The position numbers were made by a program, and so were the translations under genes. From Carboxylicivirga linearis (GTDB taxonomy: Bacteria > Bacteroidota > Bacteroidia > Bacteroidales > Marinilabiliaceae), in contig NZ_JAGUCO010000020.1 of assembly GCF_018271995.1 (NCBI RefSeq), positions 1 to 64,000 of the forward strand: a DNA stretch of 64,000 nucleotides, given 5' to 3'. Shown in pieces: positions 1 through 64,000 of this stretch. The notes beneath the pieces are model-generated. The model saw only the letters and a list, made by a program, of their open reading frames with translations, had not been told where the DNA came from and ran no database searches. Each line of letters opens with the position of its first letter. Position 1 is the first letter of the stretch.

Positions 1-48
1 TTTTGCTTCTGTTTTCTTGTATCAAGGCAAGAAAATGAAGTGGGGATT

Positions 49-68
49 GGGGCAAAGCCCCATTTTAA
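49..68 (+). terminator. GC-rich hairpin, possible terminator of an upstream gene
   Basis: GGGGC-aaa-GCCCC is a perfect 5-bp stem followed by a short T-rich run (attttaat). It could end a gene lying before the window. The T-run is weak, so this is tentative. Confidence 0.3.
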
Positions 69-120
69 TGATTACCCACTATAAACCATACAGAGACAAA
101 TATAAATTCAATATGTGTTT

Positions 121-151
121 TTTGAGATATTGTAAAAAAGCAATTTCTTTG
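121..151 (+). promoter_or_regulatory. Bacteroidota-type promoter for the ZIP transporter
   Basis: TTTG at 121-124 is followed after 19 bases by TTTCTTTG at 144-151. This fits the -33 TTTG / -7 TAnnTTTG pattern with one mismatch and correct spacing. Transcription would start near 157, about 27 bases before the start codon. Confidence 0.55.
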
Positions 152-183
152 TACTTAACCGCAAAATAAATAGAAACATATTT

Positions 184-993
184 ATGGAATTTAATTCAAT
201 ACTGTTTGCCTTTGCTTTAACCTTATTTGCCGGATTAAGTACCGGAATTGGAAGTGCTATGGCCTTTTTTGCCAAACGCACCAATACCCGGTTTTTAGCA
301 ATTTCGTTAGGTTTTTCAGCGGGTGTGATGATTTATGTTTCGTTTGTTGAAATTTTTATGAAAGCCAAAGATACTATGGTGGAGGCTTATGGCGAAGCTT
401 CAGGTACCTGGTATACGGTAATTGCCTTTTTTGGTGGTGTTTTGTTTATTGCGTTGATCGATAAATTTATTCCTTCGGCAGAAAACCCGCATGAGTTACA
501 TTCGGTGGAGGAAATGTCGGCCTCGCCCAAAGTAAAAGATAAAAAACTAATGCGTATGGGTATGTTTACAGCCCTTGCCATTGGTATTCATAATTTCCCC
601 GAAGGTTTAGCCACTTTTACTGCCGCTTTGCAGGACCCTAATCTGGGTATTGCCATTGCTGTGGCTATTGCCATTCATAATATTCCGGAAGGTATAGCTG
701 TTTCGGTACCCATATATTATGCTACCGGAAGCAGAAAAAAAGCCTTTCGTCTCAGTTTTTTATCCGGATTATCCGAACCCATTGGTGCTTTAATTGGTTA
801 TTTAATATTAATGCCATTTATGACACCCTTAACCTTCGGAATCATCTTTGCCGGTGTAGCAGGTATTATGGTGTTTATCTCGTTGGATGAGTTATTACCA
901 TCGGCACGTGAATATGGCGAGCATCATTTATCCATTTATGGATTATTTGCCGGAATGGCTGTAATGGCAGTCAGTCTTCTATTGTTTTTATAA
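184..993 (+). CDS. zupT: ZIP-family divalent metal transporter (ZupT-like)
   Basis: This 269-residue inner-membrane protein probably imports zinc and other divalent metals into the cytoplasm. It has about eight hydrophobic segments and the two signature metal-site motifs of bacterial ZIP transporters: H136-N-F-P-E140-G and H165-N-I-P-E169-G. A polar, His/Glu-containing loop lies at about residues 97-122, before the motif helices. The length is normal for ZupT. A good promoter lies just upstream and the next gene, a TonB-dependent receptor, starts 19 bases after the stop, so the two are probably co-transcribed. That would couple outer- and inner-membrane steps of metal uptake. The family is secure; the exact metal is not determined by sequence. 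Confidence 0.93.
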
Positions 994-1012
994 TACTTGA
1001 GAATATATAGTT

Positions 1013-3313
1013 ATGAGAAAATTGATTGGTTGTTTAATCGCAACCATAGTAGGAATTAATATACTTAATGCTCAAAATACCGATGCCAATATATTTGGTG
1101 ATGTACAGTCTGAAGGGGAGCATCTTCCGTTTGTAAGTATTTATTTAAAAGGCACCCAGTATGGGTCAATGACTGATCATACGGGTCACTACATGTTAAC
1201 CAATCTGCCCGAAGGGGAGCATATTTTGGTAGCCAGCTTAGTGGGATTTAAACCGGTTGAAAAGAAGGTGCTGATTGTAGCAGGTAAAACACTGGAAATT
1301 AATTTTGTTTTGGAAGAAAAGGTTCTATCGCTGGATGATGTAGTGGTTACCGGCACCAAAACCTTTAAGCGTAAAACCGAATCGGCTGTGGTGGTTAATG
1401 TGTTGGAAGGCAAAAAGCTTGAAATGCTGCAGGCAGGAACTTTGTCTGAAGGATTGGCATTTCAACCCGGCTTGCGCATGGAAACCGATTGCCAGACCTG
1501 TAATTACACTCAATTACGCATGAATGGTTTGGGTGGAGGATATTCTCAGATATTGATTAATAGTAGACCTGTTTTTAGTCCATTAACCGGTTTATACGGG
1601 TTGGAACAGATACCCACCAATATGATTGAGCGCATTGAGGTAGTTCGCGGTGGAGCATCTGCTTTGTATGGAGCCGGTGCCATTGGCGGAACGGTAAATG
1701 TAATTACCAAAGTGCCTGCTAACAGTTCTTTTTCGGCTTCTACCAGTCGATCGGTAATAAACGGAAGTGCAACCGATCAGCAAATTAATGCCAATGCCGG
1801 CATTTTATCCGATAGAAAAAACTCAGGACTCACCTTATTTGCTTCGCATCGTAATAGAGAATCATACGATCATAACGGAGATGGCTTTAGCGAATTACCT
1901 AAGTTAAAGAACAATTCATTTGGGCTGACTTCCTTTTTTCTACCGGCTCCCAACCATAAACTGGAAATAAGCCTTTCGAGCATGTACGAATATCGTCGTG
2001 GTGGCGATAGTGAAGAGCTACCTGCATATCTTGCCGAACAGTCGGAAGAGAGAACGCACAATGTGCTGATGGGCGGTGTTGATTATTCGTTCAGTTTTAA
2101 TGATAATCTATCGTCACTGGCTGTATATCTGGCCGGGCAAAATACACAAAGAGATCATTACACCGGCATAAAGCCCGAAGCAGATGATGAAGGCTATATT
2201 GAGCATTTAGAGAATCCTCCTTATGGCATTACCGATAACGAAACGTACATGGGTGGTTTTCAGTTGAATCATCTTTTGTCTGAATTTGTTACTGGCAAAA
2301 ACAACCTTACCGTGGGAGCAGAATACAACTACGATATGGTGAATGATGAGATTAAAGCCTATGATTATCTGCTGGATCAAACCACTCGAAATGTGGGAGG
2401 ATATTTGCAAAGTGATTGGGATATCACCCGTAAATTGAATCTTTTAACCGGATTAAGAGCCGATAAGCATAATATGGTCGATCATGTTATTTTAAGTCCC
2501 CGTGTTTCGGCTTTATATAAGCAAAACGGAATGCAGTTACGTGCCAGCTGGTCAACCGGCTTCAGACCGCCTCAGGCTTTTGATGCTGATATGCACATTG
2601 CTTTTTCCGGTGGGGGCATTCGTCGTATTTTATTGGCTGATGATTTAGAGGAAGAACGATCGCAGAGCATCAGTGCATCTGTCAATTACGATAAACCAAC
2701 TGAGCAATATATTTGGGGCGTTACCTTAGAAGGTTTTTACACCCGTTTATACGATGCTTATGTATTGGAAGAGAATGGTGTTGATGAGCAGGGAAATGCT
2801 ATTCTGGAAAAGCGGAACGGACCGAATTCAACTGTGCAGGGAGTTACTTTTGAATTTCGCGGAAACTATAACAGAAGATTACAGTTAGAGTCGGGTATAA
2901 CTTTGCAGTCGAGTATTTATGATGAGGTAGTTTATTGGTCGGAAGAACTGGAAGGAACCGACAAGTATTTGAGAACCCCCGATGCCTACGGTTATTATAC
3001 ATTAACTTATACTTCGCTGTGGGGTGTTCAGGGAGCTTTATCCGGGGTTTATACCGGACCCATGTTAGTACCCTACTACAATGGTCCCGAATTACGCGAA
3101 TCTGATGCTTTTTTCGAGCATAATATAAAACTTTCTTATGGTATGGATTGGCATCGGGTAGGTGTAGATGTTGAATTCTATGGAGGCGTTCAGAATATTT
3201 TCAATGCTTATCAGAACGATTTTGATACTGGAAAAAATCGGGATAGTAATTATATTTACGGACCTTCTCGTCCGCGCACTGTTTACTTTGGACTGAAGGT
3301 GATGAGCCTGTAA
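1013..3313 (+). CDS. TonB-dependent receptor with carboxypeptidase-regulatory-like N-terminal domain
   Basis: This 766-residue outer-membrane receptor begins with a signal peptide (about residues 1-20, ending near NAQ). A CarboxypepD_reg-like beta-sandwich follows at about 27-105. The plug domain is at about 110-230, with the typical IERIEVVRGGASALYG stretch, and then a 22-strand-type barrel runs to the C-terminal aromatic/hydrophobic end (YFGLKVMSL). The plug carries a C-x-x-C pair (DCQTCNYTQ), which could bind metal or form a disulfide. It follows the ZIP transporter at 19 bases, suggesting a metal or metal-chelate substrate. This is inference; siderophore, cobalamin or a peptide substrate cannot be excluded. 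Energy would come from a TonB system such as the one at 39995-42380. Confidence 0.92.
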   Translation: MRKLIGCLIATIVGINILNAQNTDANIFGDVQSEGEHLPFVSIYLKGTQYGSMTDHTGHYMLTNLPEGEHILVASLVGFKPVEKKVLIVAGKTLEINFVLEEKVLSLDDVVVTGTKTFKRKTESAVVVNVLEGKKLEMLQAGTLSEGLAFQPGLRMETDCQTCNYTQLRMNGLGGGYSQILINSRPVFSPLTGLYGLEQIPTNMIERIEVVRGGASALYGAGAIGGTVNVITKVPANSSFSASTSRSVINGSATDQQINANAGILSDRKNSGLTLFASHRNRESYDHNGDGFSELPKLKNNSFGLTSFFLPAPNHKLEISLSSMYEYRRGGDSEELPAYLAEQSEERTHNVLMGGVDYSFSFNDNLSSLAVYLAGQNTQRDHYTGIKPEADDEGYIEHLENPPYGITDNETYMGGFQLNHLLSEFVTGKNNLTVGAEYNYDMVNDEIKAYDYLLDQTTRNVGGYLQSDWDITRKLNLLTGLRADKHNMVDHVILSPRVSALYKQNGMQLRASWSTGFRPPQAFDADMHIAFSGGGIRRILLADDLEEERSQSISASVNYDKPTEQYIWGVTLEGFYTRLYDAYVLEENGVDEQGNAILEKRNGPNSTVQGVTFEFRGNYNRRLQLESGITLQSSIYDEVVYWSEELEGTDKYLRTPDAYGYYTLTYTSLWGVQGALSGVYTGPMLVPYYNGPELRESDAFFEHNIKLSYGMDWHRVGVDVEFYGGVQNIFNAYQNDFDTGKNRDSNYIYGPSRPRTVYFGLKVMSL

Positions 3314-3328
3314 TAGTAAATTATTTGA

Positions 3329-3979
3329 GTGATGCTAAAAAAAGAAAGATATCAACGTACCATTGAGTACTTTCAAAAAAATATGCCCATTGCCGAAACC
3401 GAATTACACTATTCCAATCCATACGAATTGTTGGTGGCGGTTATTCTATCGGCGCAATGTACCGATAAAAGGGTAAATCAATTGACTCCTGCCATTTTTG
3501 AACGTTATTCGCATCCCGAAGATATGGCGGCTGCAACACCCGAAGATGTTTTTGAATTGATTCGTTCGTGCAGTTATCCAAACAATAAGAGTAAGCACTT
3601 AGTTGGGATGGCTAATATGCTGGTAAATGATTTTAACGGTGTGGTGCCCGATGATATTAAAGAACTGCAAAAAATGCCGGGTGTGGGGCGCAAAACAGCC
3701 AATGTAATTGCTTCGGTAGTATACGAAAAACCGGCAATGGCTGTAGATACTCATGTATTTAGGGTAGCTGCCCGAATTGGTTTAACCACCAACTCAAAAA
3801 CACCTTTGGATACAGAAAAGCAGTTAGTAAAGTTTTTTCCCGAGGAATTACTGCCCATTGCCCATCACTGGTTGATCCTGCATGGTAGATATGTGTGTAT
3901 TGCACGCAAACCTAAGTGCGGTAGATGTGGTTTAAAAGACTTTTGTAAATTTTTTGAACAACAAACGATCAATGCGTAA
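3329..3979 (+). CDS. nth: Endonuclease III (DNA glycosylase/AP lyase)
   Basis: Base-excision-repair enzyme that removes oxidised pyrimidines and cuts at abasic sites. The helix-hairpin-helix motif (MPGVGRKTA) carries the catalytic lysine at about residue 122 and the catalytic aspartate at 140 (AVDTHVFRV). The C-terminus carries the complete iron-sulfur loop, C190-x6-C197-x2-C200-x5-C206. Length (216) is normal. The reading frame opens with GTG at 3329 directly followed by ATG at 3332; either may be used, and ATG is more usual. It starts 15 bases after the TonB receptor, so it may ride on the same transcript, though there is no functional link. Confidence 0.96.
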   Translation: MMLKKERYQRTIEYFQKNMPIAETELHYSNPYELLVAVILSAQCTDKRVNQLTPAIFERYSHPEDMAAATPEDVFELIRSCSYPNNKSKHLVGMANMLVNDFNGVVPDDIKELQKMPGVGRKTANVIASVVYEKPAMAVDTHVFRVAARIGLTTNSKTPLDTEKQLVKFFPEELLPIAHHWLILHGRYVCIARKPKCGRCGLKDFCKFFEQQTINA

Positions 3980-4091
3980 TAGTAACACTTACAGATCGTA
4001 AGGAGTGATGTAGGGTAGGTGCTTATTTGTTGTTTAACAATTATTAACTGCGATAATTTGTTAGTTAAGGCATAAAGTTCCCATATTTGCA

Positions 4092-4171
4092 GTAGGGATT
4101 TTCATAAAATTGGATTTAGTTAGCTGATTTAAGGGTAAGGACAGATTTTTATCTGTCCTTTTTCTTTTTTT
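4092..4171 (+). ncRNA. Candidate small RNA, copy 1 of 3
   Basis: First of three related units. The core shared with copies 2 and 3 is GGATTTAGTTA...CTGAT. Each unit ends in the same intrinsic terminator, here at 4139-4171: GGACAGAT-ttt-ATCTGTCC followed by a T-rich tract. Upstream CATATTTG (4082-4089) resembles the Bacteroidota -7 element, with TTTG at 4057-4060, 21 bases before it. No open reading frame of useful size is present. Conservation of core, terminator and promoter-like positions suggests an RNA gene of about 80 bases. This copy is the most diverged. Expression is not shown by sequence. Confidence 0.45.
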
Positions 4172-4256
4172 ACCGCACTAAGCTAACCTTCTCACCATTA
4201 ACATGATTTAACTTTGTTTGAACTTTGTTCACTGAATAATTTCAGACATTTGTTGT

Positions 4257-4335
4257 GTAGATTTTTTTTCATAGATTTTGGATTTAGTTAACGAACTGAT
4301 AAGGTAGGACAGATTTCTCGATCTGTCCTTTTTTT
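4257..4335 (+). ncRNA. Candidate small RNA, copy 2 of 3
   Basis: Second unit, about 165 bases downstream of the first. It shares with copy 3 GTAGATTTT, TTCATAGATTT and GGATTTAGTTAACGAACTGAT. The terminator hairpin is GGACAGATttctcgATCTGTCC at 4307-4328, followed by seven T. The sequence upstream (aacatgatttaac, then TTTG) is also shared with copy 3, so the promoter region was duplicated too. The loop sequence differs between copies while the stem is kept, which fits selection on RNA structure. Confidence 0.5.
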
Positions 4336-4411
4336 ATGTGTAAAGTAATGATTTAACATGAATTAACCTTGTTTGGATTTTCTTTACTATAATAGTTCGC
4401 ATATTTGCACT

Positions 4412-4493
4412 GTAGATTTTTATTCATAGATTTGGATTTAGTTAACGAACTGATTTAAGGGTAAGGACAGATTTTTTAATCTGTCCTTTTTTT
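4412..4493 (+). ncRNA. Candidate small RNA, copy 3 of 3
   Basis: Third unit, about 155 bases after copy 2. The terminator is GGACAGATttttttaATCTGTCC-type at 4465-4486 with seven T at 4487-4493. CATATTTG at 4400-4407 is a -7-like element. A very short frame (TTG GAT TTA GTT AAC GAA CTG ATT TAA) lies in the core. It is similar in copy 2 but interrupted in copy 1, so a leader peptide is unlikely. The tandem arrangement resembles multicopy regulatory RNAs, but target and expression are unknown. Confidence 0.5.
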
Positions 4494-4499
4494 ATGCTT

Positions 4500-5160
4500 T
4501 AAAGAGGATTATCCCTTTATCTTTAGTCTATATCCTGATAGTGGAATATTCGGAGACGCACTAATCGAAACTCAGTTTCGAAATTCGGATTGTCAGTGAT
4601 AGTTGCGAACATGGCGGAATGGTGTCTCGAGGTACGAGAGATGTGCCTGAAGCCATAAGTTCGACAACGATGCGTAGCAATCGCCTCAATCCGAAAGATT
4701 TTTGATTCCTTTTTCTAAAAAAGGAATTATTTAATCAAACAAAGGTATAATGCATTGAAGATTGCCTCGAGCTAGTTCACTTTTTTGCAACAAACTTCTG
4801 AGATTCAAATTTGTGTTAGGAAATATTTTTATTCAAGAGGATTTGCGAATTTTGTTTCACTTCAATTGCTTCCAAATCAACGAGTTTTTAGACACTCTTA
4901 GTGAGGTTCTGACAAGAAAAGAACTGCTATTTCACAACAAAGCTGTCCAAATTGTTTTAATTAACTGGGCTACACTCATCTTACTCATAAAACTAAGGTT
5001 GGTTGCCTAAAAACGTTTAAACTCACTGCGTTCAAACAAAAACGATTTTTAACCGTCAATCTAACCTTGTTTTGGGTTCACTGGCTGAAGCTTACTAAGA
5101 AAACGCTTCAAATGCAATTTTTTTTTATTTGGAATTGCTCTCGTTCCGTAACAAATACCT
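4500..5160. other. Gene-free stretch with inverted repeats, no coding signal
   Basis: I see no convincing gene here. The stretch holds several short inverted repeats: CGAAACT-c-AGTTTCG at 4566-4580, TCTCG-aggta-CGAGA at 4625-4639, and ATTCCTTTTT-cta-AAAAAGGAAT at 4705-4727. The last is a strong symmetric hairpin that could terminate transcription in either direction. The open frame at 4762-5010 has atypical composition and no family resemblance. The density of hairpins suggests degraded repeat or mobile-element sequence, but no transposase can be recognised. Confidence 0.4.
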
Positions 5161-5171
5161 GCTGATTTTAC

Positions 5172-5202
5172 TTGTAAGCTTACCGGGATTTTAGTATCTT
5201 AT
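5172..5202 (+). promoter_or_regulatory. Possible promoter of the cytidylate-kinase-like gene
   Basis: TTG at 5172-5174, a 20-base spacer and TATCTTAT at 5195-5202 approximate the TTTG / TAnnTTTG promoter. The start codon follows at 5232. The match is imperfect. Confidence 0.35.
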
Positions 5203-5231
5203 GATCAGTTTAAACCTCTAAAATCAGCGCT

Positions 5232-5936
5232 ATGGATAATCTGTTTTTACAATACATGAAAGATCGGTCCGGACAGCGGAAATCCTCCGATGTTAAAAAG
5301 AAAGAAGGTGGTCCGGCTATTACTATCTCGCGAGAATATGGTTGTCATGGTCAACGAATCGGACAATTACTTGCAGAGAGAATTAGTGAAGAATTAAAAA
5401 AGCAGGGAGTGAAGAAAGAGTGGCGAATGATTAGTAAAGAAATTCTGGAACGTTCTGCTTCTGAATTAAAATTAACACCTGCTTTGTTAGAAGATTTAAG
5501 CGATTATAAGCAAAAGAGTTTCTTTGAAAATCTGGCCTTGTTTTTTAGTCAGGAATACTACCCGGGGGATGTGAAAATTAAAAATACAATAGCCAAGTTT
5601 TTGCACGATGAAGCTGAAGAAGGAAATGTTGTAATTATAGGTCGTGCCGGAGAAGCTATCACAAAAAGCATAAAAAGATCATTCCACGTTAAAATGGAAG
5701 CACCTTTAAACTGGCGTGCTGAAGTGGTTTCAAAAGAAGAAAACCTGAGCTTATCAGATGCTAAAAAACGTTGTATTGATCAGGACAAGCGAAGAGCCAG
5801 CTTTAGAAATTACTTTGAAAAAGACCGTCCTGATGTTGATTTCTTTGATATACGAATAAATGCCATGAGCATGACCGATGAAGAGATTGTAAATCTTTTA
5901 TTCTGTTTTGCCCGTTCAAGAGGATTTATAGAATAG
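5232..5936 (+). CDS. Cytidylate-kinase-like family protein
   Basis: A 234-residue P-loop-type nucleoside monophosphate kinase relative (Cytidylate_kin2 family). The N-terminal ITISREYGCHGQRIG (about residues 30-45) replaces the classical Walker A glycine-lysine loop, as is usual in this family. GRAGEAIT at about 137-144 and the Arg-rich lid (DQDKRRASFRNYFEKDRPD, about 179-197) match nucleotide-kinase positions. Members of this family are often found in gut and marine Bacteroidia beside unrelated genes, and their substrate is not well established. It is transcribed alone, converging on the fructosamine kinase gene with 4 bases between stops. Housekeeping CMP kinase (cmk) is less likely because motifs and length differ. 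Confidence 0.82.
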   Translation: MDNLFLQYMKDRSGQRKSSDVKKKEGGPAITISREYGCHGQRIGQLLAERISEELKKQGVKKEWRMISKEILERSASELKLTPALLEDLSDYKQKSFFENLALFFSQEYYPGDVKIKNTIAKFLHDEAEEGNVVIIGRAGEAITKSIKRSFHVKMEAPLNWRAEVVSKEENLSLSDAKKRCIDQDKRRASFRNYFEKDRPDVDFFDIRINAMSMTDEEIVNLLFCFARSRGFIE

Positions 5937-5940
5937 CTGA

Positions 5941-6804
5941 TTACAGATAGCTTCGCATTAGTTGTTCGGCTTGTGATTTATAAGAATATCCAAAAAGATT
6001 GAGGTGATTTAAAACATGATATAATAGGTAAATATTCTGCCTGTATTCGTAGCCTTCTTTTAAAGGGTAAGTTTGATTATAGCTCTGATAAAATTGAGGA
6101 CTAAATCCGCCGAACAACTTAGTCATGGCGAGGTCGGCTTCGCGATGGCCGTAATAAACTCCCGGGTCAATCAAAACAGCCTTATGGTTGGTGTCAACCA
6201 TATAATTACCGCCCCATAAATCTCCATGTAGTAAGCTAGGAGCTTCTTTGCTGCCAGATAATATGTGAGAGATATTTTTTTCAATTCCGGCAAACAAGCG
6301 CTTGAATCCTTCGTCGGAATATCCATTTTTTTCGCAAAGCAAGAATTGATATTTAAGCCGTTTGTTAAAATAAAAGTTGGTCCAGTTGGTTGATTCAGAG
6401 GTTTCGGGGATGTTGAGTTGAGGAGTTGATCCGATAAAGTTATCTTCATAAAAACCAAAGTTATCAGAAGTAAACCGATGCATTTGAGCAAATGCTTTTC
6501 CAAAATCATCAAAAAAGTGCTTGCTTTTTGAGCCTTGCTCAATGTTTTCAAGCAGAAGAAAATCATCGCCAACCGCTAAAACCTTCGGAATTCTGATACA
6601 ACCCGCTTTAGATAACTCTTTTAATCCGTTTGCCTCGTTACGAAACATTGAATTGTTGAACCCGGCTTTTAAGAAATAATTGTGGCCATCGTCTGTTTTT
6701 ATCACTTGAGTTTGAGCAATACAACCACCACCCACTGATTGATGTTTGACAATGGTTGTTTGCAGAATATCTTCTATTTTCGATATCAGATCAGGCATTT
6801 TCAA
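5941..6804 (-). CDS. Fructosamine/ketosamine-3-kinase family protein
   Basis: A 287-residue protein-kinase-fold enzyme expected to phosphorylate sugar adducts (fructosamines, ribulosamines or erythrulosamines) on protein lysines so that they fall off. The catalytic segment LLHGDLWGGNYMVD (HGDxWxGN, about residues 191-204) and the metal-binding LIDPGVYYGHREADLAM follow the family pattern. The N-terminal VGGGCIAQTQVIKT corresponds to the nucleotide loop and FLKAGF carries the ATP lysine. Its start overlaps the end of the low-molecular-weight phosphatase gene by 14 bases, so the two are translationally coupled. That pairing is known in bacteria and fits a deglycation pathway. The preferred sugar cannot be read from sequence. 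Confidence 0.92.
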   Translation of the reverse strand: MKMPDLISKIEDILQTTIVKHQSVGGGCIAQTQVIKTDDGHNYFLKAGFNNSMFRNEANGLKELSKAGCIRIPKVLAVGDDFLLLENIEQGSKSKHFFDDFGKAFAQMHRFTSDNFGFYEDNFIGSTPQLNIPETSESTNWTNFYFNKRLKYQFLLCEKNGYSDEGFKRLFAGIEKNISHILSGSKEAPSLLHGDLWGGNYMVDTNHKAVLIDPGVYYGHREADLAMTKLFGGFSPQFYQSYNQTYPLKEGYEYRQNIYLLYHVLNHLNLFGYSYKSQAEQLMRSYL

Positions 6805-7267
6805 TATGTTCGATTAAACCTTCGCAGGCATCTTCTAGTAGGTCTAATACCAATTCAAAACCGGCAGCACCTCCATAATATGGATCCGGAACCGAAGTGT
6901 GTGTATATGTTCTGCAATAATCAGTCATCTTGCTTATTTTAGCTCGTTGTTCATCATTCTGAGCCATCATCTCCAAGTCTTCCACATTTTGATCATCCAT
7001 TGCAACAATAAAATCGAAATAATCGAAATCAACTTTTGCATTTACTTTGCGGCTTATACTGGTTAGGTTATAATTCCGATTTACAGCATGGCGTTGCATA
7101 CGTTGATCGGCAGGTTCGCCTGAATGATAACCGGCCGTTCCGGCAGAATCAATTTCCAATTTGGCATCCAATCCTTTTTTTTCAACCAGAGCTTTCATCA
7201 CAGCTTCGGCACTGGGGCTTCGGCAAATATTACCCAGACATACAAAAAGTACTTTTGTTTTATCCAT
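6791..7267 (-). CDS. Low-molecular-weight protein-tyrosine-phosphatase family
   Basis: Small phosphatase (158 residues from the chosen start). The P-loop C10-L-G-N-I-C-R16-S (CX5R) follows the first strand (KVLFVCLGN), and the general-acid loop VPDPYYGG lies near residue 122. The frame is open to 7348, but the extra N-terminus has no family counterpart. ATG at 7267 (or 7273, two codons earlier) gives the usual MxxVLFVCLGN start. It overlaps the fructosamine-kinase gene, so its natural substrate may be the phosphorylated sugar adduct or free sugar phosphate rather than phosphotyrosine. It follows the multihaem cytochrome gene by 56 bases on the same strand. Confidence 0.93.
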   Translation of the reverse strand: MDKTKVLFVCLGNICRSPSAEAVMKALVEKKGLDAKLEIDSAGTAGYHSGEPADQRMQRHAVNRNYNLTSISRKVNAKVDFDYFDFIVAMDDQNVEDLEMMAQNDEQRAKISKMTDYCRTYTHTSVPDPYYGGAAGFELVLDLLEDACEGLIEHIENA

Positions 7268-7323
7268 TCTCATCAATTTTATCTCAAATATAATAGTTTC
7301 GTATAGATGAGAAAGTATTTCTA

Positions 7324-8814
7324 TTATGGATATAAGTACCTGTGGCAATCAGTACATAAATAATCCTTCCAATCGGTTCCAATATCAATGGGGTGATGAA
7401 ATTCAAGTGGCTCATTGATACTTGCTGATTCTAATTGACCCGGCGTTCCTTGCATTAATATGCTGTGACAGGCATTACAGTCTTTGGTGATTTTATTCCC
7501 TGCCAGACTTTCATGTGTATCATTATGACATCTGAAACAACCGTTAAATTCAACATGACCAATATGATCGGGATAAACATCCCAGTTGGCTCCCATTTCA
7601 GGGAAAATGTTGTTAAGGTATCCATTTGAAATACCTTCAATAGCTTGCGTAATTGCTTCAGGCTGTAATTCGCTGTAATTTTCTTCATAAAAATGCTGAA
7701 TAGTATTTTTTATTACCATCAGTGCTGTGTCGGTTGTAGGATAGGGATCTTTTAAGACTTCCATAGCTATATATTTTATCTGTGGTAGCTTTGGAATGTC
7801 ACCCGATGAAATGGCATAATCCACAAAATCAGAAGGTAAATGATAATTGTGTGATGGACGGTTATGGCAATCCATACAGTCCATTGTGCGGATAGTAGCT
7901 GTTTTTATATCTTCCGGATCCAATGGGCCCCAGGTGTCCTCGTACAAGGTGGTATCGTTTGTTTTCAGATTGATGTATCGTACCCAGGGAATACTTTCTC
8001 TTGTTTCGTCTGCTGCGATATATTCAATTTTAACATTAGGATTAATGTGCCAGTGAATGCCTTCGGCCAGATTGTTAGAACTATGTTGGCTATTAGTTTT
8101 CATTTGCAATTGTATCATCCATTCAGTATTTAAACTGTCGGATAAGTAATGCTTTTCGGTATGTAAACGAGGAGTGTAGAATTTCTGCGGCCAGTGGCAT
8201 TCTTCACATGTTTCTTTTGCCGGACGCAAGCTTGAGATGGGTGTGGGTATGGGTTTAGGATAGTTATTGGTAGCAACTGCATATACCTGATATAAACCAG
8301 AGAGCTTTGATTTAACATACCAATCAGCTCCCTGCCCCACATGGCATTCAACACAGGCAACCCGGGCATGTGATGAATTAGTATATGTAACGTATTCGGG
8401 TTTCATTACCTTATGACAAACTTTACCACAAAACTCAACCGACTCGGTATAATGGTAAGCTTCATAACTACCAACAGCTGATAGAAGCATGAGTACAACA
8501 GTGCCAATGAAAAATACAGATGCAGCATTTCTGTATCGTGGGTCATTAAAATCAATGACAATCCATTTTTTGTATTGTTCTATGTTGTTTTTGCGTGCTT
8601 TTCGTGTAGAAAAAAGCATTCCTATTGGGATTAGAATTAATCCAAGCAACATGATGCCGGGGAGTAAAATATATGAAAATAAGCCCAGGTATGAGCTTCC
8701 GGCATTAAAAATAAAGGAGAGTATGAATGATAAAATAATAAGTAAGATTGAAATGCCGGCGATTATAGTTCCGACCAGCGAAATGTGATTGTAGTAGGAT
8801 TTTGGGAAACGCAT
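7324..8814 (-). CDS. Membrane-anchored multihaem cytochrome c, NapC/NrfH-like
   Basis: A 496-residue electron-transfer protein. Hydrophobic helices lie at about residues 15-38, 47-69 and 98-116, followed by a periplasmic haem domain. Six canonical CxxCH sites are visible (CVECH, CEECH, CMDCH, CFRCH, CNACH, CTDCH). One earlier site has an unusual CxxxCH spacing (CGKVCH, about 129-134) where NapC/NrfH proteins bind their first haem, giving seven potential haems. KVMKPEYVTYTNSSHA after it resembles the quinol-site region of this family. The first frame codon is TTG at 8823; ATG at 8814 gives a better start. Likely role: quinol oxidation and electron delivery to a periplasmic reductase. No reductase gene is adjacent, so the acceptor is unknown. 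Confidence 0.85.
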   Translation of the reverse strand: MRFPKSYYNHISLVGTIIAGISILLIILSFILSFIFNAGSSYLGLFSYILLPGIMLLGLILIPIGMLFSTRKARKNNIEQYKKWIVIDFNDPRYRNAASVFFIGTVVLMLLSAVGSYEAYHYTESVEFCGKVCHKVMKPEYVTYTNSSHARVACVECHVGQGADWYVKSKLSGLYQVYAVATNNYPKPIPTPISSLRPAKETCEECHWPQKFYTPRLHTEKHYLSDSLNTEWMIQLQMKTNSQHSSNNLAEGIHWHINPNVKIEYIAADETRESIPWVRYINLKTNDTTLYEDTWGPLDPEDIKTATIRTMDCMDCHNRPSHNYHLPSDFVDYAISSGDIPKLPQIKYIAMEVLKDPYPTTDTALMVIKNTIQHFYEENYSELQPEAITQAIEGISNGYLNNIFPEMGANWDVYPDHIGHVEFNGCFRCHNDTHESLAGNKITKDCNACHSILMQGTPGQLESASINEPLEFHHPIDIGTDWKDYLCTDCHRYLYP

Positions 8815-9013
8815 AACGGTCAATTTTCTAATAATTTACGAAAATTATTCCATTAAAACAATTGTTTGTGAGAGGGAAGGTTCTTATATTTAGGTAGATA
8901 TGATGCTTAATAGGCATTGAAGCTCTTTTGCAGGAACAAACTCAGTTTTCTGTTGTTTTTTTTATAAGTAAATTGCTTTTACTTTGAATGTTCAAAGGAA
9001 ATAACGTAAGAAA

Positions 9014-10186
9014 ATGAAAAAGAATAGCTTAATATTAGCACTACTCCTTATCACAGCAGGAATATCTGCCCAGGAAGAGTACAAAGACATTAAGAATGAA
9101 AAGTTTGAATATACAGCTGAACAACAACACGAGGTAGTTCAGTTTGATATTGATGATGTGAGGTTTAAAAGAAAACCTAAGAATATAATATTATTCATTG
9201 GTGATGGAATGGGGGCTGCACAGGTGTTTGCCGGAATTACTGCCAATGGAGGTGAGCTAAATATTCAGAATATGCCCTTTGTTGGATTCAGTAAAACGCA
9301 AAGTGCAGATAACTATGTAACAGATTCTGCTGCCGGAGGAACGGCTCTTTCATCAGGAAAGAAAACAACTAATGGTACCATAGGGTTAGATGCATATGGA
9401 AATAAGGCAACCACCATATTGGAATATGCAGAACGAAATGAAAAAGCTACCGGACTTGTTTCAACTTCTGCTATTACCCATGCAACGCCAGCATCTTTTA
9501 TTGCCCATCAGCCCAGTAGAAATATGTACGAGCAAATAGCCGGTGATTTTATGAACACAGATATTGATTTGTTTATTGGCGGCGGCGCTGATTTCTTTAT
9601 GAAAAGGGTAGATGGACGAGATTTATTGCAGGAGTTGAGAGACAAGGGATATAGAACTGCCTATAATATGCAGGAAATAGAGCCGGTAACAGAAGGTAAA
9701 TTGGCTGTATTAACGGCAGTTGGTCATAATGCCGGCTACCGCGATAGAGGAGATATGTTAACCGAGGCTACTACCAAAGCCATTGAAGTGTTGTCCAATG
9801 CCGATAGTAAAGGATTCTTTCTAATGGTTGAAGGTAGTCAGATTGATTGGGGTGGTCATCAAAATGATGCTTCTTATAATACCGGCGAAGTACTAGATAT
9901 GGATAAAGCGGTAGGAGAGGCTATTAAGTTTGCTATTAATGATCGTCGCACCTTAATTATTGTTACTGCTGACCACGAAACAGGTGGTATGTCGGTTAAC
10001 GAAGGAGATATGAGTATAGGGTATATTAAAGCTGCTTATACAACAGGAGATCATACCGGAATTATGGTTCCTGTTTTTGCTATTGGTCCGGGTGCCGAAG
10101 AATTTACGGGAATCTACGAAAATACCGAGATATTCGAAAAGATGTATAAGTTATTTAAGTTTAAAGAGAAAGATAAGGATCAGTAA
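9014..10186 (+). CDS. Alkaline phosphatase, secreted
   Basis: A 390-residue periplasmic metallophosphatase of the PhoA superfamily. The signal peptide is at about residues 1-19 (ending ISAQ). The metal-binding NIILFIGDGMGAAQ is at about 57-70. The nucleophile is the serine of TDSAAGGTA (about 104). Further metal ligands are in SQIDWGGHQND (about 276) and TADHETGG (about 320), with a late HTG ligand in GDHTGIMVPV. All expected catalytic elements are present and length is normal for the compact form. It stands alone with its own terminator just downstream. It likely releases phosphate from organic esters; no Pho regulatory site was identified. Confidence 0.94.
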   Translation: MKKNSLILALLLITAGISAQEEYKDIKNEKFEYTAEQQHEVVQFDIDDVRFKRKPKNIILFIGDGMGAAQVFAGITANGGELNIQNMPFVGFSKTQSADNYVTDSAAGGTALSSGKKTTNGTIGLDAYGNKATTILEYAERNEKATGLVSTSAITHATPASFIAHQPSRNMYEQIAGDFMNTDIDLFIGGGADFFMKRVDGRDLLQELRDKGYRTAYNMQEIEPVTEGKLAVLTAVGHNAGYRDRGDMLTEATTKAIEVLSNADSKGFFLMVEGSQIDWGGHQNDASYNTGEVLDMDKAVGEAIKFAINDRRTLIIVTADHETGGMSVNEGDMSIGYIKAAYTTGDHTGIMVPVFAIGPGAEEFTGIYENTEIFEKMYKLFKFKEKDKDQ

Positions 10187-10213
10187 ATATCTTACTGATA
10201 AAACGATTATGGG

Positions 10214-10237
10214 CTGGATAGTTTATCCAGTCTTTTT
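10214..10237 (+). terminator. Intrinsic terminator of the alkaline phosphatase gene
   Basis: CTGGATA-gtt-TATCCAG is a perfect 7-bp stem followed directly by tcttttttg, 27 bases after the stop codon. Confidence 0.85.
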
Positions 10238-10298
10238 TGTTTTATAATTAAATCAAATAGCATTTTGCAAACGCCTGACTACAGGAATGCCTTCTCAA

Positions 10299-10515
10299 CA
10301 TAGCACTGACGTACTATGCTAGTACAGACGTCCCTCCGGGACTGTGAATTTTTATTCAACTATCATTAACATAGCACTTACGTACTATGCTGTTAAATAC
10401 GTCCCTCCGGGACTACCTATATAGTTAAAGGGCATAGCCCTGACTGTATTAAAACAGTACGTGAGTGCTGTGATGAGCGAGAAGGAAATCAGAGCCCCGG
10501 ATGGGGCGACTGTGT
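10299..10515. repeat. Hairpin-rich interspersed repeat, copy A (upstream of the histidine kinase gene)
   Basis: A chain of short inverted repeats. GTCCCTCCGGGAC occurs twice (10330-10342 and 10401-10413). GGGCATAGCCC lies at 10431-10441 and GAGCCCCGGATGGGGC at 10492-10507. The arm at 10370-10391 (AGCACTTACGTACTATGCT) is nearly the reverse complement of the arm at about 10453-10472 (ACAGTACGTGAGTGCTGT), so the whole can fold on itself. The stretch 10327-10515 recurs at 14395-14600. A partial extra copy of the first arm lies at 10299-10326. This is a REP or MITE-like element, or a structured RNA; no transposase is near. Confidence 0.75.
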
Positions 10516-10669
10516 TAATACATCCTATATCAAACTATAATCCAAATAACGATTAATCACTACCAATACTCAATAAAAACAACCAACTACTCATTTGGAT
10601 GTGAAACTTTTCTTATGTTTATGATATTTGATGGAAAGAATTTTCAACTTTACATTAAATCCTAAACCA

Positions 10670-13639
10670 ATGAAGAAGCTTCTGTTTTTAATTTATCTAA
10701 TAGCACATTTTGCGATATCTCAAGCCAACAATTCCAAGTCTTTAAAATATGATTTTAATATTGGCGATGAATTTGTGGTGAAAGTGCGGAGTTATGGGCT
10801 GGTTCATAATAAATTATCAATGCAATCTGTTATTTATGTTAATGAGTTAAATCCTACTTCAATTGATTTTTATTTTCTGTTTCAACCTCTCAGTAATAGT
10901 AGAGGAGTAACAAAAATGAAGGTGGACATTCATAGGGTAGTTCGATGGCACAACAATCGATGCTACGATACTCAAATACCCAATTATGCGATAGATAGTT
11001 ATGAAAATATTTTTAAAGAACTGGTAAATAAATCGTTTACTATTACCCTCGATCAGCAAGGAAAGGTGTTAACTGTTAAAGGTATTGAAGGTATTTATGA
11101 AGATATACTGAATAAAAAATTCTCCGATAGCTTCAATCAGTTTTATAATACCAGTTTTCGATCAGCATTTTCTGCAGTAGAATTTAAAAAGGTGATTCAA
11201 AATATCTTTCCTCGATTGGACTTAGCATCTAATGTTTTAAAAGTTACAGATGCTTCTGATCTGCTAAATGTTATCTACAAGGCTACGACTTCACCCTATA
11301 AATATGATATATGTATATTGAATAATGGAGACATGGAACAGTATCTTCCATTTAAGGCCGATACTTTATTGTTTTCTAAGTCAAAAGGTAGATTTGTGAA
11401 GGGAGAAATAAAAAGTAATAAAGAGTTTTATGATGACGATGAACCTAATGGAGTAACTGGGTATAATAATTTCTCGAACGTTTTTGGGCGAGTTGCCAGT
11501 TTTGTTAATTATGGTGTAGAAGATAATAGATCTAATCGTGTTGTTTTAAAAGGCGTGATTAAAGGGAATACAGCCACTACAGGTAGTTTGTATGTGAAAC
11601 AGCGTTACCCCGATTATGAGTCCTTTCAGAAGCAAGAATTTATGATAGAAAAGGATGGTACTTTCGAATTAACTTTTGACTTGCATCGACCAATGGATTT
11701 AACATTTCGTGTGGGGGCAATAACCTCTGATCTGACTTTTGCTAAAGATATTTTTTTAGAGCCTGGTGATGAATTGGAAATCAATATCAATAATCAAACA
11801 GAGAATCCGGAATGGAGCTTTGGTGGAAAATCAACTTTAAAATTTAATTTACTTGATAATATTAATAGTCAGATTAAGCCATATACTGTTACTGAAGGTG
11901 AGAATGTTGATTCGCTAATACAAAAGATGTGGGATCAGGTTCATTTATTGGAGCAGCAAATTAAGGATAAACCATTAACAACATGGGCAAAAAAGTATAT
12001 TAAAACAAATCTTTTTGTCAACATAAATTATTCAATGAAAGGTTCTAATTATGTGTCGCGTAATTTAATTAAGGACTTAAAGGAGCTTCATGTGAAATGG
12101 ATGGAGGAGATGGAAAGTGCCTTGTATATTTATCCTGAAACCAACAAAACCAGAGCTTTTATCGATACTTATATTAAGATTAAATCTGATGACCTTCAAA
12201 GGTACAGATGGAAGAATAATGGGACTGAGGTGCAATATAATTTAGCTAAAGTGTTGCTGGAAGGTGAGGTTCTTTATTATTCTGAAGGGAAATATTTAAA
12301 TGAAGCCATCCAAAAGGCAGATCTTGAATTGGCAGAGAAAATGTTAATTGAATTCCAGGAGAAATTTCCATCTACCGAATTAGCCAATACGTTTAAGCGA
12401 CAGTTAGGTGATTATTCCGTAATGAAGGAAGGCAAGCCGGCTCCAGATTTTACTTTACCTAATATGGATGGAAAAAACATTAGCCTATCTGATTATCAAG
12501 GACAATGGGTGTATGTAGTGTTTAAAAAAGTGCAGGATGATGTTAACAATGCAAATCTGCGTTTTTTGCAACTTTTAAATGATTCGGTACAAGGGCCGTT
12601 TAAAACTTTATTGGTTGTAACGGATAAGACAGCGAATTATAAGTTAATTAGTGAAATTAGGAAATTCTATACAGGTGATTTATTGTTAAACCCAGAGTGG
12701 AGTAATTCCGAAACCTTAAATTATAAAGCAACCAAATCTAACTCAGCCTTTTTAATTAATTCAAAGGGAGAATTTGAATTATTATGGGATCAGCATCTAA
12801 ATTATGATATGGGTTTGGGCAATGGTCGATTCTTTCAGTATGCCAATGTTTTATCTGAATATATTCATCTTAAGCAACCTGAATTTTCAAAGTCAAAGAT
12901 TCAGAAGAGTTACATTTATGGAAGTTTGGCTGTGATAATGTTGATAAGTGCTTTGGTGTGGTTTTACTTTAAAATGCGTCAGAAACAATTTGAAAAGGAA
13001 GAAGCTCGTAAACGCGAAAAGGTGCAATTGGAATTAAAGGCGATCCGTTCTCAGTTGAATCCACATTTCATGTTTAATACGCTAAACTCTATTCAGCATT
13101 TGGTGAGTGATGATCGAAACGAGGAGGCTTGTTTATATATTTCTGAGTTCTCGGGTTTGATGCGACAAGTTTTAAACGACTCTAATAAGATATTGATTCC
13201 TTTGGCCAGCGAAATAGAAGCTTTGCAAACATATCTGAAACTAGAGGCTCTGCGTTTTGGCTTCGATTATCATTTGGAGGTTGATCCTAATCTGGAGACA
13301 GATCTGATAGAAATTCCCGGATTGATGGTTCAGCCCTTTGTTGAAAATGCTGTTATTCATGGAGTTTCAAAACTAAAGGAAAAGGGACGAATACGAATAT
13401 CATTCCAGTTACATAATAATAAGTTACTCTGTTGTGTTGATGATAATGGAGGCGGTTATTCCGAAGTTAAAAATACCTTGCTCAATGGGCAGGGTATTGC
13501 TTTGTCTAAGCGTAGGCTCGAGGTGATGAAAGAATCCTATCAATTGGAAATTGGATTAGATATCAAAAATAAAGGGGAGGCAGATCCCGCTAAAAATGGT
13601 ACTTTAGTTGAAATAACCTACGAACTGAACGATGTCTGA
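10670..13639 (+). CDS. LytS-type sensor histidine kinase with TlpA-like periplasmic domain
   Basis: About 989 residues. The frame opens at TTG 10628, but ATG at 10670 begins a clear signal peptide (MKKLLFLIYLIAHFAISQA). Order: an unclassified N-terminal region; a DUF4369-like beta domain (about 291-387, VVLKGVIKGN...LEPGDELEI); a helical linker; a thioredoxin/AhpC-TSA-like domain (about 588-737, PAPDFTLPNMDGKNISLSDY); one transmembrane helix (about 747-769); then a cytoplasmic His_kinase domain with the phosphoacceptor H799 in QLNPHFMFNTLNS; and a HATPase (PFVENAVIHG, DNGGGY). The thioredoxin domain has no CXXC: the active-site position reads VVFKKVQDD. It probably senses a ligand or protein rather than reducing disulfides. 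It overlaps the response-regulator gene by 8 bases. Confidence 0.88.
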   Translation: MKKLLFLIYLIAHFAISQANNSKSLKYDFNIGDEFVVKVRSYGLVHNKLSMQSVIYVNELNPTSIDFYFLFQPLSNSRGVTKMKVDIHRVVRWHNNRCYDTQIPNYAIDSYENIFKELVNKSFTITLDQQGKVLTVKGIEGIYEDILNKKFSDSFNQFYNTSFRSAFSAVEFKKVIQNIFPRLDLASNVLKVTDASDLLNVIYKATTSPYKYDICILNNGDMEQYLPFKADTLLFSKSKGRFVKGEIKSNKEFYDDDEPNGVTGYNNFSNVFGRVASFVNYGVEDNRSNRVVLKGVIKGNTATTGSLYVKQRYPDYESFQKQEFMIEKDGTFELTFDLHRPMDLTFRVGAITSDLTFAKDIFLEPGDELEININNQTENPEWSFGGKSTLKFNLLDNINSQIKPYTVTEGENVDSLIQKMWDQVHLLEQQIKDKPLTTWAKKYIKTNLFVNINYSMKGSNYVSRNLIKDLKELHVKWMEEMESALYIYPETNKTRAFIDTYIKIKSDDLQRYRWKNNGTEVQYNLAKVLLEGEVLYYSEGKYLNEAIQKADLELAEKMLIEFQEKFPSTELANTFKRQLGDYSVMKEGKPAPDFTLPNMDGKNISLSDYQGQWVYVVFKKVQDDVNNANLRFLQLLNDSVQGPFKTLLVVTDKTANYKLISEIRKFYTGDLLLNPEWSNSETLNYKATKSNSAFLINSKGEFELLWDQHLNYDMGLGNGRFFQYANVLSEYIHLKQPEFSKSKIQKSYIYGSLAVIMLISALVWFYFKMRQKQFEKEEARKREKVQLELKAIRSQLNPHFMFNTLNSIQHLVSDDRNEEACLYISEFSGLMRQVLNDSNKILIPLASEIEALQTYLKLEALRFGFDYHLEVDPNLETDLIEIPGLMVQPFVENAVIHGVSKLKEKGRIRISFQLHNNKLLCCVDDNGGGYSEVKNTLLNGQGIALSKRRLEVMKESYQLEIGLDIKNKGEADPAKNGTLVEITYELNDV

Positions 13640-14393
13640 AAGTAAATTGATAAAAGCCATTATTGTTGATGATGAGCCCAACAACTGTTTGTATTTGAGA
13701 AAACAACTGCAAAAGTATTGCATACAGGTTGAGGTTTGTGCTATGGCTAATAATGCAGCCGAAGGAGTTCAACTGATTCATCAGTACCAACCTGATTTGG
13801 TGTTTCTGGATATTCAAATGCCCGGAGGCAATGGTTTTGATTTGCTTGAGTCGATTTCGGAACGGGATTTTAAAGTAATTTTTGTTACTGCTTACGATCA
13901 ATATGCCATAAAAGCCATTCGTTACTGTGCTTTCGATTATTTATTAAAACCAATCAATACCATCGAACTTCAAAAGGCCGTTGATAGAGTAGTGGCTGAA
14001 TTAAAAGGTCATAAGAAGGAATCGAGACTGCAATATGAGACCTTAAAGCATAACGGTGCCCATTCGGCAAAACGTATTGCTTTGCCTTCGGCTCAGCGTT
14101 TGCTGTTTGTTGAGGTTTCGGATATTATACGATGTGAGGCTGAAAGTAATTACACTTCTATTTATCTTCAATCTGGTGCTAAGGAATTAGTGTCAAAAAC
14201 CTTGAAGGAATATGAAGAATTGCTTGCTGAAGAAGGTTTTATCAGAGTACATCAATCACATCTGGTTAATGTGCAGATGATTCAATCCTACGAAAAAGCC
14301 GATGGAGGGTATTTACTCATGAAAGATTCATCGCAGGTTCCTATATCACGACTTCGTAAAGAAAAGGTAATGGAGGTGTTGGGAGGGGAATAA
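13632..14393 (+). CDS. LytTR-family response regulator
   Basis: A 253-residue transcription regulator, partner of the histidine kinase whose gene it overlaps. The receiver domain is at about residues 8-125, with acidic pair D13/D14, phosphoacceptor D60 (VFLDIQMPGG), T86 and K106 (LLKPI). A LytTR DNA-binding domain follows at about 150-250 (RLLFVEVSDIIRCEAESNYT, FIRVHQSHLVN, ISRLRKEKV). All phosphorylation residues are present, so it should be functional. LytTR domains bind pairs of roughly 9-bp direct repeats; none was recognised upstream of the operon. A hairpin-rich repeat begins one base after the stop codon. Confidence 0.95.
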   Translation: MSESKLIKAIIVDDEPNNCLYLRKQLQKYCIQVEVCAMANNAAEGVQLIHQYQPDLVFLDIQMPGGNGFDLLESISERDFKVIFVTAYDQYAIKAIRYCAFDYLLKPINTIELQKAVDRVVAELKGHKKESRLQYETLKHNGAHSAKRIALPSAQRLLFVEVSDIIRCEAESNYTSIYLQSGAKELVSKTLKEYEELLAEEGFIRVHQSHLVNVQMIQSYEKADGGYLLMKDSSQVPISRLRKEKVMEVLGGE

Positions 14394-14394
14394 A

Positions 14395-14600
14395 GACGTC
14401 CTTTCAGGACTGTGAATTTTATTCAACTATCATTAACATAGCACTTACGTACTCTGCTATCACAAACGTCCCTAACGGGACTACCATGATTTATAAAGGG
14501 TGGAGCCCTGACTGTATTAACACAGCATGACACTAAGTTATGGGAAGTGGAGTGCTGTGCCGGGCGAGAAGGGAGTAGAGCCCGGAAGGGGCGACTGTAT
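14395..14600. repeat. Hairpin-rich interspersed repeat, copy B (downstream of the response regulator)
   Basis: Second copy of the element at 10327-10515, in the same orientation. Shared blocks are the ACGTCC..GGACTGTGAATTTT start, TTCAACTATCATTAACATAGC, the CGTCCCTnnCGGGACTACC hairpin, AGCCCTGACTGTATTAA, GAGTGCTGTG, and the final CCGGAAGGGGCGACTGT. The arms are more diverged than in copy A. The two copies bracket the kinase/regulator operon exactly, one ending about 155 bases before it and the other starting right after the stop. This stretch contains no gene. Confidence 0.75.
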
Positions 14601-14653
14601 TTGAAGGTTAGCGACCTTAAGATCACTAACCATTTATCATTAACAACTAATCC

Positions 14654-15421
14654 TTAATCTTTAATCTCAATTCCCACCGGACAATGATCCGATCCCATAA
14701 TTTCAGGCAGAATAAAGGCATCTTTTATCTCAGGAAGGAAAGATTCGGAAGCAAGAAAATAATCGATTCTCCAGCCTATGTTCTTACCGCGTGCTCCGGC
14801 CCTGTAACTCCACCACGAATATTTATCGGCTTCATCTGGGTGAAAATGACGGAAAGTATCAACTAAACCACCTTGGGTAAATCGATCCATTCCATCAATC
14901 TCCTCCTGCATAAAACCAGCAGACTTATTATAATTAGGTTTAGGTCGAGCCAAATCAATTTCTTTGTGAGCCACATTAAAATCACCACAGCTTAAAACAG
15001 GCTTCTTTTCTTCCAGCTTCTTCAAATAATCAAAAAACGCCTTATCCCAATCCTGACGGTAATCCAAACGTTTTAACTCACTACCCGAATTGGGTACATA
15101 TACATTAACCAAATAAAACCGATCATATTCCAAAGTTAATACTCTGCCTTCGTTATCGTGCTCCTCCAATCCTATGCCTTTAGAAACGCTAATGGGTTCT
15201 TGTTTTGAAATAATGGCAGTTCCGGAATAGCCTTTTTTCTCTGCTGAATTGGAATAAAAATGCCAACCCATCATTGACTTTAATACCTCGGCAACCTGAT
15301 CATCCTGCGCTTTGGTTTCTTGCAAACAAAGTATGTCGGGAGCCATCTGATCAAACGACTCAAAAAAATCTTTTTTAGCAACGGCTCGTAATCCGTTTAC
15401 ATTCCATGATATTAATTTCAC
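14654..15421 (-). CDS. xth: Exodeoxyribonuclease III / AP endonuclease
   Basis: A 255-residue DNA-repair nuclease of the ExoIII/APE1 family, cutting at abasic sites and degrading duplex DNA from 3' ends. Visible motifs are ISWNVNGLRA (Asn), LCLQETKA (catalytic Glu metal ligand), CGDFNVAHKEIDLA (Asp/Asn pair) and IMGSDHCPVGIEI (terminal Asp-His). The segment YSWWSYRAGARGKNIGWRIDYF is typical of the family. Length and motifs are complete. It is a single gene on the minus strand with no obvious partner. Confidence 0.97.
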   Translation of the reverse strand: MKLISWNVNGLRAVAKKDFFESFDQMAPDILCLQETKAQDDQVAEVLKSMMGWHFYSNSAEKKGYSGTAIISKQEPISVSKGIGLEEHDNEGRVLTLEYDRFYLVNVYVPNSGSELKRLDYRQDWDKAFFDYLKKLEEKKPVLSCGDFNVAHKEIDLARPKPNYNKSAGFMQEEIDGMDRFTQGGLVDTFRHFHPDEADKYSWWSYRAGARGKNIGWRIDYFLASESFLPEIKDAFILPEIMGSDHCPVGIEIKD

Positions 15422-15488
15422 TTTTATCTCTTTTTCTTATTTCAAACTATTTGGTAATAAAGACAGATTGGTATTGGTCAATGTTCAA

Positions 15489-16184
15489 TTATCCCCGGAT
15501 ACTTAAATCGTTCAGATAATCTTTATTTAAAAGATGAATATCTTTTCCATCCAATTTCAGAATACTTTCTTTTTCAAGCGTCTTAAGAATTTTAACAGCA
15601 CTTTCGGTTGTGATACCTGCAAAATCAGCAATGTGCTTGCGAGTCATCAAGGTGAAGATCTCTGGAAACTGTTCTTTAAATCCATCAATATAAAGTAGTG
15701 ACTCGGCCATTCGACCCATCATTTGCTTGTACAATACTGATCGGAGTGTGTCGAACAAACTCATGTTCTGCTCGGTATAGCGACTAATTAACCCATGTCC
15801 GAAAATTCCATTTTTACCTATGATTTCGCTTATGGCTTGTTTTTCAACCAGCAAAACATGGCAATCGCTTATGGCCACTGATGAGTAGTTAAATGTCTTT
15901 TTCGAAAAGACAGATGACAAACCTACAAATTCACCTGGCCTTATAATTCTTAAGTTATAGCTTTTATTAATATCTCCTTCAACGTATTGAATAGCTAATC
16001 CTTTTGCAACAAAAAGAACATACGAAGCAAAGGTACCTTGCTTAGTCAGGTTATCCCCTTTACGGAATTGAACCTGTGTTTTACTGGTTCTTATAATCTC
16101 CACTTCGTTATCATCCAAAGCTTGAAAACAAGGTGCTTGTATGTCGCAGATATAATCAGTGTCTTTTTCAGTAATCGTCTTCAT
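15489..16184 (-). CDS. Crp/Fnr-family transcription regulator
   Basis: About 231 residues from ATG 16184 (ATG 16187 directly precedes it; the frame runs to 16232 without family support). The N-terminus carries C13-x5-C19 (CDIQAPC), then a cNMP-binding-type beta roll (about 30-140, with RIIRPGEFVGLSSVF) and a C-terminal winged helix (about 170-220, LMTRKHIADFAGITTESAVKILKTLE). The two N-terminal cysteines could bind metal or a cluster with others, but the full FNR four-cysteine pattern is not seen. It is divergent from the CoA-disulfide-reductase-like gene across a 176-base region with candidate operators, so it may control itself and that gene. TATTTTTG at 16193-16200 (minus strand) is a good -7 element. 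Confidence 0.88.
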   Translation of the reverse strand: MKTITEKDTDYICDIQAPCFQALDDNEVEIIRTSKTQVQFRKGDNLTKQGTFASYVLFVAKGLAIQYVEGDINKSYNLRIIRPGEFVGLSSVFSKKTFNYSSVAISDCHVLLVEKQAISEIIGKNGIFGHGLISRYTEQNMSLFDTLRSVLYKQMMGRMAESLLYIDGFKEQFPEIFTLMTRKHIADFAGITTESAVKILKTLEKESILKLDGKDIHLLNKDYLNDLSIRG

Positions 16185-16240
16185 CATACACACAAAAATA
16201 GAATGTATTTTATGAAATGAACCAGTCATCACCTGAAAAG

Positions 16241-16323
16241 TTGTGCAAGGTCAATTTAAATACGGATCAAGGTCAATCCATTTTATTCGGTTGTTTTTTG
16301 GAGGTCACATACATTTGTCACAA
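16241..16323. promoter_or_regulatory. Divergent regulatory region with repeated candidate operators
   Basis: CAAGGTCAAT occurs twice, at 16246-16255 and 16268-16277, exactly 22 bases apart (two helical turns). TTGTCACAA at 16315-16323 is a near-palindrome (TTGT-n-ACAA), as expected for Crp/Fnr-type sites. It overlaps TACATTTG at 16310-16317, a perfect -7 TAnnTTTG for the rightward gene. TTGTGCAA at 16241-16248 is a second half-matching site. A regulator bound at 16315-16323 would block or position RNA polymerase. Confidence 0.45.
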
Positions 16324-16360
16324 GAAATTTTGATAACAAAAAACATAAAATAAAGTCTAT

Positions 16361-18364
16361 ATGGAAAAGATTGTAATTATCGGAGGAGTTGCTGCCGGAG
16401 CTACGGCAGCCGCAAAAGCAAGAAGATTATCACCAGATGCTCAAATTACCATGTTGGAGGCAGGGCCTGATGTTTCATTTGCTAATTGCGGCTTACCTTA
16501 TTATATAGCTGGCGATATCGAAAACCGTTCAAGCTTAATTCTTCAAAGCCCTGAAAGCTTTAAAGAGCAATATAATGTGGATGTTTTCATTCATACATTG
16601 GTGTCATCAATCGATAAAGAAGCACATGTTGTAAATACTATTGATACCCGCGACGGATCAAAAAAACAATATGAATATACCAAACTGATTTTAGCTCAGG
16701 GAGGACGTCCTATTCAGCCGGATCTTCCCGGAGCCGATTACGACCATGTTTTCAGCTTATGGACATTGGAAGATATGGATAAAATTGATTCTCACCTGAA
16801 AAACGAAGAGCCTAAAACAGCTGTTGTTGTGGGTGGTGGTTTTATTGGTTTGGAAATGGTTGAGGCTTTAGTGAAGCGTGGCTTAAAAGTTCATGTTGTA
16901 GAAAAGATGCCTCATGTAATGTCGTTGATGGATGCAGAAACAGCAGGTTTTATCACTCGTGAGTTGCATTCATACGGTGTAGGAGTACATACTGAAACAG
17001 GTGTGGTAAAAATCAACGATAACTCAGTGGAGTTAGATAATGGTCAGGAGCTGGAAGCCGATATGGTTTTATTATCAATCGGTGTCCGTCCAACCTTACA
17101 ATTGGCTATTGATGCCGGATTGGCCATTGGTGAAGCAGGTGGTTTATTGGTTGATGAATACTTACAAACATCAGATAAAGATATATACGCAGCGGGAGAT
17201 ATGGTGGAGATTGAGCATCGTGTGAGCAATAAAAAAGTTCGTATCCCATTGGCAGGACCTGCTAATCGTCAAGGACGTATTGCTGCCGAGAATGCCTTGG
17301 GTGGAAAACATGCTTACAAAGGAGCTATCGGAACTTCGGTTGTGCGAGTGTTTGAAGCGGTTGCAGGTATCACAGGTATGTCGTTGAAACAAGCTAAAGC
17401 AGCCGGTATTGATGCTGATGCAGTAGTGGTTCATAAAGAGCATCATACATCTTACTATCCTGGAGCTGAAACGGTTTCGGTAATGGTTATTTACGATCGT
17501 CAGACGGGCGTTGTGTTAGGTGGACAAACTGCGGGTTACAAAGGAGCCGACAAGCGTTTGGATGTGTTGGCTACTGCAGCTGCTGCAAAAATTAAGGTAA
17601 GCGATATTGCCGATATGGACTTTGCTTATTCACCTCCGATTGGAACAGCCAACGATGCTATGAACATGGCAGCTTATGCAGCAGAGAATAAAATGTCGGG
17701 ATTTAGCCCAAGTATATTGGCATCGGAGTTGGACGAATTTATCGAAGGTAAGCGTTTGGTGGTATTGGATGTACGTGATGTATTTGCATTCCAGAAGAGT
17801 AACCTGAAGGGAGCTCACCACTTGCCATTGGAGATGTTATCAGAAAACTTGCAGGCGATTCCTAAAGATGTACCAATTTTGGTTTATGATGAGATTGGTA
17901 AAAAAGGTCATCAGGCATTACGTACCTTAAAAAATGCAGGTTTCGAAGAAGTATATAATATCTCAGGAGGTCATACTTCATTGCAACGTCATGCGATGGC
18001 TGTTGGATATAAAAACTTCCAGGTTGAGTTATTGCCTATTGAGAAAAAGAATATTAATCAGAAAGAGGAGGTAACCGAGGTTGAAAGCAATCAGAATGTG
18101 AGTACAGATGAATTGGCTCGTTTGGTGGTTGATGTGCGTACTCCTGGTGAATTTATGTCTGGTGCTTTCCCTGATGCTGTAAATATTCCACTGGATGATA
18201 TTATGTCGGGTAAAGGTGATTTGGGAGAAAATACCGATAGAGAAATTATTGTGTACTGTGCCTCTGGTGCGCGATCGGCTTATGCGCAGCAGGTGTTAAA
18301 GCAGCGAGGATATACCAATGTGAAAAACGGTGGAGGTATAGCTGCTATGATGGCACAGATGTAA
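16361..18364 (+). CDS. CoA-disulfide reductase / polysulfide reductase-like flavoprotein with two rhodanese domains
   Basis: A 667-residue cytoplasmic FAD/NAD(P)H oxidoreductase. FAD motif IIGGVAAGATAA is at 6-17. The single redox cysteine C43 in FANCGLPYYI is typical of CoA-disulfide and NADH-polysulfide reductases. An NAD-binding GGGFIGLEM is at about 158. The dimerisation domain ends near 450. Rhodanese domain 1 (about 455-550) lacks the catalytic cysteine: its loop reads VYDEIGKKG. Rhodanese domain 2 (about 575-667) has the active loop C633-A-S-G-A-R. Most family members carry one rhodanese domain. It probably reduces CoA persulfide/polysulfide or disulfide while the rhodanese handles sulfane sulfur. 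It lies between two Crp/Fnr genes. Confidence 0.88.
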   Translation: MEKIVIIGGVAAGATAAAKARRLSPDAQITMLEAGPDVSFANCGLPYYIAGDIENRSSLILQSPESFKEQYNVDVFIHTLVSSIDKEAHVVNTIDTRDGSKKQYEYTKLILAQGGRPIQPDLPGADYDHVFSLWTLEDMDKIDSHLKNEEPKTAVVVGGGFIGLEMVEALVKRGLKVHVVEKMPHVMSLMDAETAGFITRELHSYGVGVHTETGVVKINDNSVELDNGQELEADMVLLSIGVRPTLQLAIDAGLAIGEAGGLLVDEYLQTSDKDIYAAGDMVEIEHRVSNKKVRIPLAGPANRQGRIAAENALGGKHAYKGAIGTSVVRVFEAVAGITGMSLKQAKAAGIDADAVVVHKEHHTSYYPGAETVSVMVIYDRQTGVVLGGQTAGYKGADKRLDVLATAAAAKIKVSDIADMDFAYSPPIGTANDAMNMAAYAAENKMSGFSPSILASELDEFIEGKRLVVLDVRDVFAFQKSNLKGAHHLPLEMLSENLQAIPKDVPILVYDEIGKKGHQALRTLKNAGFEEVYNISGGHTSLQRHAMAVGYKNFQVELLPIEKKNINQKEEVTEVESNQNVSTDELARLVVDVRTPGEFMSGAFPDAVNIPLDDIMSGKGDLGENTDREIIVYCASGARSAYAQQVLKQRGYTNVKNGGGIAAMMAQM

Positions 18365-18390
18365 AATAGTTTTTTGCTTTAGTAGAAGAA

Positions 18391-18431
18391 TAGTCACAGG
18401 TTTTGAAAACATCTCTGTGGCTATTTTTTTT
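18391..18431 (+). terminator. Intrinsic terminator after the CoA-disulfide-reductase-like gene
   Basis: TAGTCACAG pairs with CTGTGGCTA across a 15-base loop containing GTTTTgAAAAC, followed by attttttttg. It lies 27 bases after the stop codon. Confidence 0.75.
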
Positions 18432-18495
18432 GTTTTGAATTTTCTTTGCATAGAATAACTATTCGTTATACTTTTCGGAAGAAAGGATTCTGGCT

Positions 18496-19137
18496 ATGTC
18501 GTTGATTAAGACTATCAAAAATAATTTTCCTGTTTTATCAGAGCCCGACTTGCTGCAAGAGATGGAGAAATACTGTGTCTATCGAAATGTTCAAGAGGGG
18601 GATAATCTGATTGATATTGGGGATGAGGTGCTGTTTATTCCTTTAATTACAAAAGGAACTGTTAAGGTGGTGCGTGAAGATGATAACGGTAATGAGTTAT
18701 TGCTTTATTATTTGAATAGTGGAGAAACCTGTGCATCCATACTAACTTGCTGCATGAGTAAGACTCTTAGCGAGGTGAAAGCTTGTGTGCTGGATGAGGT
18801 GATTGCTATTATGGTTCCCATTCGTATTATGGATGACTGGATGCGTAAGTATGCTACCTGGCGTAATTTTGTTATGCTCTCTTATCGCCAACGATTGGAG
18901 CAGCTGTTAACCACCATTGATAGTATTGCTTTTTTAAAGATGGATGAGCGATTATTGCAGTATCTGCAAAAGCGTTCGCAGGAATTGCAAACAAAAACAT
19001 TGCTGGGAACTCATCAGGAGATAGCTGATGATTTGCACACCTCGCGCGAAGTTGTGTCGCGTTTATTAAAACAGCTCGAACGTCTGGGGAAAATTAAGCT
19101 CTCGCGAAATAAAATTGAGATAATTTCTCTTGTGTGA
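18496..19137 (+). CDS. Crp/Fnr-family regulator with cysteine-rich effector pocket
   Basis: A 213-residue regulator. The N-terminal beta-roll domain (about 10-130) carries C79 and the pair C85-C86 (GETCASILTCCM), plus C27 and C97, in the segment that holds cyclic nucleotide in CRP. A winged helix (about 167-210, GTHQEIADDLHTSREVVSRLLKQLE) binds DNA. This cysteine pattern occurs in a Bacteroidota Crp/Fnr subgroup often found near sulfur-handling genes. Here it follows the CoA-disulfide-reductase-like gene. The inferred role is sensing thiol, polysulfide or oxidant through cysteines; cyclic AMP binding is unlikely because the ligand-binding GE..R pattern is not intact. A terminator separates it from the preceding gene, so it is transcribed independently. 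Confidence 0.9.
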   Translation: MSLIKTIKNNFPVLSEPDLLQEMEKYCVYRNVQEGDNLIDIGDEVLFIPLITKGTVKVVREDDNGNELLLYYLNSGETCASILTCCMSKTLSEVKACVLDEVIAIMVPIRIMDDWMRKYATWRNFVMLSYRQRLEQLLTTIDSIAFLKMDERLLQYLQKRSQELQTKTLLGTHQEIADDLHTSREVVSRLLKQLERLGKIKLSRNKIEIISLV

Positions 19138-19213
19138 CCATAAGCACAAATGAATAGGTTGCTTCTTCCTACTTTTATAATAGTTAATAAGCATGCCAAT
19201 AATAAAACGATAT

Positions 19214-19240
19214 GCCTGGGTTTTAACTCAGTCTTTTTCA
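19214..19240 (+). terminator. Terminator hairpin after the second Crp/Fnr gene
   Basis: CTGGGTT-tt-AACTCAG forms a 7-bp stem (one G-T pair) followed by tctttttc. Confidence 0.6.
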
Positions 19241-19248
19241 GTAGACAA

Positions 19249-19285
19249 AACGCGGATTGAAAGGTCAATCTGCGTTGTTGTTTTA
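19249..19285. terminator. Strong hairpin between converging genes
   Basis: AACGCGGATTGA-aagg-TCAATCTGCGTT is a 12-bp stem (one G-T pair). T-rich sequence follows on the plus side (gttgtttt) and aaaa precedes it, so it can end transcripts from both the Crp/Fnr gene and the methyltransferase gene. Confidence 0.65.
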
Positions 19286-19313
19286 TTCAACGTCGATTCT
19301 CAATAAGTTTAAG

Positions 19314-19898
19314 CTATAGTTTTATTCCATTTGCCATTAGAACGGGCATTGGAGTGTTGTTGTCGTTTATTGAAAAAGGAATACTAAGTTTGGATATTTC
19401 TAATGGTACATGTTTAAAAGCGGACTCCAAAGTGTGGGACGTAAATCCTGTTTCAGCATTGTCAGATTCCGCCAGCCAATCCCATTGAACGAACGTGCCA
19501 CCCTTTGCGAGTAACGATGAAATTAATTTGAGTGTTTCAGGGTAATTTGGAAGAAAGGCGCAAACCGATGATGCTACAATTAAATCGAACTTTTGCGACA
19601 ATAATGGATGAGATTGGATTAATTCTTTGCTAAGTACATCGTTAATCAAATCTATTCCTGATAGCTTTTTCTCTTTTAACACGTTTATCATCTCCGCCGA
19701 TGAATCTAGAGCAACAATATTCTTAGCCCGGGGTAATAATAGTTCGCTGAGGGCTCCGGTGCCACAACCAAAATCCAAAATGTTTAGGCCATCAATATTC
19801 ACTTCGTCCTGTAAACTTTTAAAGGCAAGTTTTGAATACTCTATTACCAAAGGGTTAGTTTCCCATTCTTTGGCGTAATCATCCCATTCATTTTTCAT
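19314..19898 (-). CDS. Class I SAM-dependent methyltransferase
   Basis: A 194-residue Rossmann-fold methyltransferase. Motif I LDFGCGTGALSELLLP (about 42-57) binds S-adenosylmethionine. The acidic residue in IVALDSSAEMINVL (about 63-76) contacts the ribose, and FDLIVASSVCAFLPNYPE is motif IV-like. No substrate-recognition domain is present, so the substrate (small molecule or other) is unknown. It is the last of three closely spaced minus-strand genes; the SnoaL-like gene lies 59 bases upstream. Confidence 0.88.
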   Translation of the reverse strand: MKNEWDDYAKEWETNPLVIEYSKLAFKSLQDEVNIDGLNILDFGCGTGALSELLLPRAKNIVALDSSAEMINVLKEKKLSGIDLINDVLSKELIQSHPLLSQKFDLIVASSVCAFLPNYPETLKLISSLLAKGGTFVQWDWLAESDNAETGFTSHTLESAFKHVPLEISKLSIPFSINDNNTPMPVLMANGIKL

Positions 19899-19957
19899 TG
19901 TTCTATTTTAAAGGTTATAATACCAATAACTTAAAATTGTGCGATAACTTTGCGTGC

Positions 19958-20317
19958 TTATTTAGTTGGTAGATGTAATTGATGCTGTCGTAAAAATGAT
20001 AGTTTATCCCAGTATCCTCGCTGTAACTGAATTTTGTTATTAACGATATGAAAGAATCCACAGCCTCTTAAGCCAAGAGGATCTTTCCATTCTAAAATAC
20101 CCCAATCACCGTCTTCAAAAATATTTTCAACAATACACACTATCTCTGCCTGAGCAAATTCAGTTTTAAACATTTGCCTGATGGCCTCTTTGCCTATTGT
20201 TGGCTCATTAGCCACCTGATGATTGATGGCGTCTTCAGCATAAAGTTCAGCCAAAGCGTCGGCGTCACCCTGATTAAAATATTGGACAAATAACTGTATT
20301 ATTTCTTTAGGTTGCAT
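19958..20317 (-). CDS. SnoaL/NTF2-like small protein
   Basis: A 119-residue protein of the nuclear transport factor 2 fold. The opening helix and cavity strand pattern fit (FVQYFNQGDADALAELYAEDAINHQVAN, then GKEAIRQMFKTEFA). Such proteins are either small hydrolases/isomerases or ligand-binding proteins; no specific catalytic set can be assigned. ATG at 20317 lies 6 bases after the stop of the CPBP protease gene, so these genes form one transcription unit. Confidence 0.8.
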   Translation of the reverse strand: MQPKEIIQLFVQYFNQGDADALAELYAEDAINHQVANEPTIGKEAIRQMFKTEFAQAEIVCIVENIFEDGDWGILEWKDPLGLRGCGFFHIVNNKIQLQRGYWDKLSFLRQHQLHLPTK

Positions 20318-20323
20318 ATGATA

Positions 20324-21121
20324 TTATTTATCGCTGTACGGTGATCTATCATTTATAGGAATTGGTTTTAAACCTTTTTTTAATAAAAACACAATTGATA
20401 GTAAAGCAATAGTGTAAATGGATAGATGAAGTATAGAATTAGACATATCTAATTCAATATATTCAAAGTTGAATTGAGCAATAATGTTTACCAAGATATG
20501 AGCAAGAGTAACTATAATTAAAGAATTAGTTTTGTAATATATAAAACCAAATAACATGCCTGCGATGACATAGTAATGCAGGTTGGCAATACTTAAATGA
20601 TGTGCACCAAATAACAGGCTTGAAAGAAGTATGGCCCAAACAGGAGAGTATTTTCTTAAAAAGTTCTTTAGTATTAAACCTCTGAAAAATAATTCTTCAA
20701 TGATAGGACCCATAATAATCACGTTAAAATGGAATGGAAAAAAGAATGATTTTATACTCCCACCAAATATTTTTAGTTGATGATTTAATAAGGATTCAAT
20801 AAATTCATTAGTCCTCCATAGAGGTGTGATTACTATAGTTTGATAAAGCACAACTATTGTAATTACACTTATAACGGTTGACAAGGCAGGTATAAAAAAC
20901 GATTCTTTAATATTGATATTTGTTTTTTTAAGAAAGAATATTGTTGGAGGGATAAAAAGTAATGATTCTAAATAATGAAGAGAAATTTTAAATATGTCAC
21001 TATTATCGTATAGGTCTGTAAATAATAAGGCTGCCAATGCGAATATGACACCGGCTAATAAACGCACTCCAATTAGCAATAAAAGTGCATGCCAGAAGTT
21101 AAGGGTGAATTCTTTTTTCAA
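20324..21121 (-). CDS. CPBP-family intramembrane metalloprotease
   Basis: A 265-residue polytopic membrane protein with about eight hydrophobic segments. It has the full CPBP (Abi/CAAX-protease) signature: EELFFRG (EExxxR, about 142), FGAHH (FxxxH, about 167) and late HILVN (HxxxN, about 208). It is probably a membrane glutamic/metallo-type protease; its substrate is unknown. The only possible start is TTG at 21121, because a stop codon lies two codons upstream and no in-frame Met occurs early in the protein. It is first in an operon with the SnoaL-like and methyltransferase genes. Confidence 0.88.
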   Translation of the reverse strand: MKKEFTLNFWHALLLLIGVRLLAGVIFALAALLFTDLYDNSDIFKISLHYLESLLFIPPTIFFLKKTNINIKESFFIPALSTVISVITIVVLYQTIVITPLWRTNEFIESLLNHQLKIFGGSIKSFFFPFHFNVIIMGPIIEELFFRGLILKNFLRKYSPVWAILLSSLLFGAHHLSIANLHYYVIAGMLFGFIYYKTNSLIIVTLAHILVNIIAQFNFEYIELDMSNSILHLSIYTIALLSIVFLLKKGLKPIPINDRSPYSDK

Positions 21122-21199
21122 AAGTTAAGCTTTAGGTTATACAAAAGGTTTTACTCAGCCAAATTAGCTCTCATAATTAAATATACCAAGAGTAGAAAT

Positions 21200-21437
21200 A
21201 AAAATAATGGGGATAGCCTCAAGTACATTGGGGAACAAGCTAAGTACACGGGGGATGGTGTCGGGTACATGGGGGATTATGCTTATCCCTTATGTACTTG
21301 CCATAAGTACAATGGGGATGGTGTTGAGTACCTGTAAGATTATGTCGGGTACACAGGGGAAGATGTTAAGTTTACGGGGGATGAACATCATCCCTAGGGG
21401 GATAATGATAAGTACATTGGGGAGGATGGTAAGTTTA
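21200..21437. repeat. Degenerate 21-bp minisatellite (about 11 units)
   Basis: Units of exactly 21 bases start at 21200, 21221, 21242, 21263, 21284, 21305, 21326, 21347, 21368, 21389 and 21410. The consensus is roughly AAGTACAyGGGGGATGrTG plus two variable bases. The unit at 21284 looks inverted (ATGTACTTGCC). Because 21 is a multiple of three, all frames stay open and give 7-residue repeats, so the open frames here are not evidence of coding. It lies between the CPBP protease gene and a small coiled-coil gene. Confidence 0.85.
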
Positions 21438-21529
21438 CGTGTTTTAACAGGCTTCAGTCTTGAATTAAAAGTAAAAATGGGTTTGAGTATAGCAATTCTC
21501 AAACCCATAATAAATAGCTCGTTAGTTTG

Positions 21530-21850
21530 TTAATTTCGGAACTTACGAAGTTTATGCACCAATGAATTGTCTTTGCCCAGCAAGCCTTCTATTAAGTTTA
21601 CAAACGACGAGGCATCGTCATAGGCATCTTTCAAAGCTTCGTTAGATGCTTTAGTAGCATCAATGGCAGCAGCCTGAGCTTTTTGCTGTGCAACTTCTGC
21701 TTCTTTTAATAAAGTTGATTTAGATTTTAATCCTTCTATTCGAAGCTTTGGGTCAAAACCTGCTTGCGTTAAAGTCTCCGTTTCATCTTGTGCAGTTGTA
21801 AGGATGTGATCAACAAAATCACGCTTTTCTTTTTCTGTTTGTCTAGCCAT
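21530..21850 (-). CDS. Small conserved-type helical protein of unknown function
   Basis: A 106-residue charged protein predicted to be almost entirely alpha-helical. The Ala/Lys/Glu-rich segment (about 48-80, KEAEVAQQKAQAAAIDATKASNEALKDAYDDA) has coiled-coil character. There is no signal peptide, membrane segment or known motif. The start is ATG 21850 with an AT-rich upstream region. Base composition matches neighbours and the frame is clean, so it looks like a real gene. I do not recognise a family function. The minisatellite lies immediately downstream. Confidence 0.7.
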   Translation of the reverse strand: MARQTEKEKRDFVDHILTTAQDETETLTQAGFDPKLRIEGLKSKSTLLKEAEVAQQKAQAAAIDATKASNEALKDAYDDASSFVNLIEGLLGKDNSLVHKLRKFRN

Positions 21851-22079
21851 AATAACTGATTTAATGGGTTAGTATATTAATATTTTGCCATCGATAATTA
21901 AAGATGGCGAAAGGAGTTATATACTGTTAATTGCAATAAAGCAAAATCGTAACACTTATTATGAATAAAAAATGCTAAACTTAGATGTATATATTGTATA
22001 GTAAGTTGAATGAATTGAAATTGGTGATAAAACGGATTTTGCGTTACTCACAGGAATATTAGCCGGAACGATTAAGTGC

Positions 22080-22113
22080 AAAAAAATACCCGCCTTGAAT
22101 AACAAAGCGGGCA
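22080..22113 (-). terminator. Intrinsic terminator of the M49-like peptidase gene
   Basis: Read on the minus strand, GCCCGCTTtg...caAGGCGGGT is followed by ATTTTTTTGC. It lies about 25 bases after the stop codon of the gene at 22137-23774. Confidence 0.85.
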
Positions 22114-22136
22114 TCTTAACTAAGTATTATGGTTCT

Positions 22137-23774
22137 TTACAATCCAATTACATTGGGTCCCTGTTCAAATACAATATCTACAGGTATACCGGCTTCTTCA
22201 ATTTTATTCAAATCTTTTTGCAAAGCAGGACGAATAGTTCCCATCTCTGCCAGTGTTTGTTTGGCTTTTTCATAGTTGCCATCACCTTGTATGGTTAATA
22301 TTTCGGCTGATAAGCTATTCATGGCTTCAGTCATCTTATCAAAGTCAACAGTGTAATATCCACTGTTTTCGTTGTAACTAAAGGCACCATGCTCCTGAAA
22401 ATAGTTAAAGCGCATCATATTGGCTTTACCGTGTGCACTGGCGGCTCCAAATCTTACCGAGCGGAATATACCGGCCATAAAGGTTACATAGTTATCCATC
22501 AAATCAGTTTCGGGTAATTCACCCATTTTAACCAACTCACTCACCATAAATAAGCCAAGTATATCGGCTTTGGCTTCTTCCATCGATGAGTATGTTTCTT
22601 TTAAAGCTTCGCGAACACCACCATTGCCGTTAATAGTCTCTTTTATGCCCAAGCCATGAGCCACCTCATGAAACATGGTGTTTTCGAAAAATGCATCGAA
22701 TTTAACATGTTGCTGTTGTGCCGGATCAATCAACACTTTGCTAATAGGCACTAATATTTTTTCGAACTTAGCGCGCATCGAATTTTTTAGCTGAAGCTTT
22801 CTGCTTCCTTTTGATACGTGTACCTCAGGATCATTAGGAAGGTTAATGGCAATGGTTTTACTACCTGCATTACAGTCGCCGGCATAATATAAGGCATCGT
22901 AGGCACCTAAATCACTGTCGCTTCCCGGTACTTCTTGTTTGTAAGTATCATCTACCGGTAACGACTTTTGTAATTCGGGTAGTAAAGCAGCAAAGCGTGT
23001 AAGTTTATCCGACCATTCTTTGTCTTTTATTAGAATGTAGGCTTCAAAAGCAGCTTTATATCCGAAAAGAGCATCTTCATAGTTTTCAATAGGACCAACC
23101 ACAAAATCAATGGTGTTGGTTTTCATATCCATCCAGGCCATGTCGCTGGGTTGATATTCGTTGCTTAACAAAGCTTCAGCTCGTAATTCAAGATAAGTTC
23201 TTAATCCTTCGTCTTCGGCCAGGGTAGCAGCTTTCTTCAATAATTCCGAAGCTTTGGTTAACTCCTTTTTATAGGCTTCGCTATAAGGAACAACCTTTAA
23301 TTTGCCGTCGTCACCTCTTTGAATCAGCGTATATAAATCGTCTTTTTTATCATCATCAAGAGCTTCAAACTCTTCTTTTGTCATGTCTTTAGGATAGAAA
23401 CCAGCTCCTGCAGGCTTTGCTCCAATTCCCTCAACAAACGATTGGTTGTTATTTAGTCTTTCCCATGGACCATAATTAATCTTTAAAAATTTTTGAAGGG
23501 ATGGATCTTTTGTGTTATCCAGTAATTCATTTTTATCGCCATATGCCTGCTTCCAAAACAGGTCATCCATAATTTGAGCCGTCTCAAATAATAAGGGTAG
23601 CATCTGTTTTTCTTTATCGCTTAGTTGATTTAGGTCGGTAGTGAGTTGAAAAGGGATAAAATCATCCACCTTTTGCGGTAGTTCAGCATCGGAAGAAACA
23701 TACATTTTAGTTGGTTTTTGATTACATGCACTCAGCATTAAGAGTGCTACAAACGGTAATAAAAGTTTATTCAT
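22137..23774 (-). CDS. M49-like zinc metallopeptidase lipoprotein
   Basis: A 545-residue protein with a lipoprotein signal (LLMLSAC, lipid cysteine at about 16), so it is probably anchored in the envelope. It carries FHEVAHGLG (about 368-376) and a second zinc/catalytic motif MEEAKAD (about 397-403), which is the layout of dipeptidyl-peptidase III (M49) relatives. Classical M49 has HEXXGH with an extra residue; here the spacing is HEXXH followed by G, as in the M49-like variants of bacteria and plant Nudix-M49 fusions. Likely role: cleavage of short peptides in the periplasm. Such proteins are sometimes mislabelled as dihydrofolate reductase in annotations. Confidence 0.8.
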   Translation of the reverse strand: MNKLLLPFVALLMLSACNQKPTKMYVSSDAELPQKVDDFIPFQLTTDLNQLSDKEKQMLPLLFETAQIMDDLFWKQAYGDKNELLDNTKDPSLQKFLKINYGPWERLNNNQSFVEGIGAKPAGAGFYPKDMTKEEFEALDDDKKDDLYTLIQRGDDGKLKVVPYSEAYKKELTKASELLKKAATLAEDEGLRTYLELRAEALLSNEYQPSDMAWMDMKTNTIDFVVGPIENYEDALFGYKAAFEAYILIKDKEWSDKLTRFAALLPELQKSLPVDDTYKQEVPGSDSDLGAYDALYYAGDCNAGSKTIAINLPNDPEVHVSKGSRKLQLKNSMRAKFEKILVPISKVLIDPAQQQHVKFDAFFENTMFHEVAHGLGIKETINGNGGVREALKETYSSMEEAKADILGLFMVSELVKMGELPETDLMDNYVTFMAGIFRSVRFGAASAHGKANMMRFNYFQEHGAFSYNENSGYYTVDFDKMTEAMNSLSAEILTIQGDGNYEKAKQTLAEMGTIRPALQKDLNKIEEAGIPVDIVFEQGPNVIGL

Positions 23775-23901
23775 AACAGAAGATTCTTAGGTGTTGTAAT
23801 TCTTTCTTTAGCTCTCTAATGAGAGAATAAAATTCATTGATCGAAATTACACAAACAGGCAATGGTATACAACTACCCTGCTAAGTATAGCGGTAAAAAA
23901 A

Positions 23902-25314
23902 TTATTGATTGGATGGCGCTTTGGTTTCAAGTAATTCTTCCAGACGATCAATCTGACTTTGCTTATTAACCTCTCTGAGGCTGCGCGCTGTTTCGGTAAA
24001 GTACTGGTGCTTTCGAATAAAGTTAAGCTGCATTTGATTCCATTCGTCGAGAGTACCAATCATATCGCGCTCTTTCAATTCTTTGTATAATGTGTTGGAT
24101 ACCGGAATAAAATCGCTTCTACCTAGATAATCAAGGTCTGAATCACAAATTACCTGTTCCATCAAGTTTTTAGGTTCGGGAGGAAACTGGGTAGACATTA
24201 TTAAGCTGCATACTTTTTCAATTAAGTCCTGAGGGTAATTATAGTTACCTAATACCTCGCGGGCTATATGCGATCCGTGCAATTCATGATCTTTGTAGTC
24301 GCGGGTATGCCCTGAATCGTGAAAAAGTCCTGCCAGTTTTAACGTGAGTATTTCTTCTTCCGAAAGATTTTCGGCCCAACCAATAAGCTCTACTTCGGTT
24401 ATAACATCAATAGTATGTTTGATATTGTGATAATACAAATTGGCAGGCAGTTTTTGTTCCATCATATCCAGCACTTCTTCCTGTAAATCCATAAACTGAA
24501 TCAGGCCATATTTAGTGCTGTACTGGCGATTAGGAATCAGCCCTTTCCCTTTTTCTGAGAGTTCGGGCAAGATACCTCCAACCAAAAACATGTCGAGTAG
24601 GCCTTTGTATTTGGCAGGAATCTGACCGCTTTTATTTAATGTAAAGAACTCTTTTACCAGTTCGTAGGTCATATTTGAAATATTGATACAACCTGTTGGG
24701 CAAGCCATTCCCACTCGTGAAGTGAAATTTACATTTTCACCTGTTAAATTATAAGGTAGTTTTTTACGTCCTGTAGGTTCTCCTAAAACCGGCCCGGTAT
24801 GAATACCTATACTAATATTCCAAAATGGGCGGTGCACTCCTTCAACGCGGCAGTCGAGAATTACTTTACGCATCTCAATAGCTGTGTTGATAACATCAAT
24901 GGGGTTGGTCCGGTTTTCTTCTAATACGCCACCAGCATACAAAAAAGTGTCGCCAATGGTTTTTACTTTTAGAACACCATATTTTTTAGCTATCTCATCA
25001 AACTTTAAATAAACTTCGTCCAATGCATCTATCAGTTCCTGTGCTCTCGGATGTCCATTCAGTTTTTTAAATCCCTTAACAGTAGCATACAGAACCGAAA
25101 CCATTTTAAAGCGTTTTACCTTTCTGCGACGGGTGGTTTTTAGCTCTTCCTCAATGTTTTTATCCGAATATTTAGCTAAAAGATTATGGTATTTTTCGTT
25201 CTGATGTTGCAGATCTTCATACCAACTCATATAACCTTTTAGTTGATCATTGAGCTCTTTATTTCGGTTGGCAAGCTTTGTTATCCTATCTATGTAACCG
25301 TCTATGCTATCCAT
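23902..25314 (-). CDS. Class III nucleotide cyclase-like domain fused to HD phosphodiesterase-like domain
   Basis: 470 residues: N-terminal coiled coil (about 5-60); a class III cyclase catalytic fold (about 70-235); then an HD domain (about 285-420). In the cyclase part the second metal Asp (D122, KTIGDTFLYAGG) and transition-state residues N196/R200 (GENVNFTSRVG) are kept, but the first metal Asp is Thr78 (LYATVKGF). The HD part has H296 (YYHNIKH), H332-D333 (LFHDSGH) and D391 (CDSDLDYLG), and YHN..H resembles class I cyclic-nucleotide phosphodiesterases. It may make and break, or sense and break, a cyclic nucleotide; the lost Asp suggests weak or no synthesis. It has no membrane segment, so it is cytoplasmic. 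Confidence 0.82.
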   Translation of the reverse strand: MDSIDGYIDRITKLANRNKELNDQLKGYMSWYEDLQHQNEKYHNLLAKYSDKNIEEELKTTRRRKVKRFKMVSVLYATVKGFKKLNGHPRAQELIDALDEVYLKFDEIAKKYGVLKVKTIGDTFLYAGGVLEENRTNPIDVINTAIEMRKVILDCRVEGVHRPFWNISIGIHTGPVLGEPTGRKKLPYNLTGENVNFTSRVGMACPTGCINISNMTYELVKEFFTLNKSGQIPAKYKGLLDMFLVGGILPELSEKGKGLIPNRQYSTKYGLIQFMDLQEEVLDMMEQKLPANLYYHNIKHTIDVITEVELIGWAENLSEEEILTLKLAGLFHDSGHTRDYKDHELHGSHIAREVLGNYNYPQDLIEKVCSLIMSTQFPPEPKNLMEQVICDSDLDYLGRSDFIPVSNTLYKELKERDMIGTLDEWNQMQLNFIRKHQYFTETARSLREVNKQSQIDRLEELLETKAPSNQ

Positions 25315-25484
25315 ATTTATTGATAAGGGTTTTCAGAGATCCTGTTTTTTAATATTAGTTTATCAAATCAAACTATTAAGAATTAATGAATAAACTTCGT
25401 ATTAGCACTAGTGGTTACGTTGATAAATTGAAAATGTTGTTATAATTTAGAATAATTCCGAAAACGCTATAAAATTATTGACAA

Positions 25485-26324
25485 ATGAAGAATTTTCTAC
25501 TATTAATTATTGTTTGCAACGTAACTGTTTTCAATTCCATTCAATCGCAAGAATTAAATCGGATATGGGCAACAGAAGCCATTCTTGAGGTTCCGGAATC
25601 GGTGCTTTACTCTGCCATTCACAATTGTTTATTTGTATCGAATATAGCGGGTGATCCTTCTGATAAGGATGGGAAAGGAATGATTTCAGTGATGGATATT
25701 ACAGGGAAAGTAAATGATTTACATTGGGTAACCGGATTAAGCGCTCCAAAAGGAATGGCTGCTGACTCGATGTATTTGTATGTTTCGGATATAAATGAGC
25801 TGGTTGTGATTGATATTGAGCTAAAGCAGATTCATAATCGGATAAAAAGAGAAGATGCTCAATTTTTAAATGATGTAGCTGTTAATAGTCATGGAGATGT
25901 TTTTGTGTCCGATAGTAATGGTAAGCGTATTTATAAGCTGAAAGGAGGAGTGCTGAAAGTATGGTTAGAGGGAGAAATGCTAGTGGGAGTAAATGGTTTG
26001 TTTTGCGAAGGTGATGATATAATAGTGGGAACATCAAGTTCAATATTAAAAGTTAGCATGGTGGATCAGTCGTATGAGGAATTATTCTCTGAAACTAAAG
26101 ATATAGATGGAATCGAATCAGATGGAGAAGGAGGGTATTATTTCTCGTCATGGAAAGGATTATTATATCATGCTGTACCAGGTCAACAGCCAGTATTGCT
26201 GATGGATACAACCGGCGAAAGTATCAACTGTGCTGATATTGGATATGAACCAGAAAGTAAACTAATTTTTGTACCTACATTTTTCGATAACCGTGTGGTG
26301 GCTTATCGATGGGGCAAATTATAA
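25485..26324 (+). CDS. Secreted SMP-30/NHL-type beta-propeller protein
   Basis: A 279-residue protein with a signal peptide (about 1-21, ending QSQ) and repeated propeller-like strands. Examples are PESVLYSAIHNCLFVSNIAGD, FLNDVAVNSHGDVFVSDSNGKRIYKL and DGIESDGEGGYYFSSWKGLLYH. These resemble the SMP-30/gluconolactonase group, in which Glu/Asn/Asp residues bind calcium. Exact catalytic activity cannot be assigned; sugar-lactonase is one possibility. The gene converges on miaA, with the two stop ends overlapping by 6 bases. Confidence 0.78.
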   Translation: MKNFLLLIIVCNVTVFNSIQSQELNRIWATEAILEVPESVLYSAIHNCLFVSNIAGDPSDKDGKGMISVMDITGKVNDLHWVTGLSAPKGMAADSMYLYVSDINELVVIDIELKQIHNRIKREDAQFLNDVAVNSHGDVFVSDSNGKRIYKLKGGVLKVWLEGEMLVGVNGLFCEGDDIIVGTSSSILKVSMVDQSYEELFSETKDIDGIESDGEGGYYFSSWKGLLYHAVPGQQPVLLMDTTGESINCADIGYEPESKLIFVPTFFDNRVVAYRWGKL

Positions 26325-27254
26325 AGGTGTTCTCAATAATTTCTCAACTTTTTCCATTCGCTGCTCAATGGGCTCAAAGGCATCCACCCAATGTATTTTT
26401 GTGCCTTTTCGCTCCATTCCTCTGTACCAGGTCATTTGTCGTTTGGCAAACTGATGAATAGACACATTTAGTTTGTCAAACATTTCTTTGTAAGTTAATT
26501 CGCCAATGATATGCTGAGTCAGATATTTGTATTCCAATCCATAATAAATAAGATCATCAGGTGTTACACCTTTGTCTAAAAGGGCACGGACTTCGTCAAG
26601 CATACCTTCATCAAATCGTTTTTGCAAACGGTCAGTAATTTTTTTGCGACGCGCATTTCGGTCAATGTTGACTCCTATTATTAAAGGATTTACATCTGGT
26701 AAATCAAGCTCAATTTCAGGATGATCCTGATAATAGGTTTCTATTTCAATAGCTCTGATAGCTCTGGCGACGGTTTCAGTATCAGTTTGGTTATGTAGCG
26801 ATTTAAATGATTCGAGTATCTTCGATAAATCTTCAATTGTTTTACCTTCCAGTTGTTCTCTTAGGGCCGGGTTATTGGGTACATTAATAAGTTTGTATTT
26901 TTTTAACACCGACTCAATATACATACCTGTTCCACCACACATGATGGGGAAATGACCATTTTGCTGAACCTTTTCAAAGGCTTTAAAAAAATCGGTCTGG
27001 TACTCAAAAACGTTATATTTATATCCGGCATCTACTATATCAATTAAATGATAGGGAATAAGTTGCCCGTCAATGGTGTAATCTTCAAGGTCTTTGCCGG
27101 TTCCTAAATCCATACCTTTGTACACCTGACGCGAATCAGCACTGATAATTTCACCATCTAGTTTTTTGGCCAGATGAGTGGCAAATGTGGTTTTACCTGA
27201 GGCCGTGGGACCCAGTATGACTAATAAGTTATATGGCAATTGAATATCAGACAT
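26319..27254 (-). CDS. miaA: tRNA dimethylallyltransferase
   Basis: A 311-residue enzyme that adds the dimethylallyl group to A37 of tRNAs reading UNN codons. P-loop GPTASGKTTFA at about 14-24; the substrate-binding DSRQVYKGMDLGTGK at about 40-54; GGTGMYIESVL at about 104-114; and a late RRKKITDRLQKR and FAKRQMTWYRG typical of MiaA. Complete and normal length. Bacteroidota often carry two miaA paralogues; only one is visible here. Confidence 0.96.
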   Translation of the reverse strand: MSDIQLPYNLLVILGPTASGKTTFATHLAKKLDGEIISADSRQVYKGMDLGTGKDLEDYTIDGQLIPYHLIDIVDAGYKYNVFEYQTDFFKAFEKVQQNGHFPIMCGGTGMYIESVLKKYKLINVPNNPALREQLEGKTIEDLSKILESFKSLHNQTDTETVARAIRAIEIETYYQDHPEIELDLPDVNPLIIGVNIDRNARRKKITDRLQKRFDEGMLDEVRALLDKGVTPDDLIYYGLEYKYLTQHIIGELTYKEMFDKLNVSIHQFAKRQMTWYRGMERKGTKIHWVDAFEPIEQRMEKVEKLLRTPL

Positions 27255-27393
27255 GGCAATGTTTTATCAGCTTCAAAACTACGTTATTTTTAACCGAAAA
27301 TAAAACTAAAGTCAGCTTGTTAAATAATACTAAAAGAAGGGTTCCGTTATTGATGCAAAGAAGAATCAAACAAAGTCAGTTTATAAATTTTGT

Positions 27394-27401
27394 TATTTTT
27401 G
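27394..27401 (+). promoter_or_regulatory. -7 promoter element of the Yip1-like/smpB operon
   Basis: TATTTTTG matches TAnnTTTG. No clear TTTG lies at -33. The start of transcription near 27406 argues that the Yip1-like protein begins at ATG 27453 rather than at the earlier ATGs. Confidence 0.4.
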
Positions 27402-27452
27402 TCGTCTATGTCAGTTAATAATTTAAATAAGCAATCAGTTACGTTTGGGCAT

Positions 27453-28010
27453 ATGTACAGGAATCTTTTCAATAGAATAAAAGATCTGCTTGTCAAGCCA
27501 GCCAAGGCTTGGGAGATAATTGTATCCGAACGGAGTTCAATTAATTACATACTGATGACCTTCAGTTTGCCATTGATTGGAGCTTATAGTCTGGCAATAT
27601 TTCTGGGGTATTTATTCGGTCATCAGGAGTGGGACTTTTCCAGCGCACTTAAGTTTGCAGTTTTTATTTTTTCAGCATGCTTCTTTGGGTTGTACATGTC
27701 TTATTTTATTCTTCTCAAGCTAATACCCATTGAAAGTATGAAGTCTGATAAGGGATTGGCATTTAAGATGATTGCTTATTCGTCGTTACCCATATATTTA
27801 TTGGGTATTGTTACAGCCCTTATCCCACAAACATTTTTCTTTTTCTTTTTAGTGATTTATGCGGCTTACATCATTTGGGAAGGACTTAAAGTGATGCGTG
27901 TTAATGTTGATCAAAGAAGTTGGCAAACAGTAGTTTTATCTGTACTGGTATTACTAATGCCTTATGGGTTGCATAAATTGTTAATATACCTAAGTAGGTT
28001 TGCTTTATGA
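27453..28010 (+). CDS. Yip1-family-like polytopic membrane protein
   Basis: About 185 residues from the chosen ATG; the frame is open from 27390 and ATG 27408 is an alternative. The N-terminal [21 protein letters not shown] is the amphipathic start common in bacterial Yip1-domain proteins. Five hydrophobic segments follow ([37 protein letters not shown], and so on). Function is unknown; it is likely an inner-membrane protein. The stop overlaps the smpB start codon by 4 bases (ATGA), so the two genes are translationally coupled. Confidence 0.75.
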
Positions 28011-28468
28011 GTCAGTCATCCAATAGAATAAATATACGAAATAAACGCTCAACTTTTGATTATGAGTTGATAGAGCGTTTTTCTGCAGGAATACAACTTG
28101 CGGGTACCGAAATAAAATCAATCCGAATGGGTAAAGCCAGTTTGGTTGATTCGTATTGCTATTTTGTAAATGGCGAACTGTGGTTAAAAGGAATGAGAGT
28201 TTCGGAATACTTTTACGGAACTTATAATAACCATCAACCCGAGCGCGAAAGAAAATTGCTGCTTAATAAAAAAGAGTTGCAAAAACTGGAGCGTAAAACA
28301 AAGGAATCGGGATTGACCATTATACCGGTTCGTCTTTTCCTAAACGATAGAGGTTTTGCCAAAATTGAAATAGCTCTGGCAAAAGGTAAAAAGCAGCATG
28401 ATAAGCGAGAAACGCTTAAGCAGAAAGATGCCAGCCGGGAAATGGATCGAGTTAGAAAAAAATATTAG
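28007..28468 (+). CDS. smpB: SsrA-binding protein SmpB
   Basis: A 153-residue RNA-binding partner of tmRNA in ribosome rescue. It has the conserved [29 protein letters not shown] barrel start and LRxGKASL-like [13 protein letters not shown] basic C-terminal tail ([28 protein letters not shown]) inserts into the decoding channel. Length is normal. It is the second gene of a coupled pair with the Yip1-like gene. No tmRNA gene was seen in the window. Confidence 0.97.
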
Positions 28469-28640
28469 ATTCTTTTACACATTTACGCAACCTTTCCCAA
28501 TCTAGTTCATCAGAGATATTAAACCCTTTAATGTCTATGCGTAAGGAATTTTGCCTTTGTGCAAGGTTGTGTTGTTCGCATGAAAAGGTTAATTTCAATA
28601 CTCTGTTTTTATCAACATTTTTTGAAGATTAATCTTATTA

Positions 28641-29189
28641 GTGAGCGAACTGGATAAAATAATTAAAGATTGTCAGAACAATAAGCGGAGGGCGCAGCAA
28701 CAGCTGTATGATATGTTTGCACCCAAGATGCTGGGTGTTTGTATGCGTTATTGTAAAGGCAGAGATGAGGCGGAAGAGTGCTTGCAAGAAGGTTTTATAA
28801 AAGTCTTTTCAAAAATTCATTTATTTGGTTTTAAAGGTTCTTTTGAAGGATGGGTTCGTCGTATAATAGTCAATACGGTGATTGAATATTTTAGAAAGAA
28901 ACAGCCCGAAGTATTGGTGGATGAGTTTCCAACCATTACTGAGGAAAATGAGGAGGTGCCAATACCGGTTGTTAGTCAGCAAGAATTACTGATTATGATT
29001 CAGGAACTACCGCCTAAATACAGACTGGTGTTTAACATGTATGCTATAGAAGGTTATTCGCATAAAGAAATTGCAGATGAATTAGACATTACCGTAGGTA
29101 CATCAAAATCAAATTTGTCAAGGGCAAGACAGTGGTTGAAACAAAAGATTGAAGCAAAAGTGAACGGGAAAAAACAAGAGGTATGTTAG
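28641..29189 (+). CDS. ECF-type RNA polymerase sigma factor
   Basis: A 182-residue extracytoplasmic-function sigma factor. The sigma-2 region is at about 10-85 (QQLYDMFAPKMLGVCMRYCKGRDEAEECLQEGFIKVF and GWVRRIIVNTVIEYFRKK). The sigma-4 region is at about 115-170, with a helix-turn-helix (YSHKEIADELDITVGTSKSNLSRAR). The start is GTG 28641; no ATG fits. It overlaps the next gene by 7 bases, so the partner is co-translated and is a candidate regulator of this sigma factor. Confidence 0.92.
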   Translation: MSELDKIIKDCQNNKRRAQQQLYDMFAPKMLGVCMRYCKGRDEAEECLQEGFIKVFSKIHLFGFKGSFEGWVRRIIVNTVIEYFRKKQPEVLVDEFPTITEENEEVPIPVVSQQELLIMIQELPPKYRLVFNMYAIEGYSHKEIADELDITVGTSKSNLSRARQWLKQKIEAKVNGKKQEVC

Positions 29190-30535
29190 ATCTTGGTAAC
29201 AATATAGATGCAACTTTCCGAAACGGTTTGGATAAACTGGAGGTAAAACCTTCAGCCGATGTTTGGAAGGGAATCGATTCAAGATTGAATCATAAAGAAA
29301 ATAAACGAAGTATCGTAGTTATATGGGGTATGGTTGGTGCTGCATCTGTAGTAGCCGCTGTATTGACTTCAATACTATTATTTCAACCAAATTCAGTTAC
29401 TGAGCTTGGGCTATCCACATCAGTAGTTGAGGTGGAAAAGAATAACCGATATGATGAAGAAGCAGATGTTAATACAGACGAATCTGTCATGGCTTTTGAA
29501 GAGAAGTCTGAGCTTGTTATAGAGAAAGAAGAAATCAATAAAATGATGATTAAGGGTGAGCAAGATATTTTTCTGGCTCAGAACGAAGATAGTTATATGG
29601 CTGAAGATGATGAAGAACGCACTGAAGCTATCTCGCTTGAGAAGAAACTGTCCTTACTGAAGGGAAAAGGTATTTATGGTTTGGCCAATAACTCATCTGT
29701 TTCTGCAACTAAACTAAAATCTACTACTAAAAAAGAATATTATCCGCTGTACGCATATAATGAGAATTCAGAATCCAAGAAGGATTTTCAGGTTCTGGTA
29801 GGAGGAGCGCTCTCATCAGCTTATAACTACAGAAATACTAGTGGAGCACCAGTTAGGTCATATGATAACTATTCAGAATCTGGATTTAATTCAATGGGTG
29901 GGGGAATAAATGTACGTATTGAAACGAGTAAAAGATGGAGTGTTGAGACTGGAGTGGTATATGCTCAGGTGGGACAGGAAATTAGTCGCTCTGCAAATTA
30001 TCAGTCCGATCTGATGTATGGAGATGCATTGATACGAACAAGTGTGGAGTTACCCCGGACCTATACTAACTCAATGGGTAAGATTCGTTTTAGTAATTCC
30101 AGTCAGGCCCCCAATGCCAGTCTGGGATATGAATCTGTAAATGCAATTTATGATGCATCCTTGTTATCTGATGGAGATGGAATACGTCAGTCTTTAGAAT
30201 ATATTGAAGTGCCTCTGATGGCACGATATAAATTGTTGGATGGTATTGCAATTGTATCTCTTGCAGGAGGTTTTAGTTCGAATATTTTGGTGGGTAACAC
30301 AGCCTATATGCTTGATGGAAATAGTAAGATGGACATTGGAGAGACAGAAGGTATTAAACCTGTTTCGTGGAGTAGCTCTTTAGGATTAGGTTTTGAAATT
30401 CCAGTTACAAAAATAATTAGAATTGGTGTTGAACCACGATTCAAATATTACTTAGAATCAATTAGTGAGATTTCTGACTATAATTTTCAACCTTATTCAT
30501 TTTCTGTTTTCGGAGGAATTACTTTTTTACTATGA
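29183..30535 (+). CDS. Sigma-factor-linked protein: cytoplasmic N-terminus, one TM helix, C-terminal outer-membrane-type beta-barrel
   Basis: 450 residues. The N-terminal 40 residues (FRNGLDKLEVKPSADVWKGIDSRL) are a short cytoplasmic-type region common in proteins encoded after Bacteroidota ECF sigma factors. A transmembrane helix follows (about 45-66, VVIWGMVGAASVVAAVLTSILLF), then an acidic low-complexity linker (about 80-165). The last 240 residues look like a PorT-type eight-strand barrel ending in FQPYSFSVFGGITFLL. The overlap with the sigma gene and the topology suggest an anti-sigma role spanning the envelope. How the barrel reaches the outer membrane while the TM helix stays inside is unclear. 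The end converges on the ABC transporter gene (6-base overlap). Confidence 0.78.
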   Translation: MLDLGNNIDATFRNGLDKLEVKPSADVWKGIDSRLNHKENKRSIVVIWGMVGAASVVAAVLTSILLFQPNSVTELGLSTSVVEVEKNNRYDEEADVNTDESVMAFEEKSELVIEKEEINKMMIKGEQDIFLAQNEDSYMAEDDEERTEAISLEKKLSLLKGKGIYGLANNSSVSATKLKSTTKKEYYPLYAYNENSESKKDFQVLVGGALSSAYNYRNTSGAPVRSYDNYSESGFNSMGGGINVRIETSKRWSVETGVVYAQVGQEISRSANYQSDLMYGDALIRTSVELPRTYTNSMGKIRFSNSSQAPNASLGYESVNAIYDASLLSDGDGIRQSLEYIEVPLMARYKLLDGIAIVSLAGGFSSNILVGNTAYMLDGNSKMDIGETEGIKPVSWSSSLGLGFEIPVTKIIRIGVEPRFKYYLESISEISDYNFQPYSFSVFGGITFLL

Positions 30536-32323
30536 TAAAGGGTTTTGATAAACATTAATCATGTTATAAAACTCTCCCTTTAATGAGATAAGATCTTCGT
30601 ATGAACCATTTTCACATATTTCACCATCTTTTAAAACGATAATGGTGTCTGCCAGATGGATGGTTGATAATCGGTGGCTTACTATAATGGCTGTTCGTTT
30701 CTTTGTTATTTCTTTAAAATGATTGATTAGGTTAGCTTCTGTGTAGGCATCTAAAGAACTGGTAGGTTCATCCAGAATGATAACCTGGGCGTCATTATAA
30801 AAAGAACGTGCTAATGCTGTACGTTGCCATTCTCCCCGACTTAACATTTCACTATCTTTAAAAAGCGTACCAAGATGGGTGTCATATCCATCTTTCAAAT
30901 TATCGAAGATGTTGTGGATTCCTGCGTTTTTGGCGGCATCGGTTATTTGCTCCATACTAAATGGTCGTCTCATATTTCCAAAACGGATATTGTCTTTTGC
31001 CGAAACATTGTATAACATGAAATCCTGAAAAATAATACTAATATTTTCAGCTAAATCACTGGGGTGTATCTTACTTAGATTGTTTTTGTCGAACAAAATC
31101 TCTCCGTTAGTAGGTTTATATAATCCAGCTAATAATTTAACTATTGTGGTTTTACCTGATCCATTTGCTCCCACTAATGCGACTGTATGACCAGCCGGGA
31201 TTGATAAGTTAAGATCGTGAAAGACGTAACGATCTGTATTCGGATATTTAAAGCTAACATTTTTAAAAACGATTCCATTTTGCAAGGGGAGAGGGAAGTT
31301 TCCTTTAGCATTTTTTTGGGCTGGAATTTCAATATTCTGAAAGTCGAAAAAGTTTTTTAGAAACAGATTATCTTCAAGTAATGACGACATTCTTGTTAAT
31401 AATTCTTGTAAAACGGCATAGCTTCTCTGCAATGCCAAAAAGTACATAGCCATAGCTCCGTTGGTTATATTCCCTTTTATGGCTTCCGAGATAATGAAAG
31501 AGAATACAACTAAAAGTATGATGGTCGACAATATCTGAACTATGGATTCTCTAAGCGTTTTACTTTTTGAGATTGACCATTGTTTGTTTCTGACTTCATC
31601 TCTTACCTGGTTGTATTTGTTGCTAAAAGTCTTGCTTAAATTAAATATTCGAACTTCTTTAGCGAAGTCTTTTCCAACCAGTAAACGATTAAAGTATTGT
31701 AAGCGTCTTTCGTCTTCTGTTTGTTCAAGCTTCAATTCATATTCTTTCCGCGAATAATACATTCTAAAAAAAATAATTGGAATACCAATTCCTAGTAATA
31801 CAGGAATCAAAAGCCAATTAAAGGTTGTTAAAACAGAAAGCATCACAAGTAAAGTGATTGTATTTTGAAATAAACCTAAAATGCTATAGAAAACTTTACC
31901 AGGTCTGAAGTTAGCTTCATTAATCGCTCTGAAAAATAAATCCTGATAAGAGCTGTCTTCGAAATATCCGTAAGGAAGATGAACCGTTTTGCTATGGATT
32001 AATTTTTGAATATAATCTTTTAAAAAATGCGATTGTCTTTCTCTAGTTAAACTATTGACGGAGCCGCTAATGGCATTTAATAGAAAGAAAGATCCAACTA
32101 AAGATAAGGATTTTAGGATTTCGGTGTTGTTGATTGAATCAATTCCGTTTGAAGGATCAACTACATCAATTAACTGTTTTACTACTAAAAGCAGTAATAA
32201 AGGAATTAATCCACGCAGAATGGTGAGTATTGAATTTATAAAAGTCCACTTAGGAGAGCTACGATAAACCAGTTCAACGGCCCGAACCAAGTGCTTTAAT
32301 GAAAGTGAGTTCTTTTTTGTCAT
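30530..32323 (-). CDS. ABC exporter (fused permease and ATPase), peptide-export type
   Basis: 597 residues: six hydrophobic helices in the first 320 residues, then an ATPase domain with Walker A ALVGANGSGKTT (about 384), an atypical signature LSRGEWQRTAL (about 493; usual LSGGQ), Walker B VIILDEPTSSLD, and switch VSHRLSTI. There is no N-terminal C39 peptidase domain, so leader cleavage must be done by another enzyme. It is the last gene of the pqqD-precursor-kinase-peptidase cluster, 62 bases after the S26 gene, and resembles the D-type exporters of lasso-peptide clusters. The cargo is inferred to be the peptide encoded at 33735-33938. Confidence 0.9.
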   Translation of the reverse strand: MTKKNSLSLKHLVRAVELVYRSSPKWTFINSILTILRGLIPLLLLLVVKQLIDVVDPSNGIDSINNTEILKSLSLVGSFFLLNAISGSVNSLTRERQSHFLKDYIQKLIHSKTVHLPYGYFEDSSYQDLFFRAINEANFRPGKVFYSILGLFQNTITLLVMLSVLTTFNWLLIPVLLGIGIPIIFFRMYYSRKEYELKLEQTEDERRLQYFNRLLVGKDFAKEVRIFNLSKTFSNKYNQVRDEVRNKQWSISKSKTLRESIVQILSTIILLVVFSFIISEAIKGNITNGAMAMYFLALQRSYAVLQELLTRMSSLLEDNLFLKNFFDFQNIEIPAQKNAKGNFPLPLQNGIVFKNVSFKYPNTDRYVFHDLNLSIPAGHTVALVGANGSGKTTIVKLLAGLYKPTNGEILFDKNNLSKIHPSDLAENISIIFQDFMLYNVSAKDNIRFGNMRRPFSMEQITDAAKNAGIHNIFDNLKDGYDTHLGTLFKDSEMLSRGEWQRTALARSFYNDAQVIILDEPTSSLDAYTEANLINHFKEITKKRTAIIVSHRLSTIHLADTIIVLKDGEICENGSYEDLISLKGEFYNMINVYQNPLS

Positions 32324-32385
32324 TAATTTCAGATGAAATTCTAATACTAAAATAGTATTTAATTATCAGCTGTTAGAAAGGTGAA

Positions 32386-32844
32386 TCAAATATTATTTTG
32401 TGGAGAGGAATTCTTTTTCATTTTCAAATAAGCAAGAGCCGTATAGCGAATGAAAATTCTAGGGTATTTACCAAGTGTTGGCATTATTTTTTTAGCTAAT
32501 TTATATTTCCAGTGCGAACCTGATCGATATGAATTGTTTCTGGTTCTTCCAACAACAACTCCCAATATGTTTTGCTTTAATAAAACAGGATCGGAAAGGT
32601 ACAGGCTATCACCTTTACAGATAATGTTTTCCGACTCCATTTTAACTATTCTGTGCGCTACCAGAGTCTCAGTACCTTTAAAAATAACTATGTCGCCTGT
32701 AGTAAAGTCTTGCTTAGGTGATATTTTTAATCTGTCGCCAGGGAGTAAGAACGGAAACATGCTTATTCCATGTGCCAGTAATTCTGTGGTTTTTCCTTCT
32801 TCAAGGAGGTTAATGACGATATGTATAAAACTATTTTTGTCCAA
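32386..32844 (-). CDS. S24/S26-type signal-peptidase-like protein
   Basis: A 152-residue serine peptidase fold. The nucleophile is S28 in HGISMFPFLLPGD. The second catalytic residue appears to be H64 (TLVAHRIVKM) rather than the lysine of E. coli LepB; a Ser-His pair is typical of the SipW/SEC11 branch. GDIVIFKG and CKGDSLYLSDP fit the remaining boxes. There is no evident N-terminal membrane anchor, although a hydrophobic stretch at 8-14 is short. It overlaps the HPr-kinase-like gene by 14 bases. Its likely job is cleaving or otherwise processing the small peptide of this cluster; alternatively it could be an S24-type autopeptidase relative. Confidence 0.8.
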   Translation of the reverse strand: MDKNSFIHIVINLLEEGKTTELLAHGISMFPFLLPGDRLKISPKQDFTTGDIVIFKGTETLVAHRIVKMESENIICKGDSLYLSDPVLLKQNILGVVVGRTRNNSYRSGSHWKYKLAKKIMPTLGKYPRIFIRYTALAYLKMKKNSSPQNNI

Positions 32845-33727
32845 ACTCTTTTATGATTAAATCAATAATTGAAGTATCGGGTTTAAAACCAATTACATAC
32901 ACTTTGTGTTTCTGAACAACTTTAGCAATATAGTCTAATCTTTCTTTAATTTGGGTCTCATTAAAATGATATTGTATGCAGTTGCTTAATATGGATAGTG
33001 TACCGTTTGTTGTGCTTAATGGTTTTATGTAGTTTTCTGTTGATTGCTTTATTATAAATAAATTCTGAAGTTTTACCTTCTTGTTTTCGTCTTTATAATA
33101 AGGCATTGGCGTGTTATGTAGGTAGTAGTTGCCATTGTTGGGTCTTACGATAATTCTATCATCATTAATTATGGTTGCTCCTTTTTCTTGCCACAGCCGG
33201 GCCATAGTGCTTTTCCCAGTACCCGAAACTGCAGAGAACAAAAAACCCATGTTTTTATAATTAACAGCTGAGGCATGCATCACAAAACCTTTTGAATTAT
33301 GTACTATAAATTGTAGGATAAGGATTCCTATGGGATGAAAAAAAGGATCAAGTGTAATTTCTTTTTTTTCTTTTTTAACCTTTAATTGCAGGTCGATTTG
33401 CTGTGTTGACTCATTGATTCTTGCAATACCGCAATCAATATTATCATCCTTCTCAAATATAAAGTGGATGTATTTGAAAGAATCATCATAGAGGAGTTGC
33501 CATTTATAAGGAACTTCTTCTTCAAATGATTGGGCTCCTTTAAAAGCAACCTTTAGGTGGTTAAGATTGATGCTCTTAGTTTCGTTAAAATTTAAAATCC
33601 AATTTGATATTTCTGATTTTTCTATAAATAATTGACTGCCACTGTTTGATTTTAGCATAAAAAAAGGATATAAGAAATTAACTTTTATTCTTATATCCCC
33701 AATATTGTAGATGGTGCTATTTACCAT
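32831..33727 (-). CDS. HPr-kinase/phosphorylase-like P-loop kinase of a peptide cluster
   Basis: 298 residues. The C-terminal two thirds carry HASAV (H151), Walker A SAVSGTGKST (K172), and the acidic NDDRIIV (D189/D190), as in HprK and the kinase of phosphorylated lasso peptides. The N-terminal 120 residues are a beta-rich region without known family. The catalytic elements look intact. Typical HprK regulation of HPr is unlikely: there is no HPr gene here and the setting is PqqD, small peptide, peptidase and exporter. I infer that it phosphorylates the peptide precursor. It lies 7 bases after the precursor gene and overlaps the S26 gene. Confidence 0.82.
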   Translation of the reverse strand: MVNSTIYNIGDIRIKVNFLYPFFMLKSNSGSQLFIEKSEISNWILNFNETKSINLNHLKVAFKGAQSFEEEVPYKWQLLYDDSFKYIHFIFEKDDNIDCGIARINESTQQIDLQLKVKKEKKEITLDPFFHPIGILILQFIVHNSKGFVMHASAVNYKNMGFLFSAVSGTGKSTMARLWQEKGATIINDDRIIVRPNNGNYYLHNTPMPYYKDENKKVKLQNLFIIKQSTENYIKPLSTTNGTLSILSNCIQYHFNETQIKERLDYIAKVVQKHKVYVIGFKPDTSIIDLIIKEFGQK

Positions 33728-33734
33728 TTATTAA

Positions 33735-33938
33735 TTACAAATTATCATAATCAGGATTTGTTCCACCGAAAGGAGAATCGTTACTAAGTGTTGATGGGTA
33801 TTCAGGAGTCGAAGAGGGAGCTGCTTCCCATCCAGTGTCTGGAGGATCAGAAGGTACTGATGCCATAACTAAACTGATTTCCCGATCTAATTCGAAAGCC
33901 TCAATTTTTGGTGAAATATATGTTTTTTTATTCTTCAT
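33735..33938 (-). CDS. Small precursor peptide with YxxP leader motif (candidate RiPP precursor)
   Basis: 67 residues. The N-terminal part is MKNKKTYISPKIEAFELD. Y7-x-x-P10-x-I12 matches the YxxPxL/I leader motif that lasso-peptide recognition (PqqD-like) proteins bind. A hydrophobic ISLVMAS (about 21-27) may mark a processing site. The remaining 40 residues are rich in Pro, Ser, Thr, Asp and Gly with no cysteine or lysine, and end in NPDYDNL. Spacing is tight: 12 bases after pqqD and 7 before the kinase gene. Many Bacteroidota encode short proteins with a similar MKKxYxxP start. I infer that this is the substrate of the cluster; no product is known to me. Confidence 0.75.
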   Translation of the reverse strand: MKNKKTYISPKIEAFELDREISLVMASVPSDPPDTGWEAAPSSTPEYPSTLSNDSPFGGTNPDYDNL

Positions 33939-33950
33939 TTATACTTTATA

Positions 33951-34238
33951 CTATTCAATCATCTTAATTATACTTGCTTTCAATGCATTTGTTAAGAATG
34001 ATTTGATGTCAATTTGAGCAACCTCTTTTGAAACATCAAATTCTTTGCAAACAAGATTAATAACCTCTTCTTCTGATTTTGGTTCAATCAATTGTTCATA
34101 AATATATAAGCCAACTTCATTAAGAGAGAAAACTTTATTCATTTGAGCAACCTCAGAAGCAACAGGCACAATAACCAATTCGTCTCCTATTTTTTTTTCA
34201 ATAAATCCAGTTACTTTCTTGTATTTCAGATGTTCCAC
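33951..34238 (-). CDS. PqqD-family peptide-recognition protein
   Basis: About 95 residues with the PqqD/RRE winged-helix pattern: two beta strands (GFIEKKIGDELVIVPVASE), then SLNEVGLYIYEQLIEPKSEEEVINLVCKEFDVSKEVAQIDIKSFL. These proteins bind leader peptides and present them to modifying enzymes. GTG at 34238 is preferred as start; TTG at 34247 is possible. TATTTTTG at 34256-34263 (minus strand) is a perfect -7 element only about 18 bases upstream, so the leader is very short. It is first in the five-gene peptide cluster and should bind the YxxP leader of the next gene's product. Confidence 0.85.
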   Translation of the reverse strand: MEHLKYKKVTGFIEKKIGDELVIVPVASEVAQMNKVFSLNEVGLYIYEQLIEPKSEEEVINLVCKEFDVSKEVAQIDIKSFLTNALKASIIKMIE

Positions 34239-34255
34239 TATAAACAAATTAGTTG

Positions 34256-34263
34256 CAAAAATA
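34256..34263 (-). promoter_or_regulatory. -7 promoter element of the peptide cluster
   Basis: On the minus strand this reads TATTTTTG, matching TAnnTTTG. No good TTTG was found at the -33 position, so strength is uncertain. Transcription would run through all five genes down to 30530. Confidence 0.45.
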
Positions 34264-34365
34264 TAAAAAAACGATTTTGGACCTTATTAATGGTTTAAAA
34301 CTTTGTTTTATTTTGACCAATATAGTTTTTTGCTATTTAAAATAACGATTAAGTTCTTTATTGGT

Positions 34366-35385
34366 TTAAAATTCTAATCTTGCAAAAGGAGCAGTTTCCT
34401 GTCCTACAAAATCTTTTTTTAGATATTTATAGTATCCGTTGATAGCTATCATTGCCGCATTGTCGGTGGTGTACGCAAACTTGGGTATATAGGTTACCCA
34501 GTTGTGTTGAATGGCTAATTCTTCAAGTCGATTTCGTAATCCTGAATTAGCAGAAACCCCACCTGCCAAGGCTATTTGATTAATGCCGGTGTCTTTAGCT
34601 GCTTTAATAAGCTTATCCATTAAAATATCAATAATAGTCTTTTGTAACGAAGCGCATATATCTGCTTTATTATTCTCTATAAAATCAGGGTTAACCTTAA
34701 TCTGATCTCTTAAAAAATAGAGGAAAGAGGTTTTTAATCCGCTAAAGCTATAGTCGTAATTATCGATTCGTGGTTTGCTAAAGGTAAATGCGTTCTCATC
34801 TCCTTCTTTAGCCAATTTGTCAATTAAAGGACCACCAGGATAGGGCAATCCCATAACCTTAGCACATTTGTCAAATGCTTCACCTGCTGCATCATCTATT
34901 GTTTGACCAATTATCTCCATTTCTAAATGGTTTTTAACCATAACAATCTGGCTATTACCTCCAGAAACCAAAAGGCATAAGAATGGAAACTTAGGTTGAT
35001 CAAGATCTTCAGGGTGTTCTTTTATAAAATGAGCCAACACATGTGCATGTAAGTGGTTTACATCAATAAGAGGCAAGTCGTTGGTTAAAGCAAAAGCTTT
35101 GGCAAAAGAAGTGCCGACTAGTAACGATCCCATTAATCCCGGTCCGCGGGTAAAAGCAACAGCACTAATATCTTCCTTTTTTATTTTGGCATCTTTAATG
35201 GCTTTATCAACAACCGGTATTATATTCTGCTGATGTGCACGTGATGCTAATTCTGGTACAACACCTCCAAACGCCTTGTGAACATCCTGATTGGCCACGC
35301 AGTTGGATAAAATAACTTCATCCTTGAAAACTGCTGCAGAAGTGTCATCACATGATGACTCAATGGCTAAAATAATCACGCTCAT
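34366..35385 (-). CDS. tsaD: tRNA N6-threonylcarbamoyladenosine transferase subunit TsaD
   Basis: A 339-residue essential tRNA-modification enzyme that transfers threonylcarbamoyl to A37 of ANN-decoding tRNAs with TsaB and TsaE. It has the opening ILAIESSCDDTSAAVF, GGVVPELASRAH, the metal-binding NHLHAHVLAH (about 110), LLVSGGNSQIV, LGLPYPGGP-like MGLPYPGGPLID, and GGVSANSGLR. Complete and of normal length. It is transcribed divergently from the TamB-like gene, with 123 bases between. Confidence 0.97.
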   Translation of the reverse strand: MSVIILAIESSCDDTSAAVFKDEVILSNCVANQDVHKAFGGVVPELASRAHQQNIIPVVDKAIKDAKIKKEDISAVAFTRGPGLMGSLLVGTSFAKAFALTNDLPLIDVNHLHAHVLAHFIKEHPEDLDQPKFPFLCLLVSGGNSQIVMVKNHLEMEIIGQTIDDAAGEAFDKCAKVMGLPYPGGPLIDKLAKEGDENAFTFSKPRIDNYDYSFSGLKTSFLYFLRDQIKVNPDFIENNKADICASLQKTIIDILMDKLIKAAKDTGINQIALAGGVSANSGLRNRLEELAIQHNWVTYIPKFAYTTDNAAMIAINGYYKYLKKDFVGQETAPFARLEF

Positions 35386-35469
35386 AATTTCTTCTTATAG
35401 AATTAGCTTCCTAGTCGTTTAAATTCCCGCCTTTTTCTTAATTTTGGTGGGTTTTAACGGGTCAAAAGT

Positions 35470-38400
35470 ATAAAAAAAAATATCAAAATAGGATTATATG
35501 TATTAGCAGTGCCATTGGCTTTACTGTTGATAGGGTATATGCTGGTATTAATTCCAGCAGTTCAAACTCGTTTGGTTTCCTATTTTACAAATGAATTATC
35601 AGAAAAGTACAATGCTGAAATATCAGTAGGTAAGGTGTATTTTAAACCATTTTCAAGTGTGGTTTTAAGACATGTACTGGTGAAAGATCAGCAAAGTGAT
35701 ACTTTAATGTTTGTTAACTCACTGACTTCACATATAGATTCAATCTTTTTTAAAGATAAAAGACTTTATCTATCCAATATTTCAATCAAGCAGCCATATA
35801 TCAATATCTATAAGCAAGATTCAGCTTTTAATTATTCCTTTTTAATTAATGAAGAAAATGAGGTTGATACTTTACAAACAGATTTTTGGCGTTTTGGAGT
35901 TCAGTCAATCAGTTTAAATAATGGCAATTTGTTAATAAAGCAAACTTCAAACACTGCAGAGCCAATAAAAATAAGTGGTTTAGATATTGTTTTAAGTCAA
36001 ATTAACAGAGATAGTATATTTTCCTTCTCCGTAGATGAACTAAGGTTGGATGAAGAAGATGGAGTTATTGTGCAGGGAGCATCGGTGTATGTTAGTGCTG
36101 GGGAAGACCAGGTTATTCTAAAGAGGCTTCAGCTTAAAACGTTTCATTCCAGAATAAACCTGGATAGTTTGCAAGTACGTTACAACAATAAAGAAGAAGG
36201 CTTGAATAAAATTGAGTCATTCTATGTTGGACTAAAACCTTCCTATATCTCTCATCGCGATTTAGGTTTATTTGTTGATCTAAAGCAGTTAGGAAATCTG
36301 CCTTTTAATATATCCGGTCAAGCATACGGCACCATAAATAGTATAAAAGGTAGAAATGTTAGATTTGATTTTGGAACAGAGTCTTCTATCTCCACCAGTT
36401 TTGATGTGAATGGCTTACCTGATTTGGATGAGACTTTTCTGTATTTAAATGTAAGAGATTTATATACTACTCCATCTGACCTGCGTTACATTTTGTCATA
36501 TAATAATAAAACAAAAATACAGTTGCCGGCAGCCTTAAATAATCTGGAAAGCATACATTATAGAGGTAATTTTACTGGTTTCTTGAGTGATATTGTGGCT
36601 TTTGGAGAATTTTCGACTCCATTAGGATCAATTAATACTGATATTGGTTTAAAAGTAGACGAAGAAAAAGGAATGGTGTTTGCCGGTAATCTGGCGACTT
36701 CAAATTTCGATATCGGAGGTTTATTAGATGCCAATGAGCGCCTGGACAATCTGTCAATGGAAGTATCAATTCAAGGAAATAGAAGGCCATCCGGTTTATT
36801 TTATGCTTTTATGAATGGAGTAATTGATACTCTTGCTGTAAATCAGTACGATTATAAGAATATTACCCTAAATGGATTATTTGCCAATCAAAAATTCGAT
36901 GGTGCATTTCAAATTGATGACCCAAATGGTAAACTTGATTTTAATGGTAAAATAGATTTATCAACCGAAGAGCCCAACTTCGATTTTAGAGCGGTGGTCC
37001 AAGATGCTAAACTCGATAAACTAAATATTCTTCCTGATATTGAAGATAATTCAATGTCGGTGGTTCTTACATCTAATTTTAGCGGTAAAGATATTAATGA
37101 TGTTATTGGTTATGTAACGGTAAAAAATGCAGAATTTATTTCGCCGGAGCATAATGTTAAAATGGACTCATTACTGTTGGTTTCTTTGCGTGAAGGTGAG
37201 GAGAAACACGTAATTCTGCAGTCGGACCTGTTGGAAGGTGATTTAATTGGGAGTTATAATTTTACCTTTTTTCGGCAGATTTTTATAAAATATTTACAAC
37301 AATATTTGCCAGCATTAAAAAATGTTCTTCCTCAGAAAGATGTTCCTATTCACGAAAATGATTTTACTTTTTCGTGCCGATTGAAGAAGATGAGTGAGTT
37401 GGTTCATTTGCTAAAACCTGAGTTAATGGTGTCGGAAGATGGAATTATTTTAGGGAAGTTCAATAGTAAGGATGATATACTGGATGTAACATTAGAGTTG
37501 AGTGAATTAAAATACAAAAATCTGTCTTTAGTGAATCCTGAGTTACAGATTGCCTCAAATGATGAAGATGATTTGTCGATAATCACCAGATTTAAAGAAG
37601 TGCTCGTAAATAAGACTTCTCTATTTCAAAATTTTAGTCTTCATAATCTTTTATATCAAGATTCAATACAGTTTAATGCCTATTGGAATAATTGGAACGA
37701 AATCAATAACAGCGGATCTATTCATGCTGTATCAAACATAAAAAGTAACAAATCAGGTTTATATGCCAGTATCGATATTGAGCCGTCGTATGTAATGGTA
37801 AAAGACAGTATTTGGGAAATACAGGAGACGCGTATCAATTATCACCCAATGGGATTTTCAATGAGGAATTTTAGGATTCATCATAATAATCAGGAATTTG
37901 GAGCCAATGGATTTTTGCATAAAACGGCGGATGATGGTATGGAGATACATATGCAAAATATTCGATTGGGTGATATTATTTCAGCGCAGGAAATCAAAGG
38001 CTTAAGCTTAGATGGATTATTAAATGGAAGTGTTCACTTGGCTGATTTTTATCGAACTCCTATTGTGACCAGTGATTTGAGAATAGATGATTTTGTGTTT
38101 AATGATGATAAGATTGGTGATTTCTATTTAAATACTAATTACCTGCCTGAAGAGAAACAGCTTGCTGTTGTATCCAAAGTGCAAGATGGAGAAAAGCAGC
38201 CTTTGTTGGGAGGTGGTTATATTGATATGAAGAATCTTTCGCTGAATTTGGATTATCAGCTGGATAGTTTGCAGATTGGATTTCTGAACCTTTACCTGAG
38301 TAAAATAATGCAAAATCTTTCCGGTACAGCATCAGGTAATTTAGGAGTTAAAGGAAGTTTTACTGAACCTGCGTTAGTTGGTAGTGTTAATATAAATAAA

Positions 38401-39912
38401 GCTTTTTTTGATGTTGGCTTATTGCAAACTACATACTCTATTACGGATTCAATAGTTTTCAGGCCTCATGAGATCGATTTCAGGTCCTTAACATTGCACG
38501 ACCGATACGGAAGAAATGGTTCGTTTGACGGTACAATTCATCATACCGGATTTAAAGGTATGAGTTATAATCTTGTGCTTATAGCAAACGATATGCTTGT
38601 GTTGGATACAAAATATAAGGATAATCCTCTTTATTATGGAACTGTTTATGCTGATGGTAATATGGCCATTACCGGCTCAACATCTGATTTAAACATCGAT
38701 ATTAGTGGTCAGACTAAGAGGAATACTTTGTTTTATATCCCACTTAGTAGCGATGAAGTGGTGGAGGAAACCAACTTTATACGTTTTGCTAAACCATCGA
38801 TACCATCTGATGATATAGAGGTGGAAGAAGTGGAAGATGATAGTTTTATTACTGATTATTCGGGGATGACAATCAATATGGATTTGGATATTACACCCGA
38901 TGCTCAAACGCAGGTTATATTCGATTCAAAAATTGGAGACATTCTAAAAGGGAGTGGGAATGGAAATCTTCAAATTAGGATGGATAAGGAAGGTGGTATT
39001 AACTTTTACGGTGATTTTAGTTTTGATGAGGGAGATTACATGTTTACGCTTCAGAATGTGTTGAATAAGCGATTTATCATTAATCACGGCAGTACCATAC
39101 GTTGGGATGGAGATCCATATGATGCAAAAATTGATTTGAATGCCACCTATAAATTAAAAACATCACTGTATGATCTGGTTCGATCAACTATTTCAGATGA
39201 ACAAACATTACAGGATTATACCAGAAGAATACCGGTTCATTGTAATCTGTTGTTGAGCGACAGATTGATGAAACCTTCTATAAAGTTTCAGATTGAAACG
39301 CCATCAGCCCAAAAAAATAATCAGGATGTAATTAATGCTTATATCAATACAGAGGAGGAATTAAACAGGCAGGTTCTATCGTTGCTGGTGCTAAATCGTT
39401 TTTATACCGATGAGAATTTATCGAATGCTGTAATGGATAATAATCGATCGACAGGTAATAATGCAGCATTGGTAACTACCACCGAAGTATTATCAAATCA
39501 GTTAAGTCATTGGTTATCGCAGATAAGTAATGATTTTGATATTGGTGTAAGTTATCGTCCTGGTGAAGAGGGGATATCCAATGATGAAATTGAGGTGGCT
39601 TTATCAACTCAGGTTTTTAATAACCGTGTAACCATAAACGGTAATGTTGGCTACGGTCAGGATAATACGAGAACCAGTAACCTGATAGGCGATTTTGACG
39701 TAGATATCAAACTAAATCAATCAGGTACTTTGCGCGGAAAAGCATACACGGTTACCAACAATGATATTATTTATACCGAATCGCCCACAAGGCAGGGAGT
39801 AGGCATTTCATTTAAAGAAGAATTTGACTCGGTAAGAGAATTAATGCGAAAATATTGGAGGAAATTTACCGGGGATGCCAAAAAGGAAGACGATGAAGAG
39901 AATAATGATTAA
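35470..39912 (+). CDS. TamB-like translocation/assembly or lipid-transport protein
   Basis: About 1,480 residues. It has an N-terminal inner-membrane helix (GLYVLAVPLALLLIGYMLVLI), long repetitive beta structure of the AsmA/TamB (RBG) type, and a C-terminal DUF490/TamB domain with KNNQDVINAYINTEEELNRQ and a C-terminal strand region ending near GVSFK-like VGISFKEEF. It probably spans the periplasm as a groove for lipid transport or outer-membrane protein assembly. The first canonical start in frame is GTG 35509, which would cut off the basic start of the helix; ATA at 35470 would give MKKNIKIGLYVLAVP. A stop at 35455 closes the frame upstream. The true start is uncertain. Confidence 0.85.
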   Translation: MKKNIKIGLYVLAVPLALLLIGYMLVLIPAVQTRLVSYFTNELSEKYNAEISVGKVYFKPFSSVVLRHVLVKDQQSDTLMFVNSLTSHIDSIFFKDKRLYLSNISIKQPYINIYKQDSAFNYSFLINEENEVDTLQTDFWRFGVQSISLNNGNLLIKQTSNTAEPIKISGLDIVLSQINRDSIFSFSVDELRLDEEDGVIVQGASVYVSAGEDQVILKRLQLKTFHSRINLDSLQVRYNNKEEGLNKIESFYVGLKPSYISHRDLGLFVDLKQLGNLPFNISGQAYGTINSIKGRNVRFDFGTESSISTSFDVNGLPDLDETFLYLNVRDLYTTPSDLRYILSYNNKTKIQLPAALNNLESIHYRGNFTGFLSDIVAFGEFSTPLGSINTDIGLKVDEEKGMVFAGNLATSNFDIGGLLDANERLDNLSMEVSIQGNRRPSGLFYAFMNGVIDTLAVNQYDYKNITLNGLFANQKFDGAFQIDDPNGKLDFNGKIDLSTEEPNFDFRAVVQDAKLDKLNILPDIEDNSMSVVLTSNFSGKDINDVIGYVTVKNAEFISPEHNVKMDSLLLVSLREGEEKHVILQSDLLEGDLIGSYNFTFFRQIFIKYLQQYLPALKNVLPQKDVPIHENDFTFSCRLKKMSELVHLLKPELMVSEDGIILGKFNSKDDILDVTLELSELKYKNLSLVNPELQIASNDEDDLSIITRFKEVLVNKTSLFQNFSLHNLLYQDSIQFNAYWNNWNEINNSGSIHAVSNIKSNKSGLYASIDIEPSYVMVKDSIWEIQETRINYHPMGFSMRNFRIHHNNQEFGANGFLHKTADDGMEIHMQNIRLGDIISAQEIKGLSLDGLLNGSVHLADFYRTPIVTSDLRIDDFVFNDDKIGDFYLNTNYLPEEKQLAVVSKVQDGEKQPLLGGGYIDMKNLSLNLDYQLDSLQIGFLNLYLSKIMQNLSGTASGNLGVKGSFTEPALVGSVNINKAFFDVGLLQTTYSITDSIVFRPHEIDFRSLTLHDRYGRNGSFDGTIHHTGFKGMSYNLVLIANDMLVLDTKYKDNPLYYGTVYADGNMAITGSTSDLNIDISGQTKRNTLFYIPLSSDEVVEETNFIRFAKPSIPSDDIEVEEVEDDSFITDYSGMTINMDLDITPDAQTQVIFDSKIGDILKGSGNGNLQIRMDKEGGINFYGDFSFDEGDYMFTLQNVLNKRFIINHGSTIRWDGDPYDAKIDLNATYKLKTSLYDLVRSTISDEQTLQDYTRRIPVHCNLLLSDRLMKPSIKFQIETPSAQKNNQDVINAYINTEEELNRQVLSLLVLNRFYTDENLSNAVMDNNRSTGNNAALVTTTEVLSNQLSHWLSQISNDFDIGVSYRPGEEGISNDEIEVALSTQVFNNRVTINGNVGYGQDNTRTSNLIGDFDVDIKLNQSGTLRGKAYTVTNNDIIYTESPTRQGVGISFKEEFDSVRELMRKYWRKFTGDAKKEDDEENND

Positions 39913-39994
39913 ATCTTTACGTTTACCTTATTGAAAGATAGGTGCAGTTAGCATTTTTATTATTTTAGCTGAATAGAAATCTAGAAATACAACA

Positions 39995-40690
39995 ATGAAT
40001 CTATTACTATTTATACAGGCGACAGCCGAAAACATTGCTGATGCAAACCTTGAGGAGGGAGCTGAGCAAAGCATAAACTATATTGAAATGGCCATGAAGG
40101 GTGGTTGGATTATGTTGCCCTTGTTGTTTCTGTCGGTTGTTTCTGTTTATATCTTTTTCGAACGATTTATGGCCATAAAAAAAGCTTCTAAAGAAGATGA
40201 TGGCTTTATGAATAAAATTAAGGATTATATCCATGATGGAAAGATTGATTCAGCCATTGCGCTTTGTCAATCACATGATTTTCCAATCTCGCGAATGATC
40301 GAAAAAGGAATTACACGTATTGGTCGTCCGTTAAACGACGTTAATACCGCTATAGAAAATGTGGGTAACCTTGAGATTAGTCGTTTAGAAAAAAGCTTGC
40401 CTACCTTGGCTACGGTGGCTGGTGGAGCTCCTATGATTGGTTTTCTTGGAACTGTAATTGGTATGATTCGTGCTTTCTACGATATGGCTAATGCCGGAAA
40501 TAACATTGATGTAAGCTTGCTTTCGTCGGGTATTTATACGGCTATGGTAACAACGGTAACTGGTTTGGTTATTGGTATTATTGCTTATTTCGCTTATAAT
40601 ATTTTGGTAGCCAAAGTAGAGAAAGTGGTTTTCAAGATGGAAGCACGCACCATGGAGTTTATGGATCTGTTAAATGAACCTGCTCATTAA
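39995..40690 (+). CDS. exbB: ExbB/TolQ/MotA-type proton channel subunit
   Basis: 231 residues with three membrane helices: GGWIMLPLLFLSVVSVYIFFERF, LPTLATVAGGAPMIGFLGTVIGMIRAF, and AMVTTVTGLVIGIIAYFAYNILV. The GFLGTVIGMI core and the large cytoplasmic loop between helices 1 and 2 are typical. It forms the pentameric motor that uses the proton gradient to drive TonB. It is first in a four-gene operon with two exbD-like genes and a tonB-like gene. It may power the TonB-dependent receptors at 1013 and 51820. Confidence 0.95.
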   Translation: MNLLLFIQATAENIADANLEEGAEQSINYIEMAMKGGWIMLPLLFLSVVSVYIFFERFMAIKKASKEDDGFMNKIKDYIHDGKIDSAIALCQSHDFPISRMIEKGITRIGRPLNDVNTAIENVGNLEISRLEKSLPTLATVAGGAPMIGFLGTVIGMIRAFYDMANAGNNIDVSLLSSGIYTAMVTTVTGLVIGIIAYFAYNILVAKVEKVVFKMEARTMEFMDLLNEPAH

Positions 40691-40693
40691 CCA

Positions 40694-41083
40694 ATGGCTT
40701 TAAAGCGAAGAACAAAAATAAGTGCCAGCTTTAGTATGTCGTCTATGACCGACATCGTGTTTTTATTGTTGATCTTTTTTATGATCACATCAACAATGGT
40801 ACATCCTAATGCCATTAAATTGTTGATTCCTCGTAAAAGCACAAAAAAGGTAGTGGTTGAGAAATATGTAAATGTTCGTATTACAGCCTCCAGTCGATTT
40901 GTTGTAGATGGAAAATGGATGGGAAGCGATAAGGTAGAGAATAGCTTGTTAAATATTTTTACCCGTAATGATAAAACCATCATAAAGCTCCGAACTGATG
41001 CAAATGCTTCAACAGGAGATGCTGCAAGAGTGCTGGATATTGCTGAATCAAATGGTGTAAAAGTAATTTTGGATATCAGGTAA
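40694..41083 (+). CDS. exbD: ExbD-like biopolymer transport protein (first)
   Basis: 129 residues: one N-terminal membrane helix with the essential aspartate (SMSSMTDIVFLLLIFFMITS; D at about 16) and a periplasmic ferredoxin-like domain. Length and motif are normal. It starts 3 bases after the exbB stop, and its stop codon overlaps the next start by one base (TAATG). The paralogue that follows shares the SMSSMTDIVFLLLIFFMITST segment almost exactly but differs elsewhere, as in many Bacteroidota operons with two ExbD subunits. Confidence 0.94.
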   Translation: MALKRRTKISASFSMSSMTDIVFLLLIFFMITSTMVHPNAIKLLIPRKSTKKVVVEKYVNVRITASSRFVVDGKWMGSDKVENSLLNIFTRNDKTIIKLRTDANASTGDAARVLDIAESNGVKVILDIR

Positions 41084-41478
41084 TGGGATTGAAAAGAAGA
41101 AGTAAAGTAGAATCAGGATTTAGCATGTCGTCTATGACCGACATCGTTTTCTTATTGCTTATATTCTTTATGATTACGTCAACATTGGTAACACCTGTGG
41201 CTAATAAAAACCTGCAATTACCCAAAAGTGATCATCAGGTATCAGCAAAGCCCAATACCACTATTTCGGTTACAGCAGATAAAGAATACTTTGTTCAGGG
41301 TGAGAAAGTATCATTCTGGCAGATAGAAAAAAAACTGCAAGAAATATTAGCCGACAGTCCAGAGATGTATGTTGCTCTGCATGTAGACGAATCGGTTCCG
41401 TTCTCGGTAGTTGGTAAAATACGAGATATCGCTATACGAAATAAATATAAGTTGATTTTGGCCACACAAGCCAAGTAA
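41083..41478 (+). CDS. exbD: ExbD-like biopolymer transport protein (second)
   Basis: 131 residues, paralogue of the preceding gene. The same transmembrane motif with proton-carrying Asp (MTDIVFLLLIFFMITSTLV) is followed by a periplasmic domain (KPNTTISVTADKEYFVQGEKV, YVALHVDESVPFSVVGKIRDIAI). The pair may assemble as a heterodimer inside the ExbB pentamer. It starts on the last base of the first exbD gene and lies 2 bases before tonB. Confidence 0.94.
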   Translation: MGLKRRSKVESGFSMSSMTDIVFLLLIFFMITSTLVTPVANKNLQLPKSDHQVSAKPNTTISVTADKEYFVQGEKVSFWQIEKKLQEILADSPEMYVALHVDESVPFSVVGKIRDIAIRNKYKLILATQAK

Positions 41479-41480
41479 AT

Positions 41481-42380
41481 ATGAGCGAAAAAAACAAACG
41501 ATACGGTGTAATTGGTACAACAGTATTTCATTCTTTACTGTTGTTGTTCTTGATTTTCTTTGGGCTGAAAACGCTGCCTAAAGGAGAAGAGGGGATTTTA
41601 GTGAGCTTTGGAGATACTGTACTAGGACAAGGACCCGAAGAGCCTAAAGAATCTGAGGCTGTTAAACAAGAAAAGGTTACCCCACCACCTACAAAAACAA
41701 CGGAACCCGTTCAACCAGAACCGGAAAAAGAAGATATACAAACACAGGATTATGATGAGGCTCCTGTTGTGAAATCAGAAGCTCAGAAAAAAAAGGAAAA
41801 GGAAGAACAGGAACGTTTGGAGAAGGAACGCAAAGAAAGAGAAGAGCAAGAGCGAATTAGACAGGAAGAACTGGAGAGACAGCGACAAGAGGAGTTGGAA
41901 CGTAAACGCATAGAGGAAGAAGAACGTAAGCGCCAGGAAGAGTTGGATCGTCAAGCTGCTGAAGCGCGCGATAAAGTAAAAGGTGCCTTTGGTAAAGGAA
42001 CTGGTGACAATACTTCGGAAGGTAATACGGGCGGAACAGGTAATCAGGGACAGACAACCGGAGGTAATACCACTAACCGAACAGGATCTGGCTTGGGTAA
42101 CTCGGGTAATGGATTTGATTTAACTGGGCGTAGCCTTATTGGAGGACTTCCAAAACCTACATATAATATTCAGGAAGAAGGAATTGTGGTAGTTGAAATT
42201 ACCGTTGATAGAAATGGGAATGTGATTAATGCAGTTCCTATTTTACGCGGGTCAACAACTCAAAATAACTACCTGCAAAGTAAAGCAATTGAAGCGGCTA
42301 AAAAAGCCAAATTTAATTCCGATAAAGAAGCGGCTGCTTATCAAAAAGGAACCATTACTTATCATTTTGAGTTGGATTAA
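41481..42380 (+). CDS. tonB: TonB-family energy transducer
   Basis: 299 residues: N-terminal membrane anchor (YGVIGTTVFHSLLLLFLIFFGL), Pro/Glu-rich spacer, a long charged coiled coil (about 95-165, repeated EE-R-RQEELERQR units), a Gly/Thr/Asn-rich linker, and a C-terminal TonB domain (IVVVEITVDRNGNVINAVPILRG...YHFEL). It couples ExbB/ExbD to outer-membrane receptors. It differs from classical TonB in having a TolA-like coiled coil, which is frequent in Bacteroidota. It is the last gene of the operon; a hairpin lies about 40 bases downstream. Confidence 0.92.
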   Translation: MSEKNKRYGVIGTTVFHSLLLLFLIFFGLKTLPKGEEGILVSFGDTVLGQGPEEPKESEAVKQEKVTPPPTKTTEPVQPEPEKEDIQTQDYDEAPVVKSEAQKKKEKEEQERLEKERKEREEQERIRQEELERQRQEELERKRIEEEERKRQEELDRQAAEARDKVKGAFGKGTGDNTSEGNTGGTGNQGQTTGGNTTNRTGSGLGNSGNGFDLTGRSLIGGLPKPTYNIQEEGIVVVEITVDRNGNVINAVPILRGSTTQNNYLQSKAIEAAKKAKFNSDKEAAAYQKGTITYHFELD

Positions 42381-42676
42381 CTATAGTTGATTAGTTTTTA
42401 GGCAGTAGTCAGTAGCACTAACCTTCGTTTCCAAACGAAGGGTTGCTATCAAATCAATTCCTATTGATATACAATAAACCGAATTAAGAAATATAAACTA
42501 CTCGATAGAAATCGAGTAGCAGGGATCGAGGAGTAACTCATGTTATTATTCCGTTTTTGTGTTTTATAATTCTAATATCTAAAAGCGAAGCGTTCTAGCT
42601 TCTATTACTTATTACAGATAGAAATCGAGGAGTAGTGATAGAAAAGTCTTGACACTTCGGTCTTGCATTTTGTTAC
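42381..42676. other. Intergenic stretch with hairpins and a repeated block
   Basis: No gene seen. AACCTTCGTTT-cc-AAACGAAGGGTT (42420-42443) is a nearly perfect hairpin without a T-run. CTACTCGAT-agaa-ATCGAGTAG lies at about 42498-42519, and its GATAGAAATCGAG sequence recurs near 42617. A block at about 42567-42608 (TAATTCTAATATCTAAAAG, then CGAAGCGTTCTA) recurs at about 43540-43582 on the other side of the TSUP gene. Confidence 0.5.
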
Positions 42677-43447
42677 TTAAAAAAGCAGATCAAAAATTCC
42701 CAACACTTTCATAGCAGCCAACATAACAGCTCCCAATAAGATGTATCGGATTGGTTTTACCCCAATCTGCTTGGCGTACCGCGATGCAATATATGCTCCT
42801 GAAGCATTTCCGGCAGAAAGAATAAATCCATATAGGTAATTGATTTGACCCGACCAGATAAAAACTACCAAAGCAACAGCTGTGTAGCAAAGCACAATTA
42901 ACACTTTAACTGCATTGGCCTGAATGAGATTGTAGCCTACACCTAATACTAATCCGGCCAGCAGAAAAAAGCCAACACCGGCCTGAATAAAACCTCCATA
43001 GAATCCAATAAAAAAGAAAATAACAAGTTGCCAAAAAGCAGGTCTGCCTTCAATTTGTCCGGCTTGTTCTTTTACCCATTCGGTAGGTTTAAACAGAATC
43101 ACGAAAAACATAACAAACAGTAATCCACCTATAAAATAGTTTAAAGCCTGTTCACTGATATTGATTGAGAACAAAGCTCCGGCTACCGACCCGACCAAAG
43201 CTGGTAGGATAAGATAGAGGTTGCTTTTGTAATCCAGTGTTTTCAGTTTCCTGAAATTTCGAACAGCCACTATATTCTGAATAAATATAGCTATGCGGTT
43301 GGTGGCATTGGCCTGATGTGGACTTAAACCCAGAAACATCAACATGGGCAGCGTTATTAATGAGCCACTTCCGGCAAGTGTGTTGATAAATCCGGCAAAT
43401 AAACCGGCAAGGATTAAAAGAAGAATGTTAAGAGTTGAGATATCCAT
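42677..43447 (-). CDS. TSUP-family permease (TauE/SafE-like)
   Basis: About 256 residues from ATG 43447; ATG 43462 lies five codons upstream. Eight hydrophobic segments in two repeats: LLILAGLFAGFINTLAGSGSLITLPMLMFLGLSP is the typical first repeat, and a second is around VIFFFIGFYGGFIQAGVGFFLLAGLVL. The family exports sulfite, sulfoacetate or other organic anions, or moves thiosulfate; the substrate is not determined here. It stands alone, flanked by two direct repeats of about 40 bases. Confidence 0.88.
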   Translation of the reverse strand: MDISTLNILLLILAGLFAGFINTLAGSGSLITLPMLMFLGLSPHQANATNRIAIFIQNIVAVRNFRKLKTLDYKSNLYLILPALVGSVAGALFSINISEQALNYFIGGLLFVMFFVILFKPTEWVKEQAGQIEGRPAFWQLVIFFFIGFYGGFIQAGVGFFLLAGLVLGVGYNLIQANAVKVLIVLCYTAVALVVFIWSGQINYLYGFILSAGNASGAYIASRYAKQIGVKPIRYILLGAVMLAAMKVLGIFDLLF

Positions 43448-43483
43448 AGGGTAAAAATACATAAAAAGCCCTTAGTGTATAAA

Positions 43484-43530
43484 AAAGAACGGTTCTCTAT
43501 TGCCATAATGGCTATAAAGAACCGTTCTTT
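43484..43530 (-). terminator. Terminator of glyA
   Basis: On the minus strand AAGAACGGTTCT...AGAACCGTTCTT forms a long stem with inner TAGCCATTATGGCAATA pairing, followed by tttttat. It lies 63 bases after the glyA stop. Confidence 0.75.
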
Positions 43531-43593
43531 AATATTGTAAATTCTAATAACTAAAAGCGAAGCGTTCTAACTTCTAATAGCTATCAACTAAAA

Positions 43594-44874
43594 TTACCAT
43601 GCAAACATAGGCTTATCAGCCATCAATGCGTTTACTTTTTTACATACACCGGCAATTACTTCTTCGTTGTCGATATTGGAGATTACTTCGTCGATAAAAT
43701 CAACAATGGTAACCATATCTGCTTCTTTTAAGCCACGTGATGTAATCGCAGAAGTACCAACGCGAATACCCGAAGTGGTAAACGGTGAACGACTATCGAA
43801 TGGCACCATGTTTTTGTTGATGGTGATATCTGCTTTAACCAATGTGTTTTCAACCTGCTTACCTGTAATATCAGGGAATTTAGTTCTCAAGTCGATCAAC
43901 ATCAAATGGTTATCTGTTCCGCCCGAAATAATTTTATATCCTAGTTTGATAAACTGTTCGGCCATGGCCTGAGCATTCTTTTGAACCTGCTCGATGTAAA
44001 CACCATAATCGTCAGATAAAGCTTCACCAAAAGCAACTGCTTTAGCTGCAATTACGTGCTCCAATGGTCCACCTTGTTGACCAGGGAAAACAGCAAAATC
44101 CAAAACAGCGCTCATCATCTTGGTTTCGCCCTTTGGAGTTTTAATACCGAATGGGTTTTCGTAATCTTTACCCATCAAAATCATACCACCGCGAGGTCCG
44201 CGAAGCGTTTTATGAGTAGTGGTTGTAACAATGTGGCAATGTTCAACCGGGTTATTCAATTTACCTTTGGCAATTAAACCAGCAGGGTGAGCCATGTCGC
44301 AAAGTAATAAAGCACCAATTTCATCAGCCAAACGACGCATACGGGCGTAATCCCACTCGCGCGAATAAGCTGATGCACCGGCAATAATCATTTTAGGTTT
44401 TTGCTCACGAGCCAATGTTTCCATCTCGTCGTAATCAACCAAACCAGTATCTTCTTTTACGTGGTACGAAATAGCGTGGTAAGTAACACCTGAAAAGTTA
44501 ACAGGCGAACCATGTGTAAGGTGACCACCATGAGCCAAATCCAATCCCATAAAAGTATCACCTGGCTTCAAACAGGCAAAAAATACGGCAGCATTAGCTT
44601 GTGCCCCCGAGTGTGGTTGAACGTTGGCATACTCAGCTCCAAAAAGTTCGCAGGCACGGTCAATGGCCAGTTGCTCTGTTTGGTCTACTACCTGGCAGCC
44701 TCCGTAATAACGTTTGCCCGGATATCCTTCGGCGTATTTGTTGGTTAAACAAGAGCCTTGGGCTTCCATTACTTGTTCACTTACAAAGTTTTCGGAAGCA
44801 ATTAATTCAATACCGTTTTTTTGACGATCATATTCTTTGTTGATCAGGTCAAAGATGACTGTATCTCTCTTCAT
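43594..44874 (-). CDS. glyA: Serine hydroxymethyltransferase
   Basis: A 426-residue PLP enzyme converting serine plus tetrahydrofolate to glycine plus methylene-tetrahydrofolate. Visible are [34 protein letters not shown], the PLP lysine in [17 protein letters not shown] (about 227), and the C-terminal [20 protein letters not shown]. Complete and normal length. TAAATTTG at 44975-44982 (minus strand) is a perfect -7 element, giving a 5' untranslated region of about 95 bases; no riboswitch was recognised in it. Confidence 0.98.
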
Positions 44875-44974
44875 TTGTTTGTAATTAGTTTTTAACCCAT
44901 TCCAATTGGTTGATAAATAACCAATATTTGGAGCAATGGCCTATATGTTTTACTACTTATTCATCACGAGTCCA

Positions 44975-44982
44975 CAAATTTA
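44975..44982 (-). promoter_or_regulatory. -7 promoter element of glyA
   Basis: On the minus strand TAAATTTG matches TAnnTTTG exactly. The -33 region is T-rich but lacks a clear TTTG. Confidence 0.45.
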
Positions 44983-45103
44983 CGGAACTAATTGATATAA
45001 AAAAGTAAAGCAGTTTATAAGTTTTATGGTATTTTAAAAATGAGAAAATACACAATTGATAAAACTCACATTTTTACTAGCTTTACATTTCAAACTTAAG
45101 TTT

Positions 45104-45439
45104 ATGGATGCAAATAATGTTACTTTGTTTTTGGCTCAGAATAGCAGTCGTTTTCCGGTAGAGTCGTTGCCAATAATTAAGAAGAAGCTGGAAGAAATTG
45201 ATGAGCAACGTTTTTTTCTGGCAAGCACACAAGAGTATCGCGATCCAATAGTTGTTTTAATCGTCTCTATCCTTTTTGGTAGTTTAGGCGTTGATCGATT
45301 TCTGATTGGTCAAACCGGATTAGGAGTTGCCAAGTTATTAACCTGTGGTGGTCTTCTTTTTTGGATGGTAGTGGACTGGTTTATTATAATGGATGCCGCA
45401 AGAGAAAGTAATTTAGAGAAATTCTTACGAGTTGTTTAA
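45104..45439 (+). CDS. TM2-domain membrane protein
   Basis: 111 residues from ATG 45104; an in-frame TTG at 45056 gives an extension without family support. The N-terminal half is soluble and helical (VTLFLAQNSSRFPVESLPIIKKKLEE). The C-terminal TM2 domain has two helices joined by the conserved FGSLGVDRFLIGQTGLGVAKLL turn (G-x-DRF). TM2 proteins are of unclear function. The frame overlaps the following DUF2752 gene by 8 bases, and the two form a common Bacteroidota pair. Confidence 0.85.
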   Translation: MDANNVTLFLAQNSSRFPVESLPIIKKKLEEIDEQRFFLASTQEYRDPIVVLIVSILFGSLGVDRFLIGQTGLGVAKLLTCGGLLFWMVVDWFIIMDAARESNLEKFLRVV

Positions 45440-45824
45440 TCGGAAGCGACGGTTTAGTATTGCTATAATTGGGGTGATTATACTCGGGTATGGTTACCTT
45501 CTTTTACCTTCTTTTCCCGATGCAAAAAACACTATCTGTGCTTTTAAAAAAATAACCACTATTCCATGTCCGGGTTGTGGAATGGGCCGCAGTACATGGT
45601 CTTTACTGCGCGGGCATGTTGCACAATCACTTTTTTATCATCCTTTGGGTATTGTTTTTAATCTTTTTATGATAGCTGCTGTTTTGCAGGCTGCGATTGA
45701 TGTGTTTAAGAATGATGATAAGCTTATCCGAATACTGAAAAAGCCCTGGCCCACTTGGGGCATTATTTTGTTTGTGGTTGTAATTCTGTTAGTATGGGCA
45801 CGAAATATCTGGGTAGGGTTGTAA
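45432..45824 (+). CDS. DUF2752 membrane protein
   Basis: 130 residues with three hydrophobic segments and the family motif IPCPGCGMGRSTWSLLRGHVAQSLFYHPLG (C-P-x-C-G-M-x-R-S). The start is TTG 45432, overlapping the TM2 gene, so it is coupled to it. Function is unknown; the two close cysteines could bind a metal or form a disulfide. Typical length. Confidence 0.85.
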   Translation: MFNRKRRFSIAIIGVIILGYGYLLLPSFPDAKNTICAFKKITTIPCPGCGMGRSTWSLLRGHVAQSLFYHPLGIVFNLFMIAAVLQAAIDVFKNDDKLIRILKKPWPTWGIILFVVVILLVWARNIWVGL

Positions 45825-45919
45825 GGATTTATGATGTAAAGATGTATGATGTTTATCTATGGATCTATTACTCTAAAAACCTTTTTACTTTTGCCTTTGC
45901 ACTTTTACCTTGAGATTCT

Positions 45920-47698
45920 CTATTCATCTGAGAAGTGAATCAAAACACGACGATATACTGAGAAAATTTTTGATTTAGAAACAAATCCCAAATAACGACC
46001 GTTTTCAACTACCGGCAGGTTCCATGCACCCGTTTCCTCAAACTTCTTCATTACGTTATCCATGTTCTCGTCATGCTCAATGATGGCTGGAGGCATTTCC
46101 ATTAATTCTTCAACCGTTGTTTCGTTGTATAAATCATGATTAAAGATGATACCACGTATTTCGGCCAGTAAAATAACACCCTGCAATTGATCAGCATGAT
46201 CCACCACCGGAAAGATATTACGTTTTGATGATGATACTACTTTGGTAAAATCACCTAAGGTCATCTCAGGATAAACAGTTTTAAACTCAGTTTCTAAAAC
46301 TTTATCCAAGCGCATCATGGTTAATACAGCCTTGTCTTTGTGGTGAGTAATTAATTCTCCTTTAGCAGCAAGACGTTTGGTATAGATTGAGTGTGGCTCG
46401 AAATACATGATGGTCAGATAGGCAATGGTTGAAGTGATCATCAAAGGTATAAATAAACCATAACCATTGGTAATTTCTGCAATCAGGAAGATAGCGGTTA
46501 AAGGAGCATGCATGACGCCAGCCATCAAGCCGGCCATACCTACAAGTGTAAAATGCGACGTAGGAAGATTTACGAAACCTAAGGTATTGGCTAATCGTGC
46601 AAAGAAATATCCGGTAACTCCGCCCATGAATAATGTTGGTGCAAAAATACCACCAATACCACCACTACCCGTTGTAACAGCCGTAGCAAATACTTTAAAA
46701 ATAATTAGTAGTGCCAGAAAAACAAGTATTGTCCATATGTTATCATGAAAGGCATAGAAAAGACTCTCGTTAAGAACCTCGTTGCTGTTTCCATTTAATA
46801 GCTCTGTAATAGTATGATATCCTTCACCGTATAAAGGAGGAAATAAGAAAATAAGGAAACTTAATACAACACCTCCTGCTATCCATTTGGCAAAAGGGTT
46901 TTTTATCACTCCCAAATGTTTTTCAACCCACATTACTCCGCGGGTGAAATATAACGATACAAATCCTCCAATTATACCTAATCCAACATAGTAAGGTATG
47001 TTATTAAGAAGAAAAGGTGCTTCCAGTGCAAAGGTGAACTCAACTTCTTTACCCAAAAAGAAGTATGCAACTGTTGCTGATGTAACAGCTGAAATAAGAA
47101 GTGGCACTATGGAAGCCATGGTCAAATCCAGCATTAGTACTTCCAGAGTAAAAACCAATCCGGCAATAGGTGCTTTAAAGATACCAGCAATAGCACCGGC
47201 AGACCCACATCCAACTAACAGAACAATGGTTTTAGTATTCATCCTGAAGATTCTACCCAAAGTAGAACCAATAGAAGCACCGGTTAGTACAATTGGGGCC
47301 TCGGCTCCAACAGATCCTCCAAAACCAATAGTGAACGAACTGGTTAGAATAGAGGAGTAGTTGTTATGAGGTTTGATATGGCCGCCTCGTTTTGAAATGG
47401 CGTACAGAATTTTACTAACTCCATGCCCCAGGCCATCTTTAATTACGTATTTAACTATGATAATGGTAATCAATATACCTATAATCGGATATGCCAGGAA
47501 TAGGTAATTCTGATGTGCTACCTTAAAATTGTGCGTTAAGAAGGTTTGAATAAAATGAATAGCATTTTTTAATATCACTGCAGCCAGCCCACTAAAAATA
47601 CCCACCAATAAACTAAGAATTAAAATAAACTGTTTTTGATTGATATTCTTTACTCTCCAAACCAGAAATTGCCCTAATAATTGATTGACCTTCTTCAT
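45920..47698 (-). CDS. ClC-type chloride channel/antiporter with CBS pair (paralogue 1)
   Basis: 592 residues: ClC membrane domain (about 1-430) and a C-terminal CBS pair (about 445-580). Pore signatures are visible: VIKDGLGHGVSKI region, GSVGAEAPIVLTGASIGS (gating Glu kept, but the usual GxEGP reads GAEAP), GGIGGIFAPTLFMGG, and LVGMAGLMAGVMHAPLTAIFL. The gating glutamate suggests proton-coupled or gated anion transport. A close paralogue lies at 49929-51704 on the same strand with two unrelated genes between. It is probably monocistronic. Confidence 0.92.
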   Translation of the reverse strand: MKKVNQLLGQFLVWRVKNINQKQFILILSLLVGIFSGLAAVILKNAIHFIQTFLTHNFKVAHQNYLFLAYPIIGILITIIIVKYVIKDGLGHGVSKILYAISKRGGHIKPHNNYSSILTSSFTIGFGGSVGAEAPIVLTGASIGSTLGRIFRMNTKTIVLLVGCGSAGAIAGIFKAPIAGLVFTLEVLMLDLTMASIVPLLISAVTSATVAYFFLGKEVEFTFALEAPFLLNNIPYYVGLGIIGGFVSLYFTRGVMWVEKHLGVIKNPFAKWIAGGVVLSFLIFLFPPLYGEGYHTITELLNGNSNEVLNESLFYAFHDNIWTILVFLALLIIFKVFATAVTTGSGGIGGIFAPTLFMGGVTGYFFARLANTLGFVNLPTSHFTLVGMAGLMAGVMHAPLTAIFLIAEITNGYGLFIPLMITSTIAYLTIMYFEPHSIYTKRLAAKGELITHHKDKAVLTMMRLDKVLETEFKTVYPEMTLGDFTKVVSSSKRNIFPVVDHADQLQGVILLAEIRGIIFNHDLYNETTVEELMEMPPAIIEHDENMDNVMKKFEETGAWNLPVVENGRYLGFVSKSKIFSVYRRVLIHFSDE

Positions 47699-47813
47699 AA
47701 TGGCCGCAAAAGTAATACAAATAAAGTGTAGTGCAATTAACTACAAAAAATTGTTGGCAATTTTATTAATCTAATAATAAGGTTTTAAGTTGGTTGAGAC
47801 TTGTTATAAAGAA

Positions 47814-48380
47814 TTAATCCATTTTGGGTTCTATCTCAGCCCAGTTTTCTTTACGTGCTATCCGGCTAACCTGCATTTCACTTACGCAAAATAGTTTGGC
47901 AATAAGGTTTTGCTTTACGCCTTTTTCAAGCATGCCCTTGATAACAGCAACATCATGAGTACTAAGCTTTGAACTTGTTACCACTTTCCCGGCTTTCTTA
48001 CGCGCTTCCTGCAAAACTTTATGCATGCGTTTGTAGCTTTCTTCTTTGGTAACCCATTTAAGATTAGTGAAGTAATTGTTTTGTTTGTTCCAATCTAAAT
48101 GGATAACCACATCCTGATCAGGACTTGTTTTATCAACAAAATATTCAGCGGTTAGCTTATGAACCAAATACGATTTCTTTTTTCCATTTACACGTAAACT
48201 AACATTGTAGAAGCCCTTTATATTACCCAACTTCACAATTCGTCCATTTTCTTTATCGTAGCAATAACTCTTTATCCGTCCGTAGTTACTTATTTCATAT
48301 TTTTTGTCAGTGAACGTGAGTTGTTCCCATGACTCATCATCTATTTTACGAAGTTTGCGAGTGTTTTGTGTCGGTTTCAT
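47814..48380 (-). CDS. NUMOD4/HNH-like protein with C-terminal helix-turn-helix
   Basis: 188 residues from ATG 48380 (TTG 48407 is possible). The N-terminal NUMOD4 motif (WEQLTFTDKKYEISNYGRIKSY, about 18-40) precedes an HNH-type zone (VIHLDWNKQNNYFTNLKWVTKEES). There the usual HHxDxNxxNN has only the second His. A C-terminal region (STHDVAVIKGMLEKGVKQNLIAKLFCVSEMQVSRIARKENW) is a NUMOD-type or resolvase-like helix-turn-helix. Homing-endonuclease relatives share this layout, but the gene does not interrupt another gene, so it may be a domesticated DNA-binding protein. Nuclease activity is doubtful. Confidence 0.72.
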   Translation of the reverse strand: MKPTQNTRKLRKIDDESWEQLTFTDKKYEISNYGRIKSYCYDKENGRIVKLGNIKGFYNVSLRVNGKKKSYLVHKLTAEYFVDKTSPDQDVVIHLDWNKQNNYFTNLKWVTKEESYKRMHKVLQEARKKAGKVVTSSKLSTHDVAVIKGMLEKGVKQNLIAKLFCVSEMQVSRIARKENWAEIEPKMD

Positions 48381-48630
48381 ATATAGTATTAGGTTAGTGT
48401 TAGCCAATTAACTTATTTCGAGAAATGTCTAATAATTTAAAAGGCAGGGATTTTGAGAAATATTCCTGCTAACTGTTTATAAGTAACAGCAAAAGTATGA
48501 AAAAGCCTAAATCAATGCAATGTTATACTGTAGTTTAATACTGTTAAAAAAAGTTAAGCTTTTACTTATCTTTAACTGTTGCGTCCAATAATACTATAAC
48601 GCGGTTTTATCCATTTTAATATCTTTGCCG

Positions 48631-48798
48631 ATGAAAAAAATATAACATACTTAGAATTGATCGTGCTGATTTAGCTGTTTATCCATTTATAGATGGTTAT
48701 GAGATTGAATTTAAGAAAGTAATGAGCGTGATTGTACAACATACTTCCATAAGGATGTTGAAGAGTTGAAGGATTGCTTGAGTAATGGAAAGAAATAG
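48631..48798 (+). pseudogene. Frameshifted small gene (about 55 codons) before the dihydrouridine synthase gene
   Basis: ATG at 48631 is followed by a run of seven A and a stop. With six A, the frame reads on as MKKYNILRIDRADLAVYP, continues through FIDGYEIEFKK, and after one missing base near 48718 gives NERDCTTYFHKDVEELKDC and LSNGKK before TAG at 48796-48798. Two compensated frameshifts in protein-like sequence suggest a decayed gene; a sequencing error in the A-run is possible for the first. TATCTTTG at 48620-48627 is a perfect -7 element just upstream. The family is not recognised. Confidence 0.45.
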
Positions 48799-48799
48799 A

Positions 48800-49825
48800 A
48801 TGAATAAGGCCATAAAAACAGGGAAAGAGAATTATTGGAGTTCAATAAAAGAATCGATATGGGCTTTGGCTCCCATGGAGGATGTTACGGATACTGTTTT
48901 TCGTGAGGTTGTTTTGCGTTTAAGTAAACCAGGGCATGTGCACTTGCTTTTTAGTGAATTTTTATCAACCGATGGATTTTGTCATCCGGTTGGAAAAGAA
49001 AAGGTTTTGCATCGCTTTCATATTAATCCGGAAGAACAGGAACTGGCCCGTAAGATGAATGTGAAGCTGGTAGCTCAGATTTGGGGAACTGATCCTGAAA
49101 AGTTTTATCAAACAGCTAAATATATTGCAGAGGAGACCGAATTTGACGGTATTGATATCAATATGGGCTGCCCGATGAAGAATATCATCAAAAAAGGTGC
49201 TTGTTCTGCCTTAATTAATACGCCGGATCTGGCACGCGAAATCATTACTGCAACCAAAGAAGCATCAGATTTGCCACTGAGTGTTAAAACACGAGTTGGT
49301 TTTAAGTCAGTAGTTACTGAATCGTGGATTAGTACTTTGCTTCAGTCAGAGATAGATGCACTGATTGTACATGGTCGAATTCAGAAAATGATGTCGGAAG
49401 GAGAAGCCAATTGGAATGAGATTGCAAAAGCTGTTCAGTTGCGTAATGAGATTAACCCTAAAATTAAACTTCTGGGTAATGGTGATGTGATGTCAGTTGC
49501 TGAGTCGGAACAAAAAGTAAAAGAGTTTGGTGTAGACGGAGTAATGGTGGGGCGCGGAATTTTCCATAATCCATGGATCTACCATCCGGGACATGAACCA
49601 GACATGGAAGAGCGTTTGAAGGCTTTGTTGCTGCATGCCAGATTATATTCCAAAACCTGGACGGGAGAAAAGAACTGGTCGATATTGAAACGATTCTTTA
49701 AAATATATACCAACAGTTTTAAAGGAGCGGCCCATTTACGAGCTCAATTAATGGAAACACATGGGGTTGATGAAGTAGAATCTATTGTGAAAGCTTTTAA
49801 AGAGGATGTGAAAAGACGTGAATAG
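48800..49825 (+). CDS. dus: tRNA-dihydrouridine synthase
   Basis: About 341 residues. The frame has ATG at 48785 and 48800; the later one avoids overlap with the decayed gene and is preferred. It is an FMN-dependent enzyme reducing uridine in tRNA D-loops. Visible are LAPMEDVTDTVFR, the MGCPMKNIIKKGACSALI segment with the catalytic-region cysteine, LSVKTRVGF, ALIVHGRIQKMMSEGEANW, and LLGNGDVMS...VDGVMVGRGIFHNPW. The N-terminal 25 residues are not conserved-looking. Subtype (DusA/B/C) is not assigned. Confidence 0.92.
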   Translation: MNKAIKTGKENYWSSIKESIWALAPMEDVTDTVFREVVLRLSKPGHVHLLFSEFLSTDGFCHPVGKEKVLHRFHINPEEQELARKMNVKLVAQIWGTDPEKFYQTAKYIAEETEFDGIDINMGCPMKNIIKKGACSALINTPDLAREIITATKEASDLPLSVKTRVGFKSVVTESWISTLLQSEIDALIVHGRIQKMMSEGEANWNEIAKAVQLRNEINPKIKLLGNGDVMSVAESEQKVKEFGVDGVMVGRGIFHNPWIYHPGHEPDMEERLKALLLHARLYSKTWTGEKNWSILKRFFKIYTNSFKGAAHLRAQLMETHGVDEVESIVKAFKEDVKRRE

Positions 49826-49928
49826 GAAGCTGAAAAGGAATAGAATGCAATTGCTGCAAAAACTAATAGATTAAACAAAAAAGCATCCTGTCAAAAAGTC
49901 TATATTCTGACGGTCTATAATTCTTATT

Positions 49929-51704
49929 TTAGTAGGCTCCTGAGAACATCTTTAACTGATTTCTATAGGCGGTAAAGGCATTGGCCCGGGAAATAAAACC
50001 AAGGTATTTGCCTTTATCAATAACAGCAATATTAAAACGGCTCGATTTACGAAACATTTCAACCAGATCTTCCATTGAATCATCGGGACTGATATAATAC
50101 TCGGGCATGTACATCAGATCTTTAACCATGGTTTTCTCATATAACTCTGGTTTAAAGATGATCTTTCTTACATCATCCATTTTAATCATACCATGCATTA
50201 TTCCTTTGGAATCAACCACAGGAAAGAGGTTGCGATGGGCTTCGGAAACAACTTTTACTAAATCACCCAGACTGGCTTTCGGATGAATGGTGGCAAAATC
50301 TGTTTCAATCAGGTTTTTTACTTCCATCATGGTTAATACTGCCTGATCTTTGTCGTGAGTAAGCAGTTCCTTGCGCATGGCTAATAAGTGAGTGTAAACA
50401 GAGTGTTTTTCAAATGTTTTAGCTGTAGCAAAGGAGGCGGTTGCTGTTATCATCAGGGGCAAAAACATTTCATACCCGCCGGTTAAATCTGCAATTAGGA
50501 AAAGTCCGGTCAGAGGAGCTTGTAATACACCTGCAATTAGGCCTGCCATACCTATCAATGCAAAATTCTGAATGGGTAATTGATGAAAGCCCAATCGATT
50601 GACAATGTTAGCAAAGAGTAAACCCGTATTGGCTCCCATAAAAAGGGTTGGGGCAAAAATACCACCTACACCACCACTGCCAAATGTAAGCGAAGTAGCT
50701 ACTACTTTTAAGGCAATAATAACTGCCAACAAAATAAACGCAGCCAAAATGCTATCAGACCAGCTTTGGAAAATGGTATTCTCAAAAATAAAATTAATAT
50801 TGCCACTTAATGCACTGTTAATAACATCGTAACCTTCTCCGTATAAGGCAGGAAAAAAGAATAGCAAAACGCCCAATAAAGCACCTCCAACAGGTAATCG
50901 TATACGGTGTTTATCCAGGTTTTCAAACCATTTCTCCATAAATATGTAGATACGTGTAAAGTAGGATGAAACAAACCCGGCCACGATGCCTAACAAAACA
51001 TAGTATACCAGATCTATCATTTCGTATGTGTGGGCTAATTCAAATGGGTAAACCACCTCTTGCCCCATGAAAATATAAGAAATGATAACGGCTGAAATAG
51101 AGGCCAGAAGAATAGGAACGATGGCTGCCAGAGTCAGATCAAGCATAATCACTTCCAGGGCAAAAACAATGGCTGCAATAGGTGCTTTAAAAATGGCTGA
51201 CATGGCAGCAGCACACGCGCATCCCAATAAAAGTTTTATTTGTCGATAGTTAAGCCGAAATAGTTGCCCAACATTACTTCCAATAGCAGCACCGGTTGAA
51301 ACAGTTGGTCCCTCTAATCCCACACTACCTCCAAAGCCAACTGTTAAAGCACTGGTTACAATGGATGAAAACATATTGTGGCGATTCATCTTTCCCTCAT
51401 TTTTTGAAATGGCATACAAAACATTGGGAATACCATGTCGAACGGGACGCCTAATGACATATTTAATAAAAAGCACCGTAAGAAAAATACCTATGGTGGG
51501 TGAAATAAGAAAGATATAATCGTGGTCTTGTCCCAGAAAGCTATGAACAAAATGACTAATCCAGTGAACTGAATTTTTAATGGCCACGGCCGCAAAACCG
51601 GCCCCAACACCAACAATGATGCTTAGAATCATCATAAATTGACGATTGCTAACATGTCTAAGGCGCCAGATAAGAAATTGTTTGAACAGCGATTTTCTAT
51701 CCAT
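49929..51704 (-). CDS. ClC-type chloride channel/antiporter with CBS pair (paralogue 2)
   Basis: About 591 residues from ATG 51704 (in-frame GTG at 51719); the start aligns with paralogue 1 (both continue with QFL-WR). The ClC domain shows GFGGSVGLEGPTVSTGAAIGS (canonical gating-Glu motif, unlike paralogue 1), GGVGGIFAPTLFMGANTG, and GMAGLIAGVLQAPLTGLFL. The CBS pair follows (TVHPKASLGDLVKVVSEAHRNLFPVVD-like region). The two paralogues share the segment order and many identical stretches along their length, so they arose by duplication. Confidence 0.92.
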   Translation of the reverse strand: MDRKSLFKQFLIWRLRHVSNRQFMMILSIIVGVGAGFAAVAIKNSVHWISHFVHSFLGQDHDYIFLISPTIGIFLTVLFIKYVIRRPVRHGIPNVLYAISKNEGKMNRHNMFSSIVTSALTVGFGGSVGLEGPTVSTGAAIGSNVGQLFRLNYRQIKLLLGCACAAAMSAIFKAPIAAIVFALEVIMLDLTLAAIVPILLASISAVIISYIFMGQEVVYPFELAHTYEMIDLVYYVLLGIVAGFVSSYFTRIYIFMEKWFENLDKHRIRLPVGGALLGVLLFFFPALYGEGYDVINSALSGNINFIFENTIFQSWSDSILAAFILLAVIIALKVVATSLTFGSGGVGGIFAPTLFMGANTGLLFANIVNRLGFHQLPIQNFALIGMAGLIAGVLQAPLTGLFLIADLTGGYEMFLPLMITATASFATAKTFEKHSVYTHLLAMRKELLTHDKDQAVLTMMEVKNLIETDFATIHPKASLGDLVKVVSEAHRNLFPVVDSKGIMHGMIKMDDVRKIIFKPELYEKTMVKDLMYMPEYYISPDDSMEDLVEMFRKSSRFNIAVIDKGKYLGFISRANAFTAYRNQLKMFSGAY

Positions 51705-51819
51705 ATGATCAGGATTCACAAGAGAAAGGTAATCAATTTTTAAAATTAGTGAATAAATAAACTTTTTTTATTTGAAGGTGTTTAAGATTGTGATGATAAT
51801 TTTGAACAAACATAATTTA

Positions 51820-54234
51820 ATGATGAACTGGTCGCAATTAATTAAGAATTTACTTTTATTGGCTTTTTTGCATTTGAGTGTCGTAAATATAAATGCTCAA
51901 ACGGGTGTATTAAAAGGGCAAGTGCGCGACGCCTATACTAACAAGCCTATTCCTTTTGCTAGTGTTGTTATTTTTAACACCACCACCGGAACCATGACAG
52001 ATACACTCGGGCGCTTTGAATTTAGAGATTTAGATCCCGGGTTTATTCGTTTACAGTTGTCGTCGCTGGGGTATAATTCTTTAATTACGGAAGAATACAA
52101 TATATCACAGGTTAGGAATACCAGTGTTCAGATTAAACTGGAATCAGCCACAGAGTCGTTGGAAGAGATCAGAATTACAGCCTCTCCATATGCTGTAAGA
52201 CCCGAGGCACCTGTGTCGCTTAGACGAATTGGTATTGACCAGATAGAAAAGAGTGCGGGAGCTAACAGAGATATTTCCAAAGTATTGCAGTCTTTTCCGG
52301 GGGTTGGTTCAGCCAGTACTTTTCGGAATGATTTATTTGTGAGGGGGGGTGGACCGTCAGAGAATCGTTTTTTTATTGATGGTATTGAAATCCCCAATAT
52401 TAATCACTTTGCAACGCAGGGAGCCACAGGAGGACCCGTGGGTATTTTAAATGTTGATTTTATTCGTGAAGTAGATTTTTATTCCAGTGCTTTTCCTGCC
52501 GGTAAAGGCAATGCATTGAGTTCGGTTTTTGAATTCAAGCAAATTGATGTGGATGTAGATAAACCCACTTTTAAAGGAACGTTGGGAGCTTCAGAGATAT
52601 CGTTAACAACATTAGCGCCATTGAGCGAGAAAACAGGATTGATTGCTTCGGTCCGACGATCGTATCTTCAGTTTTTGTTTGCTGCTCTGGATTTGCCTTT
52701 TTTACCAACGTTTACCGATTTTCAGTTTAAGACGGAGACGCGTATTGATGACAGAAACGAAATATCTTTTCTAGGAATTGGGGCTATCGATGTATTTGAG
52801 TTTAATGATGGAGCTTCGCCCACAGATGAAAATAAATACATTATCGGCTACTTGCCAGTTAATAATCAGTGGAACTATACACTAGGAACTTCCTACAAAC
52901 ACTACTTTGAGAATAGTTATTTATCGATGTTTTTAAGCCGAAACCATTTAAATAACGAGGCTATTAAATATGATGATAATATTGAAGAACCTGAGAACCT
53001 TAATTTGAATTATATCTCTGATGAGATAGAGAACAAATTCAGAACTGAATATACAGCACGTCCCAATCAGTGGACCTTAAACTTTGGAGCAGGAGCTGAG
53101 TATATAAATTATTACAACCGTACTTATAATCGAACTTTTATTGATGGGCAGCCATCAGAAATAAATTATAAGTCGGAATTAGACTTTGTAAAGTGGTCGG
53201 TTTTTGGTTCTGTTTCTCATCCTTTTTTCGATAATCGTCTGACATTATCGGGTGGTGTGAGAATGGATGCCAACAGTTATTCGAGCCAGATGAATAATTT
53301 ATTGGATCAGTTGAGTCCACGTGCCTCGCTTTCATATATGATTTTACCAGAGTTTTATTTTAATGCCAATGTGGGCCGTTATTATCAGAATCCATCCTAT
53401 ACAACTATGGGGTATAGAAATACGGAAGGGGACTTAGTGAATAAGCAGAATGGCCTGACTTATATTTCGTCTGATCATTTTGTGGCAGGTCTGGAATTGC
53501 GCCCCAATGATCATAGTAGGATGACGCTGGAAGGTTTTTACAAATTGTATGATAAATATCCATTCTCGGTGAAGGATTCTATTTCTATGGCCAGTAAGGG
53601 AGGAGATTTTGGGGTAGTAGGTGATGAAGAAGTGACTTCAACCTCAAAAGGAAAGGCTTATGGTTTTGAGGCTTTGTACCGTACCAAAACTAATAAAGGA
53701 TTGAATATGATTGCTGCCTATACCTATGTGAGAAGTGAGTTTACCGATTACAAAGGCGATTATATTGCTTCAGCCTGGGATAGCCGTCATTTATTTACTG
53801 TTACCGTTAATCAAACACTAAAACGCAACTGGAGTGTGGGCATGAAATGGCGTTATGTAGGTGGTTTGCCATATACTCCTTACGATGAAGATAAATCGTC
53901 GTTGAAAGTGGCATGGGATGCACAGTTTAGGCAATATCTGGATTATTCGCAATACAATACAAAGCGTTTAGAGGATTTTCATCAGTTGGATTTAAGGGTG
54001 GATAAAACCTATAACCTTAAAAGGATGACTTTGGGTTTTTATATCGATATTCAGAATGTATATAATAATCAATCAGCCCAAGCTCCTGAGCTGATTCAGC
54101 AATTGGATGATAATGGCGAGTCTATCGTTGTTAATCCTGATGCACCTTTGAATCAACAGCGCTATGCTATGCAGGAATTAAACGGCACCTCAGGAACCGT
54201 TTTACCAACCATTGGATTGTTGATAGAGTTTTAA
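51820..54234 (+). CDS. TonB-dependent receptor with carboxypeptidase-regulatory-like domain
   Basis: About 804 residues. The frame is open from TTG 51772; ATG 51820 begins a good signal peptide (LIKNLLLLAFLHLSVVNINAQ). CarboxypepD_reg-like domain (about 28-110), plug (about 120-230, RRIGIDQIEKSAGANRDISKVLQSFPGV, RGGGPSENRFFIDGIEIPN), and a 22-strand-type barrel to the C-terminal GTVLPTIGLLIEF. Unlike the first receptor it has no plug CxxC. No SusD partner is nearby, so it is probably not a glycan receptor of the SusCD type; the substrate is unknown. Confidence 0.92.
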   Translation: MMNWSQLIKNLLLLAFLHLSVVNINAQTGVLKGQVRDAYTNKPIPFASVVIFNTTTGTMTDTLGRFEFRDLDPGFIRLQLSSLGYNSLITEEYNISQVRNTSVQIKLESATESLEEIRITASPYAVRPEAPVSLRRIGIDQIEKSAGANRDISKVLQSFPGVGSASTFRNDLFVRGGGPSENRFFIDGIEIPNINHFATQGATGGPVGILNVDFIREVDFYSSAFPAGKGNALSSVFEFKQIDVDVDKPTFKGTLGASEISLTTLAPLSEKTGLIASVRRSYLQFLFAALDLPFLPTFTDFQFKTETRIDDRNEISFLGIGAIDVFEFNDGASPTDENKYIIGYLPVNNQWNYTLGTSYKHYFENSYLSMFLSRNHLNNEAIKYDDNIEEPENLNLNYISDEIENKFRTEYTARPNQWTLNFGAGAEYINYYNRTYNRTFIDGQPSEINYKSELDFVKWSVFGSVSHPFFDNRLTLSGGVRMDANSYSSQMNNLLDQLSPRASLSYMILPEFYFNANVGRYYQNPSYTTMGYRNTEGDLVNKQNGLTYISSDHFVAGLELRPNDHSRMTLEGFYKLYDKYPFSVKDSISMASKGGDFGVVGDEEVTSTSKGKAYGFEALYRTKTNKGLNMIAAYTYVRSEFTDYKGDYIASAWDSRHLFTVTVNQTLKRNWSVGMKWRYVGGLPYTPYDEDKSSLKVAWDAQFRQYLDYSQYNTKRLEDFHQLDLRVDKTYNLKRMTLGFYIDIQNVYNNQSAQAPELIQQLDDNGESIVVNPDAPLNQQRYAMQELNGTSGTVLPTIGLLIEF

Positions 54235-54400
54235 ACGCTAAGCAACTTATAAGAGCTGCTCAGTGTTTTTTATGTTCTGTCTCTGATAAAGAAAGCTTCA
54301 TTTTTGAGGCTTGCGATGCTTATAAAATGGGAGTTTACTTTGGTAAATGACCAGTTTTAAAAGCGAGCATAACGAGAAAAATGGAGCTTGCTTGCAGAGA

Positions 54401-55810
54401 CTACTTGTCTAAAAATCCTAATATACGCAACATATCCTCCACTTTCTGCTCGTCTTTAAACAGGTAATCGCGAAGCAAACCGTTTTCATCACGTTCAATC
54501 ACCACATGTTTAGGTGCAGGAATCAAACAGTGTTTTAAACCACCATAGCCACTAATAGAGTCCTGGTAGGCACCGGTGTGGAAAAATCCCATATATAATG
54601 GTTCTTCGTCGGCGTTTTTAATCTTGGGTAAGAATACCTGTTGGTTTAGGTCTTCCGTATTGTAATAATCGGAGTGATCGCAGGTTATTCCACCAATATT
54701 AACTTTTGAGTATTCCTTATCCCAATTGTTAACCGGTAACAGAATAAATTTCTCGAAAATACTCCAGCTGTCCGGAATGGTTGTCATCAAACTGTTATCA
54801 ATAATGTACCATAGCTCAGCATCATTCTGCTGTTTTACTTCCAATGTTTTAAAAATGATGGCGCCTGATTCTCCAACGGTATACCTTCCAAATTCAGTAA
54901 AGATATCCGGATCATCAATGCCTTCAGAGGTACATGTATCCTTTATGTTACGAACAATCTCGTTGATGATGTAATTGTAATCGTATTCAAAACCAAGATT
55001 GTTACGAATAGGTAAGCCACCACCAATATTGAAGGCGCTCAATGATTCACATTGTTTTTTTAGCTCAACATATAGGTTTAGTCCTTTTTGGAATAATCCC
55101 CAATAGTAAAGTGTATCTTTAATACCACTATCCACAAAGTAATGAAGCATGCGAAGCTTCACCTTTGGGTTGTCGGCAATTTTTTCTTTGTAAAAGTTCA
55201 TAACGTCGGCCGGACGTATGCCCATTCGTGAAGTGTAATAAGCCGATTGAGGCTCTTCGTCAATGGCCATACGAATACCTACCTGAATGGTTCCACTTTC
55301 AATAAGGGGTAGCAAGCGGTCTAACTCATGAAGGCTATCCAGTACTACAATCAGGTTTTTAAATCCGGCATTGTGTAATTGAGCAATCTTTTGCAGATAA
55401 CCATCTGTTTTATGACCGTTCTGTACTAGTTTAATATTCTTGGTAATCAGTCCTTCTTCGTGAAGCTTTAAAATAATGTCTAAGTCGTAACTTGATGAAG
55501 TTTCTAAACTAACACCGTATTTTAATACTTCTTTAATGATGAAACTAAAGTGACTACTTTTTGTGCAATAGCAATAATTGTATTTTCCTTTGTAACCATT
55601 GGCTTTAATGGACTTACTAAACAGGTTTTTAACCCGTTTTATCTGTTCGCCTATACGCGGTAAGTATGAAATTTTAAGTGGTGTACCATACTTATCAATC
55701 ATGTGTTTTAACGACACATTATTAAAATATAAATTCCCGTTTTCGATATCAAAACCCGGTTGAGGGAAATAGTAAGTTTGGTCGATCAATTCGAAATACG
55801 ATTGCTTCAT
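54401..55810 (-). CDS. Arginine decarboxylase-like PLP enzyme (alanine-racemase fold)
   Basis: 469 residues. A fold-III PLP barrel: GKYNYCYCTKSSHFSFIIKE carries the probable PLP lysine, then SLETSSSYDL, HNAGFKNLIVVLDS, FNIGGGLPI (phosphate-binding glycines), FTEFGRYTVGESGAI and CDHSDYY. The gene is the Bacteroidota-type enzyme usually annotated as biosynthetic arginine decarboxylase, which makes agmatine for polyamine synthesis. Diaminopimelate or other decarboxylases of the same fold are the alternative. It has no polyamine gene beside it here. Confidence 0.8.
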   Translation of the reverse strand: MKQSYFELIDQTYYFPQPGFDIENGNLYFNNVSLKHMIDKYGTPLKISYLPRIGEQIKRVKNLFSKSIKANGYKGKYNYCYCTKSSHFSFIIKEVLKYGVSLETSSSYDLDIILKLHEEGLITKNIKLVQNGHKTDGYLQKIAQLHNAGFKNLIVVLDSLHELDRLLPLIESGTIQVGIRMAIDEEPQSAYYTSRMGIRPADVMNFYKEKIADNPKVKLRMLHYFVDSGIKDTLYYWGLFQKGLNLYVELKKQCESLSAFNIGGGLPIRNNLGFEYDYNYIINEIVRNIKDTCTSEGIDDPDIFTEFGRYTVGESGAIIFKTLEVKQQNDAELWYIIDNSLMTTIPDSWSIFEKFILLPVNNWDKEYSKVNIGGITCDHSDYYNTEDLNQQVFLPKIKNADEEPLYMGFFHTGAYQDSISGYGGLKHCLIPAPKHVVIERDENGLLRDYLFKDEQKVEDMLRILGFLDK

Positions 55811-56002
55811 TTTTGCAGGTCTAAAATTATTGCTACAACATTAAAAAATGATTTTACTAAGCTTAAAAAAGTTCGGCAAAAATATAAATAGTTGCCAATT
55901 ATTTTTCTTGAAGATAGAAATTTATTCAATTATAAATGAAATTTTATTCGACTGCAATAATGGTCTGTAACGCAGTGTTTGTAAATGATGTGTCGGGGTA
56001 TT

Positions 56003-56033
56003 AAAAAAGCGGAGGTAAGGGCCTCCGCTTTGT
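56003..56033 (-). terminator. Intrinsic terminator of the S9 peptidase gene
   Basis: On the minus strand AAGCGGAGG-cccttac-CCTCCGCTT is followed by tttt, about 25 bases after the stop codon. Confidence 0.85.
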
Positions 56034-56055
56034 GCAATTTGTATAAATGAGGGTA

Positions 56056-58143
56056 TTATTTTTTCAACTGTTCATCTAAAAAGCGGAAGAATTCGCGTTG
56101 CCATAAAATACCGTTCTGACATGAAAGTACCCAATGGTTTTCTTCGGGGAAATACAAGAAACGAGCTGGAATATCCAGCATACGAGCTGTATTAAAGGCT
56201 GCCATTCCCTGAGTATAAGGAATACGGAAGTCTTTGGCACCATGGATAACCAATATCGGAGTATCCCAGTTTTGAACAAACTTGTGCGGCGAATTAGCAT
56301 AGCTTTTCATAGCAGCTCTGTTGCTCTTATCCCAATAGTTACCTTTGTTATCCCAGTTCACAAAAAACATCTCTTCAGTAATGCTGTACATCTGTTCAAG
56401 GTTGAAGATACCGCAATGAGAGATAAGCGCACTGAATCGTTTATTATGGTGACCAGCCAGCCAGTAAATTGAGAAACCTCCATAGCTGGCACCTACAGCG
56501 CCCAGGTTATCGTTATCCACAAATGGTTCTTTGGCCACTTCATCAATAGCTGTAAGGTAATCTTTCATATTCTGACCACCGTAATCGCCACTAATTTGTT
56601 CGTTCCATTCTTGTCCGAAACCAGGTAAGCCTCTACGGTTAGGCGCTACAATAATATAATCGTTAGCGGCCATCATCTGAAAGTTCCAGCGTGTACTCCA
56701 GAATTGACTAACCATACTTTGTGGACCGCCCTGACAATATAATAAAGTCGGATATTTCTTATTCGGATCAAAGTTAGGAGGATAAATCACCCAGGTAAGC
56801 ATCTCTTTGTTGTCGGTGGTTTTGATCCAACGTTTTTCAACTTTACCCATCTTCAATTGAGCAAGAAGAGGATCGTTTACTTTAGAAATATTTTCTCCTT
56901 TACCCGATGCTGGATCAACCGAAATAATTTCTGTTGGATATTGCATTGAGGTACGCGTAGCAATCAATTTGTCTCCGGCAGGCTCAACTGAGTTGTAGTT
57001 GTGAATACCATCAGTAACTTTTGAGTATGAAGCATCGGCCAGATTAAATTTATAGATTTCTTTCGATCCTTTATCATCAGAGGTAAACCAAATGGTGTTG
57101 CCATCCTTACTCCAGGTAAGGCCGTGTACATTAAAATCGATTTCTTTGCTATAATCTGTTTTAGTACCAGTTGCCAAATCCATCACAAACAAACGGTTTT
57201 TGTCGGCTTCGTACCCATCGCGTTCCATGCTTTCCCAGGCCATTAGCTTACCATCGGGCGAAAACGTAGGAGCAATGTCGTACCCCATCATGCCTTCGGT
57301 AAGATTTTGGGTTGATTTATCTTTAATCGAATACAGATAAATGTCGCTGTTAGTAGAGAAAGCTGATGCTTTACCTTCAAGTTTTTTACAGGTATAAGCA
57401 ATGTTTTTACCGTCGGGAGTGAAGCTGACTTGCTCCATGCCACCCCATGGCTTCAACGGAGCGTGGTATTTTTCGCCTTCCATAATATCGGTAGCTGTTC
57501 CTACTGTTGAACCATTAGCATAATCAATATAAAATACATGGCTGTATTTAAAATCGTGCCAGTGATCCCAGTGGCGATACATTAAGTCATCTTCAATGCG
57601 AGCATCGGCTTTAGGAAGATCGGGGTATAAATCATGAATGGTTTTATCCAGCTTTACACTTTGAGTAAAAAGGATTTTGTCCATAGTAGGTGCATATTTA
57701 TATCCTTCAATACCGCCTTCAATTTTAGTTACTTTTACCGGGTTTGATCCATCAGGATTCATTTCCCAAAGTTGTACATCACCTGATTTAGCCGATAAAT
57801 AAGCTATTTTTTTACCATCAGGGCGCCAGCTTACTTCAAACTCATTATCGTATGTTGAGGTGATTTGCGTAAACTCGCCTCCTTTGGCGGGCATGGTGTA
57901 AATATCGGTATAGGTTCTGTTTTCTTCAATTTTGGTGTATGATACAGTGAAAACAACAGTATTACCATCAGGCGAAACCGAAACGTTACCTACCCGGCCA
58001 AACGACCACAATACTTCGGGGGTCATTATTTCGCTTTCAACTTTTAAGTCTCTGTTGGTAAAGGTTGGTTTTTCGGGTTTCTTTGATCCGCTACACGCCG
58101 ACAATAAACCCAAAAGTCCCAGTAAAAAGGTGTACTTCTTCAT
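56056..58143 (-). CDS. S9-family prolyl-peptidase lipoprotein
   Basis: About 695 residues from ATG 58143, which starts a lipoprotein signal (LLGLLGLLSAC). The frame continues to 58194 without support. An N-terminal PD40/WD-like beta-propeller (SVSPDGNTVVF, SWRPDGKKIAYLS, TFSPDGKLMAWE) gates a C-terminal alpha/beta-hydrolase with catalytic Ser in GASYGGF (about 553), Asp in HGAKDFRIPY (about 637) and His in EENHWVL (about 669). It removes dipeptides or tripeptides after proline or acyl residues from peptides in the envelope. All catalytic residues are present. Long AT-rich DNA lies upstream. Confidence 0.92.
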   Translation of the reverse strand: MKKYTFLLGLLGLLSACSGSKKPEKPTFTNRDLKVESEIMTPEVLWSFGRVGNVSVSPDGNTVVFTVSYTKIEENRTYTDIYTMPAKGGEFTQITSTYDNEFEVSWRPDGKKIAYLSAKSGDVQLWEMNPDGSNPVKVTKIEGGIEGYKYAPTMDKILFTQSVKLDKTIHDLYPDLPKADARIEDDLMYRHWDHWHDFKYSHVFYIDYANGSTVGTATDIMEGEKYHAPLKPWGGMEQVSFTPDGKNIAYTCKKLEGKASAFSTNSDIYLYSIKDKSTQNLTEGMMGYDIAPTFSPDGKLMAWESMERDGYEADKNRLFVMDLATGTKTDYSKEIDFNVHGLTWSKDGNTIWFTSDDKGSKEIYKFNLADASYSKVTDGIHNYNSVEPAGDKLIATRTSMQYPTEIISVDPASGKGENISKVNDPLLAQLKMGKVEKRWIKTTDNKEMLTWVIYPPNFDPNKKYPTLLYCQGGPQSMVSQFWSTRWNFQMMAANDYIIVAPNRRGLPGFGQEWNEQISGDYGGQNMKDYLTAIDEVAKEPFVDNDNLGAVGASYGGFSIYWLAGHHNKRFSALISHCGIFNLEQMYSITEEMFFVNWDNKGNYWDKSNRAAMKSYANSPHKFVQNWDTPILVIHGAKDFRIPYTQGMAAFNTARMLDIPARFLYFPEENHWVLSCQNGILWQREFFRFLDEQLKK

Positions 58144-58386
58144 CTTATATGTGTTTTGTTTATTCTTAAAATCAAGGTTGTTATGATGAATCAATTGGTT
58201 GTTTTATTCTTTGACGAATATAAGCTATAAAAATAACATCTTTCGATACAATAGGTTGTGAGAATTGTCATGGTACAGATTTTTGTAGCCTTTTTATGGT
58301 GATACCCCTGTGAAAGTTGATCTGATAGATAGGAAGATGATACTATAAGGTATTGACACTGCCGAAAGGAGAACGATAACTTAAAG

Positions 58387-58680
58387 CAATAGCATCTTGT
58401 TGCATAACAATGTTATCTCGAAATTGCAAATTAAGTTACCTGAGTTAAACAATATCATCTCGTGATGTAGCAATGGCAACTTTATCTAAAGCAATGGCAT
58501 GTTGATGTATAACAATGTCATCTCGAGATTGCAAAATAAGATCTTGGACTAAAACAATATCATCTCGTAATGTAACAATGGCAACTTTAACTAAAGCAAT
58601 AACATGTTGATGTATAACAATGTCATCTTGGGATTACAATTTAAGCTCTCTGAGCCAAACAATGCTATCTCGAGATAGCA
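58387..58680. repeat. 21-bp minisatellite with 105-bp higher-order structure (14 units)
   Basis: Fourteen consecutive 21-base units start at 58387, 58408, 58429 and so on to 58660. Most begin CAAT: CAATGTCATCTCGAGATTGC, CAATGGCAACTTTAACTAAA and CAATGGCATGTTGATGTATA types alternate with a TTAAG-type unit. Units repeat in an order of five (105 bases): for example the units at 58471, 58492, 58513, 58534 and 58555 resemble those at 58576, 58597, 58618, 58639. No gene is present. It lies in a 905-base stretch between the S9 peptidase and the next gene. Confidence 0.85.
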
Positions 58681-58945
58681 AATTAGTAAAGTGTTGCAGG
58701 ATTTAAACAGATCTTCTTTCCAATAATTGGTATCAACTTCAGGTTTTATAAAGAGTGTGATTGCTGTATTGTATATTACAGAATAAGATTTTGATGTATT
58801 AGAATTAATATATACATAAAAATAGCAATAAACGTTGTTGCGTACTAGTAGTAAAACTAAACTATATATTTTGTTTATATATATGTGTAAAAATAAATAA
58901 ATGTAAGATGTAGATATATAAAGAGATGCGTAGGTAAAAATAGGG
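58681..58945. other. AT-rich gene-free stretch
   Basis: Strongly AT-rich sequence with many TATATA steps (about 58810-58920) and no coding signal. It may only be spacer upstream of the promoter at 58946; I see no repeat or RNA. Confidence 0.4.
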
Positions 58946-58978
58946 TTTGGATGATATGTTAAGGATAATATATTTTTG
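58946..58978 (+). promoter_or_regulatory. Strong Bacteroidota promoter upstream of the gene at 59049
   Basis: TTTG at 58946-58949, a 21-base spacer, and TATTTTTG at 58971-58978 match TTTG / TAnnTTTG exactly. Transcription would start near 58984, leaving about 65 untranslated bases. Confidence 0.7.
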
Positions 58979-59048
58979 ATTTGTAATTAATTATTATTAA
59001 CATCAAGATGTAATTATTTAACAGTTGCAAATCTAACTATTCAGTATT

Positions 59049-59696
59049 ATGACAGAAATTCAGTTAAATCAAAAAGAAATGTTTGGCTCAGTATTGAGTT
59101 ATTTGAATTTACGCTCTTCGGTATGGAGTGTAATCCCTAAAATTGGTGTTATTAAAAACGAGTTTGAAGAGCTGGTTGCGTCTATTGGTGCAAAAGTTAT
59201 AGACCAGGATAAGGCAAAAACCTATTTAGGTATGGAGAAAAATCAGCTTAAACGTTTGATAGCTGAAAAGGCAGATGTTTTAAACGATCAGGTGGAAGCT
59301 TTTGCCATAATAGAAAGTAAGGCTGAGTTGGCATTGCGTATGAATCAGTCAATGACAGATTTGTATCGGTTAAAAAACGAAATGTTTGTTGATAAGGTAA
59401 CTGAAATATTGGAAAAATCAGAGAATAATATAGATGCACTAAGTGGAGGATATGGTGTTACAGCCGATCAGCTAGTTGATATAGATGGAGATTTGGATAA
59501 TTTTAAAGAGCTGAACGGGATGCCCCGAAAATACAAGATTGACTCGGTAATAGCAACTAAAGATCTGGAAGTTTTATTTGCCGATACCAATGCTTTGCTG
59601 AATAATAAACTGGATAAACTGATGAAAATATTTAAACATCGCGATGCCAGCTTTTATAACGGTTATTTGGCTGCCCGAAGGATTGTGAATAATTGA
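59049..59696 (+). CDS. Helical protein of unknown function
   Basis: 215 residues, cytoplasmic-looking (no signal peptide or membrane segment), predicted mostly alpha-helical with charged stretches (KAELALRMNQSMTDLYRLKNEMFVDKVTEILEKSENNIDAL). No motif is recognised. It has an excellent promoter upstream and a clean frame, so it is likely a real and expressed gene. It may be a Bacteroidota-specific protein; function is not inferred. Confidence 0.78.
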   Translation: MTEIQLNQKEMFGSVLSYLNLRSSVWSVIPKIGVIKNEFEELVASIGAKVIDQDKAKTYLGMEKNQLKRLIAEKADVLNDQVEAFAIIESKAELALRMNQSMTDLYRLKNEMFVDKVTEILEKSENNIDALSGGYGVTADQLVDIDGDLDNFKELNGMPRKYKIDSVIATKDLEVLFADTNALLNNKLDKLMKIFKHRDASFYNGYLAARRIVNN

Positions 59697-59860
59697 TTTT
59701 TTCCATAATGAGGAGTGTGCTTTTTAGGCTAATGATATCTGGAAAGCACGCTCATTAACTACCTAATAGAAATAAAAAGCAATTTACCTACAAGTGTGTT
59801 AGGCCAACAAGGTTGCATAATCTCCAAGTTCAATTAAATCATCATATTAATTAAAAATCT

Positions 59861-60391
59861 ATGAAAATGAAACTTACTATTAAGTATTTAATTTTACTAT
59901 TTACCATCGTACTATTGTCGAGTACATCCATTGTAAAAGCACAGAAGTGCAATTATACCCATGAAAAAGTAGACGAATTCTCAGGAGAAGTAGAAAGAAG
60001 GATACTAAAGAAACACAATTTCTTTTTTCAATTTGCTTTTTACCGATTAGGAGACGATTTCAGGCTCGAATCGTACGTAAATATTCCAGGCGACCAGGCT
60101 TTTTTAATTCCAGAAGGGAGTAAGTTAAGTTTGAAATTAGGAGATAAATCTGTCATGGAACTAACATCTGTTAAAAATGCGACACCTCAATCATTTGTGT
60201 CTAATAGTCAAATATACTCAGGCTTTGCAATGACTTACCCGATAACAAAGGAACAGTTGATGCAAATTGAAGAAGTGGGTATCAAATTTATTAGAACTTA
60301 TTTGAAAGATGAATCATATTACGACATGGATTTAAAAAAGAAAAAAATAGAAAATACTAAGGATTACGCCAGATGCATTCTTTTAAACTAA
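59861..60391 (+). CDS. Secreted protein of unknown function
   Basis: 176 residues with a signal peptide (about 1-28, TIKYLILLFTIVLLSSTSIVKAQ). The mature part is beta-rich (FFQFAFYRLGDDFRLESYVNI, GSKLSLKLGDKSVMELTSV) and ends with a lysine-rich segment and a single Cys near the C-terminus. No family is recognised. It may act in the envelope. The next gene, a lipoprotein, starts 85 bases downstream and is independent or weakly linked. Confidence 0.7.
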   Translation: MKMKLTIKYLILLFTIVLLSSTSIVKAQKCNYTHEKVDEFSGEVERRILKKHNFFFQFAFYRLGDDFRLESYVNIPGDQAFLIPEGSKLSLKLGDKSVMELTSVKNATPQSFVSNSQIYSGFAMTYPITKEQLMQIEEVGIKFIRTYLKDESYYDMDLKKKKIENTKDYARCILLN

Positions 60392-60476
60392 AAGGTCAGA
60401 CGTCTGGATTGTTGTAGGATATTTCTATCACAATAGCTCGCACTATATAACATTTTACTTACAAATTATTTAAACT

Positions 60477-61271
60477 ATGAAAAAAAATTCGTTAGTAGTT
60501 TTAATGGCTACAATCCTAATCTCAACATTCTTTTCTTCATGCTCCAAGAGTGACGACATGAAAGGAAAAGAAATTATTGGTGCATGGGAGTTGGTTACAG
60601 AAACCGTATCATGGGGACGTACAGTTACTACCACTGAACTTATGGTATTTAATGCCGACGAAACCGGTTCTATGACAACCTATATAGATGGTGGTTGGGG
60701 AGGTGCATCGTCAGAAGCATATAACTTTACATATACTTTTGATGGAACCAGTCTTTTTATTGATGCCGAAGACTTTAGCAGAACAACAGATGCTTTTGTA
60801 GAGGACGGAGTATTGACTATTGAGGTCAATGTTAATGGCGAAACTTTCCAGAGAGAATATACAAAGATTACAAAAGAAGAGCTGGAGCAGAGAGAGGAAG
60901 AAAGAAAACAGCAAGAAGAGGAGCAGGAAGAAGAGGAAGAAGAGGACGAAACTCAGGTAATAATTGAACAATTAATAGGCGAATGGATTTGGTCGGTAGA
61001 GGTAACTGATCCAACTGCAGGGTACGACCTGTATAACGACATAATTATATTCTATGAAGACAAAACCGGTGTATATAGAGAACAGTGGTTATTGGACGGG
61101 GAGTATGTACAGAACATAACAACTGAATTTGAGTTTGATGTAGAAGGCGATATCCTAAAATTAGATTTTGATGGGGCTGTTTATGAATATCAGGTAGCAG
61201 TAGATGGAAATGAATTAACCTTAACAGTGCCATCAGATGGTGTTTCAAATACATATACAAGGACTGAGTAG
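60477..61271 (+). CDS. Lipoprotein with two lipocalin-like domains and an acidic linker
   Basis: 264 residues. Lipoprotein signal (STFFSSCSK; lipid Cys about 22). Two similar beta domains start with IIGAWELV (about 33) and LIGEWIWSV (about 163), typical of Bacteroidota lipocalin-like domains. They are separated by a highly charged run of about 28 residues (Glu/Gln/Arg-rich, about 128-156) likely to form a helix. The duplication and long acidic spacer are unusual. It probably faces the periplasm or the cell surface. A hairpin after the stop is likely its terminator. Confidence 0.78.
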   Translation: MKKNSLVVLMATILISTFFSSCSKSDDMKGKEIIGAWELVTETVSWGRTVTTTELMVFNADETGSMTTYIDGGWGGASSEAYNFTYTFDGTSLFIDAEDFSRTTDAFVEDGVLTIEVNVNGETFQREYTKITKEELEQREEERKQQEEEQEEEEEEDETQVIIEQLIGEWIWSVEVTDPTAGYDLYNDIIIFYEDKTGVYREQWLLDGEYVQNITTEFEFDVEGDILKLDFDGAVYEYQVAVDGNELTLTVPSDGVSNTYTRTE

Positions 61272-61294
61272 TTGGAGCTGTGGTTGATATTTCT

Positions 61295-61325
61295 AGCGCG
61301 AGTTATAAATTCGCGCTATTATTTT
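61295..61325 (+). terminator. Terminator-like hairpin after the lipocalin-like gene
   Basis: TAGCGCGA-gttataaat-TCGCGCTA is an 8-bp stem followed by ttattttatt, 23 bases after the stop. Confidence 0.65.
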
Positions 61326-61372
61326 ATTAAAGAGCCAATGAATGGGAGTAAAGGATAAATAGTTTTATTCGC

Positions 61373-61600
61373 ATCCTGACAGCTTTTCTGGTATCCTTTA
61401 ACTCTAGCGGGCGATATAATACCGCAAAAAGCGTTGCAAAAAGAAAAATTAGCAAGCAAAGGTAAATAAAATTAGAAATATATCGTTATGTAAATAAAGT
61501 GACATGCAGTAAGTATTAAATGTATGTCAATTAAATATGTATAATAAATAATAAAAACCAAACCTTTATGAAACGAATTTTATTTGTTTATGTAGTTTTT
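61373..61600 (+). repeat. Duplicated upstream cassette, copy A
   Basis: Closely similar to 62022-62248. Shared sequence includes CCTGA...CTGGTAT, CTAGCGGGCGATATAATACC, CAAAAAGCGTTGCAAAA, AATTAGAAATATATCGTTATGTAAATAAAGTG, CAGTAAGTATTAAATGTATGTCAATTAA, and CCTTTATGAAACGAAT. The last block includes the start codon and first codons of the gene at 61568. Confidence 0.85.
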
Positions 61601-62002
61601 AGTATGATTTTAATTTCATGCTCCTCTGATGATGATGTAAACCCAGTTATGATTAAAGAGGATATAAAATTTGAAGTTGTCTCAACTGGAAACAAAGCTG
61701 GTGTTATCTACAGAACTTTTAATACTGAAACAGAAGTAGACAGTGTTGATAGTTTTCCTTATAGGTATACATACCTCCAAAAAGAAATTGTACCGGATGA
61801 TCTTTTAAAGTTGGTATTTGTACCTGAAGGATTTCATTCAGAATTAGAAGAAGATCCGTTATGGACAGATTATAAAGTAGAGTTAAAAATTATAGTTGGA
61901 TATAAAGTTGTGGAAGAAATGATATTTCCAATTACTAAAGAAACTGACTTTGTACAATTGGAACATTATTTTATTAAAACAGGACCCAACAAGATGGAAT
62001 AA
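61568..62002 (+). CDS. Lipoprotein of unknown function
   Basis: 144 residues with a lipoprotein signal (VFSMILISCSS; lipid Cys about 18) followed by an acidic tether (SSDDDVNP). The mature domain looks beta-rich (KFEVVSTGNKAGVIYRTF, YKVELKIIVGYKVVEEMIFPI). The family is not recognised. Its upstream region and first codons share a duplicated cassette with the gene at 62216, so the two may be regulated alike. Confidence 0.75.
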   Translation: MKRILFVYVVFSMILISCSSDDDVNPVMIKEDIKFEVVSTGNKAGVIYRTFNTETEVDSVDSFPYRYTYLQKEIVPDDLLKLVFVPEGFHSELEEDPLWTDYKVELKIIVGYKVVEEMIFPITKETDFVQLEHYFIKTGPNKME

Positions 62003-62021
62003 AGCATGGCTCGTTTATTTA

Positions 62022-62248
62022 ATCCTGATAACTCATCTGGTATTCTTTAATTCTAGCGGGCGATATAATACCACAAAAAGCGTTGCAAAAGGAAAAAGTA
62101 GCAAACGTTTTTAAATGAAATTAGAAATATATCGTTATGTAAATAAAGTGGCATACAGTAAGTATTAAATGTATGTCAATTAAGTATGTATAATAAAAAA
62201 CAAAACCTAACCTTTATGAAACGAATGTTATTTGTTGGAATTCTCTTA
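62022..62248 (+). repeat. Duplicated upstream cassette, copy B
   Basis: Second copy of the block at 61373-61600, offset by about 649 bases. Similarity starts 20 bases after the stop of the lipoprotein gene and extends through the start codon of the gene at 62216 into its signal-peptide codons. Confidence 0.85.
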
Positions 62249-62704
62249 GCTATGAGTATCTGTAGTGGAATTTCACAGATTCAAAAGAAAACCTTTTTGA
62301 TTGGCGGTTATGCTGATATTGAGATTAATAAGTATGATTCGGAATTTAGTTTTAATCCAAACTCTGCCATTTTTTTAACAGACAAGCTGTGTTTAGGGAT
62401 TTCCCTGCCTCTAGAATATACTTCAGAAAAGCTATATTGGGATTTTACTCCGTTTGGTAGGTATTATTTATCACCTGCGGAATCAAGTAGTGTATACTTT
62501 TCTGGTTTTGTGGGTTTAAAAAACATCCTGGAATTAGGAAGTGCATTAACAGACAAAAAAATGGGTTTGGGAATTGGCCATGTTTGGTTTTTAAATCAAA
62601 GTATTGGACTTGAAGCTGAATTGCAAGGTAATACCGATTTTAGAAATGTTGGTTTAGGTATGTATGTAGGATTTCAGATCTATTTCAACAGGTCAAATGA
62701 TTAA
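62216..62704 (+). CDS. Small outer-membrane-type beta-barrel protein
   Basis: 162 residues from ATG 62216; the frame is open from 62186, but the 62216 start matches the copy-A gene (MKR-LFV) and yields a signal peptide (LLAMSICSGISQ). The mature part has alternating strands (TFLIGGYADIEINKYDSEF, LCLGISLPLEYTS, FTPFGRYYLSP, VGLGMYVGFQIYF) and an aromatic C-terminal strand, as in porin-like eight-strand proteins. Function is unknown. The preceding gene shares its upstream cassette. Confidence 0.78.
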   Translation: MKRMLFVGILLAMSICSGISQIQKKTFLIGGYADIEINKYDSEFSFNPNSAIFLTDKLCLGISLPLEYTSEKLYWDFTPFGRYYLSPAESSSVYFSGFVGLKNILELGSALTDKKMGLGIGHVWFLNQSIGLEAELQGNTDFRNVGLGMYVGFQIYFNRSND

Positions 62705-62859
62705 TTTCTTATTGCGATAAAAAAATGGCTTGATTGGTTCTTCTTTTTTCTGTTGTAGGGTTAGTTCAAATGGACGATAAAATGCTGCAACATGGTCGAA
62801 CGAAGGTTGTAAATTTATTATTAGACCAATGTTTGTATGTAGTAGTATAAACAAAAGGT

Positions 62860-62893
62860 ATAAAAAAGAGGCATCGTTTCCGGTGCCTCTTTG
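62860..62893 (-). terminator. Terminator of the DEAD-box helicase gene
   Basis: On the minus strand GAGGCAccgGAAACGaTGCCTC-type hairpin is followed by TTTTTTAT. It lies just after the helicase stop codon. Confidence 0.85.
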
Positions 62894-62900
62894 TAATATA

Positions 62901-64000
62901 TTAACGTCTTTTGTTTCTACGTTTCGAAGGTTTTGGGGTTGCTACCTCAAGGCTTACCTTCTTGCCTTTTACTTTAGCTGAGCTTAGCTTTTTAATAACT
63001 TCTTGCTCGTATTCCTTATCAACCTCAATAAAAGAGAAGTTGCGAAGTAATTCAATCTTACCAACTTTAACAGTAGTACCTTTTATTTTACTGTTAATTA
63101 AGCCGATAATGTCACCAGAGGTAATTTTATCTGTTTTACCCAGATTGACAAATAAACGACTAAACGCCACATTTGAATTTCTTCTGCTTTTAGCTTCTTT
63201 GTATACGTTCAAGTCTGGCGCATCTTTATAATACTCCATAAAGCGGTTGAATTCGGCAGCCACAAACTGAGTGATCAGTTGCTCGCGTTCCATGGTAGCC
63301 AGCTTCTCGTATACAGCCGGCATTAAAGTCTTAACCGGAGAATCTTCTTCCAATTCAGTATTGCCTACTCTTTCTAAGAAGTGGAATAACTGTTTTTCAC
63401 ATATTTCTTCCGATTTAGGAACCCACTTGCGCTCGAAGGTCTTCTTGGCAATTTTTTCAATAGCCTTAATACGGTGCATCTCTCTAGCATGGATAATAGC
63501 AACCGAAACACCTTTCTTTCCTGCGCGTCCGGTACGTCCGCTTCGGTGAATGTACACTTCAATATCATCCGGCAAGTTATAGTTAATAACGTGCGTAAGG
63601 TCGTTTACGTCAATACCACGGGCAGCCACATCGGTTGCCACTAAAAGCTGAAGGTGTTTCTTGCGGAAACGGTGCATCACCAAGTCACGCTGAGCCTGAG
63701 ATAAATCTCCATGGATGGCATCCGCATTGTAACCATCGGCCATCAGGCTATCTGCAATATCTTTGGTTTCCTGACGGGTACGACAAAAAACAATACCGTA
63801 TACATCAGGGGTTACATCCACAATACGTTTCAATGCTTTATAGCGATCGCTGGCATGAACCATATAATAATGGTGCTCAACATTAGATGAACCTGAATTT
63901 TTAGTACCTACACTAATCTCAACAGGCTCTTGCATGTATTTTTTCGACATACGAGCAATGTCAGGTGGCATGGTAGCTGAGAATAATAAGGTCTGGCGCC
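62901..64000 (-). CDS. DEAD-box ATP-dependent RNA helicase, C-terminal part (runs off the window)
   Basis: The first visible residues are QTLLFSATM (motif III SAT), and coding continues past position 64000; the N-terminal ATPase motifs lie outside. The helicase C-terminal domain is present: IVFCRTRQETKDIADSL, the motif V-VI region ATDVAARGIDVNDLTHVINYNLP and YIHRSGRTGRAGKKG. A DbpA/CsdA-type RNA-binding domain follows (RLFVNLGKTDKITSGDIIGLI...FSFIEVD), then a basic tail (KRRNKRR). It probably remodels RNA structure in ribosome assembly or cold adaptation; the DbpA domain suggests rRNA binding. Confidence 0.93.
   Translation of the reverse strand, partial: RQTLLFSATMPPDIARMSKKYMQEPVEISVGTKNSGSSNVEHHYYMVHASDRYKALKRIVDVTPDVYGIVFCRTRQETKDIADSLMADGYNADAIHGDLSQAQRDLVMHRFRKKHLQLLVATDVAARGIDVNDLTHVINYNLPDDIEVYIHRSGRTGRAGKKGVSVAIIHAREMHRIKAIEKIAKKTFERKWVPKSEEICEKQLFHFLERVGNTELEEDSPVKTLMPAVYEKLATMEREQLITQFVAAEFNRFMEYYKDAPDLNVYKEAKSRRNSNVAFSRLFVNLGKTDKITSGDIIGLINSKIKGTTVKVGKIELLRNFSFIEVDKEYEQEVIKKLSSAKVKGKKVSLEVATPKPSKRRNKRR

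What the first reader, a model, noticed from the sequence alone, without database searches (positions are those of the whole stretch)
30530..34263. Compact PqqD / YxxP peptide / HPr-kinase-like / S26 peptidase / ABC exporter cluster without a macrocyclase
Five minus-strand genes are packed with overlaps of 14 bases or gaps of 7-62 bases. They encode a leader-binding protein, a small peptide with a YxxP leader motif, an HprK-like kinase, a Ser-His-type S26 peptidase and an exporter lacking a C39 peptidase. In known lasso-peptide clusters the leader-binding B1 protein sees YxxP, an HprK-like kinase phosphorylates a C-terminal Ser, and a B2 transglutaminase-like protease plus an asparagine-synthetase-like cyclase finish the job. 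Neither B2 nor the cyclase gene is here. The cluster could make a phosphorylated, cleaved and exported linear peptide, with the S26 protein doing the cleavage. That would be a distinct natural-product or signalling system.
Basis: partly seen in the sequence, partly recalled or inferred. Interest (0 to 1): 0.87.

Follow-up and report, generated by a model that had tools for sequence, protein, structure and literature searches.

The report
Phosphopeptide maturation cluster without cyclase
A five-gene bacterial cassette probably tags, trims and exports a small linear peptide; it resembles a peptide family described in 2026 from another phylum, but here it is kept by nearly every sampled relative in its family and often has substrate genes beside genes for giant secreted proteins.

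Summary
The five genes are real and their order is conserved: 27 of 56 related cluster loci have exactly PqqD-peptide-kinase-S26-ABC. No B2 match was found in the genome, and Asn-synthase matches lie on other contigs. What differs: the text I searched does not mention Bacteroidota, where this genome appears to belong; the locus lacks the nucleotidyltransferase; the leader is longer; five relatives fuse peptidase to exporter; and the kinase occurs in 69 of 71 genomes of the window's family, whereas LPP clusters are described as patchy. The precursor family is large: in 98 precursors the Y of YxxP is followed by Asp at +11 (97) and Ser/Thr at exactly +20 (98). Many precursor genes are unlinked, one in this genome, and often lie 3' of large secreted-protein genes; the type IX tail model matched 28 of 34 and 24 of 29 upstream proteins at E up to 0.01, some below cut-off. 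Best reading: an LPP-like maturation and export pathway serving several precursors, possibly coupled to type IX cargo. Chemistry and function are untested.

The parts
33951..34247 (-). Discrete RRE (PqqD-like leader-binding protein), 98 aa from TTG (95 aa from GTG)
   Evidence: Pfam PqqD 3.8e-13; alignment A2 matches TbiB1 5v1u (2.7e-11), PbaB1 9x90 (4.5e-10) and LppB 9x8z (1.5e-6). Only PqqD match in the genome.
33858..33938 (-). Leader part of the precursor (27 aa, to the invariant Ser at Y+20; cleavage site inferred)
   Evidence: D11 in 97 and Ser/Thr20 in 98 of 98 precursors (the P of YxxP is required by the anchoring); a profile blind to +16 onward gave Ser/Thr in 89 of 89.
33735..33857 (-). 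Core part (40 aa plus stop), acidic, no Cys, ends PFGGTNPDYDNL
   Evidence: C-terminal PFG[GN]xxPD[YF]x[ND][LM] in 14 of 14 linked genus precursors.
32831..33727 (-). HprK-like kinase, 298 aa
   Evidence: S168, G169, G171, K172, T174, H151, D190, F281 invariant and D189, R191, D284 at 90% or more in 22 rows; HprK match 1.4e-4.
32386..32844 (-). Sec11/SipW-type S26 peptidase, 152 aa
   Evidence: Ser28, His64, Asp79 invariant in 22 rows; SEC11A/C 5e-12. Fused to the exporter in 5 of 56 cluster loci.
30530..32323 (-). MsbA-like ABC exporter, 597 aa, no peptidase domain found
   Evidence: ABC_tran 2.9e-31, ABC_membrane 2e-14; TIGR02203 2.8e-85, below its equivalog cut-off.

Best explanation
The locus is an LPP-like peptide maturation and export cassette. 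The RRE binds the YxxP leader and presents the precursor. The HprK-like kinase phosphorylates a Ser/Thr near the leader-core junction, the invariant Y+20 residue being my best candidate. The S26 peptidase cuts at about that residue, as LppS cuts after T-1, and the ABC exporter moves the linear acidic core across the inner membrane. One cassette serves several precursors: the linked one and unlinked ones that often sit directly behind genes for large secreted, probably type IX, proteins. Shown here: gene order, conservation, the precursor family, the neighbourhood and co-occurrence. Inferred by homology: binding, phosphorylation, cleavage, export. Speculative: that the peptides work with the cargo.
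For: Exact order in 27 of 56 loci; kinase in 69 of 71 family and 14 of 14 genus genomes; slot TsaD-cluster-OMP-sigma complete in 19 of 20 family loci fetched, the twentieth cut by its contig end. Catalytic residues conserved. S26-ABC fusions link cleavage to export; the five carriers' kinases form one clade, 98/89. Across 295 order genomes, group 1 kinase and precursor: both 23, kinase only 2, precursor only 5, neither 265; without the 14 genomes behind the profile 9, 2, 5, 265, p 4e-12, relatedness not corrected. LPP precedent read in PMC13381572.
Against: No biochemistry. The RRE profile scores better against lasso RREs (TbiB1 2.7e-11, PbaB1 4.5e-10) than against LppB (1.5e-6). LPP's phosphosite S3 is not conserved: Ser/Thr at core 3 in 13 of 98, if cut after +20. 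LPP's nucleotidyltransferase is absent at the locus and adjacent in 9 of 25 group 1 genomes. Five genomes have precursors without a group 1 kinase. The exporter alone would deliver the peptide only to the periplasm (inference). In the family the linked precursors follow TsaD and PqqD, not cargo genes. Of three cargo proteins scanned full length, the tail model gave 16.3 and 22.1 bits (cut-off 23) and no match.
Confidence: 0.7

Rival explanations
1. The invariant Ser/Thr at Y+20 is only the P1 residue for S26; the kinase acts on variable core Ser/Thr residues.
For: LPP is cut after T-1, with F-3 in a hydrophobic cleft; here +18 is Met/Leu in 85 of 98 and +20 Ser/Thr. Every core holds at least one Ser or Thr.
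Against: Signal peptidases commonly take Ala or Gly at P1 (recalled), and the LPP motif allows T/A, yet +20 is Ser 64, Thr 34 and nothing else in 98.
Confidence: 0.45
2. It is a lasso cluster whose B2 and cyclase are elsewhere in the genome.
For: RRE, YxxP leader and HprK-like kinase also occur in lasso clusters; the genome has Asn-synthase matches; the RRE profile is nearest to lasso RREs.
Against: No B2 match in the genome, none over cut-off in 21 of 25 group 1 genomes; kinases beside an Asn synthase (L072, with B2; L076, without) fall far outside group 1.
Confidence: 0.04
3. A patchy toxin-like natural product (bacteriocin) with no housekeeping role.
For: Variable cores; LPP clusters in Bacilli are patchy and read as conflict genes by their authors. 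Immunity genes were not searched for.
Against: 69 of 71 family genomes carry the kinase, 19 of 20 fetched family loci are syntenic, and the linked core's C-terminus is conserved across the genus.
Confidence: 0.15
4. The cargo neighbourhood is only co-regulation; peptide and cargo never meet.
For: Linked family precursors do not lie beside cargo genes; 12 of 40 fetched family orphan loci had no qualifying upstream gene.
Against: 25 of 28 upstream genes against 5 of 226 other genes carry the tail by my own model, and the pattern recurs in other families of the order.
Confidence: 0.4

Closest known systems
Linear polyphosphorylated peptides, LPP (LppA, K, B, S, D, N), Bacillota; PMC13381572
   Same: Discrete RRE, YxxP leader, HprK-like kinase, Sec11/SipW-type peptidase, MsbA-like exporter, no cyclase.
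   Different: Apparently Bacteroidota; no LppN at the locus; leader Px14[M/L]x[S/T] in most, against Px9Fx[T/A]; no conserved S3; RRE profile nearer to lasso RREs; near-universal in a family; unlinked precursors beside secreted cargo genes; S26-ABC fusions in one subclade.
Paeninodin-type lasso peptides
   Same: B1/RRE, YxxP or WxxP leader, HprK-like kinase.
   Different: No B2 and no linked cyclase; different peptidase.
Group 2 cassettes of the same order (most of L062-L076)
   Same: HprK-like, S26, PqqD and ABC genes; three of three tested also have NTP_transf_5. This is the published LPP core set.
   Different: Different gene order, shorter exporter, separate kinase clade.
HprK_rel_A / HprK_rel_B and ScmC (NCBIfam)
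   Same: Distant kinase similarity, 3e-8 to 1e-4.
   Different: 21 to 33 bits against cut-offs of 125 to 200: not members.

Membership tests
LPP | Archaeal/Sec11-type signal-peptidase-like leader peptidase | tested here: met
   SEC11A/C 5e-12; Ser and His invariant in 22 rows.
LPP | Discrete RRE | tested here: met
LPP | HprK-like kinase gene | tested here: met
   activity not tested.
LPP | MsbA-like exporter | tested here: met
   Best NCBIfam match MsbA, below its equivalog cut-off.
LPP | NTP transferase (LppN) in the core cluster | tested here: not met
   The genome's only match is on another contig, C137.
LPP | Precursor motif YxxPxVLxHQxIxFETxxS (Px9Fx[T/A]) | tested here: not met
   YxxP is present, but the conserved residues sit at other positions: D11 and Ser/Thr20, 97 and 98 of 98.
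LPP | RRE within the LPP clade | not tested
   No set of LPP sequences was held; as a PDB match LppB scores worse than TbiB1 and PbaB1.
LPP | Polyphosphate on core S3 | not testable with these tools
   Needs mass spectrometry.
Lasso peptide | B2 leader peptidase (PF13471) | tested here: not met
   No match in the genome.
Lasso peptide | Linked Asn-synthetase-like cyclase | tested here: not met
   All eight PF00733 matches are on other contigs.

The most novel reading that the evidence does not exclude
These bacteria run a core-genome system in which phosphorylated linear peptides are made as partners of type IX secreted giant surface proteins: one kinase/S26/ABC cassette matures a set of dedicated peptides, many encoded directly behind their cargo gene, and the peptides help deliver, fold or anchor that cargo.
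Probability: 0.35. Interest if true: 0.88.

Novelty: new variant of a known kind. Interest (0 to 1): 0.72.

Why it matters
It would carry a very new peptide class, or a close parallel to it, beyond the phylum to which its authors restrict it; it shows such a cassette can be near-universal in a family and not only patchy; it offers 98 precursors with one invariant hydroxyl residue, which makes the phosphosite and cleavage question directly testable; and it gives a clue to function, the neighbouring secreted cargo genes.

Tried and rejected
Lasso cluster with a remote cyclase: rejected. An early idea that the cassette always lacks the nucleotidyltransferase: wrong, it is adjacent in 9 of 25 group 1 genomes. 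L059/G051 was first counted in group 1; the kinase tree puts it with group 2, so later counts use 25 genomes and one search leaves it out. L076 was labelled group 2 but falls with the lasso-locus kinase L072. Artefact behind the Ser/Thr at +20: a truncated profile and blind anchoring gave the same result, but most loci were fetched through full-length searches, so this control is partial. The kinase structure prediction failed, so no fold comparison was made.

Literature: searches listed no paper on this cassette in Bacteroidota or on a link to type IX secretion, but one search showed 10 of 415 papers and one search showed 15 of 23, and the library holds only open-licence PMC papers. Of PMC13381572 I read abstract, passages and sections 6-9, 11, 12, 16 and 35; in PMC7470986 only a term search (0 hits); other papers as listings.

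Rows dropped: of 73 rows, 15 had no upstream same-strand ORF of 150 aa or more within 1 kb; of the other 58, 21 TsaD rows and 3 rows (L126, L130, L134) were left out of A5, leaving 34. Of the unlinked family precursors listed, 40 were fetched, not all; none has PqqD, kinase or S26 nearby. Of 11 group 1 order loci without a linked precursor, 9 have one elsewhere in the genome; G112 and G038 have none. About 30 genomes with weak kinase matches were not fetched or placed in the tree.
Full report
Observation. PqqD is clear by Pfam; kinase and peptidase are weak alone but firmer as families: the kinase alignment keeps Walker A, a DDR stretch and a distal FxPD and matches HprK; the S26 alignment, two of whose 22 rows are from group 2, keeps Ser28, His64 and Asp79 in all rows and matches human SEC11A/C at 5e-12.

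Taxon. No call names the window's organism. I infer Bacteroidota: named Bacteroidota records (L077, L079, L080, L083-L085) carry kinases nested in the same clade, and type IX tails, as I recall, are typical of that phylum.

Conservation. A kinase search of 295 genomes of the order matched 68 at E up to 0.001. Of the loci fetched and placed in a tree, those of 25 genomes, the window's included, hold the group 1 kinase (36 of 37 rows labelled group 1 on one side of a 97/93 branch; L059 falls with group 2). The order PqqD-peptide-kinase-S26-ABC is exact in 27 of 56 group 1 and family cluster loci; the others lack one or more linked genes, some of them cut by contig ends or my region limits. Five loci (L049, L051, L053, L079, L082) fuse S26 to the exporter, and their kinases form one clade, support 98/89. 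In L044, genes that by eye look like a restriction-modification island lie between kinase and S26.

No cyclase. The window's genome has one PqqD match, no B2 match, and Asn-synthase matches only on other contigs. Of 39 related genomes searched, 6 had a PF13471 match, 5 over the cut-off, 4 of these in group 1 genomes and on other contigs than the cluster.

Known kind. PMC13381572 (abstract, passages and sections 6-9, 11, 12, 16 and 35 read) defines LPP: SpI-like peptidase LppS, RRE LppB, HprK-like LppK, NTP transferase LppN, MsbA-like LppD, precursor LppA. Deletions show that LppK phosphorylates and LppS cleaves, after T-1; phosphates sit on S3. The text says LPP are restricted to Bacillota; 'bacteroid' occurs 0 times. 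Group 2 loci of the same order carry the LPP gene set; NTP_transf_5 was confirmed in the three tested.

Differences, and results against membership. The genome's only LppN-like match is on C137; in 9 of 25 group 1 genomes one is adjacent to the cluster. The RRE profile matches lasso RREs TbiB1 (2.7e-11) and PbaB1 (4.5e-10) better than LppB (1.5e-6). The leader is longer: in 98 distinct precursors, anchored on [YFW]xxP, the first residue is Y in 98, D11 in 97, Ser/Thr20 in 98 (64 Ser, 34 Thr); the P is required by the anchoring. Cores, counted from +21, are 9-54 residues, median charge -4, no Cys in any, PF in 86. The 98 are 1 from the window, 13 from L037-L061, 5 from L077-L085, 20 from L194-L213, 19 from L214-L233 and 40 from L264-L303. 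A profile blind to +16 onward found 89 in the same loci, all with Ser/Thr at +20; using the first YxxP blindly gave 98 of 98. The absence of Ala and Gly suggests that the hydroxyl itself is needed, so I favour this residue as phosphoacceptor, or as both acceptor and cleavage residue, over a plain P1.

Core genome. Within the family 69 of 71 genomes searched hold the kinase at E up to 1e-10, 14 of 14 in the genus. Of 20 family loci fetched, the closest ones by score, 19 show TsaD-PqqD-peptide-kinase-S26-ABC followed by convergent OMP and sigma genes; the other is cut by its contig end. In G029 the cluster is split (L037, L196). The linked core ends in PFG[GN]xxPD[YF]x[ND][LM] in 14 of 14 genus members. 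The LPP authors describe a patchy distribution in Bacilli.

Unlinked precursors and secreted cargo. Searches with the precursor alignment found matches in 26 of 28 genomes at E up to 1 and in 58 of 67 family genomes at E up to 0.001; the window's genome has an unlinked one at C159:136177-136347. Forty unlinked family precursors were fetched; none has PqqD, kinase or S26 nearby. Many precursors, and outside the family many PqqD-led clusters, sit 3' of a large secreted-protein gene. TIGR04183 (type A sorting tail) matched 28 of 34 (orphans and clusters; Pfam PF18962 23 of 34) and 24 of 29 (family orphans) C-terminal ends, up to 250 residues, of upstream proteins at E up to 0.01, some below the cut-off. 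With a tail model of my own, built partly from family proteins, 25 of 28 genes directly upstream of family orphans had the tail against 5 of 226 other genes of those loci and 0 of 37 in the window; 12 of the 40 loci had no qualifying upstream gene. In the window's genome the neighbour is an 1117-residue Ig-like (Big_5) protein 17 bp upstream, tail 19.7 bits as a fragment and 16.3 full length, cut-off 23; two other full-length partners gave 22.1 bits and no match. So type IX export of the family partners is likely but not certain.

Co-occurrence. Over 295 order genomes: both 23, group 1 kinase only 2, precursor only 5, neither 265; without the 14 genomes that built the profile, 9, 2, 5, 265 (p 4e-12).

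Verdict. A real, conserved LPP-like cassette: new variant of a known kind, with an unusual near-universal distribution in its family and a strong, unexplained link of its precursors to secreted, probably type IX, cargo. Modification chemistry, cleavage site and role are inferred, not shown.

Noticed in passing
G000:C159:136177-136347 (L194:8169-8372, minus): Second precursor in the same genome, 17 bp behind an 1117-residue Ig-like secreted-protein gene.
   Followed up: yes
L088-L090, L092, L094: In Acidobacteriota and Elusimicrobiota records, loci with kinase, PqqD and S26 matches and short ORFs of the form YxxP...ETxAL(A/S)CGK (weak precursor-profile scores, E 0.1-1): perhaps another RiPP type.
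   Followed up: no
L128-L130, L133-L135: Kinase-like ORFs, four of the six in 659-682-residue open frames; five of the six loci also have PqqD and S26 matches, and in L130 an ORF with a CxxxCxxC motif (radical-SAM-like by eye) is directly upstream of PqqD.
   Followed up: no
L062-L076 (most): A second cassette of the order with kinase, S26, PqqD, NTP transferase (three tested) and ABC in varying order: it looks like the published LPP gene set outside Bacillota.
   Followed up: partly
L044:10616-14042: A DNA-methyltransferase-like gene and neighbours (by eye), resembling a restriction-modification island, between kinase and S26.
   Followed up: no
L078, L082: Records titled Methanoregulaceae archaeon and Alphaproteobacteria carry group 1 kinases nested among those of the window's order; probably misbinned contigs.
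   Followed up: partly
window 34255-34263: TATTTTTGC, resembling the Bacteroidota -7 promoter box (consensus recalled, not tested), 7 bp before the TTG start of PqqD.
   Followed up: no
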